A DNA stretch of 64,000 bases from a virus: the IMG/VR virus record IMGVR_UViG_3300048772_000150, positions 1-64,000 of that record; one strand, given 5' to 3'. Both the position numbers and the translations under genes were made by a program. Below are positions 1 through 64,000 of the stretch, piece after piece. Under the pieces are notes generated by a model. That model ran no database searches. It saw nothing but the letters and a program-made list of their open reading frames with translations, and was not told where the DNA came from. Numbering within the stretch: position 1 is the first letter of the stretch; every line of letters starts with the position of its first letter.

Positions 1-102
1 AGTTGAGCCATTTGGAAAAGTGGACCGACCCAACAGGTTGGTGTTGGCGAAGGTGTAGGCGAAGGTGTAGGCGTCACGCTGTCGGTTCTTGGTTGTGTCC
101 AT
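1..102 (-). CDS. hypothetical protein, cut by window edge
   Basis: An open frame starts at ATG 102 and runs off the left edge, so only 34 residues (starting MDTTKNRQRD) are visible. The start codon lies 5 bases after the -10 box of the promoter at 108-135, so the transcript would be leaderless. The visible part has an imperfect repeat AYTFAYTFAN and no recognisable domain. The call rests on the promoter geometry and the open frame only. Confidence 0.45.
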   Translation of the reverse strand, partial: MDTTKNRQRDAYTFAYTFANTNLLGRSTFPNGST

Positions 103-107
103 ACTCA

Positions 108-135
108 ATCATAGCATCCTTTTCAGAGAAGTCAA
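108..135 (-). promoter_or_regulatory. sigma70-type promoter
   Basis: Read on the minus strand: TTGACT, 16-bp spacer, TATGAT. It sits between the stop of the SPFH gene and ATG 102. It shares the 'TTGACTTCT' start and the 16-bp spacing with seven other promoters in the window. The ATG is 5 bases past the -10 box, implying a leaderless mRNA. Confidence 0.75.
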
Positions 136-140
136 GTCAA

Positions 141-692
141 CTACAGAGGATCGGTTGTCGATGGCAGCATGTTGGTCATGCTGGTATTCTGCCAGTCTTG
201 CATAAGAAGCCGAAGCGTCCGGCAGAACGCAAAGGTCATAACCAGTACGTCCACGTCGCACAAACCCCAATCAATGCCGACTTTGTTTTGCTTAATGATC
301 GCGGTCAAACCCTCCGTAGTAATATCGTCAGCCGCCGTAGCGCTAACGTATGTCGCAATCAATCCTTGTACGGTTGCCAGAAGCGTGCTTTCGGGATTCG
401 CCACGGTCATGTGGAGTGCCTTAACATCGGCCACCCGGTACATTACTGCCAGTCGCACGGAAAGCGTCTTGCCGTCCTTCGTGGTGAACGTGATGGTCGG
501 CGTCTCAATGGTTCTAAGACGGACAGGCTGGATGAAGATACGATCCAGAAACGGAACCCGCCAGTGTAGACCTGGGTTAAGTAGTGTGGCCGTTGTACCG
601 TAACGAACACGCAGGCCAGATTCCCACGGGGCTACCGTGACCCAAAATTGGAAGGAACGAAAGAACCCAAACACACTCGTAAGCCAACTCAT
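141..692 (-). CDS. SPFH/band-7 (prohibitin-stomatin-like) protein, copy 1
   Basis: 183 residues. The N-terminus has a short hydrophobic/aromatic stretch (VFGFFRSFQFWV) that could sit in the membrane. It is followed by a band-7 pattern: 'WESGLRVRYG', 'LNPGLHWRVPFLDR', 'TTKDGKTLSVRLAVMYRV', then the VANPESTLL segment. SPFH proteins form membrane-associated oligomeric scaffolds; a phage role is not established. It is shorter than typical prohibitins and lacks the long coiled-coil tail. A paralogue lies at 3310-3873. Its ATG overlaps the stop of the upstream gene (ATGA), so it is probably translationally coupled. Confidence 0.75.
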   Translation of the reverse strand: MSWLTSVFGFFRSFQFWVTVAPWESGLRVRYGTTATLLNPGLHWRVPFLDRIFIQPVRLRTIETPTITFTTKDGKTLSVRLAVMYRVADVKALHMTVANPESTLLATVQGLIATYVSATAADDITTEGLTAIIKQNKVGIDWGLCDVDVLVMTFAFCRTLRLLMQDWQNTSMTNMLPSTTDPL

Positions 693-895
693 ACTATTGG
701 CCTCACTGTCTCTACGGCCAATGTCCAGAGAGGCCAGCTATCGCCGCCCGTGGGCCAGCCGGTTGCCTTTCGATACTTGATGCCGTGCTTGTCTATCCAG
801 CACGTCTTGGTCTCACGCAGTCGCACGGTCGGCTTTTGGCCGCCTGTGCGGGCATCGCCGGTAAGCTGTCCGATATGGGTTGCTTTGAAAATCAT
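689..895 (-). CDS. hypothetical protein
   Basis: 68 residues, beginning MIFKATHIGQLTGDARTGG. It overlaps the downstream SPFH start by 4 bases, as real genes in this window do. A weak purine-rich site (GGACAA) precedes ATG 895. The short basic/polar sequence matches no family I recognise. Confidence 0.5.
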   Translation of the reverse strand: MIFKATHIGQLTGDARTGGQKPTVRLRETKTCWIDKHGIKYRKATGWPTGGDSWPLWTLAVETVRPIV

Positions 896-950
896 ACGAG
901 TTGTCCGTTGCCTTTATTGTATGCCGTGCTGAACGATTCCAGGTTGCCGT

Positions 951-1220
951 TCACAATCCGCCAGTAAACACAGACACGATAGTGTCTTCGTGGGACCAGC
1001 AGCCAAGGCCCCACCAGAGCCGCTGCCAAAGGGTGCCGAAGATCGGACGGCCTTTTCTATTGTACTTGATGGCGATGTTCATAGTTTCAAAGGTGGTGAA
1101 GGTCGGAATTGGACCGAACGAACGTCGCCATACGGCACATCGCGCGACGGCGGTATACGCCAGCCTCCCCGTAGGGTCGCCGTAGGGTCGCCGCTTCATA
1201 TTGCAACTCGCGGGTTCCAC
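951..1220 (-). CDS. hypothetical protein
   Basis: 89 residues from GTG 1220, preceded by GGTGGA and placed 14 bases after the upstream stop; ATG 1199 is an alternative start. The C-terminal half is rich in Trp, Gly and Arg. No domain was recognised. It is kept because it fills the interval between two supported genes in the same direction, but competing frames exist. Confidence 0.4.
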   Translation of the reverse strand: MEPASCNMKRRPYGDPTGRLAYTAVARCAVWRRSFGPIPTFTTFETMNIAIKYNRKGRPIFGTLWQRLWWGLGCWSHEDTIVSVFTGGL

Positions 1221-1234
1221 GCCACGAGTCCACC

Positions 1235-1441
1235 TTATGTTGGTTTGTAGATGATTCGGTGGCCGTCAACGGTCTTTGTCGCCAGCCCACGACGGACGAG
1301 TGACTCCATGATGCGGGCCGTGTTGGATGGCGTGTCCCAGAGCCAGCCGCAGCCGACACGGGACCAATAGCCGTGTTCTTGAAGTGACTTCCACACGTCG
1401 GCTTGGACGCTGCCAAGACCGTCTGTTCCAAAGCCTCTCAT
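1235..1441 (-). CDS. small winged-helix-like protein
   Basis: 68 residues from ATG 1441, which overlaps the upstream stop (ATGA). The order 'VWKSLQEHGYWSR...NTARIMESLVRRGLATK..DGHRIIYKPT' resembles a compact winged helix: a helix, a recognition-like helix, then a beta wing. A DNA-binding role is inferred from this pattern only. It lies between a membrane protein gene and a hypothetical gene. Confidence 0.5.
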   Translation of the reverse strand: MRGFGTDGLGSVQADVWKSLQEHGYWSRVGCGWLWDTPSNTARIMESLVRRGLATKTVDGHRIIYKPT

Positions 1442-1881
1442 GCTTGCTCCCTCTTCTTCATCAGCCGTTCCATTGAATCCTCGCACGGGCCGCAGACGAC
1501 CCAGGTGTGTCGGTACTGCATTCGGCCGTAGGCCCATCCGATGGCTTCACGCTCAAAGGTGATCGTGTCTGGAATCTCGCCGTTCTTGCCTAGTAAATAA
1601 TCGCCAAGGATGGCCAGGGCCTCGGCGTCGGAAAGGTCTTCTCTCGGTCGCTCGGGCACTGCTTGTACCACAGCTTCGGCCTCTTGGATGATTTCGCCGG
1701 CCGCCGACACTGTGACATTCGCCATAATCAAGCTGAATAGGACGGCCGCCGCCATTACGCAGGCCACCAGGAAAAGGCAAGTGGCCTCGGGAGTGTGCTT
1801 GATGGTGGCGTCCAAGCCGAACATGAATACCAGGAACAACAGGGCTAGGGTGACGGGGAGCCAGGGGAGAATTTTCTTCAT
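1438..1881 (-). CDS. membrane protein with two N-terminal TM segments
   Basis: 147 residues. Two hydrophobic helices, roughly residues 4-22 and 34-56, are followed by a Glu/Ala-rich, probably helical, soluble tail containing CGPC near the end. No enzyme motif was seen. ATG 1881 overlaps the upstream stop. The gene belongs to the operon starting at the 2740-2767 promoter. Confidence 0.6.
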   Translation of the reverse strand: MKKILPWLPVTLALLFLVFMFGLDATIKHTPEATCLFLVACVMAAAVLFSLIMANVTVSAAGEIIQEAEAVVQAVPERPREDLSDAEALAILGDYLLGKNGEIPDTITFEREAIGWAYGRMQYRHTWVVCGPCEDSMERLMKKREQA

Positions 1882-2387
1882 TGTTTGATCTTCCTTATCG
1901 CGGCCTCGGCGGCGGCGTTGATGGCGGCTTCACAGGCATCCTCACACTCGCCACCGGCCTTGATGGCGGCCTTGTAGGCGTCGGACCCGGCCTCACCGAT
2001 CTCGCCAGCAGCGTTTGCCATGAGCCGGGCCAGCAGGGCGTGAAGGTCCGGGGTCTCGAATACGACACCCTCCATCTTCTTGCGGCTGCGCTTCATGGTC
2101 TCGCCGGAGACCGGGAAAATCTTCTCGCCGTCCAGTTGCAACCCGTAGATAACGGACCACTGCTTGATCTTGCCGGCTTCGTCCAGGTAGGTATCGTCCA
2201 GGTAGCGGCGGACGGTGAAGTCGATGGGGTGCGGGAGCTTCTTGATGAATCTGGCGAACCGTTTTTCGACAGCACCGTTTGCGATGGTAGCAAACTCGAA
2301 TTTTCTACCGCCAACAGTCACGGTCTTGCTGCCAGGAATGGCGTTGATTACCAACAGGATAACGTCTTGGTCGGTCATTTCACTCAC
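1878..2387 (-). CDS. hypothetical protein with Ala/Glu-rich C-terminus
   Basis: 169 residues from GTG 2387, which has a GAGG motif about 8 bases upstream; ATG 2378 is an alternative. A longer frame to 2456 would start without a ribosome site and overlap the upstream gene by 50 bases, so it was not chosen. The centre (TVGGRKFEFATIANGAVEKRF) looks like a small globular domain; the last 60 residues are Ala-rich helix. No family was recognised. Confidence 0.55.
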   Translation of the reverse strand: MSEMTDQDVILLVINAIPGSKTVTVGGRKFEFATIANGAVEKRFARFIKKLPHPIDFTVRRYLDDTYLDEAGKIKQWSVIYGLQLDGEKIFPVSGETMKRSRKKMEGVVFETPDLHALLARLMANAAGEIGEAGSDAYKAAIKAGGECEDACEAAINAAAEAAIRKIKQ

Positions 2388-2406
2388 GGGTCGGGCCTCG
2401 GGTCGA

Positions 2407-2733
2407 TCAGGTATTTGGGTTCTCCGGGTAGGGCCACTTGCCTTGGACTTGGCCACAATCGAGGCAGATTTCCAGGTCGCCCAGGATAATGTCGGGATCG
2501 TTGCCCAAGGTGTTGACGATATGAAAACGATGGCCGCCGCACTTTTGGCAGCCCAGAATGTCCTTCAATAGCTTTTCGCACACACGCACCAGCAGCCGTC
2601 CGTGCGGCGACGTGGGCCGAAAGGCGGGCGGGAATTCCAGTGTCGGCTCAAGGCCGTACACCGGCGCGAGAGTGACGTATTCGTTGTGGAAAAGGCCGGC
2701 AAGACGCAGTGGGTTCATGTTTCGTTCGCTCAT
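2407..2733 (-). CDS. small zinc-ribbon protein
   Basis: 108 residues. The C-terminal half has two cysteine pairs, CQKCGGHRF and CLDCGQVQGKW, about 27 residues apart, the pattern of a zinc ribbon. The N-terminal half (RLAGLFHNEYVTLAPVYGLEP) is unassigned. ATG 2733 begins six bases after the -10 box of the promoter at 2740-2767, so this is the first gene of a leaderless transcript. Confidence 0.6.
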   Translation of the reverse strand: MSERNMNPLRLAGLFHNEYVTLAPVYGLEPTLEFPPAFRPTSPHGRLLVRVCEKLLKDILGCQKCGGHRFHIVNTLGNDPDIILGDLEICLDCGQVQGKWPYPENPNT

Positions 2734-2739
2734 ACTACA

Positions 2740-2767
2740 ATCATACCATCCTTTTTACAGAAGTCAA
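2740..2767 (-). promoter_or_regulatory. sigma70-type promoter, leaderless type
   Basis: Minus-strand TTGACT, 16-bp spacer, TATGAT, then TGTAGT and ATG 2733. The -10 to ATG distance of 6 bases places the start codon at or next to the expected +1. It drives the operon from 2733 leftwards. Confidence 0.8.
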
Positions 2768-2783
2768 GTGAAACCCTAGCGAA

Positions 2784-3305
2784 TCAACAGCCCTTGGAAA
2801 TTATTCGGGCTACCGGCACGTAGCGGTGGGCCGCCTTGAGTGCGTCGGCGTAATCGTGATACTTGTCCGGTACGAAGATACGATTCTTGCTTGAGCACAG
2901 ATAGTAATGCTCCCCCTCAGGCCAGCGGGAGATTGTAATGCGCTCGTCCTCGTAGCGGACGGTCCAGTCAATCTTATCTCTCTCGATGGTTTCGAGGATG
3001 GTGACTTCCTTGGCACACATCATGCCGCCGTTGACGTTTACCAGGATTGTCTCACCTTCGATCAGGAATTTGTCGGCGGTTTGAAGCCAGCCGGCCGCCA
3101 ACTTGATTGGATTGTAAAGGCCCCGGCGAAACTCGTCAGCTTGGATATGCGGGTCCAGTCCGAACTTGTTATAGTAGAGCGAAATAACGCCCCGGTGAAC
3201 CTCCATTAGAAGGCCAACGGGATCGGTAGGCCGTATGGCGAGCATCCAGCCGGTCAGGTCGGGGCACTTGGGGTGAAGCTGGCAGAGGCAGAAGGTGTAG
3301 GACAT
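2784..3305 (-). CDS. hypothetical protein
   Basis: 173 residues from ATG 3305, preceded by AAGGA at 7 bases; this start lies just after the SPFH stop. The sequence (MSYTFCLCQLHPKCPDLTGW) begins Cys-rich, then has mixed alpha/beta composition with 'GETILVNVNGGMMCAKEVTI'. No domain was recognised. Its position directly after the second SPFH gene suggests co-expression. Confidence 0.6.
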   Translation of the reverse strand: MSYTFCLCQLHPKCPDLTGWMLAIRPTDPVGLLMEVHRGVISLYYNKFGLDPHIQADEFRRGLYNPIKLAAGWLQTADKFLIEGETILVNVNGGMMCAKEVTILETIERDKIDWTVRYEDERITISRWPEGEHYYLCSSKNRIFVPDKYHDYADALKAAHRYVPVARIISKGC

Positions 3306-3309
3306 TGCT

Positions 3310-3873
3310 CTATCCTTGGACATCAGTGGTGGCCGAAAGGTTATTCGTTTGACTCGTGTTTTGGTACTCATACGAGGCCGTATTCAGAAGTCGAAGCACT
3401 CTCGTAAAAGCGAATGTCGTCACGATCAACTTGACATCTGACAGTCCCCAATCTGCCGTGGGCAATTCCTTGATTACTTGCGTTTCCAATGTTTCAAGGG
3501 TTAGCTCAGTAGACAAACGATCGGTGACGATTTTCGAGATTACTCCGTATATCAGATTGAGAAGCGAACTTTCCGGGTTCGCCACGGCCATGTGCAGCTT
3601 TAGGATGTCTGCGATCTGATACATAACGGCAGTCCCGACCGTAAATGCCTTGACATCTTTGGTGGTCACTGTTTGGGCGATGCCACTGATTGTACGCAGT
3701 CTGGTGGGCTGAACGTACATACGGTCGAGAAACGGAATGCGTATGTGCGGACCCGGACGCAGGACAACAGCCGTCTTGCCAAGACGTATCCGAAGTCCCA
3801 ACTCCCACGGAGCCACAACCACCCAAAACTGGAAGGACTTGAAAAATCCAAAGATGCTCGATAAAAAATTCAT
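3310..3873 (-). CDS. SPFH/band-7 (prohibitin-stomatin-like) protein, copy 2
   Basis: 187 residues, clearly paralogous to 141-692. It shares the N-terminal 'FGFFKSFQFWVVVAPWE' hydrophobic stretch, then 'RPGPHIRIPFLDRMYVQPTRLRTI', 'TTKDVKAFTVGTAVMYQIAD' and 'VANPESSLLNLI'. An AGGG ribosome site precedes ATG 3873. Both copies keep the band-7 core but lack a long coiled-coil tail. Two divergent copies in one transcription region suggest a hetero-oligomeric membrane scaffold, which is inference. Confidence 0.75.
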   Translation of the reverse strand: MNFLSSIFGFFKSFQFWVVVAPWELGLRIRLGKTAVVLRPGPHIRIPFLDRMYVQPTRLRTISGIAQTVTTKDVKAFTVGTAVMYQIADILKLHMAVANPESSLLNLIYGVISKIVTDRLSTELTLETLETQVIKELPTADWGLSDVKLIVTTFAFTRVLRLLNTASYEYQNTSQTNNLSATTDVQG

Positions 3874-4181
3874 GGTGTCCCTACTGTGGTCCAGGCAATT
3901 ATGGATTTGATAACGACCTTCCCGATGTAGATGCCGGACACTTTTACATCGTGAATCTCTTTCTGTCCGGCAGTCGGAATGCGGAGCGTGCCGGCCAACC
4001 TGACGAGCGAGACAAGGTTGTCCAGCCGCTCGATCTCTTGCTTGCAGACATCTTCCTTCAGCCGGCGTAGGGCCTCGCCTATTACTTCGACCGTGGGCAC
4101 GATGTTGAAGTTAATAGTCTCCGGCGTCTTGCGGGTGACTTCGATGTAGACCCGGTAATTGAAGGTTGTTGTGAGCGTCAT
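3870..4181 (-). CDS. hypothetical protein, paralogue of 4178-4381
   Basis: 103 residues from ATG 4181, overlapping the upstream stop (ATGA). The C-terminal 50 residues share a pattern with the upstream neighbour: RL(D/E)N, LVRL, IPT-G, then IG and IKS near the end. Tandem duplication is the likely origin. It sits directly before the second SPFH gene and overlaps its start. Function unknown. Confidence 0.6.
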   Translation of the reverse strand: MTLTTTFNYRVYIEVTRKTPETINFNIVPTVEVIGEALRRLKEDVCKQEIERLDNLVSLVRLAGTLRIPTAGQKEIHDVKVSGIYIGKVVIKSIIAWTTVGTP

Positions 4182-4381
4182 GGCCCCTCGGGAATATCCC
4201 AGCACGCCAGCGACTTGACGCCGATCGTGCCGATGTTTACGCCGGCCATTCTGACTTCGTGCTCTTCGACCCTGCCCGGTGTGGGGATATGCAGGACAGG
4301 GACCAGCCGCACCAGAGCGATGAAGTTCTCCAAGCGGGCCATATCTCTGTCGTAGTCCGGTTTACCGGACTGTTCAGTCAC
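4178..4381 (-). CDS. hypothetical protein, paralogue of 3870-4181
   Basis: 67 residues from GTG 4381, preceded by AAAGG at 8 bases. ATT 4462, overlapping the stop of the small membrane gene upstream after a GGGGAG site, is a possible longer non-canonical start. It shares RLEN, LVRL, IPTPG, IG and KS positions with the following gene. The pair lies between a tiny membrane protein and an SPFH protein. Confidence 0.5.
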   Translation of the reverse strand: MTEQSGKPDYDRDMARLENFIALVRLVPVLHIPTPGRVEEHEVRMAGVNIGTIGVKSLACWDIPEGP

Positions 4382-4457
4382 GGGCAGACCTTTCCAGTGT
4401 GCGAATTTGCTCGTCCAGCAGGGACCATTTCGTATCGAAAATGGGTGCCTTCGGTAA

Positions 4458-4631
4458 TCAATGTCTCTCCCCAAAGATGAAATCGCGGGTAATCGCCTCG
4501 GCCTCTTGGGTGGCCTCGGAGGCATCGCACCACAAGTCACGCCACATCATCGCCAACCACATCAGGCCGCAGGCGGCCACCAGTGGCAGTTGAACAAACA
4601 GGCTGTAGGCGATCAGTGTTAGTGTCATCAT
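4458..4631 (-). CDS. small membrane protein
   Basis: 57 residues beginning MMTLTLIAYSLFVQLPLVAA. One long hydrophobic helix spans roughly residues 3-30, followed by a Glu-rich soluble tail. It is the first gene after the promoter at 4638-4665, with ATG six bases after the -10 box. The promoter geometry is the main support for so short a gene. Confidence 0.55.
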   Translation of the reverse strand: MMTLTLIAYSLFVQLPLVAACGLMWLAMMWRDLWCDASEATQEAEAITRDFIFGERH

Positions 4632-4637
4632 ACTACA

Positions 4638-4665
4638 ACTATACCACCCTTTCCGCAGAAGTCAA
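4638..4665 (-). promoter_or_regulatory. sigma70-type promoter, leaderless type
   Basis: Minus strand TTGACT, 16-bp spacer, TATAGT, followed by TGTAGT and ATG 4631. It has the same layout as the promoter at 2740-2767, and drives the small membrane protein and the second SPFH block. Confidence 0.8.
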
Positions 4666-4694
4666 GCGGACAAATCCATAAAAAGGAATCCGTT

Positions 4695-5267
4695 TCATTC
4701 CATGCGTTCCATGAGATCATGGTTGTAGGTACTCTGGGTAAGCAAGATACAGCCCCAGTGATTCAGCCTCGGCGGGTTGGCCGCGCCGTTGTCATCCCGC
4801 CACCGCTCGTTCAACTCGCCATCTGTCAGATAGGTTCGGTGGAATGAGGCGGGGTCTTCAAAAATAATTCGGTCGTCAACAGCGGTGCCGTCCCCCTCGT
4901 ATCCAATAGCCACGACGTAATGCCCGGAGTCCCATATTTCTGAGTACGGTCGTAAATCGGTAGGGTCGCGGTAGGCTTGCAAGGTAAGCAAAACCGGGTG
5001 CCCCTGGTCGATGGCCTCACGAATGTCAGCAGTTGTCATGCCCTCTCCGGCCGATACTTCAAGGCCGAAGTAGCCAAATACAAAGAGTATGCCTTCCGTG
5101 GTGGTGCCCTCCTCCTCGGTGGTGCCTGCCAGCTTGGCAATGCGTTCCTCCCTCTCTTCCACTCCACAGTAGACGAGCATACTCATTAGAGAGTTGCTGC
5201 CGCAATCATAGTCATACACTTGGCGGGTTTCGGGGTAGGTCAAGACTTTCTTTTGCTTCTGAATCAC
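4695..5267 (-). CDS. C39-like papain-fold peptidase domain protein
   Basis: 190 residues from GTG 5267, which overlaps the upstream stop as GTGA and has GGAG upstream. Residues 17-35 carry the C39-type signature 'RQVYDYDCGSNSLMSMLVYCG' broken as Q...DCG..S, with the catalytic Cys in DCG. A later 'SGHYVVAIGY' supplies the His, with a downstream 'FEDPAS' Asp. Double-glycine peptidases of this family are usually fused to ABC transporters; this is a stand-alone domain. A second, divergent C39-like protein is at 47704-48189. The substrate is unknown. Confidence 0.65.
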   Translation of the reverse strand: MIQKQKKVLTYPETRQVYDYDCGSNSLMSMLVYCGVEEREERIAKLAGTTEEEGTTTEGILFVFGYFGLEVSAGEGMTTADIREAIDQGHPVLLTLQAYRDPTDLRPYSEIWDSGHYVVAIGYEGDGTAVDDRIIFEDPASFHRTYLTDGELNERWRDDNGAANPPRLNHWGCILLTQSTYNHDLMERME

Positions 5268-5716
5268 GATGCAACAATCTCCGCGTTTCGAGCAAACTGG
5301 TCTTCGCAAGCGCCAAGCCGCGCGTCCAGTTGCTCTTCGGTTTCGGGGTTAAGGTGGAAACATCTGGCTAGATTCGAGTAGAACCATCGCCAGCGGTCGG
5401 CCACTCGGTCGTCTGGGTGCTTATACCCGATGATTTCTGTGGCGTGCAAAACGTGCATGATGTAATGGACAGGGTACTGGTCGTGGCTGCGTAGGACTTC
5501 CCTCATGCGCCGCTCCAATTCTCGGTCGTCCACGTTCTCGATGAAGGACGATGGTTTCTCGCTGAACGAGTTAAGCAACACGTACCGGATGCAGCGGGCC
5601 AATGATTTGCAAGGGTCTTCCTTGGGCACGTTGTCGCACCCGCGAATGACCGACATGAGCACGCCCTGGTGCCGTAGGCCCAGCTTCTCGGTCCAACTTT
5701 TAAGTATATTAGGCAT
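5264..5716 (-). CDS. conserved phage-type hypothetical protein
   Basis: 150 residues from ATG 5716, with GGATAA six bases upstream. The sequence 'LGLRHQGVLMSVIRGCDNVPKEDPCK' near the start, and a helical remainder with RWRWFY, resembles uncharacterised proteins I associate with phage genomes. No catalytic pattern was seen. Its stop overlaps the peptidase start. Confidence 0.6.
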   Translation of the reverse strand: MPNILKSWTEKLGLRHQGVLMSVIRGCDNVPKEDPCKSLARCIRYVLLNSFSEKPSSFIENVDDRELERRMREVLRSHDQYPVHYIMHVLHATEIIGYKHPDDRVADRWRWFYSNLARCFHLNPETEEQLDARLGACEDQFARNAEIVAS

Positions 5717-5763
5717 TGAGTTTATCCGTTGGCTATAGACTTCTTGCTCTTGATTTGAAACGA

Positions 5764-6801
5764 TCAATGTCGCGTGCTGACATTTTCGGCATCGGTAGAT
5801 GCAGTCTGCGTGACAAACCAGTGCTTCCTCTCTTGATAAAAGGCGCAACGATTATTATGCGCGCAGCAGACATCGAGACATTGCTTAGAGCAGATCGGGT
5901 CTTTGTGGGTGTCGTGCTGGGCCATCCACGCTACTCGCTGGCCTCTCATGTTCGGGCCGACTTTGCCGATTGGCTCGCCCTTCTCACGCAGGTAAATAAC
6001 ACAGGGATAGTGATACCCGCCGCTGACTACGCTGTCGTCCAGGGCCAGGTAACAGGTGTGCGTATCGGACGCTTGTAAGCCGCGAATTAGCACACCATTA
6101 AGGATGTTCTGTACCCGATATTTTAATATAGGGTGGGCGTCCAAGATTTTTTGCGAAATTAGTCCAACCTGTCGAACAAGTTCAGCGTTGCCGTTCCCCT
6201 CTTGGGCGCACGGGATGATTCGTATGTCGGTCACGCCCAGGCCGTGTGCAAACTCCACGACTCTGCGAGTCGTGGAAACGGTCTCGGCTGTGAGTACCAC
6301 GCCGACCGTCGTGTAAACTAGCTTTGACAACTCGACGATGTTGTACGTCACCCGTTCAAACTGCCCGCTGACGCCCGCCATCTTGTCGCCGTATGAACTA
6401 CAGCAAGCGTCCAGGCTGATTGAGAAGTCGTTGACGCCCTCGGTAATCAATTCGTAGTAGCGGCCGAACGGGAACGAGCCGTTGGAAGAGATCGCTATGT
6501 GTTCGACACCACGGAACTTGGCGTACTTCACCAAGGCGTCCAGATGCGGGTATGTGAGGGGTTCGCCGCCAGAGAACCGCACGTTCTTCAAGCCGTCGTC
6601 GCACCACAGCTTGAGGGTCGCCATCGCGTCTTCAATCGGCAAGTCGCCCTTGCAATCGTTGCGCAGGCCCCGGCAGTACGGACACTTGAAGTTGCATTTG
6701 TCCGTCAGGATCATTTCGCACCGCTGCATAGGCGACAACGCACTGACGTTAAGACAGCGCTCGTCGCTGAGCGTGTAGAAGCCGATTGATTTAAGATTCA
6801 T
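5764..6801 (-). CDS. radical SAM protein with C-terminal cysteine cluster
   Basis: 345 residues from ATG 6801, overlapping the upstream stop. The radical SAM motif CNFKCPYC (CX3CX2C) is near residue 38. It is followed by 'FSGGEPLTYPHLD' (SAM-binding GGE) and 'AISSNGS'. The C-terminus has a cysteine-rich region (CSKQCLDVCC..NNRC) like a SPASM or twitch auxiliary cluster. Such enzymes modify peptides or RNA; the substrate cannot be told. Its neighbours are a DUF4326 protein and a C39-like peptidase. A peptide-modification role would fit the peptidase but is only suggestive. Confidence 0.8.
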   Translation of the reverse strand: MNLKSIGFYTLSDERCLNVSALSPMQRCEMILTDKCNFKCPYCRGLRNDCKGDLPIEDAMATLKLWCDDGLKNVRFSGGEPLTYPHLDALVKYAKFRGVEHIAISSNGSFPFGRYYELITEGVNDFSISLDACCSSYGDKMAGVSGQFERVTYNIVELSKLVYTTVGVVLTAETVSTTRRVVEFAHGLGVTDIRIIPCAQEGNGNAELVRQVGLISQKILDAHPILKYRVQNILNGVLIRGLQASDTHTCYLALDDSVVSGGYHYPCVIYLREKGEPIGKVGPNMRGQRVAWMAQHDTHKDPICSKQCLDVCCAHNNRCAFYQERKHWFVTQTASTDAENVSTRH

Positions 6802-7097
6802 AGCAAGCCGTGGTATTCCCATAGAAATTGGAGCAAAATAGCACCGTGGCAGTGTAGCGGATAACAACAGCAGCCTAGAATTTTGCCCGATAGCTCGGGC
6901 AAAGATGCGATAAGATCGGGGCGGCGTCGTAGATGTATCGCAAAAAGGGCGATAGCCCGCTCTCGGCCGTATACTTCAACCTCGAATGGATTACCCCATT
7001 TTGAGGGTCGGCAGATCGAAATGTCATAGGCATCCGTCAGTCGGCGGTTGACAATTCGACCTTCAAGCCATTCGGGATTCCAGCCGAAGAACTTCAT
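6798..7097 (-). CDS. DUF4326 domain protein
   Basis: 99 residues. It has the DUF4326 features 'RPSKWGNPF' near residue 31 and the end motif 'ELSGKILGCCCYPLHCHGAILLQFL'. The family is common in phages and its biochemical role is not established. It overlaps both neighbours by 4 bases, in the order sigma-like factor, DUF4326, radical SAM. Confidence 0.8.
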   Translation of the reverse strand: MKFFGWNPEWLEGRIVNRRLTDAYDISICRPSKWGNPFEVEVYGRERAIALFAIHLRRRPDLIASLPELSGKILGCCCYPLHCHGAILLQFLWEYHGLL

Positions 7098-7678
7098 GCG
7101 ACGGTTAGCTCTCTGCTGTGGGCCATGATTTTCAACAACCGAAGGGCGAAGTTGTAACGGGTGAGGAATTTACGAGGGCTAATGCTCAAAACCTTGGCGA
7201 TTTTGCTCTTACTGTGGCCGTTCAGCAGAAGTTGTATGATATTTCGCTCAATTTCGGGCAAACGCTCGACCATGTCTCGGAGAACCTCGCGCGACTCTTT
7301 CTCGCACAGGTCGTCTAACGGTGTGATGGTGGTAATGCTGTCGGTCTCGCTGATTTCAACTTCCGGCATAGATGTGGCCCGCTTCTTGGCGGTCAGGTGT
7401 CGGCGCAGGTCCAGGCAATGCCACTTGGCTCGCTCAAGAAGGTAGTTAAGCAGCGTGCTCTTCTTGAAGCTGTCGTGTCCGACCAGGTCGGTGAAGACTA
7501 GCTGGATTAGGTCGTCGATGTAACTGCTATGGATGCAGCCGCCAGATGCCGGCATGAGACGCATCAGGTAGTGACGAACCCGACCCACCTGGCGATTGTA
7601 GACGGTGGTGAAGTATTCGTTGTTACGAGTCGTCTTGTAGAGCAAAAAGAGTTCTTCATCTTGCAGTTGAAGCATCAT
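7094..7678 (-). CDS. sigma70-family (ECF-like) RNA polymerase sigma factor
   Basis: 194 residues. The N-terminal half fits a sigma region 2 (YDDL-like 'YIDDLIQLVFTDLVGHDSF' around residues 54-72). The C-terminal half has a region 4 helix-turn-helix: 'MVERLPEIERNIIQLLLNGHSKSKIAKVLSIS' split over two helices. It could redirect host RNA polymerase. A strong CAGGAA ribosome site precedes ATG 7678, and the sigma70-type promoter at 7704-7731 drives it with a short leader. Confidence 0.75.
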   Translation of the reverse strand: MMLQLQDEELFLLYKTTRNNEYFTTVYNRQVGRVRHYLMRLMPASGGCIHSSYIDDLIQLVFTDLVGHDSFKKSTLLNYLLERAKWHCLDLRRHLTAKKRATSMPEVEISETDSITTITPLDDLCEKESREVLRDMVERLPEIERNIIQLLLNGHSKSKIAKVLSISPRKFLTRYNFALRLLKIMAHSRELTVA

Positions 7679-7703
7679 GTTTCCTGTGGTTAAATCCTAT
7701 TCA

Positions 7704-7731
7704 ATTATACACGGCAATTCGCAGAAGTCGA
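7704..7731 (-). promoter_or_regulatory. sigma70-type promoter with short leader
   Basis: Minus strand TCGACT, 16-bp spacer, TATAAT. Unlike most of its relatives it leaves a leader of roughly 20 bases carrying CAGGAA before ATG 7678 of the sigma-like factor gene. Confidence 0.7.
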
Positions 7732-7738
7732 GCGGAAA

Positions 7739-8233
7739 TCAACTCTTTCCGCCCAAAGCGGCAGGGGCGGCCGTGCTCTTGGGCTTGGCGGCCTTGGCAG
7801 GCGTCTTCTCGACCGTCTTCTCGACCGTCTTCTCGACCGTCTTCTCGACCGTCTTCTCGACCGTCTTAGGTGCCGGGGCGGCTACCTTGGGTGCCGGGGC
7901 CATGTCGTCCCGGGCCTGTGCGACTGCTACTTTCGGGAGGGGTGCCAGATCGGCAGCCAGTTTGGGCATCGGGGCAAGCTGAATCGACGGGACGCCGGGG
8001 CGGCTTGTGGCCGGCACGATGGCAGACGGCGGGGTAGCCGGTGTCGTGGTCGGGCCTGCTGGGTCGGTTGGGGTAGCCGGGGCTGTCGGGGTGTTCTTAC
8101 AGTCGTAGCCAGCCACGAAGCCAGCCATGAAGATCGCACCGCCGAGTACCAAAGCACCTATGACTTTCTCTCGCCGGGTGCGATTAGCGTATGAGGCGCG
8201 GGGCTTGTTGCCGGGGATTCTATTTTGGAACAT
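7739..8233 (-). CDS. membrane-anchored Pro/Ala-rich protein with KTVE repeats
   Basis: 164 residues from ATG 8233, with AAAGGA 7 bases upstream; ATG 8263 is a weaker alternative. A basic N-terminus precedes one TM helix (about residues 24-42, VIGALVLGGAIFMAGFVAGY). A long Pro/Ala/Thr-rich region follows and then five KTVE repeats encoded by a 12-bp tandem repeat. The layout suggests an anchor with an extended periplasmic or cytoplasmic stalk, TonB-like in style but with no TonB domain seen. Confidence 0.6.
   Translation of the reverse strand: MFQNRIPGNKPRASYANRTRREKVIGALVLGGAIFMAGFVAGYDCKNTPTAPATPTDPAGPTTTPATPPSAIVPATSRPGVPSIQLAPMPKLAADLAPLPKVAVAQARDDMAPAPKVAAPAPKTVEKTVEKTVEKTVEKTVEKTPAKAAKPKSTAAPAALGGKS
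7803..7867 (-). repeat. 12-bp tandem repeat, about 5.4 copies
   Basis: The plus-strand unit GTCTTCTCGACC is repeated five times perfectly plus a partial copy. It keeps the frame and encodes KTVE on the minus strand. The copies are identical at the DNA level, indicating recent expansion. Confidence 0.9.
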
Positions 8234-8341
8234 TTTGCGGTCCTTTTGTTTGGTTTTGCTCATTTTAACTCAATAGCTGTCGGGGTTCATGCGGTATCGG
8301 GCGCAAGCGGAATTACACGCTTGGCGGACTCCGCTTGTATG

Positions 8342-8503
8342 TCAGTCATGGCAACCTCGAATGTCAGGTATGAATGGGTTGTACCCGCAGGCGACCAGAT
8401 GCACGATGCCGGGCATCAAAGGTTCGGGCAGCTTGTCCCACTTGAACCACTCCAACTTGACGCACTTGTCCGGCTCCAAGTTGCGAATACTCTCTTGATT
8501 TGA
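8342..8503 (-). pseudogene. 3' remnant of a Nudix hydrolase gene
   Basis: On the minus strand the frame just outside the TnpB element encodes 'NLEPDKCVKLEWFKWDKLP' and 'PGIVHLVACG', ending at the TGA at 8342. The EP-KC, W-F-W-D--LP pattern is the C-terminal signature of MutT/NUDT-type Nudix proteins. The Nudix box and N-terminal half are missing, and the frame meets the left inverted repeat at 8504. A 20-codon ORF (ATG 8349 to 8287) overlaps its stop and may be a vestige. Truncation by the TnpB element is the simplest reading. Confidence 0.55.
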
Positions 8504-8522
8504 AACGCAACAAACGCAACAT
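8504..8522. repeat. left 19-bp inverted repeat of TnpB element
   Basis: AACGCAACAAACGCAACAT, identical to the complement of 9894-9912. It contains two near-copies of ACGCAAC. It borders the Nudix remnant. Confidence 0.85.
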
Positions 8523-8552
8523 TTTGTAGCGTTTGCTGGGGATGTTTCGGGC

Positions 8553-9887
8553 TCAAGCCGCCATCGCTCGGAGGAAAATACCCCGCGAGCCGTTTACATC
8601 CCTGTGAAGTCCGTTGATCCATTCCCTTGAACCAACATCAATAATCACACCGCTTCGGGAGTCGGTGCATGTGGTCCACGCTTCGCTGCAATCCACTATG
8701 ATCTTGCCACGCTTGTAGGCCGACCAAATCAGGAATTGCTTGAAGCGATAGTGACCAAGGGATAGCATCGACCGGACGGAGCGGCTACCAATTTTGCGTG
8801 CGCTCTTGGAAACCATTTCGGAAGTCTCAAATGTCGGAAGCAAAATCACGTCGAAGTTCTTTGTGAGAAAATCGGCCGCACGCCGGTGCAGATCGTCCAT
8901 CAAGTCTTGCACCTTGCAAAAGATCGAGTCGATTCGCTTTTGCAAGTTACGGTTCCTATCCCGGTGACATTGCTTCCATTCCTTGATGTTGCTCAAGCAC
9001 TTCCGCCGCCCAAGCAACTTATCAAGCTGCAAGAGCATTGGTCGTATCTTGGCGGCAAAGCCGTGGCCGATAAACGCACAATCACTAAGAGAGTAGGTAG
9101 CGAGAAAAGTTCTTACGCCGGGGTCGCAAGCGACGGTTTTCCTACCTTGGCTCTCGGCAGCAACCGGCACCTTGACCTTACACGTCAGAAACCATCTACC
9201 ATGCTCTCGCACAACAACCGCCATTTTCCCGGCAGATTCGCTCGGAATCGCCTCGGTAAGATGGCATTTCAGAAAGGTTGGAAACGGCCCACCGTTCGCA
9301 AGCCTCTCAACTACAAACGATTGCTTCGTGTCCTTCCGGCAACGGAAGGAAAAGTCGCATTGCTCACCTTGCGATCTTTTCTTAATGATGGCTTGCCGTG
9401 TGAGGTAAGCGCTGTTGACCGCTTCGTCAAGCATTACGCGCGGCACACCGGGAAATTCAGCCGCTACCTTTTCACGGATTGAGCGGCGAAAGGCGGATTG
9501 GTTATCTGCCTCGCTCGGCACATCCTTCTTCCATTCCTTGAAAGCCTCAATAGCGAGGTTGTAGGCCCGACGAGCCGCCCACAAACATTCCTCCCACTTC
9601 TCCAAGTTCTTCGGATAGAGCCTTATCTTACGGCTAACTTCCTTTTCCTTGGGTCGCTCGCCAGATAGAGCGGGAAGTACAAACGACGGGCACAAATCTC
9701 CGGCAGACGGTGAGGCAACACGCTCAATGAACTCCGAAGAATCGAACAACACTTTGCAATCATTCTCGGTTGGGCACCAGAGGCGCGATTGCAACGCGCG
9801 GCACTTGTCATTCCAATATGGCGACAAGTCGCCCTGGATAGTGGCAAAAGCCGATTGCGGGGTTGTTCTAGGTATTGGCTTGGTCAT
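8553..9887 (-). CDS. tnpB: TnpB-family RNA-guided nuclease-like protein
   Basis: 444 residues. RuvC-like residues are visible: 'VACDPGVRTFLATYS' (first Asp, about residue 258), 'ILLPTFETSEM' (Glu, about 353) and 'LHRDVNGSRGIFLRAMA' (final Asp, about 430). The usual CxxC zinc-finger pairs before the last motif are reduced to one Cys (WTTCTDS). An N-terminal 'KIRLYP' helix precedes the body. TnpB proteins are omega-RNA-guided DNA endonucleases of IS200/IS605 elements. The ATG lies 4 bases after the upstream stop and has no clear ribosome site. Confidence 0.8.
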   Translation of the reverse strand: MTKPIPRTTPQSAFATIQGDLSPYWNDKCRALQSRLWCPTENDCKVLFDSSEFIERVASPSAGDLCPSFVLPALSGERPKEKEVSRKIRLYPKNLEKWEECLWAARRAYNLAIEAFKEWKKDVPSEADNQSAFRRSIREKVAAEFPGVPRVMLDEAVNSAYLTRQAIIKKRSQGEQCDFSFRCRKDTKQSFVVERLANGGPFPTFLKCHLTEAIPSESAGKMAVVVREHGRWFLTCKVKVPVAAESQGRKTVACDPGVRTFLATYSLSDCAFIGHGFAAKIRPMLLQLDKLLGRRKCLSNIKEWKQCHRDRNRNLQKRIDSIFCKVQDLMDDLHRRAADFLTKNFDVILLPTFETSEMVSKSARKIGSRSVRSMLSLGHYRFKQFLIWSAYKRGKIIVDCSEAWTTCTDSRSGVIIDVGSREWINGLHRDVNGSRGIFLRAMAA

Positions 9888-9891
9888 TTGA

Positions 9892-10461
9892 CTATGTTGC
9901 GTTTGTTGCGTTCAAGTTGTGCTGTAACGGCTGCCGGAAGTTCAGGACCAGCAGCCACAAGCGGCCGGTGAACAGCAGCTTGAGCCTTTCCCACAAACTC
10001 AAACGCCAACAGGAAATTGTTGTCCGCTCACCGTAAACGCAGACGGGGAGTGGGAGGTATTCGGGCCGGTCTTCGGCCAGTGTGGCGGTCATTTCGGGGA
10101 ATCGCTCGGGACTCATGGTTTCTCCATTGCTTTGGGTCAAGGCGCAAACGTCTTGGACGAACTCTTCCTCCAACCGGCGTCGGACGCCGTAAGGCTCGTC
10201 CGGGCCGAACAACGCGGCCAGGGCAATGTGTATCATTTCGTGCCGGACGTACTTATGTATCGGTACGTCGGCCGGACAAGGGTAGATGGATGCTAACTTA
10301 TCGGACACATTATGGCAACACTGCCCGTTGGTGCAAAACCGACCGACCAACGCCTCGCCGTCTTCCTCATACTCAATGGTCCACTCGTCCAGAATGCGAA
10401 AGTCGCTTTGGAACGTGCGTATCATTGACTTCGGTATAACTTGGTCGCCGGGGTTTTTCAC
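9892..10461 (-). CDS. HExxH (zincin-like) metallopeptidase-like protein with membrane-proximal tail
   Basis: 189 residues. 'YVRHEMIHIALAALFG' near residue 72 is an HExxH zinc-binding helix. A downstream 'LEEEFVQDV' could supply the third ligand. The C-terminal 'LSLWERLKLLFTGRLWLLVLNFRQPLQ' is an amphipathic/hydrophobic segment also seen as a small stand-alone phage protein, possibly a membrane-associated helix fused here. The last six residues are encoded by the TnpB element repeat, so the natural C-terminus may have been altered. Protease activity is inferred from the motif only. Confidence 0.6.
   Translation of the reverse strand: MKNPGDQVIPKSMIRTFQSDFRILDEWTIEYEEDGEALVGRFCTNGQCCHNVSDKLASIYPCPADVPIHKYVRHEMIHIALAALFGPDEPYGVRRRLEEEFVQDVCALTQSNGETMSPERFPEMTATLAEDRPEYLPLPVCVYGERTTISCWRLSLWERLKLLFTGRLWLLVLNFRQPLQHNLNATNAT
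9894..9912. repeat. right 19-bp inverted repeat of TnpB element
   Basis: Exact complement of 8504-8522. It encodes the last residues (NATNAT) of the upstream HExxH protein, so the element end defines that protein's C-terminus. Confidence 0.85.
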
Positions 10462-10688
10462 CTGTCTACCTTTCTAATAGGACTGTCCTTGTCGTATGCT
10501 TTCAAACGCTCATTCGCCTTCTCCAAGACGACGAATGCTTGGTCTCGGGCCTTTTCTGTCTCATACCAGTGACTAAAGGCCCACTTCTTGAACCATTTTG
10601 ACCATTCCTGTATGCCGTACTTCTTGTGTTTCGACGCCTTCTTGCGGTGTCGGTTTCGGGCATCAGGTTCGTCACTTACTCCGGCCAT
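10458..10688 (-). CDS. small basic hypothetical protein
   Basis: 76 residues from ATG 10688, with GGAG six bases upstream. It is Lys/Trp-rich (KKYGIQEWSKWFKKWAFSHWYETEKARDQAF) and probably helical. No domain was recognised. It overlaps the following gene by 4 bases. Confidence 0.6.
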   Translation of the reverse strand: MAGVSDEPDARNRHRKKASKHKKYGIQEWSKWFKKWAFSHWYETEKARDQAFVVLEKANERLKAYDKDSPIRKVDR

Positions 10689-10690
10689 AA

Positions 10691-10891
10691 TCACTCCACG
10701 GTTATCATTAGCTCGTCAGCACGAAGACAGATTTTGCAGCCGGCCGTGCGAATGATACAAGGGTTCCCTGATTGGAACATTTCAATTCGTGTGCCCGCTT
10801 GCAGTCCGAACTCTTCTAAACGATGAACGTAGTCGGCCCTACCGCGTATGTCACTGATTCGGCCCGACTGTCCAGTCTGTAGGTCTTTCAT
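10691..10891 (-). CDS. FeoA-like SH3 domain protein
   Basis: 66 residues covering one FeoA-type beta-barrel: 'GQSGRISDIRG', 'VHRLEEFGLQAGTRIEMFQSGNPCIIRTAG', 'ICLRADELMITVE'. The RL-E-GL--G---E pattern matches FeoA domains, which normally modulate FeoB ferrous iron transport or occur in metal-dependent repressors. It is unusual in a phage-like context, with no FeoB in sight. The ATG overlaps the upstream HNH gene stop. Confidence 0.7.
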   Translation of the reverse strand: MKDLQTGQSGRISDIRGRADYVHRLEEFGLQAGTRIEMFQSGNPCIIRTAGCKICLRADELMITVE

Positions 10892-11403
10892 GTCGCGGCG
10901 GCCGGTTGCGGCCCGACGTTGGCCTTGATCTCTTGGCGGATTGCCGACAGCAAGACGCTGTTGGTTCGCAGCAGGAATTGAATCAGGCCCGCGAACTCGT
11001 CCACAAGCGGATTGAAGCCTTCAAAATTACCGCCGTGTCCAACCAACAAGTGGCAATTCAACCGGTGGTCGCCCTCGCACAGCGGCCGCCAGTGGGTCTC
11101 GTCCATTTCCAACTCGGGAAATAGGTGAAAGGGGTATTTGTGGTGGGCCATTAACTTCAACGTACCGCCGCAAATCATGCACTTCTTGCCCTTCAAGTAC
11201 AGCCTGGCGGCTGCCTCGAATTTCGGGTTGCGGGGCGTGTTGGCGGCCGTGGCGTTCGGCTTACCGCCGAGTTGCAACGTCTCACCTATGAAGCGGTCGA
11301 TCAACTCGCGGATGCCGAATTCAGGCACTACGATCTGAGGCACCACGATCTGAGGGGCGGCCGGGGCAATGATCTGGGGCGTGTCGTTTGTCGGGTCGCT
11401 CAT
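10888..11403 (-). CDS. HNH-like endonuclease domain protein
   Basis: 171 residues. The N-terminal 40 residues are Pro/Ile/Val repeats (PQIVVPQIVVP). A central C-C...HH...C...H domain follows: 'CMICGGTLKLMAHHKYPFHL', then 'WRPLCEGDHRLNCHLLVGHGGNF'. This fits an HNH/zinc-finger nuclease fold of the His-Me type. It may act on DNA during packaging or as a mobile nuclease; neither can be distinguished here. Confidence 0.65.
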   Translation of the reverse strand: MSDPTNDTPQIIAPAAPQIVVPQIVVPEFGIRELIDRFIGETLQLGGKPNATAANTPRNPKFEAAARLYLKGKKCMICGGTLKLMAHHKYPFHLFPELEMDETHWRPLCEGDHRLNCHLLVGHGGNFEGFNPLVDEFAGLIQFLLRTNSVLLSAIRQEIKANVGPQPAAAT

Positions 11404-11657
11404 TGTTCCTCCACGTAGCCGTTAGCCTCTGCCCAATCGCGCAGGACGTGCTGCTCGAAAACGTCTTCCGGCCCAAACCGGCCGGCGGTCTCGTCTCGTG
11501 TGCGCATGTCGTTCTCGTGCGCCCAGGAAGTAAGGGTGCTCTCGTCGAACATTTCCTCCGGTGCCATGTTTTGGCTAATCCACTCGATTGCGGTATCCAA
11601 CAGGTCGTCGGCAATGACGTAACTGATGAAATCGTTGCGTTGTTGTCTGGTGCTCAT
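11400..11657 (-). CDS. hypothetical protein with duplicated PE-x-F...WA motif
   Basis: 85 residues from ATG 11657, overlapping the upstream stop. It holds two copies of a motif, 'APEEMFDESTLTSWAHEND' and 'GPEDVFEQHVLRDWAEANG'. A third copy lies at the C-terminus of the upstream protein. The motif looks like a small two-helix unit. Function unknown. Confidence 0.6.
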   Translation of the reverse strand: MSTRQQRNDFISYVIADDLLDTAIEWISQNMAPEEMFDESTLTSWAHENDMRTRDETAGRFGPEDVFEQHVLRDWAEANGYVEEQ

Positions 11658-12082
11658 AGCTTCTTTGGTATAAGGTTTTCCACAATCGCCTTGACTACTT
11701 CTTCCTTGGTGCAAAAGCCGCTACCATGTGCCCAGGCGACAAGGGCCTCACGGCTGAAAACATCTTCCGGTTTACGGTTGACCGCAACCCAGTCGAATAC
11801 TATTTCGTCAAGCGTGACGGGCGGCGGCTCAATGTCGGTCGTGGCCGGCACAGGCATGGCCGGAGGCAACACAGGCGGCCGTGGTGGCGGTGCCAACACT
11901 TCTGCCGCTTCTGACGCCGCAGCCAGGGCTGCTGCCAACTCCGGCGATAGCCCCGAATCTGACGGGGCAGCCGGGGGCGGCACAGACGTATCTAGCGGCA
12001 GCGGCTTCGGCGGCGGCCCTGCCACCGCTTGCTGTATGGTCCCAGGCGGCGGTGGTGGGCAGATGTTGGAGGGCGGTGGCAT
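11654..12082 (-). CDS. proline-rich protein with PEDVF...WA motif
   Basis: 142 residues from ATG 12082. The first 80 residues are Pro/Ala-rich (PPPSNICPPPPPG), probably extended. The C-terminus carries 'KPEDVFSREALVAWAHGSG', related to the duplicated motif in the next gene. This suggests a small domain that is shuffled between proteins. No function can be assigned. Confidence 0.55.
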   Translation of the reverse strand: MPPPSNICPPPPPGTIQQAVAGPPPKPLPLDTSVPPPAAPSDSGLSPELAAALAAASEAAEVLAPPPRPPVLPPAMPVPATTDIEPPPVTLDEIVFDWVAVNRKPEDVFSREALVAWAHGSGFCTKEEVVKAIVENLIPKKL

Positions 12083-12084
12083 AG

Positions 12085-12831
12085 TTATTCGCTTACGATT
12101 TCGATTGCGGTAGTGACGGCCTCTTTTGGTCGAACGGCTTCCCATACGGCATCAATGTCGCCGTATCTTGGTTCGATGTCGGAATTCGCGGCCACGGCCT
12201 CTTTCGGGGCAATCAAGAACGTCCCATTCTTCTCGGCGTTGCAAAGGTCGCGTGTCCAGTTACGGCCTTTCGCAAACAGCATTTCGTGCATGGCCTTGGA
12301 GTTCCTGCCCTGCAACTCGCGGTGAGAGAAGATCGACTGGCAGTACATCGACAAGCTGTTGCGCGCCCAGTCCTTCGCCCGCCACACGAAGTAGTTTACT
12401 ACCTCATTCCTGGGGATGTTGAAGGCACGGGCGTCAAATGTCGCCAGTGAGTCGGCGTACCGCCCACCCGCAAGATGCTGGCAACGTGCGAACGCAGCCG
12501 TCATGCAGGACGCCGCGACACTTTCCACCTTGCTTTTGACGTAGCCGAACCAAGGCTGCGTGTCGAAAGTGTCGTAGTCGGTCAACACGAAGCTGGCCTC
12601 GTCCGACTGGACGTAAGCTATCTTGCAGCCCTGCATTTCGCCAAAGACGTGCATGGCCGACAACACCATCATGTTGATTAACTCACGGTCGAACGGCTTG
12701 AGGAAGTCGCGGGTGAAGGTGTGGAAGGCACGACCGTCAATGCGCACGATTACGGGCGTCCTGCGGGTCAGTAGGTGACGCGCGGGGGCCTCATAATTGT
12801 TCTTGAATCGGTCGCCAATGCTGTCATTCAT
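12085..12831 (-). CDS. tRNA-His guanylyltransferase-like protein (Thg1/TLP family)
   Basis: 248 residues from ATG 12831 (MNDSIGDRFKNNYE). Family hallmarks are present: 'RRTPVIVRIDGRAFHTFTR' with the first metal-binding Asp in RIDG, 'KPFD', and 'AYVQSDEASFVLTDYD' with the catalytic SDE. 'WFGYVKSKVESVAASCMTAAF' and 'DARAFNIP' follow. Thg1-like enzymes add nucleotides in the 3'-to-5' direction to tRNA 5' ends; bacterial members repair truncated tRNAs. With the RNA ligase (39304-40413) and the tRNA genes it points to tRNA repair. Full-length for the family. Confidence 0.85.
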   Translation of the reverse strand: MNDSIGDRFKNNYEAPARHLLTRRTPVIVRIDGRAFHTFTRDFLKPFDRELINMMVLSAMHVFGEMQGCKIAYVQSDEASFVLTDYDTFDTQPWFGYVKSKVESVAASCMTAAFARCQHLAGGRYADSLATFDARAFNIPRNEVVNYFVWRAKDWARNSLSMYCQSIFSHRELQGRNSKAMHEMLFAKGRNWTRDLCNAEKNGTFLIAPKEAVAANSDIEPRYGDIDAVWEAVRPKEAVTTAIEIVSE

Positions 12832-12848
12832 AGTTCGTGTCGTATGGG

Positions 12849-12953
12849 TTATCGGGTGAACAGTGCAATGAGCATGGCGGTGGCCGTGCAAAGCGCAAAG
12901 CCCATCAGCACGCCAAAAGCCAAAAGTGCCAACAACCGGTCGGTGGCGTTCAT
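12849..12953 (-). CDS. tiny single-TM membrane protein
   Basis: 34 residues: short MNATDR head, then one hydrophobic helix (LLALLAFGVLMGFALCTATA). ATG overlaps the upstream stop (ATGA), which supports translation. It lies 17 bases before the Thg1-like gene. Confidence 0.5.
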   Translation of the reverse strand: MNATDRLLALLAFGVLMGFALCTATAMLIALFTR

Positions 12954-13216
12954 AGTTGTAAACCCTGTGAATGTTCGTCATAGGCACACAAAGCGGCCAG
13001 GACTTCGGGAATCTTTTCTTCCAACTCGGGGCGGTCAGCACACACGTCGAAAACCCAGTGGGCACAGTCAATGGCGGCTTCCATAAGCGTCGTGCCGATG
13101 CCGCACACTAAGGGCTCGCCGCGCATCCGCACCGAGACTTTGTGCCCTTTGCACATGCGAATCTCGATGCCGGGCTTGCTAAGTGCCAGGGCATTCAGTA
13201 GTTCGGTCTCTCTCAT
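12950..13216 (-). CDS. hypothetical protein, first gene after T7-like promoter
   Basis: 88 residues from ATG 13216. The frame extends upstream through the promoter sequence but the real start must lie after it. GGAGG/GGAAAG lies between the expected +1 and the ATG. The sequence (GHKVSVRMRGEPLVCGIGTTLMEAAIDCAHWVFD) resembles no family I can name. Confidence 0.65.
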   Translation of the reverse strand: MRETELLNALALSKPGIEIRMCKGHKVSVRMRGEPLVCGIGTTLMEAAIDCAHWVFDVCADRPELEEKIPEVLAALCAYDEHSQGLQL

Positions 13217-13230
13217 TTCGCAACTTTCCT

Positions 13231-13270
13231 CCACATAGAGAGTCGTAAAACGGAAGTTGGTTGTGCGCGC
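13231..13270 (-). promoter_or_regulatory. T7-like single-subunit RNAP promoter with upstream box
   Basis: Minus strand: box GCGCGCACAA (13261-13270), 8-bp gap, then the core at 13231-13252 containing TTTTACGACTCTCTATGTGG. The core matches the T7 class III promoter at most positions. The initial transcript would begin near GGAGG, the ribosome site of the gene at 12950-13216. It lies just after the stop at 13281. Confidence 0.8.
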
Positions 13271-13280
13271 GGTCAGAAAA

Positions 13281-13610
13281 TTATTTGAAATGGTGGTCGT
13301 GAACGTCGCGGACGACGCCATTCACGAAACGCCGGGCCGCCTTGAAGCGAAGCACCAAAGCACTTCCCAAACAGCCGCCAACAGCAATTCCTATGCCATT
13401 CAGCACGGACATGCCAAGCTGAGATAAGGTGTCTTGACCGTGCATGATGGCGTAAGTGATTGCCGACCCGGTTGAGGCGGCGACCAGGGCCAGGGCCAGC
13501 GCACCGGTGCCGTAGGCGATCAGCTTTTGCAAGACCGGCTGCTTAGGTGTGGCCGGTGGGGCGTCGGGGGAGTCCGATGTTTCGGGGGTGGAAGGTACGT
13601 TGTCGCACAT
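13281..13610 (-). CDS. small membrane protein with two TM segments
   Basis: 109 residues from ATG 13610, with GGAGAA 7 bases upstream. A Pro/Ser/Asp-rich N-terminus is followed by two hydrophobic helices (LIAYGTGALALALVAASTGSAITYAIM and a Gly-rich one). It ends in a basic tail VNGVVRDVHDHHFK. No family was recognised; a holin-like topology is possible but unsupported. Confidence 0.6.
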   Translation of the reverse strand: MCDNVPSTPETSDSPDAPPATPKQPVLQKLIAYGTGALALALVAASTGSAITYAIMHGQDTLSQLGMSVLNGIGIAVGGCLGSALVLRFKAARRFVNGVVRDVHDHHFK

Positions 13611-13800
13611 TTTCTTTCTCCGGCAGTGGTACAAGTTGGATAGCGTCGGCGTGTTGCCGACGATAGTAGTCAGAATCTCGGGCGTCGGCCAACGCTTGGA
13701 CGGCGGCACCGTGGTCGGAAAATATCAGGGCGTCTTTGCCCCAGCCGTTGACCTGTAGGCACAGGCCGACGTAATTGTCACGAATCAAGTAGTGTTTCAT
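13543..13800 (-). CDS. hypothetical protein
   Basis: 85 residues from ATG 13800, which has GGAGG at 6 bases. The body (MKHYLIRDNYVGLCLQVNGWG.DALIFSDHGAAVQAL) has a short beta-strand start and an amphipathic helix. It overlaps the next gene by 67 bases, more than usual here, so its C-terminus may be vestigial. Confidence 0.5.
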   Translation of the reverse strand: MKHYLIRDNYVGLCLQVNGWGKDALIFSDHGAAVQALADARDSDYYRRQHADAIQLVPLPEKENVRQRTFHPRNIGLPRRPTGHT

Positions 13801-14182
13801 CGTCTGCCTCCGCAAGCATCGTCTTGGCTATCAACGGTCTTACCAGTTGTTCGGCTCGCGCACTCGCACCACCCCAGGCCGCGACCTTCGGGCCGTCCCA
13901 GCCTAGCCCCTCCCGCTCTCGTATGTCGTAGACGTAATCGCCAAGGTGTTGAATGTTCTCCAGAGTTGCGAGAATCTGTAAGGCTTCCTGCCCGGCGTCA
14001 AGGTCGTAGGTTTCAACCTTGACAGGAATGTTGTCGTTTGACGAGATTGTGTCGGCCGTGTCGGCGGCAAAAGCGTGACTGCGATGGATGGTGGCGTTTT
14101 CGCGCGTGGTCCATCGCGGCACGATGCGTTGCCACTCAAGATATTGACCCGTATCCGTTCGCTTGATGAAAAATAGTTTCAT
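13778..14182 (-). CDS. hypothetical protein
   Basis: 134 residues from ATG 14182, overlapping the stop of the small frame upstream (ATGA). The N-terminus 'MKLFFIKRTDTGQYLEWQRIVPRWTTRENATIH' resembles that of the following small protein in layout (short strand, then a residue-scan helix), suggesting related folds. No known domain. Confidence 0.55.
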   Translation of the reverse strand: MKLFFIKRTDTGQYLEWQRIVPRWTTRENATIHRSHAFAADTADTISSNDNIPVKVETYDLDAGQEALQILATLENIQHLGDYVYDIREREGLGWDGPKVAAWGGASARAEQLVRPLIAKTMLAEADDETLLDS

Positions 14183-14298
14183 GCGGGTTTACCGTCGCGC
14201 ATGTTAGTGACTGTTCTCCTATATTCGCGCGGCGGCGCACCTTCACGGCAGAGAAGTTCGACGCCGATTTGAACGATCTCTCGGAAAATTACTAACAC
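14179..14298 (-). CDS. small ORF, possible second half of a frameshifted gene
   Basis: 39 residues from GTG 14298, ending with an ATGA overlap to the next gene. The composition (VIFREIVQIGVELLCREGAPPREYRRTVTNMRDG, in part) looks coding. It lies one frame away from the ORF 14243-14341, which it overlaps. The two may be one gene with a shift (MNNRDEQRKELEKLG joining GVLVIFREI) or two overlapping small genes. Confidence 0.35.
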   Translation of the reverse strand: MLVIFREIVQIGVELLCREGAPPREYRRTVTNMRDGKPA

Positions 14299-14341
14299 CT
14301 AGCTTCTCAAGTTCTTTGCGCTGCTCGTCTCGGTTATTCAT
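14243..14341 (-). CDS. small ORF upstream of 14179-14298
   Basis: 32 residues beginning MNNRDEQRKELEKLGVSNF. ATG 14341 overlaps the upstream stop (ATGA), which favours translation. The reading becomes Arg-rich and unconvincing after residue 18, where the other frame becomes coding-like. This is the basis for suspecting a frameshift. Confidence 0.35.
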   Translation of the reverse strand: MNNRDEQRKELEKLGVSNFPRDRSNRRRTSLP

Positions 14342-14910
14342 TGTGTTTGCCAATAAGTAAAGCCAGGAACCTTGGGCTGGATAGCACCCGGATCGAAGGC
14401 TTGCCACTGTCCGCCGCTTGTTTTACCGTAGTTACCGGCGTGCAAATCCTCGCCGTAGTAGCTAGCAGGCATGTGTGATTCAAGGTAACTCTTACCCTCT
14501 GCCTGCATCGCATTTGACATGCTGCTCGCCGGTTGTACGTATGGCAGACGCTCGACTGTCGTGTTACCGATCTTTGTCACTGACATCGGCTGCGTCATTA
14601 CGCCGATGTTGGGCCTGGCCACTGGCACCATGTTCTGCACTCGTAAAACCGTGCCGTCCGGCAGACGAAAGGCCACGGCCTCGGCCCCTTGCCCCAGCAG
14701 CTTTGTGCCAGGGGGCATCATCGCACCAACCTCACCCAGCGTACCGTCTGCTTTCATCATAGCAAGGTTGACCGCATGAACGCCAAGCTGCTGCATCAGC
14801 TTCTCGGCATCCTGTGGCGACATTGGGCCGCCACCACCGCCACTGAATCGGTCACGGCCCTTGCGGCCACCGCCGCCCGAACTACGGCCACCGCCGCCCT
14901 CTTTAGGCAT
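14338..14910 (-). CDS. kinase-like fold protein with Gly-rich N-terminus
   Basis: 190 residues from ATG 14910. The first 35 residues are Gly/Arg-rich (GGGGRSSGGGGRKG). A protein-kinase-like pattern follows: 'LLGQGAEAVAFRLPDGTVLRVQ' (Gly-rich loop and strand), a hinge-like 'VERLPYVQP', and 'GEDLHAGNYGKT.GGQWQAFDPGA' (HxxN and DPG in place of HRD/DFG). It resembles small atypical kinase-like domains. Active lysine assignment is uncertain and the substrate unknown. Confidence 0.5.
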   Translation of the reverse strand: MPKEGGGGRSSGGGGRKGRDRFSGGGGGPMSPQDAEKLMQQLGVHAVNLAMMKADGTLGEVGAMMPPGTKLLGQGAEAVAFRLPDGTVLRVQNMVPVARPNIGVMTQPMSVTKIGNTTVERLPYVQPASSMSNAMQAEGKSYLESHMPASYYGEDLHAGNYGKTSGGQWQAFDPGAIQPKVPGFTYWQTQ

Positions 14911-15520
14911 CAGGTGCCTCCCTTGCTGCATTGCGAGCGTCGGGTATGAATACCCAGCCGCGCTCGGCGCATATCTTGGCGACTTTCAAGCCGCCGCCGT
15001 AGACGAGGAAAATGATCGGACCATTACCGTTGGCGACGTTATTTGCTATCGCCCACTGAGTTTCCAGTCGGTCGATAGCGTAGTCAGCCCCGCTGGTGGC
15101 AAATGACTTCCAGCCCTTCGGCACGCCCAACAGGTTGATTTCGTCGAACTTTTTGGCGACGTTAAGGTCTACGAACACACGCAGTCCTTGACTCTGCCAG
15201 TACCGGGCCAGCCATCGCTTTTGCATCGTGCGGTAGAGGCCGACCGCCCTTGGCATCAGGTCTTCCGTGGTAAAGTTGACTTCCACGACTGACACGGCTG
15301 CTGTCTTAATAATCACATCAGGTGTTTTCCAAATGGCCGAGAACTTATAATCGTCCACGTAGAAGTGCCAAGTCCCGCGCATGGTGGTTTTCCGTTTGAT
15401 GGAACCCCAGCCACGCACAGGCAAATCGACAAAATCCGCCTGCAATGGCAGATAAAGTGAAGGAATATCCCACTCATTTCCATCTGTTGGAAACAGCGCG
15501 TCAGGCACTTCATTTATCAT
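14903..15520 (-). CDS. DUF4417 domain protein
   Basis: 205 residues from ATG 15520, with GAGGAAATAACT upstream. 'WGSIKRKTTMRGTWHFYVDDYKFSAIWKTPD' and 'EVNFTTEDLMPRAVGLYRTMQKRWLARYWQSQGLRVFVDLNV', given here in parts, match the DUF4417 layout common in phages and mobile elements. The function of the family is unknown. Confidence 0.7.
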   Translation of the reverse strand: MINEVPDALFPTDGNEWDIPSLYLPLQADFVDLPVRGWGSIKRKTTMRGTWHFYVDDYKFSAIWKTPDVIIKTAAVSVVEVNFTTEDLMPRAVGLYRTMQKRWLARYWQSQGLRVFVDLNVAKKFDEINLLGVPKGWKSFATSGADYAIDRLETQWAIANNVANGNGPIIFLVYGGGLKVAKICAERGWVFIPDARNAAREAPDA

Positions 15521-15522
15521 AG

Positions 15523-15573
15523 TTATTTCCTCTTGCGTTTTGCGGCAAGTTCTCCACCACCGCACCAGCCCAT
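15523..15573 (-). CDS. putative 16-codon micro-ORF
   Basis: ATG 15573 to TAA 15523 encodes MGWCGGGELAAKRKRK. It fills the gap between two genes and its last codons overlap the ribosome site of the DUF4417 gene. It could be translated as a coupling peptide; there is no further support. Confidence 0.2.
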   Translation of the reverse strand: MGWCGGGELAAKRKRK

Positions 15574-15575
15574 GA

Positions 15576-16025
15576 TTACGACTTCGTGTAAGGACGAATC
15601 TCGCGGGGTGCCCACGCTTCGGCGGCATCAATGAAGCCCTGTGCGGCCTCCACAGTGGACCACACCAAAACGGGCGGCGTGTCGATCAGATTGTAGTCGG
15701 CCGGTGGGTCGTCGATGTCGGCCCGGCACCAGTCGCCGGGGTTGCCAAACTGCCAGACGCCGTACACTACGTCTTGAATAAAGCTGCAAATTGCGGCATC
15801 TTCCTCGTTGTCGTATACTGGCAGATTGAATCCCACTTCCTCGTCCTTGACGCCGAATTCGAGGGCGATCAAGTGCTGCGCGTATCGCATGGGAAACACG
15901 CCGTCACCGCCACCGCCAAGAATTTTCCTTATGAAAGGCTCGCGGCCCGGTACAGTGATTTCCATTAGGCCCGGCTCAAAGTCCATCGGCGCGATGTTGA
16001 AGAGTTCGTTCACAGTGTCACTCAT
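15576..16025 (-). CDS. hypothetical acidic protein
   Basis: 149 residues, acidic, beginning MSDTVNELFNIAPMDFEPG and containing ALEFGVKDEEVGFNLPVYDNEEDAA in its middle. The ATG overlaps the upstream stop. No recognisable domain. Confidence 0.55.
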   Translation of the reverse strand: MSDTVNELFNIAPMDFEPGLMEITVPGREPFIRKILGGGGDGVFPMRYAQHLIALEFGVKDEEVGFNLPVYDNEEDAAICSFIQDVVYGVWQFGNPGDWCRADIDDPPADYNLIDTPPVLVWSTVEAAQGFIDAAEAWAPREIRPYTKS

Positions 16026-16135
16026 GGATAGTTGTCCTTAATGTAGGTTTCGACGGCGTAACAAATCTTCTCGGTTACGACGACAAGGGAGAGGAAGCCG
16101 ACGAGAAAGTGATGAATGTAGTAGGCGGCGTCCAT
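16022..16135 (-). CDS. tiny membrane-associated protein
   Basis: 37 residues (MDAAYYIHHFLVGFLSLVVV then a polar tail). It has one probable TM helix. It starts on a TGATG junction with the upstream tiny gene and ends on an ATGA junction with the downstream gene, which together argue for real translation. Confidence 0.45.
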   Translation of the reverse strand: MDAAYYIHHFLVGFLSLVVVTEKICYAVETYIKDNYP

Positions 16136-16272
16136 CACTTTCTCCACAGTTTGCAGCTAACAATGCCGTAGGCCAGAAGCCCTACCAGGACGACCGGCCA
16201 AAGGCGAATTGACAACAGTGCGAGGCCGATGGTGAACATCGTCCAGACACAAACCTCTTGAAACCGACGCAT
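16135..16272 (-). CDS. tiny membrane protein
   Basis: 45 residues with two hydrophobic stretches (VCVWTMFTIGLALLSI and LWPVVLVGLLAYGIVS). It is flanked by other tiny membrane genes on both sides and coupled by a TGATG junction. Confidence 0.45.
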   Translation of the reverse strand: MRRFQEVCVWTMFTIGLALLSIRLWPVVLVGLLAYGIVSCKLWRK

Positions 16273-16273
16273 G

Positions 16274-16459
16274 TTACCCCTTCAACAAACGGTAGAAGTC
16301 CTTGCCGAGTTCAACCAGGAACCGGGCTACAGCCCCAAATAGGAAGAGGCAACCCATCGACACGATGAATTGACCCACAGTCTGCCCGCCACCTTGCATA
16401 CCGAGTAGCAGAAGGATGATTATGGCACCGTAGCCGAAAGTCTCAAGGAAAGGTCTCAT
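16274..16459 (-). CDS. small two-TM membrane protein
   Basis: 61 residues: helix one YGAIIILLLLGMQ, Gly-rich turn, helix two FIVSMGCLFLFGAVARFLV, short basic tail. It is the third consecutive tiny membrane gene. A holin-like size and topology is noted but no lysis gene is adjacent. Confidence 0.5.
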   Translation of the reverse strand: MRPFLETFGYGAIIILLLLGMQGGGQTVGQFIVSMGCLFLFGAVARFLVELGKDFYRLLKG

Positions 16460-16474
16460 GGTTACTTCCTTTGG

Positions 16475-17011
16475 TTACTTCTGATCTGGGTGGGCGTCAA
16501 AGTAGGCTTTGCGGCTATCGGCAATAGCTTTCCAATTCCTGCCCTGGTCCCAGCCACCTTTGCTCGGACCTCGGGTGGTGTCTTGGAAACTATTGTCCGT
16601 CGTGAGACGAAGGAACGACTCTATCAGCCGATAGTATTGAAGCAGAGCGGCCTCGTCGCGTATTGCTACGATAATGTCTTCCTCGTAGCTGATAGATAGA
16701 ACCGACAGGAACTTGAAACGTCTTGCCGGGTGTGTCTCAGGAACGAAGATGGACTTTTCACACCGACTAAGAATGACACAGCCAGAGCCGTCGAAACAGG
16801 TGGCCAATGATTCCATTATCGTGAAACCAAGGTATTTTGCGACGGTTTCGGACCACTGTGTGCCATCAGGTCTGTAAGGATGCCTCGCGTAGTCTGCATC
16901 GACGCCGGTGCTTGCAGCATTGTCGTCAATACCCTCCAACAAGTCGCCATACTCTTTGTCAAGAGGAAGAAGCTCGGGTTGAACGCTGGAAGCACGAAAA
17001 TACGTATCCAT
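16475..17011 (-). CDS. hypothetical protein
   Basis: 178 residues with a globular composition and strands such as 'GCVILSRCEKSIFVPETHPARRF'. No domain was recognised. It stands between tiny membrane genes in the operon that starts at the promoters near 17.8-18.0 kb. Confidence 0.6.
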   Translation of the reverse strand: MDTYFRASSVQPELLPLDKEYGDLLEGIDDNAASTGVDADYARHPYRPDGTQWSETVAKYLGFTIMESLATCFDGSGCVILSRCEKSIFVPETHPARRFKFLSVLSISYEEDIIVAIRDEAALLQYYRLIESFLRLTTDNSFQDTTRGPSKGGWDQGRNWKAIADSRKAYFDAHPDQK

Positions 17012-17030
17012 GATTACTGTTGCCTGTGGG

Positions 17031-17135
17031 TTAGGGATGCTTCTTATACCAACGCCGGTTCAAGTAATCGCCGTACAGGAACACGGCGATCAGGAAGATG
17101 CTGAAACCAAGATTGAACCACTGGTCCCAACTCAT
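17031..17135 (-). CDS. tiny single-TM protein
   Basis: 34 residues (MSWDQWFNLGFSIFLIAVFLY then NRRWYKKHP). One TM helix with a positive cytoplasmic-type tail. ATG 17135 overlaps the upstream stop. Confidence 0.45.
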   Translation of the reverse strand: MSWDQWFNLGFSIFLIAVFLYGDYLNRRWYKKHP

Positions 17136-17401
17136 TGCTGCTCACTCGGGTACATTTCGGCGGTGATTCTGGCGACTTGCACACGCAGGTAGGCAATGAA
17201 ACTTTCCGTCTCAGGGTGCATTTCGCCGGGCCGGCGAGCGCCGTACACTTCGTCGTCGGTGGCGACACGGATGGCGACTTGCTCGGACGGCACGCCCGGC
17301 TGATCTTCGCTCCACTTGATGATCTCGCGGGCGCTGCCCGGCATGACCATCTTGTGAAGAAGGGACAATAGGTTGCGTTCGGACAATCTTACGATCTGCA
17401 T
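17132..17401 (-). CDS. hypothetical protein
   Basis: 89 residues beginning MQIVRLSERNLLSLLHKMV; helical, with an acidic middle. No family was recognised. It is coupled to the tiny membrane gene downstream by a 4-base overlap. Confidence 0.5.
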   Translation of the reverse strand: MQIVRLSERNLLSLLHKMVMPGSAREIIKWSEDQPGVPSEQVAIRVATDDEVYGARRPGEMHPETESFIAYLRVQVARITAEMYPSEQQ

Positions 17402-17404
17402 GAT

Positions 17405-17581
17405 TCAATCCTGGCCAAGTGGTGGAAGGTTAAGGTCGCGGGAGAGTTTGTCGGCAATCTGGTGGTCCAGTTTGTCGAACGTCCAGTTGGCGGAAATGTT
17501 GCATAAGTGTTCGTACACCCGCACGGCTTCCGCCTCGGACAGTATCACGATGGTCGAGCCGTCGATGTCAGTTGATGCCAT
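17405..17581 (-). CDS. small protein, paralogue of 17568-17813
   Basis: 58 residues. It shares the pattern V-(T/I)-L-(T/S)-EAEA--RVYE-L, then LD---Q-ADK, with the adjacent upstream protein, indicating tandem duplication. It is probably a small helical regulator or binding protein; function unknown. Confidence 0.5.
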   Translation of the reverse strand: MASTDIDGSTIVILSEAEAVRVYEHLCNISANWTFDKLDHQIADKLSRDLNLPPLGQD

Positions 17582-17813
17582 GTAATGACTCCGTTACTTT
17601 GTCGGTGAGGTTGCCACGTATCGGGTCGCCACGTATCGGGTCGCCTGGATATGCCCGACGCGCTGCCGGCCGCTTTGGGTACGGCGTTACGCACAGTAAC
17701 ACTCTGGCTATTTTGTCGGCCATACGTTGCTCAAGCGGGTCCAACGGACACGAGCCGCCGAGAAGCTCGTAAACACGTCTGGCTTCGGCTTCGGTTAAGG
17801 TGACAGTCTTCAT
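17568..17813 (-). CDS. small protein, first gene of leaderless transcript
   Basis: 81 residues. The N-terminal half (KTVTLTEAEARRVYELLGGS..LEQRMADKIARVLL) is paralogous to 17405-17581. The C-terminal half contains a 15-bp DNA repeat encoding GDPIRGDPIRG. ATG 17813 is six bases after the -10 box at 17820-17825. Confidence 0.6.
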   Translation of the reverse strand: MKTVTLTEAEARRVYELLGGSCPLDPLEQRMADKIARVLLCVTPYPKRPAARRAYPGDPIRGDPIRGNLTDKVTESLHGIN

Positions 17814-17819
17814 ATCTCA

Positions 17820-17847
17820 ATCATACCACCTTTTTCGTAGAAGTCAA
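17820..17847 (-). promoter_or_regulatory. sigma70-type promoter, leaderless type
   Basis: Minus strand TTGACT, 16 bp, TATGAT, then TGAGAT and ATG 17813. A second promoter (17969-17996) lies upstream, separated by a strong inverted repeat. Confidence 0.8.
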
Positions 17848-17884
17848 GTGAAAATCCTTGGCCCCCACTTAGTTGTTCCCCACA

Positions 17885-17934
17885 GGGACAGACAAAAAGG
17901 ACGGTGTTATGTTGACACACTTTTTGTCTGTCCC
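17885..17934. repeat. 15-bp perfect inverted repeat between two promoters
   Basis: GGGACAGACAAAAAG at 17885-17899 pairs with CTTTTTGTCTGTCCC at 17920-17934 around a 20-base loop. The loop has an internal GTGT...ACAC match. There is no gene between 17848 and 18023 apart from a doubtful 23-codon ORF. The arms look like repetitive extragenic palindromes or a terminator/attenuator in the leader from the upstream promoter. Confidence 0.8.
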
Positions 17935-17968
17935 CGACATCTTCGTCTCAACTACGAAGCCGTATTGA

Positions 17969-17996
17969 AGTATACCGGCTATTCCGCAGAAGTCAA
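17969..17996 (-). promoter_or_regulatory. sigma70-type promoter upstream of the inverted repeat
   Basis: Minus strand TTGACT, 16 bp, TATACT. Transcripts would cross a small CTTCGT...ACGAAG hairpin and the 17885-17934 inverted repeat before reaching the second promoter and the gene at 17813. The roughly 150-base leader has no clear gene. Confidence 0.65.
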
Positions 17997-18023
17997 GCCG
18001 GGAAAACCGACTTCGGGATACGA

Positions 18024-18281
18024 TCAGCTTGCGGCGGGTGCCGGGGCACCGGTGGCGGCGACTTGCTGAACGGCGGCCGTGGCGCTCTGCGCGACGGCGA
18101 CGGCAGCGGTCTCACCGGCCTTGATGGCGGCCTGTACGGCGGGGGCGTCGGTCGTCACGACCGTCGTGGCGGCGGCGGCAACCTTCTGGCCTTCGGCCTT
18201 GGCGAAGCCCAGGGCGGTTTCAACGGCGGTCAAGCCCGACTTGGCGGCGTCTTTGACCTTCTGCATGATGCTTTCGGACAT
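18024..18281 (-). CDS. Ala-rich small protein under T7-like promoter
   Basis: 85 residues from ATG 18281, with GGAGAAAG upstream. It starts MSESIMQKVKDAAKSGL and is more than one third Ala/Val, probably one long helix followed by an Ala/Pro tail. It is the only gene between this T7-like promoter and the 17.9-kb inverted repeat, so it may be made in quantity late in infection. No family was recognised. Confidence 0.6.
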   Translation of the reverse strand: MSESIMQKVKDAAKSGLTAVETALGFAKAEGQKVAAAATTVVTTDAPAVQAAIKAGETAAVAVAQSATAAVQQVAATGAPAPAAS

Positions 18282-18322
18282 GGTACTTTCTCCGGGTTCA
18301 AACGAATGGAATGTAAACGGTG

Positions 18323-18363
18323 TTCACATAGAGAGTCGTAAAACGGGCGCGAGTTGTGCGCGC
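18323..18363 (-). promoter_or_regulatory. T7-like single-subunit RNAP promoter with upstream box
   Basis: Core at 18323-18345 (TTTTACGACTCTCTATGTGA on the minus strand), 8-bp gap, box GCGCGCACAA at 18354-18363. It begins right after the stop of the gene at 18366 and transcribes the Ala-rich gene with a leader of about 40 bases. Confidence 0.8.
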
Positions 18364-18365
18364 TC

Positions 18366-18629
18366 TTACGAATTTTTCGGTTTTCGCGCGGTGCGGGCCT
18401 TCTTGGCGGCCGGCGATTCGTGGGAAGCACACTCAAGGTCGTGCTTCAAACGGGCCTGCTCGGCTTCTTTGGCAGCGGCCTCTTCGGCGGCCAGCTTCAC
18501 GGCCTCTCGGTCGTAGTCCAGCCGGTTTAGTGTCTCACGCCCCTCGGAAGGGGCCTCCACAATACCGGCCTTGTAGAGCAACAGGCCCAGCAGCACAACA
18601 ATAAGGAAAAGCAGGGATTCGACTATCAT
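18366..18629 (-). CDS. single-TM protein with coiled-coil tail
   Basis: 87 residues from ATG 18629. An N-terminal TM helix (ESLLFLIVVLLGLLLYKAGIV) is followed by an Ala/Glu/Arg-rich helix and a basic end (KKARTARKPKNS). The topology resembles small phage membrane proteins such as i-spanin-like proteins, but no lysis partner is near. Confidence 0.55.
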   Translation of the reverse strand: MIVESLLFLIVVLLGLLLYKAGIVEAPSEGRETLNRLDYDREAVKLAAEEAAAKEAEQARLKHDLECASHESPAAKKARTARKPKNS

Positions 18630-19273
18630 TGGGTCTCCAAAAGGTCTCGGTTGACGAAGAAGGCGTCCCACGCTTGCACCTTTTCAAGCGTGTAGCCGTG
18701 GGGTCCAAGTAAGCGTTCCAAGCGCATGAGGTTGCCGCCGTCCATCTGGTATTCGACGGTCATGCAGCGAAAACGAAACAGGGTGTGGCCGAATCGGAAA
18801 AACTCCCGCAACACAGGTAATTCCCCGCCTTCAATGTCGAGCGAGAAGTAGTCAATGACTCTCGGTACGTTGTGCTCTCGGAACAAGTCAAGCAGTTTGA
18901 CCGTCTTCACCCAGAAGGTCGGCGCGTTTCGGTCGTCGTACTCTTGCTGCCAAGCCTCGGGCAGAAAGTCGGTCAGACCGCTCCACTGACCGGCTTTAGT
19001 GAATCTGACATCACTGCCGGTGCTGACACTCACGGCCCGGTTGTCATGCTGGCACGCTGGCCGGTACTCCACCATCTTCTTGTAGTGGTCCGGGTTGGCT
19101 TCCACCAGCAAGCCATCCCAATCAAAACTGCGTTCCAGAGCCAGTGTGTTACTGTGCGTAACGCCGTCGTAGCCACCGATCTCTACGAAGAAACCACCGC
19201 GCCTACGTCCAAGAGTCTCAATGACCCAGGCATCTTGCGAGGTGGCAGGGTGTGAAAGGGTTAATCGCTCCAC
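18626..19273 (-). CDS. FkbM-family SAM-dependent methyltransferase
   Basis: 215 residues from GTG 19273, overlapping the upstream stop by 13 bases. FkbM features include 'RRGGFFVEIGGYDGVTHSNTLALE' (motif I), 'DGLLVEANPDHYKKM', and 'VIDYFSLDIEGGELPVL' (motif with SLDIEG). These enzymes O-methylate sugars or lipids in many settings. A second FkbM domain, fused to a glycosyltransferase, is at 32314-33783. Confidence 0.8.
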   Translation of the reverse strand: MERLTLSHPATSQDAWVIETLGRRRGGFFVEIGGYDGVTHSNTLALERSFDWDGLLVEANPDHYKKMVEYRPACQHDNRAVSVSTGSDVRFTKAGQWSGLTDFLPEAWQQEYDDRNAPTFWVKTVKLLDLFREHNVPRVIDYFSLDIEGGELPVLREFFRFGHTLFRFRCMTVEYQMDGGNLMRLERLLGPHGYTLEKVQAWDAFFVNRDLLETQ

Positions 19274-20187
19274 TTGACTCGCCCCTGCCTGACTGCCAAC
19301 CGGATAAGCCTGACTACAACTTCCGCATCTTCGACGGCGGTGTGGGCAACGGTGCCCTTGAGCCCGGCGCGGTCCATGCACTCTTGACTGCCTGGCAGCC
19401 TGTCGTCCGTCAACGGGTTCCACCAGAGCATGGCCGGGTCCAGCGTCCTATGGTTCAGCTTCACTTTCTCGGTCCAGCCGGGGAGTCGGTAGAGAAACTG
19501 CTTGTCGAAGCTGGCAAAGTTCTTGCCGGCCGGGGTGATACAGGTTTTACCGTCCCACCCACAGGCTTCAATTAACCATTGACGGAAACACTCGGCCACT
19601 TCATCCGGCCGCACGCACACCTTGTTCTGTTTATCGGCCTCGGAAATGCTCGACAGCCGCTTTAAGATTTTTGCATTCATTTGCAGGGCGAATGGTTCGC
19701 CAGTATAGCGGCCGTCAGGACTGTAGACGTACTTATGGAAGACCGGTAATTCGTCAATGAATCTGCCGTCGTCGTATACCGCACCGATCTCAAGAAGCTG
19801 GCAATAATCAGGGTTCAGGCCGGTTGTCTCTAAATCAATAGATACATACGGCATCCCGATGCGCGACGGCAGCTCCTTGAGGCAGTCCTTGAGCATACCC
19901 ATCCAGAAGCACATGGCGCAGCTAATATGCTGCTTAACGGCATTCGTGGGGTCGAGTTGCGAGCGGCAATTCGGACAATAGAGAGGCATGTCAGGTCTTT
20001 CTAGGATGATTGCGTTGTGGTCGAGTAAAATCTGGCGCACCCATTCTTCGTTTTCATTGTGCCATGCTCCACAAGAGCACGCACCGATGAGCACGTCACA
20101 GGGTTCATTACAGTTGAAGTGGCGGTCGGTCCAGTCAGCGGGCCAAACAACCATACCGCTTCTCGGATGTTTGTAGAAGATGTTCAT
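19261..20187 (-). CDS. DnaQ-like DEDDh 3'-5' exonuclease with N-terminal zinc-binding region
   Basis: 308 residues from ATG 20187. The first 110 residues contain CSCGAW and two CxxC pairs (YCPNCRSQ, SCAMCFW), likely a zinc ribbon. The exonuclease domain follows: 'VSIDLETTGLNPDYCQLLEIGAV' (DxE), a middle 'ASFDKQFL' Asp, and 'GTVAHTAVEDAEVVVRL' (HxxxxD). It may proofread or trim DNA ends. The polymerase at 49.6 kb has its own exonuclease domain, so this one is likely a separate repair or degradation activity. Confidence 0.8.
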   Translation of the reverse strand: MNIFYKHPRSGMVVWPADWTDRHFNCNEPCDVLIGACSCGAWHNENEEWVRQILLDHNAIILERPDMPLYCPNCRSQLDPTNAVKQHISCAMCFWMGMLKDCLKELPSRIGMPYVSIDLETTGLNPDYCQLLEIGAVYDDGRFIDELPVFHKYVYSPDGRYTGEPFALQMNAKILKRLSSISEADKQNKVCVRPDEVAECFRQWLIEACGWDGKTCITPAGKNFASFDKQFLYRLPGWTEKVKLNHRTLDPAMLWWNPLTDDRLPGSQECMDRAGLKGTVAHTAVEDAEVVVRLIRLAVRQGRVKWSD

Positions 20188-21035
20188 GTGGCTACTTCGT
20201 TTCGCAAAACAGACCACAGAGAGCAGAACGCATACGCTGCTTGTAGCGGGACCACTCCGTTGCCGTGCAACCGAAGTTCGGCCATCCCATCAGCCAGCCA
20301 GTGAAGGTCGGGTTCAAGCGCAGGGGCGAGCCTTTGGTTTTGGGTGTCTTTGAGCAGGGCGGTCCAGGTTTCATAGTCGTCCGGTCGCGGAGGGAAGAGA
20401 GGTAGTCCCGCATCCAAATCTTGGCACAGGTGGTCAACGCTGTTTGTACTACTTTCCCCCACCGTGTCGGCTTCTGACCGGGAACCCAGCTCGCATCCTT
20501 GTCTTCGCCTGTTGTCATGGTCGCGGCCGGCGCAGGCCACAGTGAAAAGCCGCTCTCGTTTTTGGCTTCCGCCAACTTCTGACGTTGTGAAGAGTCCTGT
20601 CGCAACTGTGTAATCCAGTTTGTCAAGATCGGCAGCGACTTGATCGTACCCAAGGGTAAGGTGTCCTGACACGTTTTCGAGAAAGACGAGTGTGGGTTTA
20701 ATTTCGCCAACGATTCGAGCGACGTGTGGCCACAGGTGACGAGGATCATCCTGTCCATGTCTGTCACCCGCATAGCTGAACGGTTGACACGGGTAGCCCG
20801 CAGTGATGCTATCCACGACGCCACACCAGGGTCGTCCGTCGAAAGTGCGCACGTCAGTCCAAATAGGTGCTTTATCCAAGCCGCCGTTTTCCATCGCTTT
20901 CGCAATGTACTCGATGGCAAAGGCTTCCCACTCCACCCAACAGACCGTGCGAACCGCTCCGAGAGCGAGTTCAAGTCCGATGTCGAGCCCGCCACCACCG
21001 GAGCAGAGGGAAAGGTTGTTGATAGATTCAACCAC
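20184..21035 (-). CDS. DNA (cytosine-5) methyltransferase
   Basis: 283 residues from GTG 21035, which has GGGGAG at 8 bases. C5-methyltransferase motifs appear in order: I 'SLCSGGGGLDIGLEL', IV 'GYPCQPFSYAG' with the catalytic Cys, VI 'ENVSGH', VIII 'QKRERLF', and a C-terminal 'GNGVVP'. No restriction partner was seen, so it is an orphan, presumably protecting phage DNA. A second unbroken frame of 281 codons lies over it and was rejected. Confidence 0.88.
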   Translation of the reverse strand: MVESINNLSLCSGGGGLDIGLELALGAVRTVCWVEWEAFAIEYIAKAMENGGLDKAPIWTDVRTFDGRPWCGVVDSITAGYPCQPFSYAGDRHGQDDPRHLWPHVARIVGEIKPTLVFLENVSGHLTLGYDQVAADLDKLDYTVATGLFTTSEVGGSQKRERLFTVACAGRDHDNRRRQGCELGSRSEADTVGESSTNSVDHLCQDLDAGLPLFPPRPDDYETWTALLKDTQNQRLAPALEPDLHWLADGMAELRLHGNGVVPLQAAYAFCSLWSVLRNEVAT

Positions 21036-21036
21036 A

Positions 21037-21663
21037 TTAGAGACTCCCCGGTGTTTCATGTTCACCATTGATGCGCTCAACTTCAAAACGCAGTGCCTTT
21101 GTCGCTGGATGATTTAATCCAAGGACATGCTCGCAAGCATCGAGCAAGTCATCGGCGTCAAGACCTTTAACTTCCTCAATTAAGGCTTCTTCGGCTGCGT
21201 CCGTTATATCTTCGGCTGCGTCCGTTATATCTTCGTTTAGCGTTATATCTTGCACTGTTTCACCCTTCGTCCCTTCGTCCCTCTTACCTTTAATCAATTC
21301 TATCGCCGCCTTGTATGCGGGGTCAAACGTCATTGTTTTGAACCAGGCGAGATAGCTTGCTTCCGTATTGGCTTCTTTCGTTGCTTCCTGCATCAGATCG
21401 TAGACCACATTGGAAGCGTCGTAATGGGACACGTACTCAACGTAGGCTGTTGCCTGCGGGTTCTCTGTCGCTTCGACAATCTCCCTGGCATCCTCACACT
21501 CGACATACAGCCTGCGGCACAGCTCCGTGTATAACACGGCCAACATGCTGACTCTGTTGTTGAGCGTCTCTAAGCGGGCTAGCCGGTCATTGGCTATTTT
21601 CTCGGCAATGTCGTAGTCCAGCAACACCTTGAATTGCTCGACTGTGATAATTTCAATTAACAT
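21037..21663 (-). CDS. hypothetical protein, paralogue of 21653-22060
   Basis: 208 residues, helical and acidic. The N-terminal half (RLARLETLNNRVSMLAVLY, NPQATAYVEYVSHYDASNVVYDLMQEATKE) aligns with the upstream protein. The middle has a DITDAAE repeat encoded by a 21-bp DNA duplication. No known domain. Confidence 0.6.
   Translation of the reverse strand: MLIEIITVEQFKVLLDYDIAEKIANDRLARLETLNNRVSMLAVLYTELCRRLYVECEDAREIVEATENPQATAYVEYVSHYDASNVVYDLMQEATKEANTEASYLAWFKTMTFDPAYKAAIELIKGKRDEGTKGETVQDITLNEDITDAAEDITDAAEEALIEEVKGLDADDLLDACEHVLGLNHPATKALRFEVERINGEHETPGSL
21190..21231 (-). repeat. 21-bp direct tandem duplication
   Basis: TTCGGCTGCGTCCGTTATAT plus one base, twice in succession, with a degenerate third copy to about 21249. 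It stays in frame and encodes DITDAAE repeats. Confidence 0.85.
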
Positions 21664-22060
21664 TCGTGTTTCCTTGCTCCCCTATGACATCTTTCAAGTG
21701 CTTCACGACCTCGTTGTAATCCGGCATGATTCCATTGTCCATGTGCCAATCGACGAAGCCCTTCTCTTCCTGTATTTCCTTGGCCGTATCCTGCATCAGC
21801 TTGTGGATCACCTTGAATTCCTCGTAATGGGCCATGAAAGCCACGTATGCTGGTGGCTGCGGGTCGGTGCCGGCGTCAAGGATTTCTTTCACGGACTCGT
21901 GTTCGACGAGCAACGCGCTATTCATTTCCTTGAAGATGTCGTTCAGGACTGTAAACCGGTGTGATAGTATGATTATACGGGCAGCATGGTTGCATCCTAG
22001 CTTGATGCTGGCGGTATACTGCTGCAAAGATGCAAGCATGTCGGCAATCTTGTCGCCCAT
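21653..22060 (-). CDS. hypothetical protein, paralogue of 21037-21663
   Basis: 135 residues, helical. It shares with the next gene the spacing of a long helix, then D-QPPAYVAFMAHYEEFKVIHKLMQDTAKEI. It overlaps that gene by 11 bases. Tandem duplication is likely; function unknown. Confidence 0.6.
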   Translation of the reverse strand: MGDKIADMLASLQQYTASIKLGCNHAARIIILSHRFTVLNDIFKEMNSALLVEHESVKEILDAGTDPQPPAYVAFMAHYEEFKVIHKLMQDTAKEIQEEKGFVDWHMDNGIMPDYNEVVKHLKDVIGEQGNTNVN

Positions 22061-22075
22061 TTGTCGGCCTTGTTG

Positions 22076-22459
22076 TCAGGGAGGGGTTTGCAAGTGGTCT
22101 TTGGGTTGCACCCCAGGCCCCTTATTTCTGAGCAAGTTGATCTTGTCAAACTCGCGGAAGTCTGTCTTGAAATCCTGCACGGCCGCGCGGTATTCCTCGT
22201 CACCGAACTTGACTCGAATCTGCTCCAAGGTGCTTTGGACGTTCGCTGTTCGGGCACGGGCGTTGTCATTCTTACCGCTGTTTTCAGCCCGGATTTTCTC
22301 ACGCAACGCCGTGAGTTGGGCCGGTGGCTTTACCTCTTTGGTAATAGTCGGCCGCGACTCTTGCTGGCCGACGCCCATTCGCGTAGCCCGCAGCGGCATT
22401 TCTCTGTCGAGTCTCTTGGCTCTGGCGGGTTGTGGCTTCTTGCTCGACGGCTTGCTCAT
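22076..22459 (-). CDS. ARAKxL-family small basic protein, copy 1 of the array
   Basis: 127 residues. The N-terminal motif QPARAKRLDREMPLR is followed by a predicted helical stretch (LTALREKIRAE) and 'LEQIRVKFGDEEYRAAVQ'. Five related genes follow the same plan (22456, 22781, 23068, 23355 and, distantly, 44758). Basic N-terminus and a conserved I--K-GD-EY segment suggest a nucleic-acid or partner-binding role. I do not recognise the family. Confidence 0.6.
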   Translation of the reverse strand: MSKPSSKKPQPARAKRLDREMPLRATRMGVGQQESRPTITKEVKPPAQLTALREKIRAENSGKNDNARARTANVQSTLEQIRVKFGDEEYRAAVQDFKTDFREFDKINLLRNKGPGVQPKDHLQTPP

Positions 22460-22791
22460 TGGACCGGCCCCTTTCCAGGCAGGACGTTGATGGGCATGTC
22501 TTGATGCCCTTTGTACGTCAAGTTGTTCTCACGCATGGCTTTGCGGTACTCGGCGTCACCGAACTTGGCCTCGATCTGGCCCAGAGCCAGCTTGGCGGCT
22601 TGACTCTGACGGCCGCCCTCTGTGGCCGCCGCCTGCTTCACTTGCTCACGCAAGGCAGCGAGTTCGGTCTTGTTGCGGACTGTCCGCTTGTCTGCCTTGG
22701 GCACAGACCTGTCGGCTTGGGCCGGCACAGTATGCAGCGGTCGTGTCATATCGAGCTTCTTGGCTCGCGCTGGTTGCGGTTTACTTCGCAT
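22456..22791 (-). CDS. ARAKxL-family small basic protein, copy 2
   Basis: 111 residues from ATG 22791. QPARAKKLDMTRPLH begins the protein; the middle is 'LAALREQVKQAA', then 'LGQIEAKFGDAEYRKAMREN'. It overlaps copy 1 by 4 bases and copy 3 by 11, in one operon. Same conserved blocks as its neighbours, with a different linker. Confidence 0.6.
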   Translation of the reverse strand: MRSKPQPARAKKLDMTRPLHTVPAQADRSVPKADKRTVRNKTELAALREQVKQAAATEGGRQSQAAKLALGQIEAKFGDAEYRKAMRENNLTYKGHQDMPINVLPGKGPVQ

Positions 22792-23068
22792 GGCTGTTAT
22801 CCTTGTTGCGAATCTCGCTGTTGGTTCGCTGCTCACCACGGAAGGTTTTCTGGTATTCGTCCAGCGCCCTGTGGTACTCGTCTTCGCCGTACTTCTGACG
22901 AATCTTTTGCAGCGCGGCATCCTTGCTAGTGGCTTTCGCCGGCCCTGCCTTGGGTGTTGCTGGCAGCGGGCGGCCAGTCTTTGGCGGTTCGATACCGACG
23001 CTTCTGCCCCGCATCGGTACGCTCGTATCGAGCTTCTTGGCTCTCGCCGGTGTTGGTTTCTTCCCCAT
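22781..23068 (-). CDS. ARAKxL-family small basic protein, copy 3
   Basis: 95 residues from ATG 23068. TPARAKKLDTSVPMR at the start and 'LQKIRQKYGEDEYHRALDEYQ' near the end match the other copies. The central helix is shorter. TAATG junction with copy 4. Confidence 0.6.
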   Translation of the reverse strand: MGKKPTPARAKKLDTSVPMRGRSVGIEPPKTGRPLPATPKAGPAKATSKDAALQKIRQKYGEDEYHRALDEYQKTFRGEQRTNSEIRNKDNSHAK

Positions 23069-23355
23069 TACTTTACCTTTGCCATTGAGGGGTCGTTGGG
23101 TATGAAACCAACTTTGTCGATGCCGCGAGCCGGCATGTCGTTCCTGGTCTCGGCGTGCTGCTTGAAGGCTTCCGAGTCTCGGGCATGAATCTGGGCGACA
23201 GCCAGTTTCAGCTTTTCTTCCTTGGTTGCCGGCTTGCCCATCGCCTTCATTCGGGCCTTGTTTGTCGCCTGTTCGGCGGCCTTCTTTGCTTGGCTGTCTG
23301 TCGCCAGCTTCAAGGGCACTTGCCGGTTGAGTCGTGTTGCGCGTGCCTTGCCCAT
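23068..23355 (-). CDS. ARAKxL-family small basic protein, copy 4 (divergent)
   Basis: 95 residues. The N-terminus ARATRLNRQVPLK aligns with the family motif. The C-terminal block has drifted to 'LAVAQIHARDSEAFKQHAE', where GD-EY is no longer kept. TAATG-type junctions link it to both neighbours. Confidence 0.55.
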   Translation of the reverse strand: MGKARATRLNRQVPLKLATDSQAKKAAEQATNKARMKAMGKPATKEEKLKLAVAQIHARDSEAFKQHAETRNDMPARGIDKVGFIPNDPSMAKVK

Positions 23356-23657
23356 TACTTGTTCCTTCCCACATTCGGGCTGACGCCGGGCGGTAGCCTC
23401 ACGTCTTGCGCACCTTTGACGCCGGCCTTGGTCACGGCGTAGGCGCGAAGTTCTTTCTCGAAGGCGGCGTCCCCAAACTTGCTCTTGATCTGGGCGAGCA
23501 CTGCCTTCACCTTGGCGTCACTTTTACCCGCTTGTACTTGTTCACGCAGGGTTTGTAGGGTTTGCTTTTCGCTTGTGCGTTTTGAGATTCGCTCGTCCGC
23601 CACTGTTCTGAACGGCGTCGGGTCCGACAGTTTTGTTGCCTTGGCTTTACTCGTCAT
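23355..23657 (-). CDS. ARAKxL-family small basic protein, copy 5
   Basis: 100 residues from ATG 23657. KAKATKLSDPTPFR at the start, 'LQTLREQVQAGKSDAK' in the middle and 'LAQIKSKFGDAAFEKELR' near the end preserve the family blocks. First gene of the array in transcription order, 5 bases after the preceding stop. Confidence 0.6.
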   Translation of the reverse strand: MTSKAKATKLSDPTPFRTVADERISKRTSEKQTLQTLREQVQAGKSDAKVKAVLAQIKSKFGDAAFEKELRAYAVTKAGVKGAQDVRLPPGVSPNVGRNK

Positions 23658-23661
23658 TGAA

Positions 23662-23856
23662 TTACTCTTCGTTGAATCCTCTCCGATGCAGCCTGAGTTT
23701 TCGGACGACCTTATTGGCTTCCTCGACGCCAAACTCGTCGGCGATGATACTCAAAGCGGTTCGGATAATGTTGTGGCTGTACGGCTTCTTGCCGACGTGC
23801 GGGGCCTCGCGGCGAATGTCCGCGATCAGTTGGTTCAAACGGTCTGTCTTTTGCAT
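23662..23856 (-). CDS. hypothetical small helical protein
   Basis: 64 residues (MQKTDRLNQLIADIRREAPH...). Two or three amphipathic helices with a basic C-terminus (VVRKLRLHRRGFNEE). It leads the ARAKxL array and is preceded by a strong hairpin. Confidence 0.5.
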   Translation of the reverse strand: MQKTDRLNQLIADIRREAPHVGKKPYSHNIIRTALSIIADEFGVEEANKVVRKLRLHRRGFNEE

Positions 23857-23878
23857 TGTGTGTGGTCACAGTCGAATT

Positions 23879-23928
23879 GCTGCCGGGTGGTGACGAGTCT
23901 CGCAAGAAGGCGCTCGCCACCCGGCAGC
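23879..23928. terminator. 12-bp stem hairpin, possible terminator or processing site
   Basis: GCTGCCGGGTGG (23879-23890) pairs perfectly with CCACCCGGCAGC (23917-23928). It lies between the GIY-YIG gene (stop 23964) and the gene at 23856. No T-tract follows on either strand, so a Rho-independent terminator is only one possibility. Confidence 0.5.
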
Positions 23929-23963
23929 ATCGCCAACCTTGGCGCGTTTGGACTGCCGGATGA

Positions 23964-24455
23964 TTACGTTGCCAGCAATTCGGTCTGCAAATCGGTCTGC
24001 CATTCGATTTCAAGCTGCTGTCGAACGGTGGAACGTGCCGGGGTACGATGTGGGCGCGCGTGTGCGAGTTGTTGCGGCCGTGCCACGCGCGGGTGAAGTT
24101 CCTGAGCATCCCCGTCGCCGTTCAAGTGTTCGTTCAGCAGCGGGCCGGTGCCCAGTCTTTGTTGGCCGATGGCTTGGATGAAGAAATCTTCCCACACTTC
24201 AAACGCTTCAACTTGTGTCAGATTCTCGGCAATGATGCGGACAGTCGGCTTCAAATTCTTATAAAGCATGTCGCGGAGTTTCCGGTAGAAAGCCGGCGAA
24301 TTGTTGTCACGGAATACCGCCTGACATCCTTGAATGTGCGAATGAGCCTGGTCGCCACGGCCAGCTTTGATGTAGATTGGCACATCCTTCTCGTCAAAGT
24401 AGGCATAGATGTAGAACTCGGCCTCTGCTAAGGATTCATAGTCGGCGGTTTTCAT
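23964..24455 (-). CDS. GIY-YIG nuclease-like protein
   Basis: 163 residues from ATG 24455, with GGAGAG 4 bases upstream. The N-terminus 'EAEFYIYAYFDEKDVPIYIKAGRGDQAHSHIQGC' in parts fits the GIY-YIG fold (YIYAY, then YIKAGRG). An Asn-rich 'FRDNNSPAF' and 'EVWEDFFIQAIG' helix with Glu follow. The last 40 residues are His/Arg-rich low-complexity and may be a shifted tail. GIY-YIG proteins are often homing endonucleases in phages. Confidence 0.65.
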   Translation of the reverse strand: MKTADYESLAEAEFYIYAYFDEKDVPIYIKAGRGDQAHSHIQGCQAVFRDNNSPAFYRKLRDMLYKNLKPTVRIIAENLTQVEAFEVWEDFFIQAIGQQRLGTGPLLNEHLNGDGDAQELHPRVARPQQLAHARPHRTPARSTVRQQLEIEWQTDLQTELLAT

Positions 24456-24519
24456 AGTACTCTCCAAAGGTGTTGTCTCAGGACTAATACCGTAATGGCA
24501 CTATCTCAAAGACTATTCA

Positions 24520-24547
24520 AGTATACCATCTGATTCGGAGAAGTCAA
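24520..24547 (-). promoter_or_regulatory. sigma70-type promoter with leader
   Basis: Minus strand TTGACT, 16 bp, TATACT. It drives the GIY-YIG gene with a leader of roughly 60 bases carrying GGAGAG before ATG 24455. Confidence 0.75.
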
Positions 24548-24622
24548 ATAGAATCTTTCGGAATTCACTCTGTATCGGTTGTTCTGATTGTAAGCCGCTG
24601 GATAAGCGACTCGGCGTTCACG

Positions 24623-25093
24623 TTAAATTCCTAGTTCTTTGATGGCGCGGATTTGCTCTTTCGAGAGCCCTTCGCGGAGTTCTTTGCGGACTTGCGCGAG
24701 CCTTTTGTAGTCGTCGGCTTCCGCTTTGAACCTTTGGATGGCTTCCCGGTAGGCTTTGACACACGCGGCTTTCGTCCCTTCGCCGGTGCCTCCGCAGGCG
24801 GCGCAGTAGAATCCAGCAGGTGCTGGCCGGCTCCCTTCGCCGGTGCCTTCGCCGGTGCCTCCGCAGGCGGCGCAGGGGATGGTGTTTCGACCTCGGTTCC
24901 CTTTGACCGGGCACGGTGGGTCTTCCGGGTCTTCCGGGTCTTCCGGGTCGTAGTCCCATCCTCGGCCTCGGCAGGCGAGACAGGGCCACTCTCGCTTGGA
25001 GAGGTATTGGTATTTTGAAACAAAGTCGGAGAGATTGCGATAGGGTCGGACTGGCTTGTTTCGGGGCCATCCGGCAGCGTAGGTGCTTGACAT
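24623..25093 (-). CDS. DnaJ-type zinc-finger protein in a frame overlapping 24631-25551
   Basis: 156 residues. It has CxxCxGxG-type repeats: CLACRGRGWDYDPEDP, then PCAACGGTGEG and YCAACGGTGEG. A helical 'AYREAIQRFKAEADDYKRLAQ' and 'EGLSKEQIRAIKELG' tail follow. DnaJ-like cysteine repeats bind zinc and often nucleic acid or partner proteins. The frame lies entirely within the 3' half of the next listed gene, in another frame. Its ATG has GAGGA immediately before it, which is too close for a good ribosome site. It may be an overlapping gene or reached by frameshift. Confidence 0.6.
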   Translation of the reverse strand: MSSTYAAGWPRNKPVRPYRNLSDFVSKYQYLSKREWPCLACRGRGWDYDPEDPEDPEDPPCPVKGNRGRNTIPCAACGGTGEGTGEGSRPAPAGFYCAACGGTGEGTKAACVKAYREAIQRFKAEADDYKRLAQVRKELREGLSKEQIRAIKELGI

Positions 25094-25551
25094 TCCTCTT
25101 CATCCTCGTAAAAAAGGTGTGGCGGCCGGGTGAGAACTTCAAGTACTTTCTTGGGTAGCTTGCTCTTCACCCACAGCGGCACGGCAGACGGCACCTTACC
25201 GAAAAGTTCAATGATGCCGCGAATGCCCGTGGTGTCACAGGCTTTAGTCCAGAGCCGTTTGTGCTTTTCGCACGTCTCTTGCGCGGTTTTCAGCTTCTTT
25301 TGCAGGTGGCGGGCCGGGTCAACGAAGTCCCACATGACGGCGGACTTCGGCTTGCCGCGCTCTAGTTCGGGCGTTGTGTACCAATCCTGTCCGACGTTAG
25401 GAACCATGACCTTAACACACGCCATGTAGGCCGGCGTCATTTCGACGCCGAACGCTTCCTTACGCCATACAATCCTGTAGTCGTCGTCAGCGAGCCAAGT
25501 GCGATATGTTTTTGCACTTTGACCGCGCTTCTTCGTGCGAATGAATTCCAT
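24631..25551 (-). CDS. hypothetical protein with Lys/Pro/Ala-rich C-terminal tail
   Basis: 306 residues. Residues 1-150 look globular (MEFIRTKKRGQSAKTYRTWL, PNVGQDWYTTPELERGKPKS). The rest is Ser/Pro then Lys/Ala/Thr-rich low complexity, histone-tail-like. ATG 25551 is seven bases after the -10 box, implying leaderless translation. Its last 460 bases are shared with the zinc-finger frame. The natural protein could end earlier if a frameshift joins the two. Confidence 0.6.
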   Translation of the reverse strand: MEFIRTKKRGQSAKTYRTWLADDDYRIVWRKEAFGVEMTPAYMACVKVMVPNVGQDWYTTPELERGKPKSAVMWDFVDPARHLQKKLKTAQETCEKHKRLWTKACDTTGIRGIIELFGKVPSAVPLWVKSKLPKKVLEVLTRPPHLFYEDEEECQAPTLPDGPETSQSDPIAISPTLFQNTNTSPSESGPVSPAEAEDGTTTRKTRKTRKTHRARSKGTEVETPSPAPPAEAPAKAPAKGAGQHLLDSTAPPAEAPAKGRKPRVSKPTGKPSKGSKRKPTTTKGSRKSAKNSAKGSRKSKSAPSKN

Positions 25552-25558
25552 ATCTTAA

Positions 25559-25586
25559 TATATACCATAGTTTGGCCAGAAGTCAA
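25559..25586 (-). promoter_or_regulatory. sigma70-type promoter, leaderless type
   Basis: Minus strand TTGACT, 16 bp, TATATA, seven bases, ATG 25551. This is the rightmost promoter of this kind in the window. Confidence 0.75.
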
Positions 25587-25592
25587 GCTGTG

Positions 25593-25617
25593 CCTGCCGG
25601 AGCATTGCTCCGGCAGG
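25593..25617. terminator. perfect 11-bp hairpin, likely transcription terminator
   Basis: CCTGCCGGAGC, a 3-base loop, GCTCCGGCAGG. It lies between the zinc-ribbon gene stop (25632) and the next promoter (25559-25586), where the operon from the right should end. There is no T-tract after the stem on the minus strand. Confidence 0.6.
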
Positions 25618-25631
25618 TATAATCGTTACGA

Positions 25632-25829
25632 TCAATAGCCCCGGCCGCGATTCTTTCGCGGGTGCATCGGGCTATAATGGTTGTGATATGCGGGCGGGCT
25701 CGTAATCATTTTGCGGGGCCTCTTCTTCGTCTTGCACTTGGGGCACTTCTTCGGCCCCTCGTCGGCAATGGCGTGAAAGACTTCCCACTCGTGGCCGCAG
25801 CCCACGCAGCGATAGTCATAATTCGGCAA
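25632..25829 (-). CDS. FmdB-type zinc ribbon protein
   Basis: 65 residues from TTG 25829, which has GGAGG exactly 7 bases upstream. The sequence 'PNYDYRCVGCGHEWEVFHAI' and 'KKCPKCKTKK' is the FmdB/CxxC-CxxC regulatory zinc ribbon. A basic, Arg-rich tail ends GRGY. Usually a small transcriptional or zinc-binding accessory protein; the role here is unknown. Confidence 0.75.
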   Translation of the reverse strand: MPNYDYRCVGCGHEWEVFHAIADEGPKKCPKCKTKKRPRKMITSPPAYHNHYSPMHPRKNRGRGY

Positions 25830-25845
25830 GATGAAACCTCCGTGT

Positions 25846-26070
25846 TTACAGGCCGGCAGCGCCGTCCACGACGGGCAGCGGTTCAACCACGACGCAATTC
25901 TTGAGATTTTTCACCGTGATACGGCGGCCGTCGCTGTTGAACCCGGTGATATGGTCGTCATCGACTTGCGTGACGGCCAACTTGTTCAGCCACATTTTGC
26001 TGCCACGACGGACAGGATAGACAATGGTGTTTCCGGCCGCGATGGCTCGTCCAATAAAGTCTTGACTCAT
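25846..26070 (-). CDS. conserved phage-type small beta-rich protein
   Basis: 74 residues (MSQDFIGRAIAAGNTIVYPVRRGSKMWLNK in part, then ITGFNSDGRRITVKNLKNCVVV). Strand-rich, SH3-like pattern that I associate with uncharacterised phage proteins. The stop precedes the zinc ribbon by 16 bases. Confidence 0.6.
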   Translation of the reverse strand: MSQDFIGRAIAAGNTIVYPVRRGSKMWLNKLAVTQVDDDHITGFNSDGRRITVKNLKNCVVVEPLPVVDGAAGL

Positions 26071-26237
26071 GCGAACTCTCCAATTTCTAAGGACTCGAAC
26101 GGGGTAAGTGAAACAGACGACGGTTCAGCAGCCGACACCAGATCGGCGTAAGGAAGCGACAGCCTTCCTAGCACTTCATCCAGGGCCGCTTTGTAGTTGG
26201 TGACGTATTTCAAATGGTTCTCCACATGTAACCTCAT
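26067..26237 (-). CDS. small hypothetical protein
   Basis: 56 residues (MRLHVENHLKYVTNYKAALD...). It overlaps both neighbours by 4 bases, which is the main evidence. Helical N-terminus, Ser/Pro-rich C-terminus. No known domain. Confidence 0.5.
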   Translation of the reverse strand: MRLHVENHLKYVTNYKAALDEVLGRLSLPYADLVSAAEPSSVSLTPFESLEIGEFA

Positions 26238-26425
26238 AGGTCAATCCAATCGACGTTGGCGTTGGCGTTCCGCTTCGGCGTCGGCCTCTTCTGTGAAGGG
26301 TCTCGGGCCTCCAAGACAGCGAGACGGGCGGCGACGGCAGCCTCAGTCTCGTTGTGGGCGTAGCCGTCGAACTTTTGTCGTGGCCGGACTTGCCGGTCGT
26401 TTAACAGGACTTCATCAAGAAGCAT
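26234..26425 (-). CDS. small hypothetical protein
   Basis: 63 residues from ATG 26425, with AAGGA 9 bases upstream and a TAATG junction; ATG 26434 is an alternative. Basic, with 'DRQVRPRQKFDGYAHNETEAAVAARLAVLE' in part. No domain was recognised. Confidence 0.5.
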   Translation of the reverse strand: MLLDEVLLNDRQVRPRQKFDGYAHNETEAAVAARLAVLEARDPSQKRPTPKRNANANVDWIDL

Positions 26426-26748
26426 TATCTGCATCCTTTCGGGTCGTTTGGGTCGTCCCAATTATGTAAGCCAGGGAGAAAGTACCAGCCCCAGGGCTCT
26501 CCGTTACCGCAGCAATCGCAGGGGCTTACGTCGTGGGCAAAGTCAGTACAGTAGGAACACGGCGGCCTTCTTGTTGCAGCGCAGTAACAGCCGCCGCACT
26601 CTGCCGCCTTTATGTCTCGGTCGTCGATCCAGGCCAGTATTATGCCGGGGTCGCCGGTTTCTTCAAACCGTGCTAGGGTCTTTTTATCGACTTGCTCAAG
26701 GTTGAGAAAGCCGGTGCCGTTGCAACGTGTGCAAATCATTGTGCCCAT
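26425..26748 (-). CDS. DnaJ-like cysteine-rich zinc-binding protein
   Basis: 107 residues from ATG 26748. 'CTRCNGTGFLNLEQ' begins it; later ECGGCYC, CSYC and PCDCCGNGEPWGW follow. The CxxCxGxG pattern resembles a DnaJ zinc finger. It may bind zinc to scaffold an interaction; no J domain is present. Confidence 0.65.
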   Translation of the reverse strand: MGTMICTRCNGTGFLNLEQVDKKTLARFEETGDPGIILAWIDDRDIKAAECGGCYCAATRRPPCSYCTDFAHDVSPCDCCGNGEPWGWYFLPGLHNWDDPNDPKGCR

Positions 26749-26756
26749 TGTGTCTT

Positions 26757-27017
26757 TCAGGGGAAGATGCCGCCATAGGACCGCTGAAACGAGATACGGA
26801 GGGGCAGGCAGGGCAGTAGGCAAAGCCAAGCATAGAAGCCGTGGTGCCGCCGCTTGATGAATAAGCCTACCCACAGGCTTCTCCAATCAAAGCACAGGGA
26901 CAGGCTCAACTTGGCGGAATAGCCGCCCTTGCCGACGACGCCGTTTTCCCAGCGGATACGTGTCAGGCAGATTCGATTCTCTTCGACAATGACGTTCGGA
27001 CAAGTTTGAAATCGCAT
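26757..27017 (-). CDS. conserved phage-type hypothetical protein
   Basis: 86 residues from ATG 27017, on a TAATG junction. 'LSLCFDWRSLWVGLFIKRRHHGFYAWLCLLPCLPLRI', given in part, is a pattern I associate with phage genomes. Function unknown. Trp-, Leu- and Cys-rich but not a clear TM protein. Confidence 0.55.
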   Translation of the reverse strand: MRFQTCPNVIVEENRICLTRIRWENGVVGKGGYSAKLSLSLCFDWRSLWVGLFIKRRHHGFYAWLCLLPCLPLRISFQRSYGGIFP

Positions 27018-27766
27018 TAGAAACCTAGATTCTTGAGGGTCCAAGGGGCACCAAAGTAAAGGTGGCAAAAGTCGCGGAAGCTGGCGGCATCGGCCGCCGT
27101 CATGTTCGGCAGAGGTTGCTTAATTTCGCCTCCCAGCCGAATGCACCGCTCGGCCTGCCACTGAATGAACGCTTTCATTTGAGGGTCATCCGGCAGCCCG
27201 GCGTCATGTGCCGCCTTGGCGACACAGATACTATATGGTACGAATTCTAAGGCGAATTGAACCGTGTCGTCTCTGTCGGGGATGTTCCGCCGCAGCCGGG
27301 CTTCCGCTCCGTTAGTGTAAGCACACCACTCGTCAAAGGGGTATGTCGGATGCTCATTCCAGTCGGCAAGTTGTTGGACGAAATACAGCCGATAGTTGAA
27401 ACCCCGTAGGCTGGCCGGAACCTCACGGGCCACGGCCGTTAGCGTAATGACCGGGTTGTCGATCAAGACGGCCCGGTCGTTCAGGACATAGAACCCTGCC
27501 TTGTGATAGGCTTGCCGCAAGTCGCTGTTGACACCGTGAGTACCCTCGTGGCACGCCGTAACGGGGTCAGATTCGCGTGTGTAGACGTTGCCAGCGGGCA
27601 GATGTGAGTCAATGTCGTCCAACACTGGTCCCCTGTCTCGCACCGTTCGGACAGGGGCGTAGTGCGTCCAGGCAGGCTCTACGACCACGACCGGCAGCGG
27701 GGCGGGCGTCTCGGCCGGGGCCTCGCAGCCGACAAGAAAGATCAGTAAGATGAGTAAGTATCTCAT
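27017..27766 (-). CDS. lipoprotein with HExxH-type (zincin-like) domain
   Basis: 249 residues from ATG 27766. A signal peptide ends in a lipobox (LLILLIFLVGC), so the mature protein should be lipid-anchored. 'SDPVTACHEGTHGVNSDLRQAY' holds HEGTH, an HExxH zinc motif, near residue 75. Cys pairs and Trp residues follow. It is one of three HExxH-bearing proteins in the window (with 9892 and 38823). Peptidase activity is inferred. Confidence 0.65.
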   Translation of the reverse strand: MRYLLILLIFLVGCEAPAETPAPLPVVVVEPAWTHYAPVRTVRDRGPVLDDIDSHLPAGNVYTRESDPVTACHEGTHGVNSDLRQAYHKAGFYVLNDRAVLIDNPVITLTAVAREVPASLRGFNYRLYFVQQLADWNEHPTYPFDEWCAYTNGAEARLRRNIPDRDDTVQFALEFVPYSICVAKAAHDAGLPDDPQMKAFIQWQAERCIRLGGEIKQPLPNMTAADAASFRDFCHLYFGAPWTLKNLGF

Positions 27767-28530
27767 ATTACCTCGCTCCCCCACACGGCTCGGTGGCAGT
27801 ATTCCGACCGGGCAAGATCGTTTTCCTTGGCAATGTTCTCACAATACGTCTTGTCGATCTCGGTCGTGACACAGTTGAAGCCAAGACGTTTACACACTCT
27901 GAGCGTCGTGCCGGTGCCGGCGAATGGATCGACAACCATTCCACCCGGAGGGGTGGTGAACTTTACGCAGCGTTCGACCAGCGTCTCACCCAACTGAGTT
28001 GGATGCCAACTTCTGCGTTGCTTACTGTTGCCTGTCACGCGAGGAACATCAAAAACATCACCTGGGACTCTGCCACGAGGGTCAGCCCGCTTGTCGCCGT
28101 GCTCTTGCCGCCACGACGGCACACGGATGGCGTCCGGGTACAGCGGCGCGCCCGCCTTCTGAATGCGGAGCAACGGCCGATGGTTGTTGCCAAGATCAAA
28201 GTGGCAGTGTTGCCCGAAGGTAAAGGTTTGGACGCACGGTTTGCATTCGATGCCCTTGCCGTAGGACTCTTGGAGGGCACAGACAATTCGGCCTACCTCG
28301 AACGACCACTTAGCGTTGTACGAGAACCAGACCGTCCGGGCTTTGGCGACGAACATGCAGAGCCACTGTTGCAACATGCCGACGTACTGGTCCTTGGTCA
28401 GCTTGTCTTTGTAGCTGTCGTAGGCCAGATTCAAATTATCGGGCGGGTCCGCGAAAAGCGTGTCGATCTCGGTCTCGATGCTCGGCAGCCACTCAAGGCA
28501 ATCCATGTTCAGCAGTTGATACTTCACCAT
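27763..28530 (-). CDS. site-specific DNA methyltransferase (N6-adenine or N4-cytosine)
   Basis: 255 residues from ATG 28530. Motif IV is 'LFADPPDNLNL' (DPPD rather than the usual DPPY). The C-terminal motif I is 'WHPTQLGETLVERCVKFTTPPGGMVVDPFAGTGTT', in parts. The order IV before I with HPTQ is the beta-class arrangement. Acidic substitution in DPPD may alter base choice. Orphan; no restriction gene adjacent. Confidence 0.8.
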   Translation of the reverse strand: MVKYQLLNMDCLEWLPSIETEIDTLFADPPDNLNLAYDSYKDKLTKDQYVGMLQQWLCMFVAKARTVWFSYNAKWSFEVGRIVCALQESYGKGIECKPCVQTFTFGQHCHFDLGNNHRPLLRIQKAGAPLYPDAIRVPSWRQEHGDKRADPRGRVPGDVFDVPRVTGNSKQRRSWHPTQLGETLVERCVKFTTPPGGMVVDPFAGTGTTLRVCKRLGFNCVTTEIDKTYCENIAKENDLARSEYCHRAVWGSEVI

Positions 28531-28949
28531 TACCACTCCCTAATCATATTGTAAACGAGTGGACCAACAACAGTCCAGTCTAGGTACGACGGTAATCCGT
28601 TTGCGGGATAGATCAGCGGTGCTCCGGCCGCCGCATTGTCAACATAGACATTGGCGTAGAGCTTCGGGCTGTCGGTCCACGGCCGCTCACCACGGTTCAC
28701 ACCGGCCAGTCTGATACCGTTGTCGAGCAAGTAACGAACAGCAGGGGAGAGTCTATCTCCATCGGTGCCCTGCCTGCCACGCATGGTCCAGAGATACAAT
28801 TCGGCTCTGGCATCTTGCCATTTTTGCAGCCAGTAAAGGGCAAAGGGCACTGGCGAACCAATGAGGGTCTTGTCGCAAGGGCTGCTTGTGACTACGGTGC
28901 CGTCAAAATCTATGGCCGCGCGAAAGGGTCGATTCCCTATGCTGTTCAT
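28530..28949 (-). CDS. HAD-superfamily phosphatase-like protein
   Basis: 139 residues from ATG 28949. HAD motifs: 'AIDFDGTVVT' (motif I DxDGT), 'LYLWTMRGRQG' (motif II T), and 'KLYANVYVDNAAAG' (motif III/IV DN). The short form lacks a cap. Such proteins are seen near phage nucleotide metabolism genes; the substrate is unknown. Confidence 0.7.
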   Translation of the reverse strand: MNSIGNRPFRAAIDFDGTVVTSSPCDKTLIGSPVPFALYWLQKWQDARAELYLWTMRGRQGTDGDRLSPAVRYLLDNGIRLAGVNRGERPWTDSPKLYANVYVDNAAAGAPLIYPANGLPSYLDWTVVGPLVYNMIREW

Positions 28950-29263
28950 CGTATCTCTCCGTTTTGAATCCAACCGTGCCAATGGCCACTCTTGCTGGCG
29001 TCAATGGACGGTGTTAAAGTCAGACTATGAAAGTCTTCCTCGCTCGCAAGTTCCCAGATGTGTTCTTCCTTGCCGTGCCCATGAGCCCGGATGTATTGGT
29101 CCTCGATGGCTTCGTGGCCCTTGTGGTGAAATGCGATGCCCAGGTGCGTCTCACGCTCGGTGCCGACGCAACAGGGACAAAGGAATGTGAGCCCGACACG
29201 CGGGCCACCTTCGTCAAAGTGCCACCACTTCGGATTCAGGTCGATTAGGAGTAAGCCGCTCAT
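28946..29263 (-). CDS. DUF6527-like protein
   Basis: 105 residues from ATG 29263. 'LNPKWWHFDEGG', 'GLTFLCPCC', and 'LTLTPSIDASKSGHWHGWIQNGEI' match the DUF6527 pattern, in which Cys and His residues probably bind zinc. Function unknown; family common in phages and defence islands. Confidence 0.7.
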   Translation of the reverse strand: MSGLLLIDLNPKWWHFDEGGPRVGLTFLCPCCVGTERETHLGIAFHHKGHEAIEDQYIRAHGHGKEEHIWELASEEDFHSLTLTPSIDASKSGHWHGWIQNGEIR

Positions 29264-29505
29264 TGTTTCTTCCCTTTCACTGCCAGGTAAACGCCAAGCC
29301 AGTTGCCGATGCCGTACAGGATTACAGCCCACAAGCACTTCTCCACCACCATAACAGTTGCCATGAGTGTGCAAATGTAAAGGATGATGCCAAGGTTGGC
29401 GGCGTAGATAGCCCGCCTATGTTGGACAGCATCGACGCACTTCGCCCAGATGTAGTCGTAGACAAAACCACAAACAAGCGCCGCAAGCAGTACAAGTGCT
29501 TTCAC
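29260..29505 (-). CDS. small multi-TM membrane protein
   Basis: 81 residues from GTG 29505, with AGAGGG 5 bases upstream. Three hydrophobic helices (ALVLLAALVCGFVYDYIW, LGIILYICTLMATVMVV, LWAVILYGIGNWLGVYLAV) and a KGKKQ tail. I associate this compact form with uncharacterised phage membrane proteins. Confidence 0.6.
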   Translation of the reverse strand: MKALVLLAALVCGFVYDYIWAKCVDAVQHRRAIYAANLGIILYICTLMATVMVVEKCLWAVILYGIGNWLGVYLAVKGKKQ

Positions 29506-29654
29506 GATGACCCTCTCAATTCGCCCTTCTCGTGGCACACCGGACACTCCGGGGCCTCGCCAACTTGCACCGAACAGACCCATGTGTGATTGCATTGCGG
29601 ACAGACGGCAAAGCCGTGTTGCCATTCAGGTTCGTCTACCCTGGTATCGAACAT
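29502..29654 (-). CDS. small zinc ribbon protein
   Basis: 50 residues with FAVCPQCNHTWVC and CPVCHEKG, two CxxC pairs. ATG 29654 lies inside the 3' remains of the upstream methyltransferase pseudogene; GTGA junction with the next gene. Confidence 0.55.
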   Translation of the reverse strand: MFDTRVDEPEWQHGFAVCPQCNHTWVCSVQVGEAPECPVCHEKGELRGSS

Positions 29655-29871
29655 CGTTCCCTCACCATTGCACAGTATTGCGGTTCATTCTCAATCAGAA
29701 TGCAATCACGATGATACGCTCGTACTGAGCCCACAGCGGCTCGAAAGGTAGCCGCACATCCCACTTGCAATAAGTCGTTCCGTAGGGCAGGTCGCAGAGA
29801 ATCATGTCGATTGATCCGTCTCGGATCGACTTCATTTCTTCCAGGCAGTCGCCCTCAATCAATCTAACCAT
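29636..29871 (-). pseudogene. DNA methyltransferase with internal deletion
   Basis: From ATG 29871 the frame reads 'VRLIEGDCLEEMKSIRDGSIDMILCDLPYGTTYCKWD' (in parts), the N-terminal motif IV region of a beta-class DNA methyltransferase, then stops after IIVIAF. In the next frame the sequence continues CILIENEPQYCAMVRERC, typical of the very C-terminal end of the same family. The middle with motif I is gone. An internal deletion of several hundred bases with frame change explains both pieces. Confidence 0.7.
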
Positions 29872-29908
29872 TGTAATCTCCAAAACAAGCGAATCTTGTG
29901 ACAGTGTA

Positions 29909-30124
29909 TCATACTGACAATCCCGGCCCCAAGTAGTAGGAAAGTTCAGGCTGCCCCAGGCGGGCTCGCAACTTGGCGAGAGCCTGCTTGGCGGCGCGCA
30001 TTTCGGCCGAAGACAGTAGCTCGTCACCTTGTTCAACCTGCACAAACTCGGCCTCGCCTTCGTGGAGGTTCGGACCAAGAAGGGCGTAGGCGGCGTTTCC
30101 GTCGATGCCCAATTCCGCAGTCAT
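29909..30124 (-). CDS. phage-type small hypothetical protein
   Basis: 71 residues from ATG 30124. 'AELGIDGNAAYALLGPNLHEGEAEFV' resembles a class of small phage proteins with the GPN/D-EGEAEF pattern. Helical C-terminus. Function unknown. Confidence 0.55.
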   Translation of the reverse strand: MTAELGIDGNAAYALLGPNLHEGEAEFVQVEQGDELLSSAEMRAAKQALAKLRARLGQPELSYYLGPGLSV

Positions 30125-30132
30125 AAGATTCC

Positions 30133-30381
30133 TCACATGAGTAAAGTGTAACAGTAATCCTCCGTGCGAATAACTTCCATCATAAAGTCAAGGCCGCCCA
30201 TCAGTATAAGCGAGCCGCCGCCGTTGTAAAAAGACAAGTGGCAGACAGTCTTTCTTTTGGCCCGCACCGCCTGCAAATCGGTGACTTCATCCTCGCACCA
30301 ACCCAATGACCGTACCGCACGCCGGGGATAGTCCCGGTGGAAATCACTCACTGAGGCGGTGACTAATTCGTAGGGTGTCAC
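30133..30381 (-). CDS. hypothetical protein
   Basis: 82 residues with 'YNGGGSLILMGGLDFMMEVI' near the end. No family was recognised. Overlaps the upstream stop by 4 bases. Confidence 0.5.
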   Translation of the reverse strand: MTPYELVTASVSDFHRDYPRRAVRSLGWCEDEVTDLQAVRAKRKTVCHLSFYNGGGSLILMGGLDFMMEVIRTEDYCYTLLM

Positions 30382-30608
30382 TGATTACTGCTTGCTCGAA
30401 ATGAAAGAGTGATGATGGGTATTAGTTCGTCTGGTCCAACCGTTTCGTCCACATCGGCATAGTCGATGGTAATAGCTAAACCGAGTAGCCCGGTGTGATT
30501 TGTAGCTGCCAGCAAGGCCCCGAAGCCCTGGATAAAGTGCTCCGGGGATAGCCTTGAATCTTTCAGTCGATCAAGGATCGTCTGGGAGATTTTCATGGAC
30601 TTGCTCAA
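30378..30608 (-). CDS. hypothetical protein
   Basis: 76 residues from TTG 30608, which has GGAGGGGG 6 bases upstream and a TTGA junction; ATG 30596 is an alternative. N-terminal 'MKISQTILDRLKDSRLSPEHF' resembles a short helical adaptor. Function unknown. Confidence 0.5.
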   Translation of the reverse strand: MSKSMKISQTILDRLKDSRLSPEHFIQGFGALLAATNHTGLLGLAITIDYADVDETVGPDELIPIITLSFRASSNQ

Positions 30609-30868
30609 CTGACACCCCCTCCCGCCAAGATCGTGTCAAGAGCGACGGGGTTAATCGCAGCGGCCGCCTTCTCGGCGTGCGTCGGCACAGTTACCGACTT
30701 CGCCGGCTCCGACTTCGCCGGCTCCGTGTAGGTGACTAGGGCCATGTAATAGACGACCTTAATATCGGCGTCATTGATGTTGGCGGCACCCGCGATGATT
30801 CGCGCGATGTTGTCGGCATGAACCTTGTAGTTCGAGTCATTCAGCGGTAGGGTTCGTGAAGGGGTCAT
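30605..30868 (-). CDS. hypothetical protein with EPAKS repeat
   Basis: 87 residues from ATG 30868. Globular beginning (LPLNDSNYKVHADNIARIIA), then a 15-bp DNA duplication encoding EPAKSEPAKS, then an Ala-rich end. No domain was recognised. Confidence 0.5.
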   Translation of the reverse strand: MTPSRTLPLNDSNYKVHADNIARIIAGAANINDADIKVVYYMALVTYTEPAKSEPAKSVTVPTHAEKAAAAINPVALDTILAGGGVS

Positions 30869-30885
30869 TGTTGCTCTCGGGTTAG

Positions 30886-31887
30886 TTACCATTTGGGACT
30901 CCGCACGCAATCGACGAAGAAATCGTCCTTGACCGAACCGTCCGTCAACAGGGCACCGGACATTTCATCGAGAATCGACTGCCGGTTCTGACTGTCGGCC
31001 AGCGACATCTCGGGGAAGATATGGCCGCTCTGAATCGCGGCCCAACACTTCTCGACCCGTTTCACGAGCGCGTCCTGGTGAGCCTTGCTCACGCGGCCGA
31101 TATGGTTGGCAACGCGGAGCAGAGGCTTGTTGCCTTCGCCCATATACTTCGCCACAACCTCGTCCAAGGCCATGATGACATTCTCGTCGCCGACAGGTTC
31201 GCCCAGCAGCCAGCCGTAGAGGCAAAGCTGGTCAGCGTATTCTTTTCCGCAATACTCCATATAGCCGCTGTTGATCTCCATGCCCCGGTAATCCATGCCC
31301 AGGTAGTTCTTGTGCGCCGTCATGTGTGAGCGGCTCGGCTTGTCCGTCTTATAGGCATCGCGGCACAGCCGGTAGCCCTTCGTCGGGGACGCCCCATACT
31401 TGGAGCAGTAGCCATGAACTTTGAAGTCGAACACCACGCTAATGCGTCCCTGACCGAGATCGAGAACGAACCGACAGTCAGGCTTACCCAAGAACGGTGC
31501 GCCGCCGATGGTTCCCTTTACCGTGAACTCGAATCGCGGTGGCTCGGTGCTTTGCTTCAAGAGCGACAGCAATTCGTCGTAGGCCCCGCACAACACATAG
31601 CACTCAAAAACATGCTTACCGGCCTCAAAGGCAAAATCTCGGCACTGCGGTTCGACTTGCGACTCAAAGATGGTCGCCAACTCAAATTGCGGATCGGCTC
31701 CGGCCCCGAACAGGGCGGCATGGAGCGACGACTTGCAGTAGGCGTCAAACGCGGAGCCCACGGCCATCGGCGGTTCTTGCGGCAGCCGCTCGGGCGACTT
31801 GTCCGCAAGGTACTTCATGTAAAACTCTTCGCAATCTTTTTCAAACAGCGAGAGCGACGAATAGGAAAGCGATTTGGGGATTCTCAT
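30886..31887 (-). CDS. PD-(D/E)XK exonuclease (RecB/Cas4-like)
   Basis: 333 residues. 'SYSSLSLFEKDCEEFYMKYL' matches the N-terminal start of PD-(D/E)XK nucleases of the RecB/AddB type. The catalytic core is 'GGAPFLGKPDCRFVLDLG' (D), then 'ISVVFDFKVHGY' (DxK). 'YADQLCLYGWLLGEP' fits the QxxxY helix. It should act in recombination or DNA end processing. No Cas neighbours, so it is not a CRISPR adaptation gene. Confidence 0.8.
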   Translation of the reverse strand: MRIPKSLSYSSLSLFEKDCEEFYMKYLADKSPERLPQEPPMAVGSAFDAYCKSSLHAALFGAGADPQFELATIFESQVEPQCRDFAFEAGKHVFECYVLCGAYDELLSLLKQSTEPPRFEFTVKGTIGGAPFLGKPDCRFVLDLGQGRISVVFDFKVHGYCSKYGASPTKGYRLCRDAYKTDKPSRSHMTAHKNYLGMDYRGMEINSGYMEYCGKEYADQLCLYGWLLGEPVGDENVIMALDEVVAKYMGEGNKPLLRVANHIGRVSKAHQDALVKRVEKCWAAIQSGHIFPEMSLADSQNRQSILDEMSGALLTDGSVKDDFFVDCVRSPKW

Positions 31888-31896
31888 TGTTTTCTT

Positions 31897-32310
31897 TCAG
31901 GTCCAGAGGTATTTCCGCAGGTCAATAAGTCGGTGAAGCATGTCGCTGTCTTCATCGTAATCGTCGGCGTACTTGTCGGCCTTACGACTCTGCCACCAAA
32001 CGTAAAGGTTGCGAATTGCGTCCCAATCCCGCTCTTCCTCGCGGGCACGTTCCTTGCCGCAGTCAAGGTAGAGCGGGTAGACGTTCTCGTAAAAGTGACC
32101 TTCCTCCCGGTCCACAAAGTCTTCCAAAATCTGGAAGGACGCAAACAGCAAAAGGTAATCACGGTCAACCCAGGTCGGCGGCAGCGGCCTGCACACCACT
32201 ACATTGTAACGACAAAGTAGGCGGCACTTGATCCAATACCAGCAGTCGTGAAACCAGCGGCAGGCATTTTGCAGCCGGCGTCGGAGTGTTCTTTTCTTGC
32301 TCACAATCAT
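31897..32310 (-). CDS. conserved phage-type hypothetical protein
   Basis: 137 residues with 'WVDRDYLLLFASFQILEDFVDREEGHFYENV' in part, a pattern I associate with phage proteins. Basic Arg/Trp/Cys-rich N-terminus. No domain name can be given. Confidence 0.6.
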   Translation of the reverse strand: MIVSKKRTLRRRLQNACRWFHDCWYWIKCRLLCRYNVVVCRPLPPTWVDRDYLLLFASFQILEDFVDREEGHFYENVYPLYLDCGKERAREEERDWDAIRNLYVWWQSRKADKYADDYDEDSDMLHRLIDLRKYLWT

Positions 32311-32313
32311 TCC

Positions 32314-33783
32314 TTATAGGAAGGTTTTCGTCTTGTTGACTTTCGCACAGCCGGCGAAGAAATCTTCCCAATGCCGGATAAGTCGATCAGTTGACATTCC
32401 TTCAAGTTCCTTGTATTGTGCGTTAGCGTACTGGTCAGGGCAGCTTCGTATCGAGTCTATAAGACTCGCGGCGTAGGGAACCGTCGAGAATGTCGGTATG
32501 GTGCTTGTTTCCTTGACGAGACCTACTGGTGTCGAGATCACTGGCACACCGCACGCAATCGCTTCAAACACAGGCAACGGGCCACCCTCCGACACCGAAG
32601 TGCAGACCAGCAGATCAATCGAGTCGTAGAAGTCCTGCATCGTATCGTATGTAAAGTCACGACCTGACACACGAGAGTTGAGACAGGCTGCTTTGGCAAT
32701 CTCATCGAACATCGAAAACCGCTTCAAGTCAATGCCGCCAAAATTCTTCGCACTGTCCTTGATAGCACACCAACCCAATGTCTTGACTTCTCGTGCCGGA
32801 CGCCGGGTGAACCTCGATAGCCTGGTGCTGGCCGGCGTGTAGAACACGTCCTTTGTAGCCACGGCCTTCACTCCGTCGTAGCATTCCCGCGATACAGCAC
32901 CAAAGCAGCCTCCCCACAAAGCACCGCCCGTATTATTGCGCCACGTATTCGTCGTGAGCAATTCACACGGGCCGCAGCAAATGACACCGTGCGGGGCCAG
33001 TGCGGACCAGGTGGTCGGCGAATGTAGTCCGAAAATCACTACCGCATCGTACTCAGGGAAACTGGCTGGCAAATCCTTCGGGTATCGGTTCCAATTCAAC
33101 AATCGGCCATGCCAACTGCTTGCATGGATCAGGTCTTTGGCAATCGACCCCGTGGACCAGGCTGCCTCACCGATCATCAACACTGACGGCAACGAATACT
33201 GCACATTATCGCCGCTTCGGCCTCGGCAACTATAACCCAAGTCGAGTAGACGCTTTTCCAGAATCGGGAAGATGGCCGGACTTATGCCCCACGTCTCAAA
33301 GACAATGTTCGTCGGACAGGTAATATCCAAGACTGCATTAAGCAGCGCCAGGTCGTACCCCTCTGTGTCAATCTTCAACAAGTCAACACGGATGGTTCGG
33401 GTGATCTGGTCTTTGAAAACGTCCCGATTGAGAACGTCCCGAATCGAAACGACCGGAAGCCGTGTCGTAATGACGTGTCTGCCGTAGGCTCTCAACGACG
33501 GCTGGATAGCCTTGTCAATAGCCCCGCAGCCACGCAACCAATCTGGCAGCCCGTGTCGGGTGATAACATCACTGGGAACATGATGAAAGTCACACGTCTC
33601 TTTATTCTTTTCCACCAAGCAGACTGCATTGATGTACTCATTCTTATCCAGCTTGCGAAGTCGTTTGAAATACTCCGGCACGGCCTCGATAGACACACCA
33701 CACCAATGTTCGCGGTCAGCGAACTTGTCGTTCAGTGTATCAAAATCACACGTTCCGATTTCCAGATAGTTGCGAACCGCCAT
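32314..33783 (-). CDS. FkbM methyltransferase fused to GT-B glycosyltransferase
   Basis: 489 residues from ATG 33783. Residues 1-230 are an FkbM-like SAM methyltransferase ('NYLEIGTCDFDTLND', then 'IRVDLLKIDTEGYDLALLNAVL' in part, and 'NIVFETWGI'). Residues 240-489 are a family-1 glycosyltransferase, with 'DLLVCTSVSEGGPLPVFEAIACGVPVISTP' (in part) carrying the E-GG and EA-ACG-PV motif. The two activities in one chain suggest synthesis of a methylated glycan. The adjacent methyltransferase (33785-34429) is transcribed with it. Confidence 0.8.
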   Translation of the reverse strand: MAVRNYLEIGTCDFDTLNDKFADREHWCGVSIEAVPEYFKRLRKLDKNEYINAVCLVEKNKETCDFHHVPSDVITRHGLPDWLRGCGAIDKAIQPSLRAYGRHVITTRLPVVSIRDVLNRDVFKDQITRTIRVDLLKIDTEGYDLALLNAVLDITCPTNIVFETWGISPAIFPILEKRLLDLGYSCRGRSGDNVQYSLPSVLMIGEAAWSTGSIAKDLIHASSWHGRLLNWNRYPKDLPASFPEYDAVVIFGLHSPTTWSALAPHGVICCGPCELLTTNTWRNNTGGALWGGCFGAVSRECYDGVKAVATKDVFYTPASTRLSRFTRRPAREVKTLGWCAIKDSAKNFGGIDLKRFSMFDEIAKAACLNSRVSGRDFTYDTMQDFYDSIDLLVCTSVSEGGPLPVFEAIACGVPVISTPVGLVKETSTIPTFSTVPYAASLIDSIRSCPDQYANAQYKELEGMSTDRLIRHWEDFFAGCAKVNKTKTFL

Positions 33784-33784
33784 G

Positions 33785-34429
33785 TTACGGCCTTTCAAAG
33801 AGACCTGTGAAGGCGGTGGCATCGCACCCGTGCTCCACGATTCGCGGCAGTCCAACCTTCACAATTCGGCAACCATGAAGCCAATTCAGCATCCCCTCCG
33901 GCGTCAATGTGTGTGGATGGCAGTTAACGTCCGCAGGAATCCATACCCACTCATAAACCCGCAGGACACCACCAACAGGATTGATTCGCTTCACAGCGTT
34001 GTGGACGATCAACTCAGGGTTATGAACGTGTTGGAGCACGTTGTACATCCAAACCTCGTCGAATGTTGTCTCGTCGCTGAGGAATTTTTCGTCAAGTTCC
34101 TCGCCGGAACATCGCAGGAAATTGATGCCGTGACGGTCGTAGCGACGTAGCACACAATCAGGCCACTTACACGGATCGACGACAACCAGTTGGCCGGCAT
34201 TGAAGGCCCGAAGCGTCATTGACACAGGGCCGCCGCCAATGTCCAAGACACTCTTGCCGCGCATATCCAACTCCAACTCAGGTGTGCCGTATTCGGCGAA
34301 CACGCCCATTTCTCGTCCGTACACTTCCTGCTTGAGAAATTCACCGTATGCAACGTGGCTATTGCAGTTGCCCCAGTATGCTGCTTCGCGCTCTTGGGCT
34401 GTGCTCCATCTTTCTTTGTCAATGCTCAT
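33785..34429 (-). CDS. class I SAM-dependent methyltransferase
   Basis: 214 residues. Motif I is 'KSVLDIGGGPVSMTLRA', then 'LVVVDPCKWP' and 'FDEVWMYNVLQHVHNPELI', the Methyltransf_11/25 pattern for small-molecule or glycan substrates. Placed one base after the FkbM-glycosyltransferase in transcription order, it likely belongs to the same glycan-modification cassette. Confidence 0.8.
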   Translation of the reverse strand: MSIDKERWSTAQEREAAYWGNCNSHVAYGEFLKQEVYGREMGVFAEYGTPELELDMRGKSVLDIGGGPVSMTLRAFNAGQLVVVDPCKWPDCVLRRYDRHGINFLRCSGEELDEKFLSDETTFDEVWMYNVLQHVHNPELIVHNAVKRINPVGGVLRVYEWVWIPADVNCHPHTLTPEGMLNWLHGCRIVKVGLPRIVEHGCDATAFTGLFERP

Positions 34430-34908
34430 TTGGCAACCTCGATAATGGCTCTTTCAATTTCAAACTGCTGTCCGGCGAACTCAACATAGCCACCCTTGAT
34501 CTCGACACCGGTTTGCTGCGGGTGGGCATCAGTTGGATCGCCAGCGGCGACGGCGATGCCGGCAATGACCTGCGCAGCCGAGTCGTCAGGATTCTTGTCC
34601 TGTGCTGCCGCCTGTGCGGCCCGTATGGCAGCGAACCTCGCGGCCACGGCGGGCGGTATCGCAACCGGGCCAGTCGCTCCGGGCAGCAAGGCGGCATTTG
34701 GCCCGTGAAGAATCCGGTTGACAATCATCGCATCGCGCACGGCAGGCGGCAGCGCCGCGATTGCGTTTATCTTCCGCAAGCAGCAGACTTTAATTTTCCT
34801 CCCGCTGCCACAAGGACAGGGGGCGTTCCTGCCAAGGTAGGCCGTTCCGGTATTTGCCGCCTTTTGCTTGTGGGCTTCGATTGATCGCTTCCTGGCTTTA
34901 CTGCTCAT
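34426..34908 (-). CDS. SEC-C motif protein
   Basis: 160 residues. 'GRNAPCPCGSGRKIKVCC' near residue 26 is the SEC-C zinc motif. An Ala-rich helical region and a short C-terminal strand pair (GGYVEFAGQQFEIER) follow. SEC-C modules bind zinc and mediate protein contacts, as at the SecA C-terminus. The rest is unassigned. Confidence 0.75.
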   Translation of the reverse strand: MSSKARKRSIEAHKQKAANTGTAYLGRNAPCPCGSGRKIKVCCLRKINAIAALPPAVRDAMIVNRILHGPNAALLPGATGPVAIPPAVAARFAAIRAAQAAAQDKNPDDSAAQVIAGIAVAAGDPTDAHPQQTGVEIKGGYVEFAGQQFEIERAIIEVAK

Positions 34909-34953
34909 GGTTTCTCTCGTGTTGAAGGATTAAAGGCGTTTCGGATGCCGCAC

Positions 34954-34987
34954 GCAACGGTGCCGGCACCGTTGCCGGCACCGTTGC
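34954..34987. terminator. GC-rich palindrome with repeated arm, likely terminator
   Basis: 34954-34975 is a perfect 22-base palindrome (GCAACGGTGCC and its complement), followed by a further copy of the CGGCACCGTTGC arm to 34987. It lies between the stop at 34999 and the start of the SEC-C gene at 34908. The extra arm allows two alternative hairpins. Confidence 0.55.
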
Positions 34988-34998
34988 GACATTCTCCA

Positions 34999-35250
34999 TC
35001 AGTCACCCTGTAGCTGGCCGCCGCCAGTAAAATTGTCGCTTGCACCGACAGGCGTGCTGATCGGGGCGGTATCGACGTTGCTACCTTGAAATTCGGGCGT
35101 GCCGTCACGCCAACTCGGGTCGGTGCCGGCATTCTGCCAGCCGGCATCGCCGCTGTAGACCTGGGCCGCGCCGCCGTGATTGCCTTCGGGGCAAGCACTG
35201 CCCTTATCGGGCGGCGGCGCTTCTTTCTGATAACTGGTCGTGTTCTGCAT
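34999..35250 (-). CDS. Gly-rich small protein, paralogue of 35254-35538
   Basis: 83 residues. It begins MQNTTSYQ, like the adjacent upstream protein, and shares the segment VYSGDAGWQN. Low-complexity Gly/Asp/Pro composition. The shared ends suggest tandem duplication of a small flexible protein; function unknown. Confidence 0.55.
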   Translation of the reverse strand: MQNTTSYQKEAPPPDKGSACPEGNHGGAAQVYSGDAGWQNAGTDPSWRDGTPEFQGSNVDTAPISTPVGASDNFTGGGQLQGD

Positions 35251-35253
35251 GAC

Positions 35254-35538
35254 TTAGTTCTTCCAGCCAGCGTCACCGCTGTAAGTCTGTAGCGGGCCAC
35301 CCTGGGCCACTTCCGGGGCCGGGGTCTTCTTGTCGGCCATACCGACGCAGTTGTCGGCCTTGCCGCCAAGGCCACCGGTAGCGAAGCCGCTGCCGGCCTG
35401 ATTGCTACTGCCACCGCTCTCGAACGCACCGCCCATACCTGCCGGGCCATCGCATTTGCCGCCCATGATGGGTGCTTCGGCCTGGACGGCGGGCGTCGAT
35501 GCGTCTTGAGGCTGGTTGTAACTCGTGGTGTTCTGCAT
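35254..35538 (-). CDS. Gly-rich small protein, paralogue of 34999-35250
   Basis: 94 residues from ATG 35538. It begins MQNTTSYNQ and ends TYSGDAGWKN; the middle is Gly/Ala/Ser-rich with two isolated Cys. Another frame over these two genes gives a 212-codon Arg-rich ORF that I rejected. Confidence 0.55.
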   Translation of the reverse strand: MQNTTSYNQPQDASTPAVQAEAPIMGGKCDGPAGMGGAFESGGSSNQAGSGFATGGLGGKADNCVGMADKKTPAPEVAQGGPLQTYSGDAGWKN

Positions 35539-35539
35539 G

Positions 35540-35761
35540 TCAATTCCCTTTCTCTCGGCCCCAGTCAAACTGATGCCAGAGACGTTCGTGAAAATAGAAT
35601 ATGGCCAGCTTCACAGCGAAACAGACCAACGTGAAAATGAGGCAACAGTTAAAGTCGCCAAACCAAAGGTAGGCCAGCCAAAGGCCAACCAAGTTGCTTA
35701 TCGCTTCAAAGGACAAGCCTTTGATAAGTGTTCGTCTGGGAAGGGAAGGGTCAGATTTCAT
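35540..35761 (-). CDS. DUF2061 membrane protein
   Basis: 73 residues from ATG 35761. 'KSDPSLPRRTLIKGLSFEAISN', two hydrophobic helices, and 'AIFYFHERLWHQFDWG' match DUF2061, a small predicted membrane protein. Its 5' end overlaps the upstream gene by 11 bases. Confidence 0.75.
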   Translation of the reverse strand: MKSDPSLPRRTLIKGLSFEAISNLVGLWLAYLWFGDFNCCLIFTLVCFAVKLAIFYFHERLWHQFDWGREKGN

Positions 35762-36818
35762 GGTAATTAGCTCCAAGAAGTTCTCGACCTACGCTGTTTC
35801 TCACTTCACGGGCTTCTTCCATTGTCTTGTACTTCCCGACACGGTGTTTTACACCGTAATACGAGATTTCAGGGTGGTGAAAGCCTTTATTATCGACCCA
35901 AACCCCTTTCACACCGCTCATATTATTGGCTTGTTTGCCGCGATTGTGCTGATTGATCGGGTGTTCAGTTATTCGCAGATTTTCACGCACGTTGTTCAAC
36001 GGTTCCCCGTCTCTGTGGTCTACTTCGACTTCGGCAGGGTCATAAGGCGACCCCATTCTTAATACAACGTCCTGGTGCATATAGCGAGTTATCGAAAGTC
36101 CTGCAATTTTTAACTTTCTCATTGCTCGCCATTTTTGGCCGCTCTCACCGTTTCGGTAGATGGCATTGTTTTGCGGAACGGCCGACCAATTCCATCGGCT
36201 AAGATAGTCAAAATCCTCTGGACTGACCTTTGCCTTCAAACCGTTGGAAAGAGTTATCTCACGCTTCCCATAGAGCGATCCGTAATCCAGAAACCGCCAG
36301 CGATTGTAACTGTCAATAGGCGGCGGGTCATGCGCGACATGGCGGACATACAAGAGTATCTCGTCCCACGTACTGAAAACATGCTGATGCGGGAGAGTGC
36401 CCCAATACCAATCGGGTAGTGCTGCCTTTCCTTGTTCAACGTGGACGAGGATCGGCACCTTTCGTCGATTTAGCAGGGCTATCTCTTCATGTGTTCCGGT
36501 CGAGTAGACTTCTCGATCAAGATGTACGATTGCAAAATCACACAAGTCAGCGAGCCGCAAGTCGATACATCGAATCAGGTGCATCTCTCGTGCAATAGTC
36601 TCAAAGTCACCATTTTTCTTCTGCTCCACTCGACGGGCATGATTTTCCAAATCCTCACAAGCGTAGCCAGGTTGCATCGGTTTGGAACACGGGTCCAGAA
36701 AAATTAGTTGAAGATCGGCCAATTTCTCTTTGATTTCATTTCGCCAGCCCGTGCCAAAATCCTTAGCATTGTCAATCGGGCCAGATAGATAGACACGATT
36801 ATAAAACAGTCGATTCAT
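35751..36818 (-). CDS. nucleoside deoxyribosyltransferase-like domain fused to HNH/AP2 endonuclease
   Basis: 355 residues from ATG 36818. Residues 1-150 resemble DUF4406/nucleoside 2-deoxyribosyltransferases ('RVYLSGPIDNAKDFGTGWR', 'FLDPCSKP', 'YSTGTHEEIALLNRRKVPILVHV' in parts). Residues 175-355 are an HNH homing endonuclease with 'VEVDHRDGEPLNNVRENLRI' and an AP2-like 'SGVKGVWVDNKGFHHPEI' domain. The second part has no start codon of its own and reads on in frame. A homing endonuclease seems to have fused to the end of the host gene. Confidence 0.75.
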   Translation of the reverse strand: MNRLFYNRVYLSGPIDNAKDFGTGWRNEIKEKLADLQLIFLDPCSKPMQPGYACEDLENHARRVEQKKNGDFETIAREMHLIRCIDLRLADLCDFAIVHLDREVYSTGTHEEIALLNRRKVPILVHVEQGKAALPDWYWGTLPHQHVFSTWDEILLYVRHVAHDPPPIDSYNRWRFLDYGSLYGKREITLSNGLKAKVSPEDFDYLSRWNWSAVPQNNAIYRNGESGQKWRAMRKLKIAGLSITRYMHQDVVLRMGSPYDPAEVEVDHRDGEPLNNVRENLRITEHPINQHNRGKQANNMSGVKGVWVDNKGFHHPEISYYGVKHRVGKYKTMEEAREVRNSVGRELLGANYHEI

Positions 36819-36834
36819 AGGCTTTCTTTCAAAG

Positions 36835-37188
36835 TGGAGGCGCGGGGGATTGAACCCCGGTCCCGTGACATTTCCATGTAAGCGTCTACGTTCGATAGTC
36901 GATTCTATTTGCAATCGTCGTCTCGCGTCCCCGAACCGACAGGGTTCCCGTCTGACCATTCGGCTGAGTTGTTTAGCCCAGGTTCCGCCGATTCTCACCC
37001 AGGCGATTCGGAATTACAGCCGGTAGTCAAGTCTCTCCGACGAAGACCATCAACCGGGGCGGTGCTAGGCCGCCATTGCCATTTGATTAGTGGCGTCTAC
37101 TTTGTGGTCGGCTTTTATCGTGGCCTGCCGACCAACCACGGAACGCAACCTACACTTCAACCTGCCCGGTCGATTCCAATTCACCCCC
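36835..37188 (-). ncRNA. ssrA: transfer-messenger RNA (tmRNA)
   Basis: 354 bases. The 5' end GGGGGTGAATTGGAATCGAC matches the tmRNA start, and the 3' end has a T-arm (CGGGG TTCAATC CCCCG) and an acceptor CGCCTCC that pairs with GGGGGTG (two G-U). The phrase AAAGTAGAC before the frame parallels the usual AATAGTC signal. The resume frame then reads GCC ACT AAT CAA ATG GCA ATG GCG GCC TAG, giving the tag ATNQMAMAA. No CCA is encoded. Its 5' end overlaps the deoC stop by 8 bases. Confidence 0.9.
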
Positions 37189-37939
37189 AGGATGGTAAAA
37201 GTTCAAGGTACTTGGATGCCCCGATACGGGCACAGCCCATGTCGAGAAACATCTTCGCCTTCTCATAGCAATCAATACCGCCGCTTGCCTTGACCAAACA
37301 ACGGCTGCCAACAGTGTCGAGCATACACCGCACACCCATCGTATCCGCACCGCCCGTGCTGAACCCGGTTGACGTTTTCACATAGTCAACGCCGCAGTCC
37401 GCACACAGCCGACACAGATCGGCAATCTGTGGCAGGGACAGGCAGCACGTTTCCAAGATCGCCTTAACGATAGCTCGTCGGGCGTGAGCGATATTGACGA
37501 TCTGAGTCAACTCGGAAACTACCGGATCGGGGTTGCCTTCCATGAAACGCCCGTAGCTGACCACAATGTCCAACTCAACCGCCCCATAGTAGAGGGCCTC
37601 TCCGGCTTCATCGACTTTGGCCGTGATACACGAATTGCCGTGTGGAAAACCGACCACGGAGCAAACTCGGGCGGTCAAGTTGCTGGCGAGCGGCACGAAA
37701 CTGGACGGCACGCATAACGAGCAAATGCCGTGCTGATTCACCAGGGCGGCGGCGACCTCAACATCGCGTCGGCCCGCCGTGGGCTTCAAGACGGCCAAGT
37801 CCAGGGCGGCGGCGATTCGTTTCACGCCGCAGGCCCGTTCATTGATCTTGCGGGCAACTTCCCGCTTGATCTCGGCGGGACGGGCCATTGCATTGGCGTA
37901 CATGACATCGGCAGAGGGGAGGATCAGCTTGTCGGACAC
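37181..37939 (-). CDS. deoC: deoxyribose-phosphate aldolase
   Basis: 252 residues from GTG 37939. Class I aldolase features: 'DLAVLKPTAG', 'VCSVVGFPHG', 'AVELDIVVSYG' (conserved Asp), 'GVDYVKTSTGFSTGGAD' with the Schiff-base Lys, and 'VKASGGI' near the end. It interconverts deoxyribose-5-phosphate with acetaldehyde and glyceraldehyde-3-phosphate, so it probably salvages host nucleosides. It lies next to the tmRNA and a deoxyribosyltransferase-like gene. Confidence 0.88.
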   Translation of the reverse strand: MSDKLILPSADVMYANAMARPAEIKREVARKINERACGVKRIAAALDLAVLKPTAGRRDVEVAAALVNQHGICSLCVPSSFVPLASNLTARVCSVVGFPHGNSCITAKVDEAGEALYYGAVELDIVVSYGRFMEGNPDPVVSELTQIVNIAHARRAIVKAILETCCLSLPQIADLCRLCADCGVDYVKTSTGFSTGGADTMGVRCMLDTVGSRCLVKASGGIDCYEKAKMFLDMGCARIGASKYLELLPSWG

Positions 37940-38769
37940 AGTTGGTCTTTCATTAGTTGGCAGTATTCGGGGGAAATGTCGATGCCGATGGAGAGCCGGC
38001 CGTGGGCACGGGCGTAGTTCAGGGTCGTGCCGCTGCCGGCGAAGGGGTCCAGCACGGTCCCGCCGTAGCGGCAGGTTGCCAGGACGGGGAGTTCCACCAG
38101 TTGCTTGGAAAAGGTCGCCCGGTGGCCCTTGCCGCCGTGCGAGGAGGGGACTTGCCAGGTATCGTAGGGCGGCATGACGCCGCCCTTCTGCGTGCGGCGG
38201 CCGACGGTCTTCTTGTCGAAGTAGTAAAACCGCTCGCGGACAAAGTGGAACATATACTCGTGCGACATGGCGCAGCGGTCCCGCACTTGGTCCGGGGTGG
38301 GGTTGGCCTTGACCCACACGTTGTCGTTGCGGACGATCCAGCCCTCGCCCTGCATGGCGATGGCAAAGCGGTGGGGAAGTAGCAATAGCTGCTTGCCACG
38401 GGTCCACAGGCCGGGACGCCGCTTATCTTGCGGCCGGCAGCCGAAGCGGCGGGCGGACTGCTTGTTCTCGCCTCCTCGGGCCTGCCCCCGGCCGCTCCAA
38501 TAGGTGTCGCCCAGGTTCACCCACAGGCTTCCCGTATCTTTGAGGACTGGTATCAAAGCGTCAAAGATGGCGACCAGCTTGTCTAAGTATTCCTGCGGGT
38601 CGGCCTCCAAGCCAAGCTGGCCTTCCACACCGTAGTCGCGCTGACCGTAGAACGGCGGCGACGTGACGATGCAGTCAACCTTATGCCCGTGACGGACCAG
38701 CCAATCGGCACCGTCCAGGGCATCGGCATTGAGGATCGTGGTGTAGAGGTCGGAGTAGTAATGTGTCAA
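37924..38769 (-). CDS. site-specific DNA methyltransferase (N4-cytosine/N6-adenine type)
   Basis: 281 residues from TTG 38769, with GGAG upstream from the T7-like promoter at 38778-38817. Motif IV is 'DCIVTSPPFYGQRDYG' (SPPF, typical of N4-cytosine enzymes). Motif I is 'GGTVLDPFAGSGTTLNYA'. It is the first gene of that T7-like transcript, before deoC and the tmRNA. Orphan. Confidence 0.85.
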   Translation of the reverse strand: MTHYYSDLYTTILNADALDGADWLVRHGHKVDCIVTSPPFYGQRDYGVEGQLGLEADPQEYLDKLVAIFDALIPVLKDTGSLWVNLGDTYWSGRGQARGGENKQSARRFGCRPQDKRRPGLWTRGKQLLLLPHRFAIAMQGEGWIVRNDNVWVKANPTPDQVRDRCAMSHEYMFHFVRERFYYFDKKTVGRRTQKGGVMPPYDTWQVPSSHGGKGHRATFSKQLVELPVLATCRYGGTVLDPFAGSGTTLNYARAHGRLSIGIDISPEYCQLMKDQLCPTS

Positions 38770-38777
38770 TGAGTTCT

Positions 38778-38817
38778 CCACATAGAGAGTCGTAAAACGA
38801 GACGGGGTTGTGCGCGC
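38778..38817 (-). promoter_or_regulatory. T7-like single-subunit RNAP promoter with upstream box
   Basis: Core 38778-38799 contains TTTTACGACTCTCTATGTGG and continues AGA, matching T7 over 18 of 23 positions by eye. Box GCGCGCACAA at 38808-38817, gap of 8 bp. It lies right after the stop at 38823 and drives the methyltransferase, deoC and tmRNA. Confidence 0.82.
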
Positions 38818-38822
38818 GGCCC

Positions 38823-39302
38823 TCAGATTCGGTGCTTTCGCTCCAAAGCGAATTCCAATTCGTACAGCTTGTCGATGCGGGGCGTGACTTGACTGTGCCC
38901 AAAGCAAGGCCACCAATCATGTAATGATTCGTGGACCAGGACCAGCGCCCCGTCCCGCAACGTCATGTTCAAGGTCTCGTAGTCCAACGTCACGCCGGGG
39001 CATGTCGGCAGATTCGCACCTAGCGTGTGGTCGCCCGAATACGACGGAAGGGGCAACACCATGACATCCCACGCTCCAATCTTGTTGTAGCGTCCTATGC
39101 AGTAATCCAAGACGTTCTGCAAGTCCGGGTCATCCGTGTTGGCCCGGAGAATCTTCAAATGAGCCATAGCGTCGTCCAGCCAGATTTGCTCGTAGGTGTG
39201 TTCACCTGTCGTCATGTAGTACAAGCCGCCAACATACGGGGCGAGTACCAGAAAGATTGGAGCGGCCAAGACGATTAGTGTCCAACGGATGAATCGCTTC
39301 AT
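38823..39302 (-). CDS. membrane-anchored HExxH protein
   Basis: 159 residues from ATG 39302. One N-terminal TM helix (WTLIVLAAPIFLVLAPYVGGLY) is followed by a soluble domain. 'LVLVHESLHDWWPCFGHSQV' near residue 120 holds HESLH, an HExxH zinc motif. The third HExxH protein in the window; the other two are soluble/tailed (9892) and lipid-anchored (27017). Peptidase activity inferred. Confidence 0.6.
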   Translation of the reverse strand: MKRFIRWTLIVLAAPIFLVLAPYVGGLYYMTTGEHTYEQIWLDDAMAHLKILRANTDDPDLQNVLDYCIGRYNKIGAWDVMVLPLPSYSGDHTLGANLPTCPGVTLDYETLNMTLRDGALVLVHESLHDWWPCFGHSQVTPRIDKLYELEFALERKHRI

Positions 39303-39303
39303 G

Positions 39304-40413
39304 TTACTCGGCCTCCCCGTTGTCTTCCGCGCCCTTGCGATCAAGGTAGTCGGCGGACTTGCTCTTGAGGATCATCCGGCCGCCCAGGATTTCGCTGTAG
39401 GCTTCCACCACGGGCGTAATGACGATGCCCTCGCGGCCTTTGAACTTGCTCTTGATGCCTTCGGGCGACACCAAAGTCGTCGGGCCGCTGGTCAACTCTT
39501 CAACCATCCTCTGGCTGAACGGACCCTTGTACAGCAACGGGACCAACTCCACGTCATTGTTGTCGCACATGGCCTTCACGATGTCGAAGTCCAGGTAGTC
39601 GCCGTCGTCCGTAATGTCGAACACCCGGTAGCCGATGTCACCGGCCGGAATGCCGTAATCCAGGTCTTGAACACCGGGACCGTAAATCTCCCCGAACACA
39701 ACGATGTTGCGGCGGCCGTCGCAAAGCGTGTTAATCATGTTCAGCACGCCCTCAATTTCCAGCGGCTCCCAGTAGAGCGAAGCCGCTCCCTCGAATTCCT
39801 TCTTGCGGTTCTTCTTGTGGGAGCCCGCCATGAATTGGAATTCACCGTCGCAATAGACCACGCCAGCCCGGCTATTGGTTCCGTCAATCTTCTCGGTCAC
39901 GCGGACAATGGTTCCGGTCGGAATCGCGTCCGGGTAACGATAGTGATTCTGAATATCGGTATACTGGTGGAACATCGGGTGTTCCGGGGCCATGCCGCCC
40001 CACATCGCACCGCGAGGCGCGGCGGGCGGCTCATATTTGAAGCCACGATAGAACTCGGTCACGTTGGCCTGCTCCGTGCCGACCCACCCGGCCAAATGCG
40101 ACAACTCAGGCGGCAGTTTGGCAATGAAGCCGAAACTGGCCACAGTACGCAGACGGCAGGCGGCCACACGCGAAGGAATCTTCAAGCCTTCGACCAGCGA
40201 ATGCTTGAGATACTTCTGAACGCCGAGCTGCAAACTCACGTCGCCGGGCAGCACCATGTCGGGCGGGAAAAAGACCACACTCTCGCCGGCCTTGTGTTCG
40301 CCTTTGGGCACAACGCATTGCGTGCCAAGAATCTTGGCAATCTCCAAGCGGTCAGCCTGTGGGTGGGGCTCAACGGATTTGATACGCTCGACGCTAATTA
40401 TGATGTCGCTCAT
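39304..40413 (-). CDS. RNA ligase (DRB0094/Rnl-like)
   Basis: 369 residues from ATG 40413. The nucleotidyltransferase motif I 'VRVTEKIDGTNSRAGV' has KxDG with the adenylated Lys, near residue 170. 'NIVVFGEIYGPGVQ' is motif IIIa and 'GREGIVITPV' motif IV. 'ILKSKSADYL' is near the end (motif V). The N-terminal 165 residues form an additional OB-like region ('PHPQADRLEIAKILGTQCVV'), as in the DRB0094 family. It likely repairs tRNA or other RNA breaks. Confidence 0.85.
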   Translation of the reverse strand: MSDIIISVERIKSVEPHPQADRLEIAKILGTQCVVPKGEHKAGESVVFFPPDMVLPGDVSLQLGVQKYLKHSLVEGLKIPSRVAACRLRTVASFGFIAKLPPELSHLAGWVGTEQANVTEFYRGFKYEPPAAPRGAMWGGMAPEHPMFHQYTDIQNHYRYPDAIPTGTIVRVTEKIDGTNSRAGVVYCDGEFQFMAGSHKKNRKKEFEGAASLYWEPLEIEGVLNMINTLCDGRRNIVVFGEIYGPGVQDLDYGIPAGDIGYRVFDITDDGDYLDFDIVKAMCDNNDVELVPLLYKGPFSQRMVEELTSGPTTLVSPEGIKSKFKGREGIVITPVVEAYSEILGGRMILKSKSADYLDRKGAEDNGEAE

Positions 40414-40429
40414 TAGATACTCTTTGGTT

Positions 40430-40657
40430 TCAGGGTTCTTCGTTGGAAAGATCGGTGTCGCCACGAGTCTTGGTCTCCCGAACCATGACAGTCAGACGGA
40501 GTTTGGCAGGTTCGCCCGGTTCACGAACAGCGGCAATATCAAAGTTGCCGCCGTCAAGTTCGACACCCTCGGGCTCGTCAAACAGTGCCACAACTTCCTC
40601 CGGTGCTTGGAACGTGAAGACGTGGCTGATTTCAGTATTGTGCTCAATATGGAACAT
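40430..40657 (-). CDS. small hypothetical protein
   Basis: 75 residues from ATG 40657: 'FHIEHNTEISHVFTFQAPEEVVALFDEPEGVELDGGNFDIAAV' in part. Strand-rich and acidic. Located between the RNA ligase and a NadR-like ATPase. No family was recognised. Confidence 0.55.
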   Translation of the reverse strand: MFHIEHNTEISHVFTFQAPEEVVALFDEPEGVELDGGNFDIAAVREPGEPAKLRLTVMVRETKTRGDTDLSNEEP

Positions 40658-40664
40658 GGGTCTC

Positions 40665-41237
40665 TCAAGGTTTGAGGAACGAATCAACATTGATTCCGGC
40701 TGCTCGCCGGATACCGTACTCTTCGTCCAGTATGTCAATCACGGCTGACAAGTTGCCGGGCTCTACCTCCGTAAAAGGCACGCTCCACTGGTCCAGATAC
40801 CTGACGATCCGATCGTGAATCGCTGCGGCGGCCTCCGGTGTTTCGTAACGGCCCTGCGGTTTGTAGTCAACCTTCCGCTTCACCAGAAAGTTGATCGACG
40901 GGTGTTGGTCTTCAAACAATTCCGCGACATGCCGCATTTCAACCTGACCGGGCAGTTGGCGCATATACTGGTACATCACCTGTAGCAATACAGGTGAGTC
41001 GGTAACGATTATATTCACACCGGATTGCAAGTATAGGTCTTCAGTATGAAGTTGGCTGGCGAACGTGAAGACGTGATCGAACGACTTCAACCGCCGCTGT
41101 TGGTACGCCCAAGTTTTGACGAACTCTTGCACCAACTCGGCGTCGAAGTTCTCGGCCTTCAACCAGCCGAACAACTGCGCCGCCAAGGTGGATTTCCCAA
41201 CACCCGGACCACCGAAAAAGCAAATGCGTAGAGACAT
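40665..41237 (-). CDS. P-loop ATPase/kinase (AAA_28, NadR-like)
   Basis: 190 residues. Walker A 'FFGGPGVGKSTLA' near residue 9, then 'AELVQEFVKTWAY' and 'NIIVTDSPVLLQ'. The arrangement matches the NadR-type ribosylnicotinamide kinase family. In phages this family may salvage nicotinamide riboside for NAD synthesis, but other nucleotide kinase activities cannot be excluded. Confidence 0.7.
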   Translation of the reverse strand: MSLRICFFGGPGVGKSTLAAQLFGWLKAENFDAELVQEFVKTWAYQQRRLKSFDHVFTFASQLHTEDLYLQSGVNIIVTDSPVLLQVMYQYMRQLPGQVEMRHVAELFEDQHPSINFLVKRKVDYKPQGRYETPEAAAAIHDRIVRYLDQWSVPFTEVEPGNLSAVIDILDEEYGIRRAAGINVDSFLKP

Positions 41238-41249
41238 ATTCGTTTCCTA

Positions 41250-41978
41250 TTATTCACCAGCCAGCCGTTTTGCAGTTTGGACGAAGTAGGTTTCACAATT
41301 CCGACAGTTTCGGCAGAGGGAGCCTTTGAGGCTGCCGCAGTAAGAAACCAGCCGATTGCTTCGGAATTGCGACAACACGAACCGAATGAAGTCTTCGGTC
41401 GGGCACCAATACGAATTCAGGATTCGTGTCTTCCAGACGTAGCAAGGGCCTCCGACCGCTGCTGCAACGGCTTCCGGCACTTGCGGTTCATGCGTGTAAT
41501 AGGACATGAACGTCAGCACGACCGGCACGTTGCCGCCAGCGTACCAGCGGGCGGCCTCTCGGACCTTCTGCAAGTTGGTACTCGACACGCGGAGCCGCAC
41601 GAACATGAGGTTCCGCGGAATCTGATCTTCGTAGGCGGGCATCCACGGTGTCTCTTCCTCTTTCGGATTGGCCGTCAGGACGACCGGGCCGGGGAAGTCG
41701 AACCTGGGGATCGACGTATTGAAGAAGAACTTGTCGTACTTCAACGCAGTGGCGATAACCTTGTCACGCTCGATGTTGCTGTCGTGACCCGAATTCATAC
41801 GCACGATGCCGTCGCCAACTTCCTCACGGGTCGGGATCAATGGTTGGTCGATGGGGGTGTAGAACGCGCCGGGTCGGTTATGAAAGCACTGTGCGCAGTT
41901 AATCGGACATAGCCCGACCTGTGGCTTACAGTCAAAGACATTGGTGCCTTCTTGCTTGGGATTTCGTTTGGCAGTCAT
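41250..41978 (-). CDS. second radical SAM-type protein
   Basis: 242 residues. 'QVGLCPINCAQCFHNRPGAFY' gives CX3CX2C, the SAM-binding cluster. The C-terminus has an extra Cys cluster, CGSLKGSLCRNCRNC, as for an auxiliary Fe-S site. The core (FDFPGPVVLTANPK, VPVVLTFMSYYT) fits a TIM-barrel-like fold. Differs from 5764-6801. Substrate unknown. Confidence 0.7.
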   Translation of the reverse strand: MTAKRNPKQEGTNVFDCKPQVGLCPINCAQCFHNRPGAFYTPIDQPLIPTREEVGDGIVRMNSGHDSNIERDKVIATALKYDKFFFNTSIPRFDFPGPVVLTANPKEEETPWMPAYEDQIPRNLMFVRLRVSSTNLQKVREAARWYAGGNVPVVLTFMSYYTHEPQVPEAVAAAVGGPCYVWKTRILNSYWCPTEDFIRFVLSQFRSNRLVSYCGSLKGSLCRNCRNCETYFVQTAKRLAGE

Positions 41979-41985
41979 TTTGCCT

Positions 41986-42588
41986 TTACCTTGTTGAGTT
42001 TTGTAGAGCGAGCGATTCCCCTATGTCCATTCCATCAATTCCGTTGCCGACAGCTGTCCACCCCTCACGCGGCCGTCTCGCAAAAAGTTCAAGGTACGGC
42101 CCTGGACTCTGTTCTTCTATCAAGTCGTAAAAGAAATCTGGTTTAACACTGTGGGGTTGTCTCGGCAGCATGTAGGCGGTCGGCCGGCACGGACCCGCAA
42201 GACGCAGTGAACCACGTACCGCGAACAGTATGTGCTCGGTCGCGGAACGGTAGTAATAGCCAGTCTTCATCGACGGCGTTCCGTCCGCTTTCGTCTTGAT
42301 CCACGTCAGCAGCGTCTTGGGAACAAAACCCCACGCCCTTGCAATTTCGTGTGCTTCCACCAGGAAGGAATTCGTCGTCCACAGGTACAAGTGTGCTGGT
42401 CTACTGATTGCTGCGGGTACGGGTATCGCCTTGATCTTGGCAATACTCATACTCCCATAACGTCCGGCTGACCCAGCGCAGCCGGTCACACCGGACCAAC
42501 TATTGGGTCGGTGGTCCGGTGCGGCACGCGGCCCGTCCACGTTGTCGTATGGCCAGGGCGGGTCGCAAAGCACGGTGTTGAATTTCAT
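41986..42588 (-). CDS. MT-A70-like N6-adenine methyltransferase
   Basis: 200 residues. 'NTVLCDPPWPYDNV' near residue 5 is the DPPW catalytic motif. 'LYLWTTNSFLVEAHEIARAWGF' and 'EQSPGPYLELFARRPREGW' complete the MT-A70 pattern. It should methylate adenine in DNA or RNA. Confidence 0.85.
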   Translation of the reverse strand: MKFNTVLCDPPWPYDNVDGPRAAPDHRPNSWSGVTGCAGSAGRYGSMSIAKIKAIPVPAAISRPAHLYLWTTNSFLVEAHEIARAWGFVPKTLLTWIKTKADGTPSMKTGYYYRSATEHILFAVRGSLRLAGPCRPTAYMLPRQPHSVKPDFFYDLIEEQSPGPYLELFARRPREGWTAVGNGIDGMDIGESLALQNSTR

Positions 42589-43178
42589 ATCTCGCCGTCC
42601 GCTTTCGGCGGCCAGTAGTCAGGATGAAGCTCCCAGTGCTTCTCGCGGTAGTAGAAGTCCGCCAACCACAGGATTCGGGGCTCGTCGAGCTGTTCCAAGT
42701 CGTCGAAGGCGTCAGCCTCTAAAAGAAATGCCAACGCACCCGACCAACATGGCCGCTTGTATTTATTACTCGCCAACAGACCCCAAGCCTCACAGATATA
42801 ATAAGCCAGCCACCATGCGTCGTCACCGATCAAAGATACGTTGCCTTGAGACTGGCTAAGATAACGCAGGTGTCGAACCAAGTCGCAGTCAACCGTTTGC
42901 AAACAGAGTTTTGCTTGAAATGGAAACACAGGTGGCGGCAAAGAACCGGATCGCGCCGTCAAAACTGCTTTACAGAGTTCCCGCGCGTCCTTGTAATTTG
43001 GATTATGGTTGCCCTCGGAAGGTGCGTTCGTGATCTTCTTCCAGGCACCGTGAAAACCTGAGTCGGTCAAACAGAGATCGTAAACAGCACGCCAATCTTT
43101 CTCGATAGCCGTGGCAAAGATTTTCTGATAAGAGAACTTCTGCTCAGGATCGCCTGAGTAATCTTGGTCTTCACTCAT
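42585..43178 (-). CDS. hypothetical protein
   Basis: 197 residues from ATG 43178, helical. 'AWWLAYYICEAWGLLAS' and 'WSGALAFLLEADAFDD' are notable. Placed between two DNA methyltransferases; it may be co-expressed with them. No family recognised. Confidence 0.55.
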   Translation of the reverse strand: MSEDQDYSGDPEQKFSYQKIFATAIEKDWRAVYDLCLTDSGFHGAWKKITNAPSEGNHNPNYKDARELCKAVLTARSGSLPPPVFPFQAKLCLQTVDCDLVRHLRYLSQSQGNVSLIGDDAWWLAYYICEAWGLLASNKYKRPCWSGALAFLLEADAFDDLEQLDEPRILWLADFYYREKHWELHPDYWPPKADGEI

Positions 43179-43188
43179 GTCAATCTCG

Positions 43189-44034
43189 CTAAAAGTTGGT
43201 GATAAGGCGTTCGGTGTTGGGTTTGAGGGTCTTGCCGGCACGATAGGCCGACGACATCTGGTAGTTCAACGTGATCTCTTCGGCGTCCGGGTAGAGTTCA
43301 CGCACAAGGGCCGCATTATCATAGGTCATAAACCAGCGCCACTTGACACCCTTTAAGTCTCGGGCGAGACTGCGGTGGTCATCGTCGGTGAAGAAATGCT
43401 TGTAGCACTTCTCGCCGGCTTCAACATACGGCGGGTCCAGATAGACCAAGGCGTTGGCCGGTATCTTTGGCAAGAGATCGAAGACGCTAATGTGACTGAT
43501 CTCGAATTCCTTGCCGACCGTCTTGGCGACACGTCGGATCGCACTGCAAATGGGTGTCGTGTTCCAGCGAACGTCGAAGCCCCATTTCTTCGCCTTGCCC
43601 TTGGCATCTACCTGTCTCTTGCCGCCGACCGGCGTGGCCGCCATTTCGCCCATGTTCGAGTAGGACAACTTGTGAACGAGCAGTTTGTCGAGTGCGCGTT
43701 CAAGTATCGTGCCTCGCGGTGCCTGCGGATTCAGGATGCGTTCCTGAATCTCGTAGAACATTTCGAGCGTAACCTTGGTTTCCGCAATACGCTCGCAGAA
43801 CTCCTCGGTGCGCCGCAGGGCAACGCTCCAAAGGGCGGCCACGTCTTGATCCACGTCGTTCAGCCACACCGGGAACGGGCCAAACGCTTTCAGCAGCGTC
43901 AGCCCCATTGAAAAGCCGCCGGCAAACGGCTCAACGTAGTACGAGATCGGGGACAAGGGCTTGAAGAACCCTTCCTTCTCCCACCGTGCTGCGAGCCGGG
44001 ACTTTCCACCGGGGTAGCCGAAAAATGACTTCAT
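43189..44034 (-). CDS. D12-class (Dam-like) adenine-N6 DNA methyltransferase
   Basis: 281 residues. 'FGYPGGKSRLA' is the D12 N-terminal motif. 'YVEPFAGGFSMGL' is motif I and 'LVYLDPPYVEAGEKCYKHFF' is motif IV with DPPY. Matches the alpha-class Dam family. Orphan, presumably protective. Confidence 0.87.
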   Translation of the reverse strand: MKSFFGYPGGKSRLAARWEKEGFFKPLSPISYYVEPFAGGFSMGLTLLKAFGPFPVWLNDVDQDVAALWSVALRRTEEFCERIAETKVTLEMFYEIQERILNPQAPRGTILERALDKLLVHKLSYSNMGEMAATPVGGKRQVDAKGKAKKWGFDVRWNTTPICSAIRRVAKTVGKEFEISHISVFDLLPKIPANALVYLDPPYVEAGEKCYKHFFTDDDHRSLARDLKGVKWRWFMTYDNAALVRELYPDAEEITLNYQMSSAYRAGKTLKPNTERLITNF

Positions 44035-44059
44035 AGTGATCCTTCGTGATTGGTGATGG

Positions 44060-44554
44060 TTATTTCTTGGCGGCCTTCCGGGCTCGCTTCGGCTTGGCGG
44101 TGAGCTTCTCGAAGGCCACGTCGGTAATGCGTTTGCAGCCGGTGGGCACCACGTCGTCAGGCACGATCAGGATTAGCCGGCCGCCAATGTCCTGAATGCC
44201 AGGCACGCGCCAACCGCCTTTGCTGAAAACTTTCATGCCGATGGTCTTGGCCACATCTGGGCCGCCGACCAGATGGATAGCGTCCATGCGGGCACGAAGG
44301 GCCTTGCCAATCTTGGAGGTATTACGCGGAATCCAGCCGTCGCCACGCTTGTCTTTGCGATAGACCTTCGGGTCAGGTTCGCTCTCGAAAAGGAAACCGG
44401 CGATGTAGGGCCGGAAGACCGATTCACAGCACAAGTAGCCCTTGGCCCCGATCTCTTTGCTCAGTGCCAGCGCCTCGCTGCGGCGGGCCACGCGGACCTT
44501 ATCCAATTCGAGCAGGGCCTTCTTGACGGCCCCTTTGGCTTCGTAATAACTCAT
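44060..44554 (-). CDS. hypothetical phage protein (DUF5420-like)
   Basis: 164 residues from ATG 44554: 'SYYEAKGAVKKALLELDKVRVARRSEALAL' in part, then globular region 'IAGFLFESEPDPKVY'. The 'YYEA' start resembles DUF5420 proteins, but this is tentative. Basic C-terminus (KRARKAAKK). Confidence 0.45.
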   Translation of the reverse strand: MSYYEAKGAVKKALLELDKVRVARRSEALALSKEIGAKGYLCCESVFRPYIAGFLFESEPDPKVYRKDKRGDGWIPRNTSKIGKALRARMDAIHLVGGPDVAKTIGMKVFSKGGWRVPGIQDIGGRLILIVPDDVVPTGCKRITDVAFEKLTAKPKRARKAAKK

Positions 44555-44745
44555 ACTTCCTTTACCGTTCTCATTTGCCCCAGGCCGCATCTGCACTTGG
44601 CCGTTTCTTGTTCGATAGTCCACCACTTGGGCTCAGAGAGCCCCGTCACGCGACGGCCGCAGAAGGTACATTGGCGGGTTCGCTCAATGAGGCCCAGGGC
44701 GGCCCGCACACGCAGGTTCATAAAATGTTTGAACCATTGAAACAT
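44551..44745 (-). CDS. small zinc-binding protein
   Basis: 64 residues from ATG 44745, with GAGG about 10 bases upstream. CTFCGRRVTG and CRCGLGQ give four Cys that could bind one zinc. Basic N-terminal helix. Overlaps the next gene by 4 bases. Confidence 0.55.
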   Translation of the reverse strand: MFQWFKHFMNLRVRAALGLIERTRQCTFCGRRVTGLSEPKWWTIEQETAKCRCGLGQMRTVKEV

Positions 44746-44757
44746 CAAATGTGGGCC

Positions 44758-45072
44758 TCACGGTTCATTGGTATTGGGTCGGGACTGTGACAGTTTGTTG
44801 GTTAGGACGCTGGTTGTGTTCTTCTTCACAACGGGGCCGCCCTTCAACCCGTCGAAGTTCAGGCCGAACGCCTCGATAGCGTCGGCGAGTTTCTTTCCGC
44901 CAACTTGCACGTTACGCTGCGCAGGTGGCTTGGTTCCAAGCTGTTCCTTCAACTTTGCGATCTCGGCCTTGCCGCGATCTTTCTGGTTTCCAACCGTCTT
45001 GAGTTGTGCCCGCCCTTTCAGGTCGGCAGGGAGCCTTGTGGCTCGGGCGGGTCCGGTTTTCTTCGCCATCAT
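44758..45072 (-). CDS. ARAKxL-family small basic protein, distant copy
   Basis: 104 residues (or 103 from ATG 45069). The start GPARATRLPADLKGR aligns with the 22-23.6 kb array. 'IAKLKEQLGTK' matches the central helix. The I--K-GD-EY block is not clear. Translated right after the bS21 gene, coupled by overlap, which may hint at a translation-related role. Confidence 0.5.
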   Translation of the reverse strand: MMAKKTGPARATRLPADLKGRAQLKTVGNQKDRGKAEIAKLKEQLGTKPPAQRNVQVGGKKLADAIEAFGLNFDGLKGGPVVKKNTTSVLTNKLSQSRPNTNEP

Positions 45073-45239
45073 TTCCTCCGCATCGCTTGTACCTTGGCGC
45101 GACGTTTCTTGGCTGACGGTTTTTCGTACCGTTCTCGGTCTCTTAACTCGCGCCGTTGGCCGGAGCGGTCAAGAATCTTTTGCAGGCGTCGATAGGCCGA
45201 CTGCGCACTTTCATTTGGTCTCAAAACGATCAGCGTCAT
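45069..45239 (-). CDS. rpsU: ribosomal protein bS21 homologue
   Basis: 56 residues: MTLIVLRPNESAQSAYRRLQ, then ILDRSGQRRELRDRERYEKP, then SAKKRRAKVQAMRRK. The S21 signature is the KP-x-KKR-RA motif with basic C-terminal helix, and full length for the family. Phage-encoded bS21 is thought to enter host ribosomes and bias initiation toward phage mRNAs. It sits on a TAATG junction after DNA ligase. Confidence 0.85.
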   Translation of the reverse strand: MTLIVLRPNESAQSAYRRLQKILDRSGQRRELRDRERYEKPSAKKRRAKVQAMRRK

Positions 45240-46375
45240 TACTCAACATCGCGCTTACGGTGGTAGCGTGCCTCTTTGGGCGTACCGTTGTCCGTCAATT
45301 CACGGTAAATGAAGGTCACGTTCTGCCCCTTGCGGAACACTTGACCCTGGAAATGCTCGGGCATATCCACGCCCGGATGCTCGGCGGCGTAGACGGACAT
45401 CTCGCCGGACTGAAACTTGCGCTCGGCATCGGTGAGGCCGGACAATTCCAGCCTCTTCCCTTTGTAGTCAACAATCAAGGCACCAATCATGCCCTGTAGG
45501 CGGCTGCCCTTTAGGGTCTCGCGGCCCGACGTGAAACCAATGACCCGGCCTTCGGCATCCTCAAAAGGCTTGAACTTCAAGATACCGTCGTGCCGTTTGG
45601 GCAGCCACACAGCGTTCGGGTCACGCATGACAACGCCTTCGCCGCCCTGAGCCAACGTGGCGTCAAGGTGGACTTCGATTTCCTTGCGGGCGACCTCTTC
45701 GTCGCGGGACAGTTGAGTTTGCCGGTGAAGGAAGCAACGATCATTCTGGCTTTCGATTGCGTCGGCCAGAAACTTTAACTCTTCCAAGAACGTAGCACCT
45801 GGATTAAGGAATCGGAAGTCGCCCTCGAATTCCTCCATCCGATCCTTGATCCACAACTCGTTCGACGGCCAGTGGAGATTGCACACCATGTTGGTGTTCT
45901 TGATCTCACCAGTGCCGAACACGGTCGTAATCGGCGGGCAAGAGTACACAGCATACTTGATCTGCTTGAACCTGGGGTCCGGGTCGTCGCCGCCGCAAAT
46001 CGACCGGCAAAGCTGAAAGTTACCGCGACCGGCCCACAACTCGCCGTCCAGCGGCACGCACGGAAGCTGATTCAGGAACCAGTCCGGGGCCATAATGGGG
46101 TTGCCGTAGCGGCTCCACAGGCCGGTGGCAAGCGGCTTGATCTTGCCCTTCTTCTTGCCGGTCTTCGGGTCGGTCACAGACGCCCACGGCACCTGCTCGG
46201 TTGGCCAGCCCCGACTCAACCCGCCATCCCAAAAGCAGCGGGTTCCGTCGAGCTTCTCCGAAATGAACATGCCTGCCACCTGAAAGGCGTAGTTGCCCTT
46301 TCGATCCCGTTTCTCGGGCTTGAAGGGCTCGGCCAGTTGGAGAAATTCACGACGGGTACTTGCTGCTTTTACCAT
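45239..46375 (-). CDS. ATP-dependent DNA ligase
   Basis: 378 residues from ATG 46375. Motif I 'GMFISEKLDGTRCFWDGG' with the adenylated Lys near residue 42. 'LDGELWA' is motif III. 'QGGEGVVMRDPNAVW' is motif IV and 'DGILKFKPFEDAEGRVIG' motif V, before an OB-fold C-terminus. Seals nicks in phage replication or repair. First gene after the T7-like promoter at 46403-46443. Confidence 0.88.
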   Translation of the reverse strand: MVKAASTRREFLQLAEPFKPEKRDRKGNYAFQVAGMFISEKLDGTRCFWDGGLSRGWPTEQVPWASVTDPKTGKKKGKIKPLATGLWSRYGNPIMAPDWFLNQLPCVPLDGELWAGRGNFQLCRSICGGDDPDPRFKQIKYAVYSCPPITTVFGTGEIKNTNMVCNLHWPSNELWIKDRMEEFEGDFRFLNPGATFLEELKFLADAIESQNDRCFLHRQTQLSRDEEVARKEIEVHLDATLAQGGEGVVMRDPNAVWLPKRHDGILKFKPFEDAEGRVIGFTSGRETLKGSRLQGMIGALIVDYKGKRLELSGLTDAERKFQSGEMSVYAAEHPGVDMPEHFQGQVFRKGQNVTFIYRELTDNGTPKEARYHRKRDVE

Positions 46376-46402
46376 TTTGCTCGCTCGGGGATGGTGGTAT
46401 CG

Positions 46403-46443
46403 TTCACATAGAGAGTCGTAAAACGAAGGCCCTTTGTGCGCGC
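46403..46443 (-). promoter_or_regulatory. T7-like single-subunit RNAP promoter with upstream box
   Basis: Core 46403-46425 (TTTTACGACTCTCTATGTGA), 8-bp gap, GCGCGCACAA at 46434-46443. It starts directly after the stop of the nucleotidase gene (46447) and drives DNA ligase, bS21 and the genes beyond. Confidence 0.8.
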
Positions 46444-46446
46444 TCC

Positions 46447-47043
46447 CTATAATTTTTTGCTGAATTCCCCTTGCCGGGCCATGAGTCGGCCGAGTTTCTC
46501 CACCAGGACGAGGGGCGTCCAAGAGGCGTGTAAACGGTTCCACGGCCGGGGCACCAACAGTGTCCGGCCGCCGCCCCTCTTGAATAGTCGCACGTTTTTC
46601 GCATTGTCGTCAATCAGCAGCGATCCGGGCTGCGCCAGAAACCATTTCCGGGGCGTGATTGCGTACTGTCGATGTAGCCAGGAAGGGAGGTTCGCATGAA
46701 TCCAATCGACTTTACCCGCCGCACAGGCCCCGTCTTTAGTCGGGCTCGTGGCAACCATTACATTCTCGCGGCCAACCAGGCGCTCGCACTGTTCCACCAG
46801 CCAGTCGCATTCGTCCGATTTGGGCACACTCGCCCAATCGTCACGAAAGAACAGCTTCCAAAACGACTCTTGCGCGTAGTCGCTACCTAAAAGCTGATTG
46901 GCGACGGTAGAGAGGTCAACGTCGCCGGTGACAGGATACTCTCGATAATCTGTCGGGCTGATTTTGCAGCCCGACAGGCTCAGGAAGTACATCGACAATG
47001 TATTGAGTACGTCATCCAGATCAAGATAGATTCGTCGAATCAT
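46447..47043 (-). CDS. HAD-family 5'(3')-deoxyribonucleotidase-like protein
   Basis: 198 residues from ATG 47043. Motif I 'RIYLDLDDVLNTLS' (DxDDVL) and C-terminal 'SLLIDDNAKNVRLFKRGGG' (motif IV, DDN). These are the hallmarks of NT5C-type nucleotidases. Would dephosphorylate dNMPs. Ligase lies downstream across a T7-like promoter. Confidence 0.72.
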   Translation of the reverse strand: MIRRIYLDLDDVLNTLSMYFLSLSGCKISPTDYREYPVTGDVDLSTVANQLLGSDYAQESFWKLFFRDDWASVPKSDECDWLVEQCERLVGRENVMVATSPTKDGACAAGKVDWIHANLPSWLHRQYAITPRKWFLAQPGSLLIDDNAKNVRLFKRGGGRTLLVPRPWNRLHASWTPLVLVEKLGRLMARQGEFSKKL

Positions 47044-47047
47044 TGCA

Positions 47048-47701
47048 CTACTCAGTTGGTTGAAGGCCGGACTTTTCCAGTACGCGGGCGTATAGTTCAC
47101 GTTTCAATCGGTAGACGGTCGGGGTTGAAACGCCCAGGGTGTCGGCAATCTCTTTCAGCGTGTAGCCGGCTTCACGCATTTCGACAAAGGTTCGGTCCTT
47201 ATCAGTTTCGCAGCACGACTCAATAAGGTCACACATGTCGAAGGACGCCTGCATATCGTCGCCGGGGTAGTTTTCAAGCGTCAACGCCACCGCCGTCATT
47301 GGCTTTATCTTGTTACCGGCCGCAGCCTTTCGGTACTGTGTCACATGCGGTATTGGTATGGTTGTCTCCGCTTCAACAGTCAAGTAGACTTCATTCATTA
47401 TGGCAGTGACGATATAGTCATTGGCGTTGCCACGCTCGGAGTCGTATCCAGTGGCAAGTTGATTCACCGCGCTTACAAGCCCGGTGAAGCCGGCGCTTGT
47501 CAAATCGTCTCGCAAGTGTGACAGAAACGGAAACTGTCTGATATGGTTATCCACCAGTGAAATGACACCGGCCGTGTTTCCACAGATCATCGACTCTCGT
47601 GCATCCTTGTCACCGGCCCGAACCTTTTCTACCAGTTTCAAGTTATCTTCCGACGACAGAGACGGCGGTAACTGTGAGACGAGTTCACTGTTATACGACA
47701 T
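47048..47701 (-). CDS. sigma70-family RNA polymerase sigma factor
   Basis: 217 residues from ATG 47701. Residues 20-110 fit region 2 ('LRDDLTSAGFTGLVSAVNQLATGYDSERG', in part, containing D-D...G--GL--A---YD). The C-terminus 'RTFVEMREAGYTLKEIADTLGVSTPTVYRLKREL', in part, is a clear region 4 helix-turn-helix. Probably redirects host RNA polymerase to middle or late genes. The window's second sigma-like factor. Confidence 0.8.
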   Translation of the reverse strand: MSYNSELVSQLPPSLSSEDNLKLVEKVRAGDKDARESMICGNTAGVISLVDNHIRQFPFLSHLRDDLTSAGFTGLVSAVNQLATGYDSERGNANDYIVTAIMNEVYLTVEAETTIPIPHVTQYRKAAAGNKIKPMTAVALTLENYPGDDMQASFDMCDLIESCCETDKDRTFVEMREAGYTLKEIADTLGVSTPTVYRLKRELYARVLEKSGLQPTE

Positions 47702-47703
47702 GA

Positions 47704-48189
47704 TTAAGCCCTTCCTGGGAGAATCGCATCTACGCGCCAGGCACAGAGTGGTTTGAAGTTGTAGATAGAGAAACACTCGAACGGGTAGTCGTAACCATTC
47801 GGGTCGTAGATGTGCCCGTGGTCGTAGGCGACCATGTGGCCGCCAAGCGGCTTCTCGCCCTCAACCATACCGCAAGACGTTACAAGGGTGTTGTAGAACC
47901 GCTGCTGCAATCCTTTCTCGCTAAGCGTGTGCCCTCGCCAGTGCCGGCCGGCAGCATCCATCGACACGGGAAAAATCTCGACAGGGGTGGCGGCGAACCC
48001 ATGCTTGTAGAACACGTCGATGAACTCTTGAATATGGTAGCCGCGAACAATATCCTTCCACTCACTGCCCGGCAATACGCCTCCATCGTGCCCGATCTCA
48101 GCGATAAGGTCAGCGACGGGCACGCCTAGCACCATTGCGGCGGAAGTCACACCACATTGCCAATGTTGCGGTTTCTTTTGCAGTTTCAT
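47704..48189 (-). CDS. C39-like papain-fold peptidase domain protein, second copy
   Basis: 161 residues. 'KPQHWQCGVTSAAMVLGVPVA' gives Q...CG, with the presumed catalytic Cys. 'PLGGHMVAYDHGHIYDPNG' gives the His and Asp. Fold and motif order are like 4695-5267 but the sequence is otherwise unlike it. Role unknown. Confidence 0.6.
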   Translation of the reverse strand: MKLQKKPQHWQCGVTSAAMVLGVPVADLIAEIGHDGGVLPGSEWKDIVRGYHIQEFIDVFYKHGFAATPVEIFPVSMDAAGRHWRGHTLSEKGLQQRFYNTLVTSCGMVEGEKPLGGHMVAYDHGHIYDPNGYDYPFECFSIYNFKPLCAWRVDAILPGRA

Positions 48190-48605
48190 AGCCAGTCCAC
48201 GTCCGGGGTTTCAGCTTCTCGGTCAAGTTCGTCGAGCAGGGCGTCAATGTCTGGAATCACGCCCCACGACTCTTTCCAATAGTCTTTCCAGTTGGCCTTC
48301 TTAAACAGCCTGTCGTAGTTCTCTTGATTGGCCGCTGTCAGAATCCAGATGCCCACGCCGAAGGCGTCAAGTATGGGCCACTTTCGTTTCTGCGCTTTCG
48401 TGAAACTGTATTTCGGGCCGGGGCGTTTCACGTCGATCCATCGCGTGCCCCATCTTTTATGGGCAACGTACAAGTCAGGAAGTCCCATTTGAAGGGCGTT
48501 GCCAATCACTCGTTCCACATGCCATTCTCGGCATCTAAGAAATTTAATCAAGTCCTGCTGCACAAACCATTCTGGTCCATGTTTCGGTTGTCGTATTTTA
48601 CGCAC
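48186..48605 (-). CDS. VRR-NUC-type PD-(D/E)XK nuclease
   Basis: 139 residues. 'ALQMGLPDLYVAHKRWGTRWIDVKRPG' in parts holds the G-PD and DxK of a VRR-NUC domain. 'FTKAQKRKWPILDAFGVGIWIL' follows. Phage homologues can act as structure-specific or Holliday junction nucleases. Follows a homing endonuclease gene and overlaps it by 8 bases. Confidence 0.72.
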   Translation of the reverse strand: MRKIRQPKHGPEWFVQQDLIKFLRCREWHVERVIGNALQMGLPDLYVAHKRWGTRWIDVKRPGPKYSFTKAQKRKWPILDAFGVGIWILTAANQENYDRLFKKANWKDYWKESWGVIPDIDALLDELDREAETPDVDWL

Positions 48606-49287
48606 AGTTCACCCCCGTAACATGGGACCATGTTTGACCGCTTATGACGGAGTACACTGTCGGAATTTTTAAGTTCAACCGGCGTGCAATCTCTGTCGCT
48701 CCGTCCCCCTTAGACGAGAGGTTGTTTATTCTTCTTGCAGTGGCTTCATTGAGAACGGCTCTCGGATGGCAACTACCTAATCGGCATCCCTGACTATATT
48801 GCCGTCCTGTTATTTTTCCCCACTGCCTCCCTCGCCAGATGTTTGACACTGTTATCTGCTTGCAACCGAGTTTTTTCGCCACCTCTTTCTGCGAGAGTCC
48901 TTGTTCAAGAAGTGCGATAGCCTTTATTGGGTCAGCTGTTTTCAATTTTGCTCTAGGGTTTCGCACCCCAAAGAGAGACCGCCTTTTAGCGACCATATCG
49001 TCGCAATTCTGCTGGTTCGTGCCTTGCCACAGGTGATTTGGATTTACGCACCTTGGCGTATCGCAAGTATGACAGACTTGCAAGTCTCGATTCAAGTGGC
49101 GATGTTTCAGTAGAAAGGAAACACGGTGAGCCTTACGACTTCTGCCTTTAACAGAGAGGTAGCCGTAGTCGTCTTTGTCGCGGGTGCCCTGCCAAAGCCA
49201 GCAGTCGTCAGAGCCACGGCGATCCACCTGCGACCAGAAACTATCAACGTCAATGTCGCACAAACGTATCTTAGCATAGTGAACCAT
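48598..49287 (-). CDS. HNH homing endonuclease with helix-turn-helix modules
   Basis: 229 residues. 'CWLWQGTRDKDDYGYLSVKG', 'AHRVSFLL', 'VCHTCDTPRCVNPNHLWQGT' form the HNH_3 domain. Two HTH modules follow ('GLSQKEVAKKLGCKQITVSNIWRG' in part and 'ATEIARRLNLKIPTVYSVISGQTW' in part), which give site specificity. It appears to be inserted between the VRR-NUC gene and a hypothetical gene; its ends overlap both. Confidence 0.82.
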   Translation of the reverse strand: MVHYAKIRLCDIDVDSFWSQVDRRGSDDCWLWQGTRDKDDYGYLSVKGRSRKAHRVSFLLKHRHLNRDLQVCHTCDTPRCVNPNHLWQGTNQQNCDDMVAKRRSLFGVRNPRAKLKTADPIKAIALLEQGLSQKEVAKKLGCKQITVSNIWRGRQWGKITGRQYSQGCRLGSCHPRAVLNEATARRINNLSSKGDGATEIARRLNLKIPTVYSVISGQTWSHVTGVNCA

Positions 49288-49597
49288 TGGGCGTACTCCA
49301 TGACAGTCGTTTCCGCAGCCAGCCGAGACCGAACCAGCCGTAGCCGTAGCGATTGAATTGCCATACGCGGGCCGCCGTGTACGGCCTTACCGTGTAAGCA
49401 GCCTCGGCGGCAGCTACAACAGAGTCGAGTCTTGCGCAAAGGGCAGGACAAACGGGTTCGGCAATCGTCGGCATTTTGTGCCACAGACGATACCAGGGTC
49501 GGGTAAACGTCCACTCGTAGTCAGGGTACTTGCTGGCGATGAAGGTCCAACGGCCGCCGACCTTGACTTCAATGTCGTAGTGGTCAACGTAAGTCAT
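49271..49597 (-). CDS. hypothetical protein
   Basis: 108 residues. 'VDHYDIEVKVGGRWTFIASKYPDYEWTF' in part is strand-rich, the rest Trp/Arg/Tyr-rich. The last residues overlap the homing endonuclease start by 17 bases, so its C-terminus may have been changed by that insertion. Confidence 0.55.
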   Translation of the reverse strand: MTYVDHYDIEVKVGGRWTFIASKYPDYEWTFTRPWYRLWHKMPTIAEPVCPALCARLDSVVAAAEAAYTVRPYTAARVWQFNRYGYGWFGLGWLRKRLSWSTPNGSLC

Positions 49598-49616
49598 TTC
49601 TTGCTTTTCCTTTTTG

Positions 49617-52115
49617 TCATTTCATTTCCGGGGCTCTGATCTTCACCACGTCGGAAGCACCGTGCTTCTCTGCCCAATTCAATGCGCCACGGCACCAATC
49701 CATGCCAATCAACGGCACCTTGGGTCGAAAGTGCTCCACTCCAACCTTCACGACTTCAAGAATCGGCTCCGTCAACTCAGGTACATGGACGCACAAGATT
49801 TCGTCGTGAACATTCATAATGGAGATTTGAAGCACGCCAACACCGGATGGCTGCAAGTCCCACAGTTTCCGTTGTACGTGCTTGGTAATTTGTGCGCCTG
49901 GGCTCTGGATTTCGTGATTAGCCGCCGCCCTCATATTTTGAGCCTGCATGGCAAACGTCGCACCATAAAGGGCCGACGAGACGGCACCACCTGCCGTCTG
50001 CACACGGTCACGACGCACGACCTTGACCTTTACACTCTGCCAGTTTTTGGGCAGCTTTCGGGCCAAGTCGAACAGGGCCTTCTCGATCTTGTTTTCGAGG
50101 GTGAAGTACCGACGAAAGCCGAGGAAGGATTCAATGTAGTCGGCAGGGTCAGCCCACACGACTGCGGAGCCAAGGCCGCCCGGCTGCTTCATCGAGCAGA
50201 ACGCATTGAACGTCTTCTCACGGGCCTTGGGGATGCCGGGGAACTTCTTGAAGAACCCTTGCTCGGCATGTTGCGCGACTTCCGGGGCGATGCCGAACTT
50301 GCCTACGAGGGTGTTCCAATCGCCGCCGTAGATCATCCCGAACACGCCTTGCTTGCCCTTCGTGTACATATCGAATTCGGTGTCTGCCGAATCCAAGATG
50401 TCTTGGTAAGTCTTGCCCGGATACATTTCCATTCCGAACAAGGCGTGAATCTTCTTGCCCGAACACAAGCATTCCCGCAGTTGCGGATCATTGTAAACGG
50501 CGTCAGCGAGCGTCACTTCAAACGATGCGAAGTCACCGAGGCTCAAGATATAGCCGGGCCACACCAGCGGAAACATCTTGCGTACTTCCGTCGTATGCTT
50601 GATGCCTTGCGGATTGAGTCCATCGGCACCGGCCATTCGGCTAGACAACGTGCCAATGACCACGAAGCTCGCATGAAACTTGCCGGCCAGTAGCAGCTTG
50701 TTGTATAACTCTATTTCCTTGGCAGCAATCTTCACGTCAAGCACCTGGGCCGCCCGTATAGCGGCAGGGTGTTTACCGGCCCGCATGATACCGGTGCCGC
50801 CGCAGCGAGCACAACCCGGCTCGGGGCCGTCAAACATGCCGCACTTACCGCACGGCTCGTCTTCCGCTACCTCCCACCCCTTGATCGCTTCGATGTTGGA
50901 CTTCTTGGTAGACGTTTCAATAATCACGCCTTCCATTTCGTCCATCGCCGCCATGATGTAGGCGCGAACCTCGCCGTGCTTGTTGACGTTCACTGGCGAG
51001 TGTTCAATAATGGCCTGTGCCTTAGCAAGCAATGCTTTGATGCCAGGAACGTCAATCTGGAAGCCATGCCACCGGACGACGGCCACCATGCAGGCTAGGA
51101 TTGAATCATCGTCGCCCGGCTCCGGGCTGCCAAAATGCTTGTCGAGAGCCCTCGTAAAAACTATATCGTCCGTAGCATAGTCTCGGGCGTTCGTGTGAGT
51201 GGCCCAGTGGTCGATATGCTTCTGAATGACTCCGGGCCAAGCAACGCCAAGTAGTTTGTCATCTTCCTTGGGCTTCCTGGTGCGGGCATCGTCGTCCGTT
51301 TCCTCGTCAAGACCGAGGGTATCGACGGGCAACTTCTCGGGCACGGCTACCTTGATCTTGCCTTTTTTCTTGCCCCACACTTCCCAGTTTTTCTCTTTGC
51401 TGGAAACGGCCAAGGCGGTGGGCGCGTAGCCAAACTCGTAGGGTCGGAACTTGGTATCCAACTCCACGTCTTTGAAGTGATATTTAGGCTTCAACCCCAT
51501 AGCATGTTCAGCCAAGAACTTGAGGCCACCGGCCGGATTGAAGCGCAGCACTACATCCTTGAATTCGGTGTCAAGATCACCAAAGCGGTCGTGACGGTCG
51601 AAGACTTGCCACTTGGGAGCGTCCGGGTCAGCGGACTTCGCAAAGAAGATGCTGTCGAGTTGGATACGCCGTTCCAATTCGGCCGCGAGCGCGTAGGCGA
51701 GAGCGGTAGGCACCCGTTTGATTCGGATGTCTTCCCGTGCCATGAGAGCCTGATACGGACCCTTGCGGCTGTGCAAGAGTAGGTCCAGGGCAGAGGCAGG
51801 CTTGACACACGGCCCGTCTTGGCCTTGTGGTTCAAGTGCTGCAATCTCGTCAATGTGCGCGGCAGGAATCCAGTCGCGCGGACATAGACGAAAGACCGTG
51901 TAGCATTTGACGATCATAAAAATATCAAATGTTAGGTTGAAGCCGACAATAGCGTGCTCACAGAACCATTCAATAAGATCGAGCGTCTTGCCGACTGGCT
52001 CCCGCCAAACTTCGTAGAGTGTGATCGGGCCTTCTTCCACGGCATACTGAATCAGTACAGGCATACCGTAGAGACCGCACGTTTCTGTATCAACGTACAA
52101 TTTTTTAAGAGGCAT
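49617..52115 (-). CDS. family A DNA polymerase with 3'-5' exonuclease domain
   Basis: 832 residues. Exonuclease motif I is 'LYVDTETCGLYG' near residue 9, II 'VGFNLTFDIF', III 'DYATDDIVF'. Polymerase motif A is 'SLGDFASFEVTLADAV' (DxASFE, near residue 530), B 'KQGVFGMIYGGD', C 'NVHDEILCVHV'. A four-Cys insertion (CGKCGMFDG...CARCGGTG) lies near residue 430. No 5'-nuclease domain. This is the phage replicative polymerase. Large for T7-type enzymes. Confidence 0.9.
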   Translation of the reverse strand: MPLKKLYVDTETCGLYGMPVLIQYAVEEGPITLYEVWREPVGKTLDLIEWFCEHAIVGFNLTFDIFMIVKCYTVFRLCPRDWIPAAHIDEIAALEPQGQDGPCVKPASALDLLLHSRKGPYQALMAREDIRIKRVPTALAYALAAELERRIQLDSIFFAKSADPDAPKWQVFDRHDRFGDLDTEFKDVVLRFNPAGGLKFLAEHAMGLKPKYHFKDVELDTKFRPYEFGYAPTALAVSSKEKNWEVWGKKKGKIKVAVPEKLPVDTLGLDEETDDDARTRKPKEDDKLLGVAWPGVIQKHIDHWATHTNARDYATDDIVFTRALDKHFGSPEPGDDDSILACMVAVVRWHGFQIDVPGIKALLAKAQAIIEHSPVNVNKHGEVRAYIMAAMDEMEGVIIETSTKKSNIEAIKGWEVAEDEPCGKCGMFDGPEPGCARCGGTGIMRAGKHPAAIRAAQVLDVKIAAKEIELYNKLLLAGKFHASFVVIGTLSSRMAGADGLNPQGIKHTTEVRKMFPLVWPGYILSLGDFASFEVTLADAVYNDPQLRECLCSGKKIHALFGMEMYPGKTYQDILDSADTEFDMYTKGKQGVFGMIYGGDWNTLVGKFGIAPEVAQHAEQGFFKKFPGIPKAREKTFNAFCSMKQPGGLGSAVVWADPADYIESFLGFRRYFTLENKIEKALFDLARKLPKNWQSVKVKVVRRDRVQTAGGAVSSALYGATFAMQAQNMRAAANHEIQSPGAQITKHVQRKLWDLQPSGVGVLQISIMNVHDEILCVHVPELTEPILEVVKVGVEHFRPKVPLIGMDWCRGALNWAEKHGASDVVKIRAPEMK

Positions 52116-52200
52116 TCTTCCAGATTCTCCGGTTTATTATCATACAGAACAATGCAACAACGTCTGGTGAATAGTCTGGTATCAGGCGGTGTCTACTCAT
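52105..52200 (-). CDS. small ORF coupling to DNA polymerase
   Basis: 31 residues (MSRHRLIPDYSPDVVALFCM...). ATG overlaps the upstream stop by ATGA and the 3' end overlaps the polymerase start by 11 bases, supporting a role in coupling. No domain. Confidence 0.4.
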   Translation of the reverse strand: MSRHRLIPDYSPDVVALFCMIINRRIWKNAS

Positions 52201-52373
52201 TCCACTACCTCGTCGGACATGAAACCGGCGTCAATGAGAACGTCTCGGGCCTTGTTGACAGCGTTCAATGCTGCTGCCATCCCTTTTGCGTCCATCCCTG
52301 CCGCGCACTCGATGTAGACTTCGTATGCTAGGGCAAGCGTTTTCCAGGCTTCAAGTTGGTCTTTGAGTTGCAT
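52197..52373 (-). CDS. small helical protein
   Basis: 58 residues from ATG 52373 (MQLKDQLEAWKTLALAYEVY...). A longer start at ATG 52451 would add an N-terminus with two Cys but has poor ribosome spacing. No gene was seen in the 147 bases to its right. Confidence 0.5.
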   Translation of the reverse strand: MQLKDQLEAWKTLALAYEVYIECAAGMDAKGMAAALNAVNKARDVLIDAGFMSDEVVE

Positions 52374-52520
52374 GATAGTTAAGGGCTCCGGGTACTTCGT
52401 GTCACTCTCCCCAGCCACGGGGCAGCTACCGTTACAGGGCGGCAATCCCATCCTCGTCCAGCAACACGGTCTATAGGTTCAACGCTTTCGCGTACACCCG
52501 GAGCCCTCGCAACCGACATT

Positions 52521-52889
52521 TCAGAATACGTCGTAGGACCAACCAGGGCCAGATAAGCTGGCCGTGACGGCGGGGCCTGTCAGGAAGTCACCGTTTCGGA
52601 AGCGAATGAACATTTGCATGGTACGGCCTATCCAATGGTCGATGCCTACGCTGGCGTCCAGAACATAGACACCACGTAGGTATTGGCCGATTGTCGGCTC
52701 TCGAAGGACGGGCGAGTTGCTCGTCACTTCCACCAACCTCTTATTGGGGTCGAGAACCTTCAATTCAAAGATCAAATTGCAGGTCTCGACAATGATCTTT
52801 GTGCCCGGTCGCTGCTTCGATATGTCAATTCCCGGCTGCTTCTTTAGGGCTGCCAGGGCCTCGGCCGGCGTCGGTAGTTCCTGCATCAT
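52521..52889 (-). CDS. hypothetical protein, first gene after T7-like promoter
   Basis: 122 residues from ATG 52889; GGAG lies 6 bases before it within the T7-like transcript start. Strand-rich middle ('IIVETCNLIFELKVLDPNKRLVEVTS' in part). No known domain. The start region overlaps the ParB gene 3' end in another frame. Confidence 0.6.
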   Translation of the reverse strand: MMQELPTPAEALAALKKQPGIDISKQRPGTKIIVETCNLIFELKVLDPNKRLVEVTSNSPVLREPTIGQYLRGVYVLDASVGIDHWIGRTMQMFIRFRNGDFLTGPAVTASLSGPGWSYDVF

Positions 52890-53748
52890 CGCTATCTCCA
52901 CTAAGAGAGTCGTAAAACGGACGACCGTTCTGCGCGCTGCTTATGTCTTTGTCGATTTCTTCGTCAGAAACCCCACCAGCCGCCCAAGCAAGAACTCGAC
53001 AGGGTAGGCCGGAAATGCCGGCATTGAACAACTTTGCGACCATTTTGCTGATTTGCTCTTTCGACCGGCGATCCTTGAACTTACGTTTATACGTGCTGGG
53101 CAGTCCGGGGAGTTGTCCGCTCTTGTTCCGGGCCTTGGCTACTTGATTCGACAGAAATAATTGATCTTCTTCCGAGGCGTCTTTGCCGAGTTGTTCGATA
53201 AACGCTGCCGATAATAGACCAGCGGCAGCCTGTTGCTGAACCTCGGGCCGGAGTTTCAACAACCGCAAACGGGCGGCAATCCACTTGGTAGGCCGGTGCA
53301 ATTCGTCGTGGGCTCGTCTAAGGGTAACACCGTCTGGGTATAGACGTTGAATGGCAACAGCCTCTTGCCACATATTCAGGTCTTCGCGCTCAAGGTTCTC
53401 GGTCAAGTTTATCAAGCGGGCGTCATAGTCTGACAGTCCTTTGCGAACCATTGCCGGGATTTTCTTCCACTTCAAGTAGAATTCGACAGCCCGATAACGC
53501 CGGTGGCCGGCGAGTAGTCGATAGTCAAAACCCTCTGGCAGCCCACCCTGTACATCGGCTGCCGGCTGTACTACGACAGGAAAATCGAGACCCTGTAACT
53601 CGACTCCCCCGCCCTTACGTCGTATACTATCGGCTAACTCGCTCACACTCTCAAGGACAAACTGCCCGCGACAGTTGAAGTCGGCATCGTAGTAGATTTG
53701 CTTCAACGGCAGAGCTAGTACGTCATACTTGGCGAGTCGTTTGGCCAC
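52825..53748 (-). CDS. ParB-like nuclease-domain protein
   Basis: 307 residues. The ParB/Srx core is visible: 'LPLKQIYYDADFNCRG', 'ESVSELADSIRRKGGG', 'FDYRLLAGHRRYRAVEFYLKW', 'LINLTENLEREDLNMWQEAVAIQRL' in parts. A ParB HTH-like region follows. The C-terminus is unrelated. No ParA was seen, so plasmid-type partition is not proven. The T7-like promoter 52898-52937 is inside its coding sequence. Confidence 0.78.
   Translation of the reverse strand: MAKRLAKYDVLALPLKQIYYDADFNCRGQFVLESVSELADSIRRKGGGVELQGLDFPVVVQPAADVQGGLPEGFDYRLLAGHRRYRAVEFYLKWKKIPAMVRKGLSDYDARLINLTENLEREDLNMWQEAVAIQRLYPDGVTLRRAHDELHRPTKWIAARLRLLKLRPEVQQQAAAGLLSAAFIEQLGKDASEEDQLFLSNQVAKARNKSGQLPGLPSTYKRKFKDRRSKEQISKMVAKLFNAGISGLPCRVLAWAAGGVSDEEIDKDISSAQNGRPFYDSLSGDSDDAGTTDAGRGPGSPKEAAGN
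52898..52937 (-). promoter_or_regulatory. T7-like single-subunit RNAP promoter with upstream box (variant)
   Basis: Core 52898-52919 on the minus strand is TTTTACGACTCTCTTAGTGG, with TA for AT at one place. Box GCGCGCAGAA at 52928-52937 has one change. Gap is again 8 bp. Lies inside the 3' end of the ParB-like gene. Confidence 0.75.
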
Positions 53749-53765
53749 CGGTCTTCTCCATCAAA

Positions 53766-54545
53766 CTACCCCAAGACGATGTTGTTCGGCACCGGCCTGT
53801 TGCCATCCCAGTCCCACACTCTGACACCATCGTCGTTGATCCACACAAAACTGTCCGTGCGAAGACACCAGCAGCCGGAGTTGAAGTACCAGTTGCCTTT
53901 ACGGCCCGGCGTATGCGTGTGACCGGCTACTACAATGTCACACTCGCCCTTGTCGATATACTGATGCAGACCGTCGATCAGGGTAATATCTCTCTGGGGG
54001 CGATGCCAAAGTTTTTCATGCCACTTGACCAACTTCTCCAACACGCCGACCGACAACTCTTCGACACTGAACTTGCCCTTCATCGGGCCGCCGTTCTTGT
54101 CTTCCAAGAGGCCGGTGAGGATAGCCGTCATTCGGCCGATGCCGGGTTGCTCGATCGCACAGTATGCGTCAGCCTCGTGGCCGTGGCAAATCCTAATCAT
54201 CTTGTCGTTGACATTCAAGACGAACGGCGTCACCATGTTGTCAAACAGCGGATGGTTCAGGAAGTGCTTGCCGGTGAATTGTCGCAAGTCGCAATCGTGA
54301 TTGCCCAGAACGTAGACGGCACCCATCGCGGCCAGCCGATCTAACAACGGTAAGTTAGCCTCAATCGCTCGGCTAAAGTTGCACTGCCACAGGTCGAACA
54401 AGTCGCCCGCGATAATCAGCCTGCCGCCTTGGTCCCCGACGAAATCGAGGAAGCGGTTGAACTTCGCCGGCCGGTCGCCAAAGTTGAAGCGATCCCTGGG
54501 TCCGGTATCGCACAAATGAAAATCGGAAACTACGAATGTCTGCAT
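53766..54545 (-). CDS. calcineurin-like metallophosphoesterase (UDP-2,3-diacylglucosamine hydrolase-like)
   Basis: 259 residues from ATG 54545. Metal motifs: 'VVSDFHLCDTG' (DxH), 'IIAGDLFDLWQ' (GD), 'VYVLGNHDCDLRQ' (GNHD), 'RICHGHEAD' (H), and 'DIVVAGHTHTPG' (GHTH). The GDLFDLW segment resembles LpxH-type enzymes. Substrate open: phage phosphoesterases of this class may act on nucleic acids or nucleotides. Confidence 0.8.
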   Translation of the reverse strand: MQTFVVSDFHLCDTGPRDRFNFGDRPAKFNRFLDFVGDQGGRLIIAGDLFDLWQCNFSRAIEANLPLLDRLAAMGAVYVLGNHDCDLRQFTGKHFLNHPLFDNMVTPFVLNVNDKMIRICHGHEADAYCAIEQPGIGRMTAILTGLLEDKNGGPMKGKFSVEELSVGVLEKLVKWHEKLWHRPQRDITLIDGLHQYIDKGECDIVVAGHTHTPGRKGNWYFNSGCWCLRTDSFVWINDDGVRVWDWDGNRPVPNNIVLG

Positions 54546-54564
54546 GATCTTCTCCAAAAGTTAA

Positions 54565-54635
54565 TGGCCCCGGTGGGAATCGAACCCACGCTTAGGACTC
54601 TTAATGGCCTCGACCTACCACTGGACTACGGGGCT
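54565..54635 (-). tRNA. tRNA-like gene, probable anticodon UAA
   Basis: 71 bases. Acceptor AGCCCCG/CGGGGCC with a mismatch at the first pair, T-arm GTGGG TTCGATT CCCAC. Anticodon loop ATTAAGA gives UAA, but a Leu tRNA should have a long variable arm and this has four bases. One mismatch each in the D and anticodon stems. No CCA encoded. It may be degenerate or atypical. Confidence 0.6.
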
Positions 54636-54637
54636 AT

Positions 54638-54774
54638 TGGCACACAGGGCTGGGATTGAACCAGCGGGCATTGACTAATGAGCGGCGTCCCCTTACAAGC
54701 CTCACTCCATCGTATTACCATCGGTCTCATTGGGGTTCGAGGCCGATCCGGGGTTCCCCACCCGGTTCCCGTGT
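54638..54774 (-). tRNA. tRNA-like gene with about 50-60 extra bases, CCA encoded
   Basis: 137 bases. The ends pair well: ACACGGG with CCTGTGT (one G-U), discriminator G, encoded CCA. T-arm GCTGG TTCAATC CCAGC is canonical. Between are several hairpins (CCGGG..CCCGG; ATCGG..CCGAT; AGTGAGGC..GCCGCTCATT), too many for a normal tRNA. An intron or extra-long arms are possible. Anticodon not assignable by eye. Confidence 0.5.
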
Positions 54775-54788
54775 GATACACTTAGAAG

Positions 54789-54861
54789 CTCCGGGGGAGA
54801 GGCTTGAACTCCCGACCCAATGATTAACAATCATTTGCGCTACCAACTGCGCCACCCCGGA
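54789..54861 (-). tRNA. tRNA-Asn(GUU)
   Basis: 73 bases. Acceptor TCCGGGG/CCCCGGA, discriminator G, anticodon loop TTGTTAA with GTT, T-arm GGGAG TTCAAGC CTCTC with typical bases. D-arm GCGC AGTTGGTA GCGC. Canonical cloverleaf; no CCA encoded. Confidence 0.88.
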
Positions 54862-54909
54862 AGGTGCCGGCCGCGTGACGCGAGACCGGCAATGTTTCAT
54901 TCAGGACGA

Positions 54910-55209
<300 letters not shown>

Positions 55210-55254
55210 GGTAACTCTCCACAAGGTCAGGGTTAATCAAACGGAACAAGTCAG

Positions 55255-55328
55255 CGGCAACACCTGGAATCGAACCAAGCCCCACTGCCAAACAGGCAGG
55301 CGTGCTCAACCTTCGTCACTTTGTTGCC
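55255..55328 (-). tRNA. tRNA gene, anticodon uncertain (GUU in best fold)
   Basis: 74 bases. Acceptor GGCAACA/TGTTGCC pairs perfectly, discriminator G. T-arm CTTGG TTCGATT CCAGG has one G-U. The anticodon arm is CCTGC CTGTTTG GCAGT in the best fold, giving GUU with U37, which is unusual. D-arm has only 3 pairs. No CCA encoded. Confidence 0.6.
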
Positions 55329-55334
55329 TAGCCG

Positions 55335-55634
55335 CTATTTGCGGCTCTTTGCTTTCAAATCGGAAATCACGGTGTCAAGTATTTCGTAGTTGCCGTCCGC
55401 CATTGCCTCCGCGCATTTAAGCGCCGTGTCAGTGTCGTACTTCACTACCACATCATCACGGGCGAAGCTAAAGGTACACCACTCCCAATGCACGGAAAAG
55501 TGCAACTCGTGGCGGGCGTCCCAATACCACTGACGCTTTAGCACCGGCACGAACGTCTGCAATACGAACAGCACGTTCGCAATCACAGTCACGGCCGGCA
55601 CGAAGTACCGGGCCAACATTACCAAGCGGAACAT
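55335..55634 (-). CDS. membrane-anchored small protein
   Basis: 99 residues. One TM helix at the N-terminus (LARYFVPAVTVIANVLFVLQTFV), then a soluble domain 'RHELHFSVHWEWCTFSFARDDVVVKYDT' in part. No family recognised. Follows the proline-rich secreted protein gene in transcription order. Confidence 0.6.
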   Translation of the reverse strand: MFRLVMLARYFVPAVTVIANVLFVLQTFVPVLKRQWYWDARHELHFSVHWEWCTFSFARDDVVVKYDTDTALKCAEAMADGNYEILDTVISDLKAKSRK

Positions 55635-55646
55635 GGCTTACCTCCG

Positions 55647-56195
55647 TTACTTGTGGTGGCCTCCACCGCCTGGATTATGCGGCGGGGCCGGATTATGCGG
55701 CGGGGCCGGATTATGCGGCGGGGCCGGATTATGCGGCGGCTCCGGTCGCGGCTCCGGTCGCGGCTCCGGTCGCGGCTCCGGTCGGGGTTCGGGCCGGGGT
55801 TGGTGCGGGTATCGCGGGTAATGCGGATAACGCGGATCGTATCTCGGGTCCGGGTATCGCGGATCAATGATGATCGGGACGGTGATAATGATCCGCCTGC
55901 GCGTTCGGCCGTAGAACAACCGGGTGTAGTTGTCGTTCACGACGTAGGTGTCGCCGCCTACCAGATCAATCCGCGAGCCGAGAGGCAAAACATAGGGAAC
56001 CGGATGCACGAGCCCGTCGCCCCAGTCGATAGTCAGGAACGAGCCGTAGGGGATAGTGTATTCGACGTTGGCCTGAGTAATCAGGCAGGCGTCTTGTGGA
56101 AGCTGGTAAGTGGCCGATCTGGCTGGCTTCACCGGTGCCAAGACAATCACGGCAGCGATAGCCACCGCAATCAGCATGGTCAGTAGTCGTCTCAT
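55647..56195 (-). CDS. secreted protein with PEPR and PPHNPA repeats
   Basis: 182 residues. A Sec signal peptide (RRLLTMLIAVAIAAVIVLAP..ARSA) is followed by a beta-rich domain ('ANVEYTIPYGSFLTIDWGDG'). The tail has PRYPH, PEPR and PPHNPA repeats and ends GGGGHHK. The tail is encoded by two kinds of DNA repeat. It may be exported and His-rich for metal binding; role unknown. Confidence 0.65.
   Translation of the reverse strand: MRRLLTMLIAVAIAAVIVLAPVKPARSATYQLPQDACLITQANVEYTIPYGSFLTIDWGDGLVHPVPYVLPLGSRIDLVGGDTYVVNDNYTRLFYGRTRRRIIITVPIIIDPRYPDPRYDPRYPHYPRYPHQPRPEPRPEPRPEPRPEPRPEPPHNPAPPHNPAPPHNPAPPHNPGGGGHHK
55672..55790 (-). repeat. two adjacent coding tandem repeats (18 bp x4, 12 bp x4-5)
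   Basis: 55672-55740: four copies of GGATTATGCGGCGGGGCC. 55741-55790: 12-bp units TCCGGTCGCGGC, last ones degenerate. They encode the PPHNPA and PEPR tail repeats of the secreted protein. Confidence 0.88.
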
Positions 56196-56216
56196 GGTTT
56201 GGTTATCTCCAAGTTG

Positions 56217-56279
56217 TTAAAGGCAATGGTTCGCATGGGCTCGCGCCTCAATGTAATCGAATTGTGAAACGTCACGCAT
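56217..56279 (-). CDS. putative 20-codon micro-ORF
   Basis: MRDVSQFDYIEARAHANHCL, starting 8 bases inside the upstream gene's 3' end. No other support than position in the operon. Confidence 0.2.
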   Translation of the reverse strand: MRDVSQFDYIEARAHANHCL

Positions 56280-56550
56280 CGTGTAGTTCCTCGTGTTTGT
56301 CAGCGTAAAAGTGGGCCAGCTTGTGGAGAACGTCGTCGTCCTGCAAGGTGTCCAACTTAAAGACCCGTAAGGGTCTTTGTTGCCCGAACATGACTTCAAC
56401 ATACCTGTGGGTCGGCACCACTCTCACTGGTTTGCAGTCTTCAAAAGGGTCGAACTTCTTTGGCCTCTTAAAACAAAGCGCAGTCAGGCCGTCATCAATC
56501 GTTTTGACCTGACCGTCGCAAGGGCCGCCAACAAGTAGGATTCGTTTCAT
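56272..56550 (-). CDS. conserved phage-type small protein
   Basis: 92 residues (MKRILLVGGPCDGQVKTIDD...). The LLVGGPCDGQ start is a pattern I associate with phage proteins of unknown function. ATG overlaps the upstream frame's stop by 4 bases. Confidence 0.6.
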   Translation of the reverse strand: MKRILLVGGPCDGQVKTIDDGLTALCFKRPKKFDPFEDCKPVRVVPTHRYVEVMFGQQRPLRVFKLDTLQDDDVLHKLAHFYADKHEELHDA

Positions 56551-56882
56551 TTCTCAGTGCTCGGAACAGTAGTAGGAACAAGGTTGAAATCAAAAATCAG
56601 TACGTCACCTTTGCTAAGTTCAATGTCTTCACGAATATGAAGACGTAGAACAGGGCGCGGTTGCTCACAAATTAGTGCTGAATCATACCATCTTCGACGA
56701 TGGGATTCAGAGGCAACGGTGAGCCAGTTGCCGCTTGCCCGGTGCCGGGATTCGATCCGGTAGAACCGGGCGATGTCCCGGTGCCAAGAATGCTGTGGTC
56801 GATAACGGACGTGTCTTGCTTGTCCATCCCGGTTGAAGTTTGCTGCGAAATGAATTTCAAAACTCTCGTCACTCGCTCTCAC
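56547..56882 (-). CDS. uncertain ORF; C-terminal part likely real
   Basis: 111 residues in the maximal frame. The last 45 residues (RPVLRLHIREDIELSKGDVLIFDF) look coding and its stop overlaps the next gene by ATGA. The first half is His/Arg-rich and overlaps the other frame 56672-56872, so the true start is unclear; no ATG or GTG was found where it should be. Confidence 0.35.
   Translation of the reverse strand: MRASDESFEIHFAANFNRDGQARHVRYRPQHSWHRDIARFYRIESRHRASGNWLTVASESHRRRWYDSALICEQPRPVLRLHIREDIELSKGDVLIFDFNLVPTTVPSTEK
56672..56872 (-). CDS. Gly/Thr-rich small protein
   Basis: 66 residues from GTG 56872, with AGAAGG about 9 bases upstream; ATG 56827 is an alternative. The composition (SILGTGTSPGSTGSNPGTG) resembles the small protein at 57242-57409. 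Overlaps 56547-56882 in another frame. Confidence 0.45.
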   Translation of the reverse strand: MTRVLKFISQQTSTGMDKQDTSVIDHSILGTGTSPGSTGSNPGTGQAATGSPLPLNPIVEDGMIQH

Positions 56883-56902
56883 CTTCTCACAACCTCACAC
56901 GA

Positions 56903-57214
56903 CTACATAAAGTAGTGAATGACCCACCCCAGACCGACGCAAGCCAGTTGGCCGACAATACACTGTATCACGGTCTTCTTCTGTTCCAATCGGTCCAGTC
57001 CCATGACGACCGAAATCGTCATTGTCAGGCCAATAGCGGCCAGCAATCCGATGGCAGGAAGGCCCATCGGCACAACGAACCACGCCCACAGCTTGGTAAT
57101 GCACCAGGCGCGGACGAGAATCAGTACGGCAACATACAACAGGCCGAGAATGCCGATCGTGCCGAGGCCAAGGGCATTGATGATCTCTTGCGGAACTTTC
57201 TGTGCGGTCTTCAT
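56903..57214 (-). CDS. small membrane protein with 3 TM segments
   Basis: 103 residues from ATG 57214: hydrophobic helices around LGTIGILGLLYVAVLILV, FVVPMGLPAIGLLAAIGLTM and a C-terminal one. 'MKTAQKVPQEIINALG' precedes. No family recognised. Confidence 0.6.
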   Translation of the reverse strand: MKTAQKVPQEIINALGLGTIGILGLLYVAVLILVRAWCITKLWAWFVVPMGLPAIGLLAAIGLTMTISVVMGLDRLEQKKTVIQCIVGQLACVGLGWVIHYFM

Positions 57215-57241
57215 GTTCACTGATTCCTTATTGGGTGTTTG

Positions 57242-57409
57242 TTAATGGGTAGAGCCGGTCGCACCTGTTGCACCGGCAATAGGTGCCGGATTCGGTGCCG
57301 GATTCGGTGTTGCGCCATTAGGCCCATAGCTGCCGGAGAAGGGAAAACCTTTATTCGGAGCCGGGACCGGCAACGGGGCAGGGCTTGTGTCACCTGTTGA
57401 AGTTGTCAT
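57242..57409 (-). CDS. Pro/Gly/Ala-rich small protein
   Basis: 55 residues (MTTSTGDTSPAPLPVPAPNK...). NPAPNPAPIAG and GATGATGS segments. GGAAGAAAG precedes ATG 57409. Likely disordered; function unknown. Confidence 0.5.
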   Translation of the reverse strand: MTTSTGDTSPAPLPVPAPNKGFPFSGSYGPNGATPNPAPNPAPIAGATGATGSTH

Positions 57410-57419
57410 CTTTCTTCCT

Positions 57420-57605
57420 TTATCGGTGTTGGTGCGGAATAGGCCGAATCACAGGTGGTAGTATCACCGGACCCGGCCGCACGATTGCCGGTGATTCTGG
57501 GTTTGTTGGCGCGGTCGGTGCGATCTTGATATAGACTGCCGCCGCACTTGCGACGGCCGCCAGCAATCCGATAATGGACGCCGCCAGCCCGATACGATCT
57601 TTCAC
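57420..57605 (-). CDS. small TM or secreted Pro-rich protein
   Basis: 61 residues: TM helix or signal (LAASIIGLLAAVASAAAVYI) then a Pro-rich tail (PGPVILPPVIRPIPHQHR). The stop lies 10 bases before the next gene. Confidence 0.5.
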   Translation of the reverse strand: MKDRIGLAASIIGLLAAVASAAAVYIKIAPTAPTNPESPAIVRPGPVILPPVIRPIPHQHR

Positions 57606-57675
57606 GATACCCTCCCTAAAGAACGGGTTTGGTCTTCATTGCGTAGGCGACAGCCAAACCTTGAGCGACGTTGTT

Positions 57676-58992
57676 TCAAGTCAGCGGGCCTACTTCCCGG
57701 CCGCCGTCGATAATATATCGCTTCGGGCCGTCTTTCTCGTCGTCATGCCGCAGCTTGACGTTCATCCGCCACGTTATGCCGTGCTTCGGATTGACTCCGT
57801 GAATCCACTGTGCCGGCTCACGATAGCCTGCAAAAGCGTTGTATGAAAACGCATCGGTGCCGACCCACGCACCGTTGACAAGCAATTCACCGTCAATATC
57901 TGACAGCGTGCTCGCAGTGTGGTGATGACCTACACAATAGTATCGACAACGATCAGTGCCGCCAGCGGCACCGAGAGCGATTAGACCCTTCTGCCTACGT
58001 GTCATGGCATACCAGGGAATTCCTCCGTTGCTGCGAACATCATCACCGTGGCTAATGTTGAAGCCGACGCCATTTATGTTTACATTTGCGGACCACGAGT
58101 TCGGGATTGTGAAACTCAGGTTGCCAATGTCACGACAATGCAGCTTGGCAACCTCTGCGACGAGGTAATCCCAGTTGTCTTGTGCGCCGAGGTAATCCTT
58201 CTTAGGCGTGCGCCGTCCGTGATTGCCAGCCAGATACAGCACGTTGATCTGCTCGAAATGGGCCGCCAAATCACGGTACATCATTGAGTGAAGCTGACCG
58301 ATGGCGAAGCAATTCTTGAATTGGTTTCGATAGTAGGACCGCTCGCAAGCCTTGTGAATCTCGCCGCTGGTGAAGTCGCCGTAGGCCAGCACCCACAACA
58401 CGGGGAACTTGAACTTCGGTGATAGCGTGTCTTGCGTCCACTCCACAACCGAATCAACGTAGCGTTCGGCGCGGGCGCAACTGACTGGGAAGTTATAGTC
58501 TTCCAGACCACCGACTTCCTCGGGGCGAACGACCTGATCGTGGTGGCCGTCGCTCAGGTGCATGACGCAATGTTCGGTGATAACAGCCTTGCGTCGGAAG
58601 TCCAAGGCAGGCGGCAGGGCAACGAATGGTTTGATCCGCTGCTCCATTTCGTTTGTGATTGCTTTGAAGAGTCCGGCGATCTTCGCGCCGGCTTTCACCT
58701 TCGACCGTTCGCGGTTGCGTTCTTCGGTCAGGTGAACGATTTCGGCCTCCAACTCCAACACCTTTTCATTGGTCGGGTCGAAATCTTCAATCGGCTTGTG
58801 TTGGCCGCCTTGTTGTTTCGGGCAGGGCGGTTCGCCCTCGGGCCACGGCACGTCTTTGTGGACACGTCCGGTGGCGATGTCGCTCACAAGCGAGCGACTG
58901 ACTTTGTGCTTCCTGGCGATTACCGGTTGGGTCTTGCCCGCATGAATGTCAGCCTTGATGGAAGCGGCTTTCTTCGATGATATTTTCGTCAT
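57676..58992 (-). CDS. HTH-containing metallophosphoesterase
   Basis: 438 residues from ATG 58992. Residues 1-50 contain a resolvase-like HTH ('KTQPVIARKHKVSRSLVSDIATG'), then a coiled-coil-like segment. The phosphoesterase core has 'HLSDGHHDQ' (DxH), 'LAYGDFTSGEI' (GD), 'LYLAGNHGRRTP' (GNH), 'ISHGDDV' and 'YYCVGHHHTAS' (GHxH). A DNA-binding phosphoesterase is suggested, as in SbcD-like nucleases, though not a full match. Confidence 0.75.
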   Translation of the reverse strand: MTKISSKKAASIKADIHAGKTQPVIARKHKVSRSLVSDIATGRVHKDVPWPEGEPPCPKQQGGQHKPIEDFDPTNEKVLELEAEIVHLTEERNRERSKVKAGAKIAGLFKAITNEMEQRIKPFVALPPALDFRRKAVITEHCVMHLSDGHHDQVVRPEEVGGLEDYNFPVSCARAERYVDSVVEWTQDTLSPKFKFPVLWVLAYGDFTSGEIHKACERSYYRNQFKNCFAIGQLHSMMYRDLAAHFEQINVLYLAGNHGRRTPKKDYLGAQDNWDYLVAEVAKLHCRDIGNLSFTIPNSWSANVNINGVGFNISHGDDVRSNGGIPWYAMTRRQKGLIALGAAGGTDRCRYYCVGHHHTASTLSDIDGELLVNGAWVGTDAFSYNAFAGYREPAQWIHGVNPKHGITWRMNVKLRHDDEKDGPKRYIIDGGREVGPLT

Positions 58993-58993
58993 G

Positions 58994-59152
58994 TCAATCA
59001 AAGTCCCGTGAATTTAGGGGCTTGTCCTTTGTTTCTGGGTTCTGGTTGGCCTTCCGCCTATTCTTTCGGTGTAGGGCTTTCTTGAAGTCGCGCTTCCGCT
59101 TGGGCGCGTCCAGGTTTCTAGCCGTTCTCTTCCATGCGTTAGGTCGTCCCAT
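58994..59152 (-). CDS. small basic protein
   Basis: 52 residues from ATG 59152, with GAAGGA 6 bases upstream: MGRPNAWKRTARNLDAPKRK and a KKALHRKNRRKAN segment. Strongly basic, probably RNA or DNA binding. Not bS21-like in motif. Confidence 0.55.
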   Translation of the reverse strand: MGRPNAWKRTARNLDAPKRKRDFKKALHRKNRRKANQNPETKDKPLNSRDFD

Positions 59153-59222
59153 AGTGAATCCTTCTCAACGGGAGAACGGGGCGGGCAGCCTTGCAGCACC
59201 CGCCCCGTCGTAGTTTGCGAAA

Positions 59223-60218
59223 TCAGGCTGCCATGTGATAAGGATGCACACGGGGAAGGGCAATCGTCCGGCCCTTATCGCCATCCATGATGTCACCGAT
59301 AATGTCTCGGATACAGGCACGAATCTGGTCCATCGGATCGACCTGTGGCACGCTCTCGGTGCCATCAAACAGCTTGGGAGTCGTCACCTTGACTTTGGGG
59401 TCCAGAGCCCACTCACACTTCATCGACTTGGCCCACGGCAGGATTCGACGCATGGGCACGATGAAATTCACGCCCGCACCGCCACCACGAGTCAGCATAC
59501 CGATATAGGTGCCGTCTTCGAGATACATGCCGCCGCCAGACGAGCCGGGGTAGGCCATTGTCGATGTTTGCTCGAACATCTTGCCGGTCTTCAACAGGTC
59601 GACATCGGTTTGTGAAATCACACCGTAGCTGACAGAATTGTAGAGACCATGTGTGCAGCCGACGTGAATCAGTTTGGTTCCGATGTCCTGCAATTCGGCG
59701 GTAAGATCGAACTTGGCGCTGATGGTGGTGGGGCGGAAGTTGTCTTGCAAAATTTCCAAGAGAGCAAGGTCTTCGCCCGTTTCGGGGTCGCTGTATGCGA
59801 TAACCTTGGCTTGAACTTCCAACTTGCCAATCGACTTACCCTTGTTGCGGAATTCCTGGCAGATCGTCACGTTATTGAAAGTCTTGTTCTCTTGCAGCTC
59901 CTCACGAACGACGTGCCCGGCCGTCCAGACGTAGGTTCTCGTAACGTCGCCAACTTGTCGCGTGACAAGCGTGCCGCTGCCGCTGCCGCCGTGTACCTTC
60001 ACAAGTACGCTCACCGCTTGCAGATCGGCAAGAATCTTGGCCTGCGTCGGAGCCGGGGTCGCCGGTTCGGAAGTTGTGGCAAAGACGAGGCCGAGATAAG
60101 AGGGAGTCGGTGCAATCGGCACAGTGACGACGGGTACTTCGGGTGCGATAATCGCGTTCGGGGTCGCGGCAAACATCGTGCCAGCAAGCAGCACGAGGGA
60201 CAACAAGACAGACTTCAT
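59223..60218 (-). CDS. secreted trypsin-like serine protease (HtrA/S1-type)
   Basis: 331 residues from ATG 60218. Signal peptide 'MKSVLLSLVLLAGTMFAATP'. The catalytic triad is visible: 'YVWTAGHVVREE' (His), 'GEDLALLEI' (Asp), 'AYPGSSGGGMYL' (Ser). A PDZ-like domain is not seen. Proteases of this type are rare in phages and no lysis cassette is near. Confidence 0.75.
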   Translation of the reverse strand: MKSVLLSLVLLAGTMFAATPNAIIAPEVPVVTVPIAPTPSYLGLVFATTSEPATPAPTQAKILADLQAVSVLVKVHGGSGSGTLVTRQVGDVTRTYVWTAGHVVREELQENKTFNNVTICQEFRNKGKSIGKLEVQAKVIAYSDPETGEDLALLEILQDNFRPTTISAKFDLTAELQDIGTKLIHVGCTHGLYNSVSYGVISQTDVDLLKTGKMFEQTSTMAYPGSSGGGMYLEDGTYIGMLTRGGGAGVNFIVPMRRILPWAKSMKCEWALDPKVKVTTPKLFDGTESVPQVDPMDQIRACIRDIIGDIMDGDKGRTIALPRVHPYHMAA

Positions 60219-60258
60219 GGTGCAAGGCTCCATTCCAATGTTACAGGGTAGACAGGGT

Positions 60259-60606
60259 TCAAACAGTTAGCGATTCGACAATCTCTATTTCAAGTAGACT
60301 GTCATATTCTGGGACAAACCTACTGAGTAAGGCCCCGTAGATTGCATCTCTGACAACTTCATTGTGGGTGTCCGTGAAAACCACGTCAACGTGGGCTACG
60401 TGGTGGATACCCTCTTCCTCGTGGGCGTAAGGCAGTCGGACTTGAATCGCCGTGACATGGGCCGCGTCTCGATTGCAAAAGACGTGAGTAAGGCAGTCGA
60501 TAATTCTCTCCCGCGACGGCACTACTTTCCAGTCACCGTTGTAGAACACAATCTCGTATGTTGCCTTGTCGTCCATTTCGTCGTCGGTAATCGTTTCGCC
60601 AATCAT
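60259..60606 (-). CDS. hypothetical protein
   Basis: 115 residues with strand-rich 'ATYEIVFYNGDWKVVPSRERII' in part and 'EEEGIHHVAHVDVVFTD'. No family recognised. ATG overlaps the helicase stop by 4 bases. Confidence 0.55.
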   Translation of the reverse strand: MIGETITDDEMDDKATYEIVFYNGDWKVVPSRERIIDCLTHVFCNRDAAHVTAIQVRLPYAHEEEGIHHVAHVDVVFTDTHNEVVRDAIYGALLSRFVPEYDSLLEIEIVESLTV

Positions 60607-62582
60607 GTTCGGTATTCCTCGAATTCGCCCTCTTGCGTTGCGGCGTCATCCCAGTTGATGCCCTGGAAGACTTCTCCCATCGTCATTAGTTCCAGCTTCC
60701 GGTTCGCCCAGATAACATCCAGTACGCGCCGGTCGCTCGGCAAGTGAATCAGGTCAACGATGGTGCAACCTAGATTCTCGTCCATGCCTTTACGGTGTAT
60801 TCGGTCTTCCGATTGAATGCGAAACTCGGGCTTCCACGAGTTGCTCCAATACACCGCCATTCGTGATTCAACCAGTGTGAGGCTCATGCCTCCCGACTCA
60901 GGGTTCGCTATGAACGCCACGCGAGGGTGCGCTTCGACGTTCGCCCAGTAGTCGAGCGGTTCTTCCGTGACAGCCTCTTCATTGTCGTGCGGTAGGATGT
61001 TGAAATTGCCCTGGTCACAGCGAACAGCACTCCACCCTTCCTTCTTGACCAGCTTCACAACCCGGTCAACTGACCCCGTGAAGCCGGCAAAGACCACGAT
61101 ACGTCCGGTTTCTTCACACTCATCGAGCAGCATACGCAGGGCCGCGTCCTTGGGGCAGGGCACTTCGCGTGTCACGCGAATGATCTTGTCCACTTCCTGC
61201 TTGCCGCTGCACACCGGACACGTTATGCTTCGCTTCTCAAGTTGCGAAACCAACTCGTCGTCAAGCAAGTCAATGTTGGAAAAGACTCGCTCTTCGTCGC
61301 CCGGTATGAACCACTCTTCCACCGTGCCATCCGTGCAGTGGTGGCACTTCGTCATGCCATCCTTGGTTTCTCGATACTGGAAGCCGTCGCTCAACTCTCG
61401 GAGCAACGTCATGCCGGTGACGGCATTCGGAGAGGCTTCCATCAACGCCTTGGCCACGCGGAGCGTGCTGGCGTTTGGCTTGCACACAATCTGCCGGTAA
61501 CGCTTGTCAGGCAGATTGAGGCAGTCCTTCTTATGTTTGATAATGACTAGCCCTTTGAGCCGTTCGTAGAGGTAGGCAACCTCATTCTTGCTCGTCTTGA
61601 ACGGGTGATATTCTGCTGGGTCAGTCAGGCCGTCCAACTCGTGCGGGCCTTCGTCACGAGTCTCGCCGCAAACGTCGCACTTGCTCTCGTCGTCTTTCCA
61701 GCCGATTCGCTTCTTGAATTGTGCGGTCTCAAACTTCTGATCGACCATGAAAGCCATTCGGGCCTCCATCGCTTTTGCGCTGCCTTCCCGTAGAAAGCCG
61801 GGCCACGCAATTTCGCACGTTGACCACCAATCGACAGGTGTTTTAGGCGAGGGCGTGCCCGACATCTCAATCACATAGCCATCGTACTTCCACTTCTCGC
61901 GTATCATGTCCGCGAGCCGCTGAGCGGCGCGAGATCGCTGGCTGGTGGCATTCTTGAGTCGGCTGCATTCATCGCAGATCAAGCCGTGCGGCGGCGGAAC
62001 GCCCTGGGGCCACTCGTCGATTACACGAACCAGACCTTCGTAAGTATGGTACTGAATGTCAAAGCCCTCGGCCGGAAATTTCCACTTGCGGAATTCACGC
62101 TGGATGTTCGGCAGGCTCGTCTTGGGGCCAATCCAGAACCAATCGGTTACGCCCGAACGCTCAATCAACTCTTGGGCCGAGAGCGTCTTCCCAGTGCCCA
62201 TTTCCGCCGCCCATAACTGATAGTGGTACGTCAGGCCGGCGTCCGTCAAATCCTTCTGGTGTGGCATGAGCGGTCGTTGATATTCGTGTCGAACCAACTC
62301 TCGGTCGAACCACTCGAAAACATCGTCACCGCACAGCAGCGCAAGCTGAAAGCCGTTTCGCTGACAGTCCTCAACCGACCAGACTTTCTTACCGGAGTAA
62401 GGCCCGTCGCCCTCTTCCTCGAATCCGTGCCACTTCGATCCCTTCATCGCTTTGATTTCGTCTTTCAACGAGAAGGGTGATTTGACAAAATAGATTCGAC
62501 CGTCGCGCCGTTCGATGGCGGCAGGCACCTTGATTAGACGCCCGCTACTGGTCCGCGTGATTAGCTTGAGTTCTTCGATCAT
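60603..62582 (-). CDS. SNF2-type DNA helicase/translocase with inserted zinc-binding motifs
   Basis: 659 residues from ATG 62582. Motif I 'LWAAEMGTGKTLSAQ', II 'LICDECSRLKN' (DECS), 'IEMSGTPSPKTP' (III), 'VVFAGFTGSVDRV' (IV) and 'QSEDRIHRKGMD' (VI, QxxxRxxR). Several CxxC pairs (CDVCGETRDEGPHE, CHHCTDG, CPVCSG) are inserted. SNF2-like phage proteins drive recombination or remodelling. TAATG junction with the methyltransferase upstream. Confidence 0.85.
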   Translation of the reverse strand: MIEELKLITRTSSGRLIKVPAAIERRDGRIYFVKSPFSLKDEIKAMKGSKWHGFEEEGDGPYSGKKVWSVEDCQRNGFQLALLCGDDVFEWFDRELVRHEYQRPLMPHQKDLTDAGLTYHYQLWAAEMGTGKTLSAQELIERSGVTDWFWIGPKTSLPNIQREFRKWKFPAEGFDIQYHTYEGLVRVIDEWPQGVPPPHGLICDECSRLKNATSQRSRAAQRLADMIREKWKYDGYVIEMSGTPSPKTPVDWWSTCEIAWPGFLREGSAKAMEARMAFMVDQKFETAQFKKRIGWKDDESKCDVCGETRDEGPHELDGLTDPAEYHPFKTSKNEVAYLYERLKGLVIIKHKKDCLNLPDKRYRQIVCKPNASTLRVAKALMEASPNAVTGMTLLRELSDGFQYRETKDGMTKCHHCTDGTVEEWFIPGDEERVFSNIDLLDDELVSQLEKRSITCPVCSGKQEVDKIIRVTREVPCPKDAALRMLLDECEETGRIVVFAGFTGSVDRVVKLVKKEGWSAVRCDQGNFNILPHDNEEAVTEEPLDYWANVEAHPRVAFIANPESGGMSLTLVESRMAVYWSNSWKPEFRIQSEDRIHRKGMDENLGCTIVDLIHLPSDRRVLDVIWANRKLELMTMGEVFQGINWDDAATQEGEFEEYRT

Positions 62583-63799
62583 TATTCTGGTTCTGTTCTG
62601 TTGAGGCGCTCGATAGCGATGTCGCAATTATGGTCAGTGAGTTCGACGCCGATACAGGTACGACCCAGCCGCTTGGCAGCCACAAGAGTCGTGCCGCTGC
62701 CGGCAAAAGGATCGAGTATGACGCCGCCCGTTGGCGTCGAAAGCAGCTTGAGCAAATAGTCCATGAGATTAAGGGGCTTGACCGTTGGATGTGAGTTGAA
62801 CTCGCCCTTTTCTTTACGGCTGGCTTTACCGCAATAGAAAAACCTACTCGCGCCGCCCTCGTCTTCATGGCCATGCGTTACGTGTGCCTTCTCGGCACCC
62901 TTCGACGGGCTCTTGAAATCGCCATTGTTTCGAGGTTTGGCGCTGCTCTTGGAGTAGCCGCTCTGCTGATCGAGAATGGCAGCGGCTTCTTCATCGAAAA
63001 GCACGTTTGCCGGCCACCGTCCCTTGGTGGCCTCGATAGTGGCTGCGCCCTTCTTGGCGGCAGACTGCTTGATTCGTTCTCCCTGCTTGCCGTGAAACGT
63101 CGTGCCGTTCCGGTCGGCATTGTACTTATAGCCGGGGCACGGACCAATGCGGCAGGCGTCGATATTCATGCCCGCCACACCCCATTGCTCGGCATTCTGC
63201 GCGATCGTGCCGTCCATTGGCTTCATTGCCAAGACGATTGGTTCCCAGGCGGGTTTCAGGGCCAGGGTCCAGCCTGTCCAGAGTTTTGCCAGATCGGTTG
63301 CCGGTGCTGTGATTTCGACCGTCTTGATTCGTTCGTCTTCCGTGTGACCGCTGACACCCTGGTTGTAACTCGCCCCACCGGCATTCGGTGAGAGCGTGTA
63401 GCCGGGCAGGCCCATCTTCGTGCCGACGACTTCCCGCTTGGCACCCTTGGCTTTGTCGATCATCTTTCCCACGTCCGCAGACTTGGGGAAGCCGCAACCA
63501 TACAAGTACATAAGAAGGTCTCGAATCTCCCAGCCGGCGTCTTCAATCGCACAGGCTAGTCGATGGAATGTTCTAGTCCCTCCGAAAGCCAGCATGTGGG
63601 CTCCGGGCTTGCACACCCGCATGATCGCCTTCCAATACTCCGGGCCGGGCACTTGCTGGTCCCAATCCTTGCCCATGAAACAAATTCCGTAGGGCGGATC
63701 AGTACAGACAACATCGACCGAATTCTCGGGCAAAGTGGGAAGAACTTCTCGCAAGTCCCCACTATGGAGGGTAATGTTTCCGTCTTGATAGTAGGGCAT
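62582..63799 (-). CDS. site-specific DNA methyltransferase
   Basis: 405 residues from ATG 63799. Motif IV 'VVCTDPPYGICFMGKDWD', C-terminal 'HPTVKPLNLMDYLLKLLSTP' and motif I 'GGVILDPFAGSGTTLVAAKRLG'. Beta-class arrangement with a large central target-recognition insertion. First gene after the T7-like promoter at 63836-63875, with SNF2-like helicase following; a pairing seen in some modification systems. Confidence 0.86.
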   Translation of the reverse strand: MPYYQDGNITLHSGDLREVLPTLPENSVDVVCTDPPYGICFMGKDWDQQVPGPEYWKAIMRVCKPGAHMLAFGGTRTFHRLACAIEDAGWEIRDLLMYLYGCGFPKSADVGKMIDKAKGAKREVVGTKMGLPGYTLSPNAGGASYNQGVSGHTEDERIKTVEITAPATDLAKLWTGWTLALKPAWEPIVLAMKPMDGTIAQNAEQWGVAGMNIDACRIGPCPGYKYNADRNGTTFHGKQGERIKQSAAKKGAATIEATKGRWPANVLFDEEAAAILDQQSGYSKSSAKPRNNGDFKSPSKGAEKAHVTHGHEDEGGASRFFYCGKASRKEKGEFNSHPTVKPLNLMDYLLKLLSTPTGGVILDPFAGSGTTLVAAKRLGRTCIGVELTDHNCDIAIERLNRTEPE

Positions 63800-63835
63800 G
63801 TTTACACGCAGTAAGGGGATGGTATCTCGTTCCCG

Positions 63836-63875
63836 CCACATAGAGAGTCGTAAAACGAAACGACTTTGTGCGCGG
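63836..63875 (-). promoter_or_regulatory. T7-like single-subunit RNAP promoter with upstream box
   Basis: Core 63836-63857 contains TTTTACGACTCTCTATGTGG; box CCGCGCACAA at 63866-63875 with one change in the first base; gap of 8 bp. Drives the methyltransferase and SNF2 helicase. Confidence 0.8.
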
Positions 63876-63886
63876 TCTTGTCAGTT

Positions 63887-64000
63887 TTAACGATTTCTCT
63901 TGTCTTCCAGATAAAACGTCTGGTCCGCAGCCGGTTTGGCACGGTAGTCCGACCACACATTCAGGTCCGCAGCCTTGAATAAGGCATATACCTTATTGAA
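63887..64000 (-). CDS. C-terminal end of a gene cut by window edge
   Basis: 37 codons to a TAA at 63887-63889, reading FNKVYALFKAADLNVWSDYR then AKPAADQTFYLEDKRNR. Continues beyond the window. The T7-like promoter begins 11 bases downstream of its stop. Confidence 0.5.
   Translation of the reverse strand, partial: FNKVYALFKAADLNVWSDYRAKPAADQTFYLEDKRNR

Follow-up and report, generated by a model that had tools for sequence, protein, structure and literature searches.

A complete one-piece tmRNA with a planctomycete-type tag in an uncultured phage

Introduction

Phage tmRNAs are already known, and the case presented here is in this sense largely ordinary. They have been described from mycobacteriophages and Bacillus phage G (PMC4131195) as well as from huge phages (PMC7162821), and in one survey a tmRNA was found in about 2.3% of phages (PMC9004378). 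The tmRNA studied here lies in a 64,000-nucleotide stretch of viral DNA (positions 1 to 64,000 of IMG/VR record IMGVR_UViG_3300048772_000150; hereafter, the window), which is part of a 69,532-base record of an uncultured phage. Like the tmRNAs of the mycobacteriophages Bxz1 and Wildcat, Bacillus phage G, the Streptomyces BE phages, methylophage Melnitz and the huge phages, it is a complete ssrA that would work with host factors, but it differs from them in its phage lineage, its probable planctomycete host and its one-piece form. The decoy type of mycobacteriophage DS6A consists of little beyond the tRNA-like domain, whereas the tmRNA of the window is complete, with 355 nt and a tag frame.

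With the one-piece bacterial tmRNAs (RF00023) it shares a full-length match, the G3-U70 acceptor, the T-arm, the tag frame and a stop codon in the P5 loop; unlike typical members of this family, it is phage-encoded and scores below most chromosomal planctomycete copies. The style of its tag and the MAA or MAMAA end resemble those of chromosomal tmRNAs of Planctomycetota (Pirellulales, and Brocadiia with AEYPMAMAA and ANNQMAMAA). For recognition by ClpXP, the terminal Ala-Ala-carboxylate was reported to be most important, and a change of the antepenultimate leucine to result in a modest rise in KM (PMC7652416).

Results

Identity and architecture of the tmRNA

ARAGORN placed a tmRNA with the tag ATNQMAMAA on the minus strand at 36834–37188 (5' end at 37188), and the Rfam model RF00023 was matched over its full length (1–374) with 120.4 bits, compared to a gathering score of 47, and an E-value of 1.7e-46 over the window. 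The match is far beyond chance, and the identity as a one-piece tmRNA is confirmed. The original prediction of a phage-encoded tmRNA, for which a covariance-model search had been suggested as a check, was borne out by both programs and by a virus record that carries phage replication genes and has syntenic relatives; the strand, for which the prediction made no call, is the minus strand.

The acceptor is formed by GGGGGUG (37182–37188, minus strand) and CGCCUCC (36836–36842, minus strand), as assigned from the sequence and the alignment, and includes the alanine determinant G3-U70. The discriminator A is located at 36835, where the original prediction ended; the end called by ARAGORN takes in one more base (C). 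The gene does not encode the 3' CCA; the sequence here reads CCTCCACTTT. The tag frame (37065–37094, minus strand) reads GCC ACT AAT CAA ATG GCA ATG GCG GCC TAG, which corresponds to ATNQMAMAA and a stop. It is directly preceded by GUAGAC, with an A at -4, and the stop codon occupies the loop closed by a GGCGG/CCGCC helix (P5), as in other tmRNAs. The complete architecture that had been predicted (GGGGGTG/CGCCTCC acceptor, T-arm, resume signal and ATNQMAMAA frame) was recovered.

Insertion site and genome context

All genes of the record that passed the codon-usage call are on the minus strand. Among them are genes for a family A DNA polymerase (49617–52115, minus strand), a helicase, an exonuclease, DNA and RNA ligases and several DNA methyltransferases. 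The window also encodes a TnpB/Cas12f-like transposase-associated protein (8553–9887) and a protein that combines FkbM-type methyltransferase and glycosyltransferase domains (32314–33855).

Upstream of the tmRNA lies a gene for a DeoC/LacD-family aldolase (deoC-like; 37181–37906, minus strand, start codon uncertain), the TGA stop codon of which is supplied by the initial 8 nt of the tmRNA. The downstream gene (35751–36818, minus strand) encodes an N-terminal domain and a C-terminal HNH endonuclease domain. In two related phages, G001 and G005, nothing separates these two genes: the stop codon of the first overlaps the second or lies right against it, and in G005 the junction reads CCATGAAGAAAACCATGAACCG. 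A third relative, G002, has approximately 200 bases between them, without a tmRNA. Judged from these sequences, the tmRNA looks like a clean insertion into a phage operon. A gain at the deoC junction, rather than a loss from it, is suggested by the rarity of the tmRNA in the clade.

The N-terminal domain of the downstream gene is homologous to a stand-alone gene in G001. The HNH domain is thus fused to the gene directly beside the inserted tmRNA, and the stand-alone gene in G001 has no such fusion. The endonuclease domain may have helped the rearrangement at this site.

No site resembling a promoter was detected from 36500 to 39500, which fits co-transcription of the tmRNA with its neighbours but does not prove it. 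The minus strand of the window carries TTTTACGACTCTCTATGTG plus 4 bases in six near-identical copies (13232, 18325, 38779, 46405, 52899 and 63837). These fit 15–18 of 23 positions of the consensus T7 promoter. A single-subunit RNA polymerase (PF00940) was found neither in the record nor in five relatives, although the phage T7 control matched. The copies may represent either a promoter of the phage or an element at gene starts. Eight related elements (107, 2739, 4637, 7703, 17819, 17968, 24519 and 25558) resemble sigma-70-like promoters in minus-strand reading, with TTGACTTCTG followed by a TATRRT-like hexamer.

SmpB (PF01668) was not detected in the partial 69.5 kb record, while 10 controls matched; this distinguishes the phage from some huge phages. 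A weaker tblastn check of the record and the relatives G001 and G006 did not detect it either. The SmpB of the host must therefore be used, a point that was counted against a working tmRNA.

Related phages and conservation of the tmRNA

Relatives were collected by searches with the polymerase, which yielded 6 and then 58 viral loci. A tmRNA near the polymerase was present in one of the 58 (L009), and none was found in G001–G005, G001 covering 113.8 kb. The tmRNA of L009 carries the tag ATPMAMAA and is located not at deoC but in a tRNA cluster, the counterpart of which in the window comprises tRNA-Leu and tRNA-Asn (54564–54861, minus strand). An additional tmRNA* call in L009 (GKKNNKPTIKDA) was taken as spurious because of its overlap with the genuine tmRNA and with a tRNA. 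The tmRNAs of the window and L009 are sisters in the tree (support 100/99) and 78% identical over aligned bases, so that about a quarter of the sites differ. On this phylogenetic evidence they represent a single phage tmRNA lineage sitting at different genome positions.

Other routes to relatives were less productive. The exact tag pattern had no match in viral contigs, the locus showed no DNA similarity to GenBank phages, the RNA ligase as a probe recovered no relatives, and among cultured phages polymerase and helicase gave only distant matches (<40% identity), without a clue to the host. The tRNA-Asn(GUU) of the window (54788–54861) recurs in many members of the clade (L004, L008, L415–L464), located upstream of the polymerase. 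Six viral contigs (L396, L398, L400, L405, L411 and L412) carry a tmRNA with the tag VEENFALAA, i.e., with valine in place of alanine as resume codon, and four of the six contain a weak homolog of the gene adjoining the window tmRNA. In an apparently unrelated virus record (L144, IMGVR_UViG_3300037047_000216), a tmRNA with the tag ANSNEAPMAMAA was accompanied by many tRNA-like hits.

The two phage copies were aligned with 13 copies from Pirellulales, giving a structure alignment of 15 sequences. Changes on both sides that preserve the pair were observed for 37 of the 75 predicted consensus pairs, and all acceptor pairs were preserved in 15/15 sequences, with G3-U70 invariant. In the tmRNA of the window two T-stem pairs are swapped and the stem is still paired, and that of L009 shows one change from U-A to C-G. 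The A at -4 before the resume codon, present in the window, was also found in 201/201 other tmRNAs compared. Regarding the pseudoknots, the pairing of PK1 is clear by eye and partly visible in the 15-sequence alignment; the later ones were assigned through the covariance-model alignment alone.

These data bear on the possibility that the tmRNA is a captured passenger without selection, on its way to loss. Its rarity in the clade (one of 58 loci), its different position in the two phages and a covariance-model score (120) under that of most chromosomal relatives (about 150–198) would agree with such a fate, and rarity and score were both counted against a working tmRNA. Nevertheless, although roughly a quarter of the sites have drifted between the two copies, the tag frame, stop codon, resume signal and acceptor are preserved and paired changes are kept, which points to a working RNA and makes the passenger account unlikely.

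Probable host

The closest chromosomal tmRNAs belong to one order of Planctomycetota, with about 70–78% aligned identity to the nearest. The order was called Pirellulales because its member genomes are shared with the order of G016/G222 (Pirellulales bacterium, L057). In the tree, both phage tmRNAs are nested in a mostly Pirellulales group of 20 rows (support 94/96), which includes 12 Pirellulales, four Brocadia-type and, besides the phage pair, two other virus rows.

A syntenic phage block was found in the Pirellulales genome G395, with identities of 62% for the polymerase, 65% for the helicase and 63% for the exonuclease. The block (L364–L370, about 6–60 kb of contig C1) contains an integrase and a tail protein, and the 444 kb contig also bears ordinary chromosomal genes (HlyD, phosphorylase, YcaO). 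From its gene content we read the block as an integrated relative (prophage), by which the phage lineage has temperate members. In the 40 kb of the block that were read, neither ARAGORN nor Rfam detected a tmRNA; the chromosomal tmRNA of G395 itself is cut by a contig end and its tag unreadable. Two further Pirellulales genomes with similar phage contigs have the tags AENNLVLAA and AEENLALAA. Taken at the sequence level, the hosts are probably planctomycete bacteria.

The tag end in Planctomycetota

Genomes were scanned for MAMAA-type tags with ARAGORN as a filter, and the phylum was checked for part of the hits. Among the matches listed were the Planctomycetota tags AEYPMAMAA (relatives of Brocadia), AEEPMAMAA, AEPMAMAA and ANNQMAMAA (a Brocadiia genome). 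In an even draw of 246 Planctomycetota genomes, 117 chromosomal tmRNAs had a readable tag, of which 79 ended in LAA, 35 in MAA (13 of these in MAMAA) and 3 otherwise; as the sample consists of higher-scoring matches, these shares are approximate. None of the sampled chromosomes showed the identical tag, ATNQMAMAA. Acidobacterial and other tags met in passing ended in YAA, FAA or LAA. Across the sampled tags the rule is thus a hydrophobic residue followed by Ala-Ala, with methionine as a usual choice, and the MAA end has, at the sequence level, the C-terminal Ala-Ala after a hydrophobic residue that characterizes ClpXP-type tags.

MAMAA is therefore a common, normal tag ending in Planctomycetota. 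The description of the tag as unusual did not hold, and the suggestion that a changed end protects or redirects tagged proteins found no support, the MAMAA and MAA ends being common in the phylum of the phage tmRNA and the related prophage. The proposed comparison with host tags gave a divided answer: MAMAA ends do occur in the phylum, close to the shared host end that would speak against the original prediction, whereas the two genomes with related phage contigs have LAA. Within 37 Pirellulales tmRNAs, mostly picked as best matches, 29 ended in LAA, five in MAA and one each in MAV, MVA and TAA (AEPKLSMAV, AKYDNNLVMVA and ANDTNFATAA in L330, L343 and L305, respectively). A small difference between host and phage tags, LAA versus MAA, is possible.

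Such a difference could be an adaptation, MAMAA having been selected to differ from the LAA of the true host, so that ribosomes are freed and tagged proteins are spared, slowed in degradation or sent to another protease. The LAA ends of the two genomes and of most best-matching Pirellulales tmRNAs are in line with this, as is the presence of MAMAA in both tmRNA-bearing phages, which, being inherited by descent, counts once. However, MAMAA and MAA ends are nothing out of the ordinary on planctomycete chromosomes, MAA also occurs within Pirellulales, the Ala-Ala end as the main ClpXP determinant is intact, and LAA prevails among other virus-borne tmRNAs whose 5' end is planctomycete-like (VEENFALAA, six contigs). 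We thus consider selection for a deviating tag very unlikely. A role as a decoy, in which the RNA would occupy SmpB or ribosomes to block trans-translation of the host and not complete the process itself, is highly improbable, since both phages preserve the tag frame, the stop codon, the resume signal and the helices, none of which a decoy needs, even though the RNA is phage-borne and such a role has a proposed precedent in the tRNA-like fragment of mycobacteriophage DS6A (PMC4131195).

Discussion

The full-length tmRNA of the window is most likely of planctomycete origin and probably serves standard trans-translation together with the SmpB of the host, its products being marked for degradation. 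The features that can be read directly are the full architecture, the tag ATNQMAMAA, the placement within Planctomycetota and the site between two genes of one strand that neighbour each other in relatives. According to this model, an uncultured phage lineage would have captured a one-piece tmRNA from the chromosome of a Pirellulales-like planctomycete. The RNA would be transcribed together with the neighbouring genes, trimmed and supplied with its CCA tail by host enzymes, and charged with alanine by the host alanyl-tRNA synthetase. In infected cells, where damaged or truncated mRNAs abound, it would engage in ordinary trans-translation with host SmpB, freeing ribosomes for the phage and tagging the products with a normal planctomycete degron ending.

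The comparison with the phylum indicates that judging a phage tag by the LAA standard of E. coli misleads, as about one third of the sampled Planctomycetota tags end in MAA. The tmRNA adds a probable planctomycete-phage case to the phages with a tmRNA of their own, and the comparison with empty sites in relatives illustrates how such a gene can be accommodated in a phage operon.
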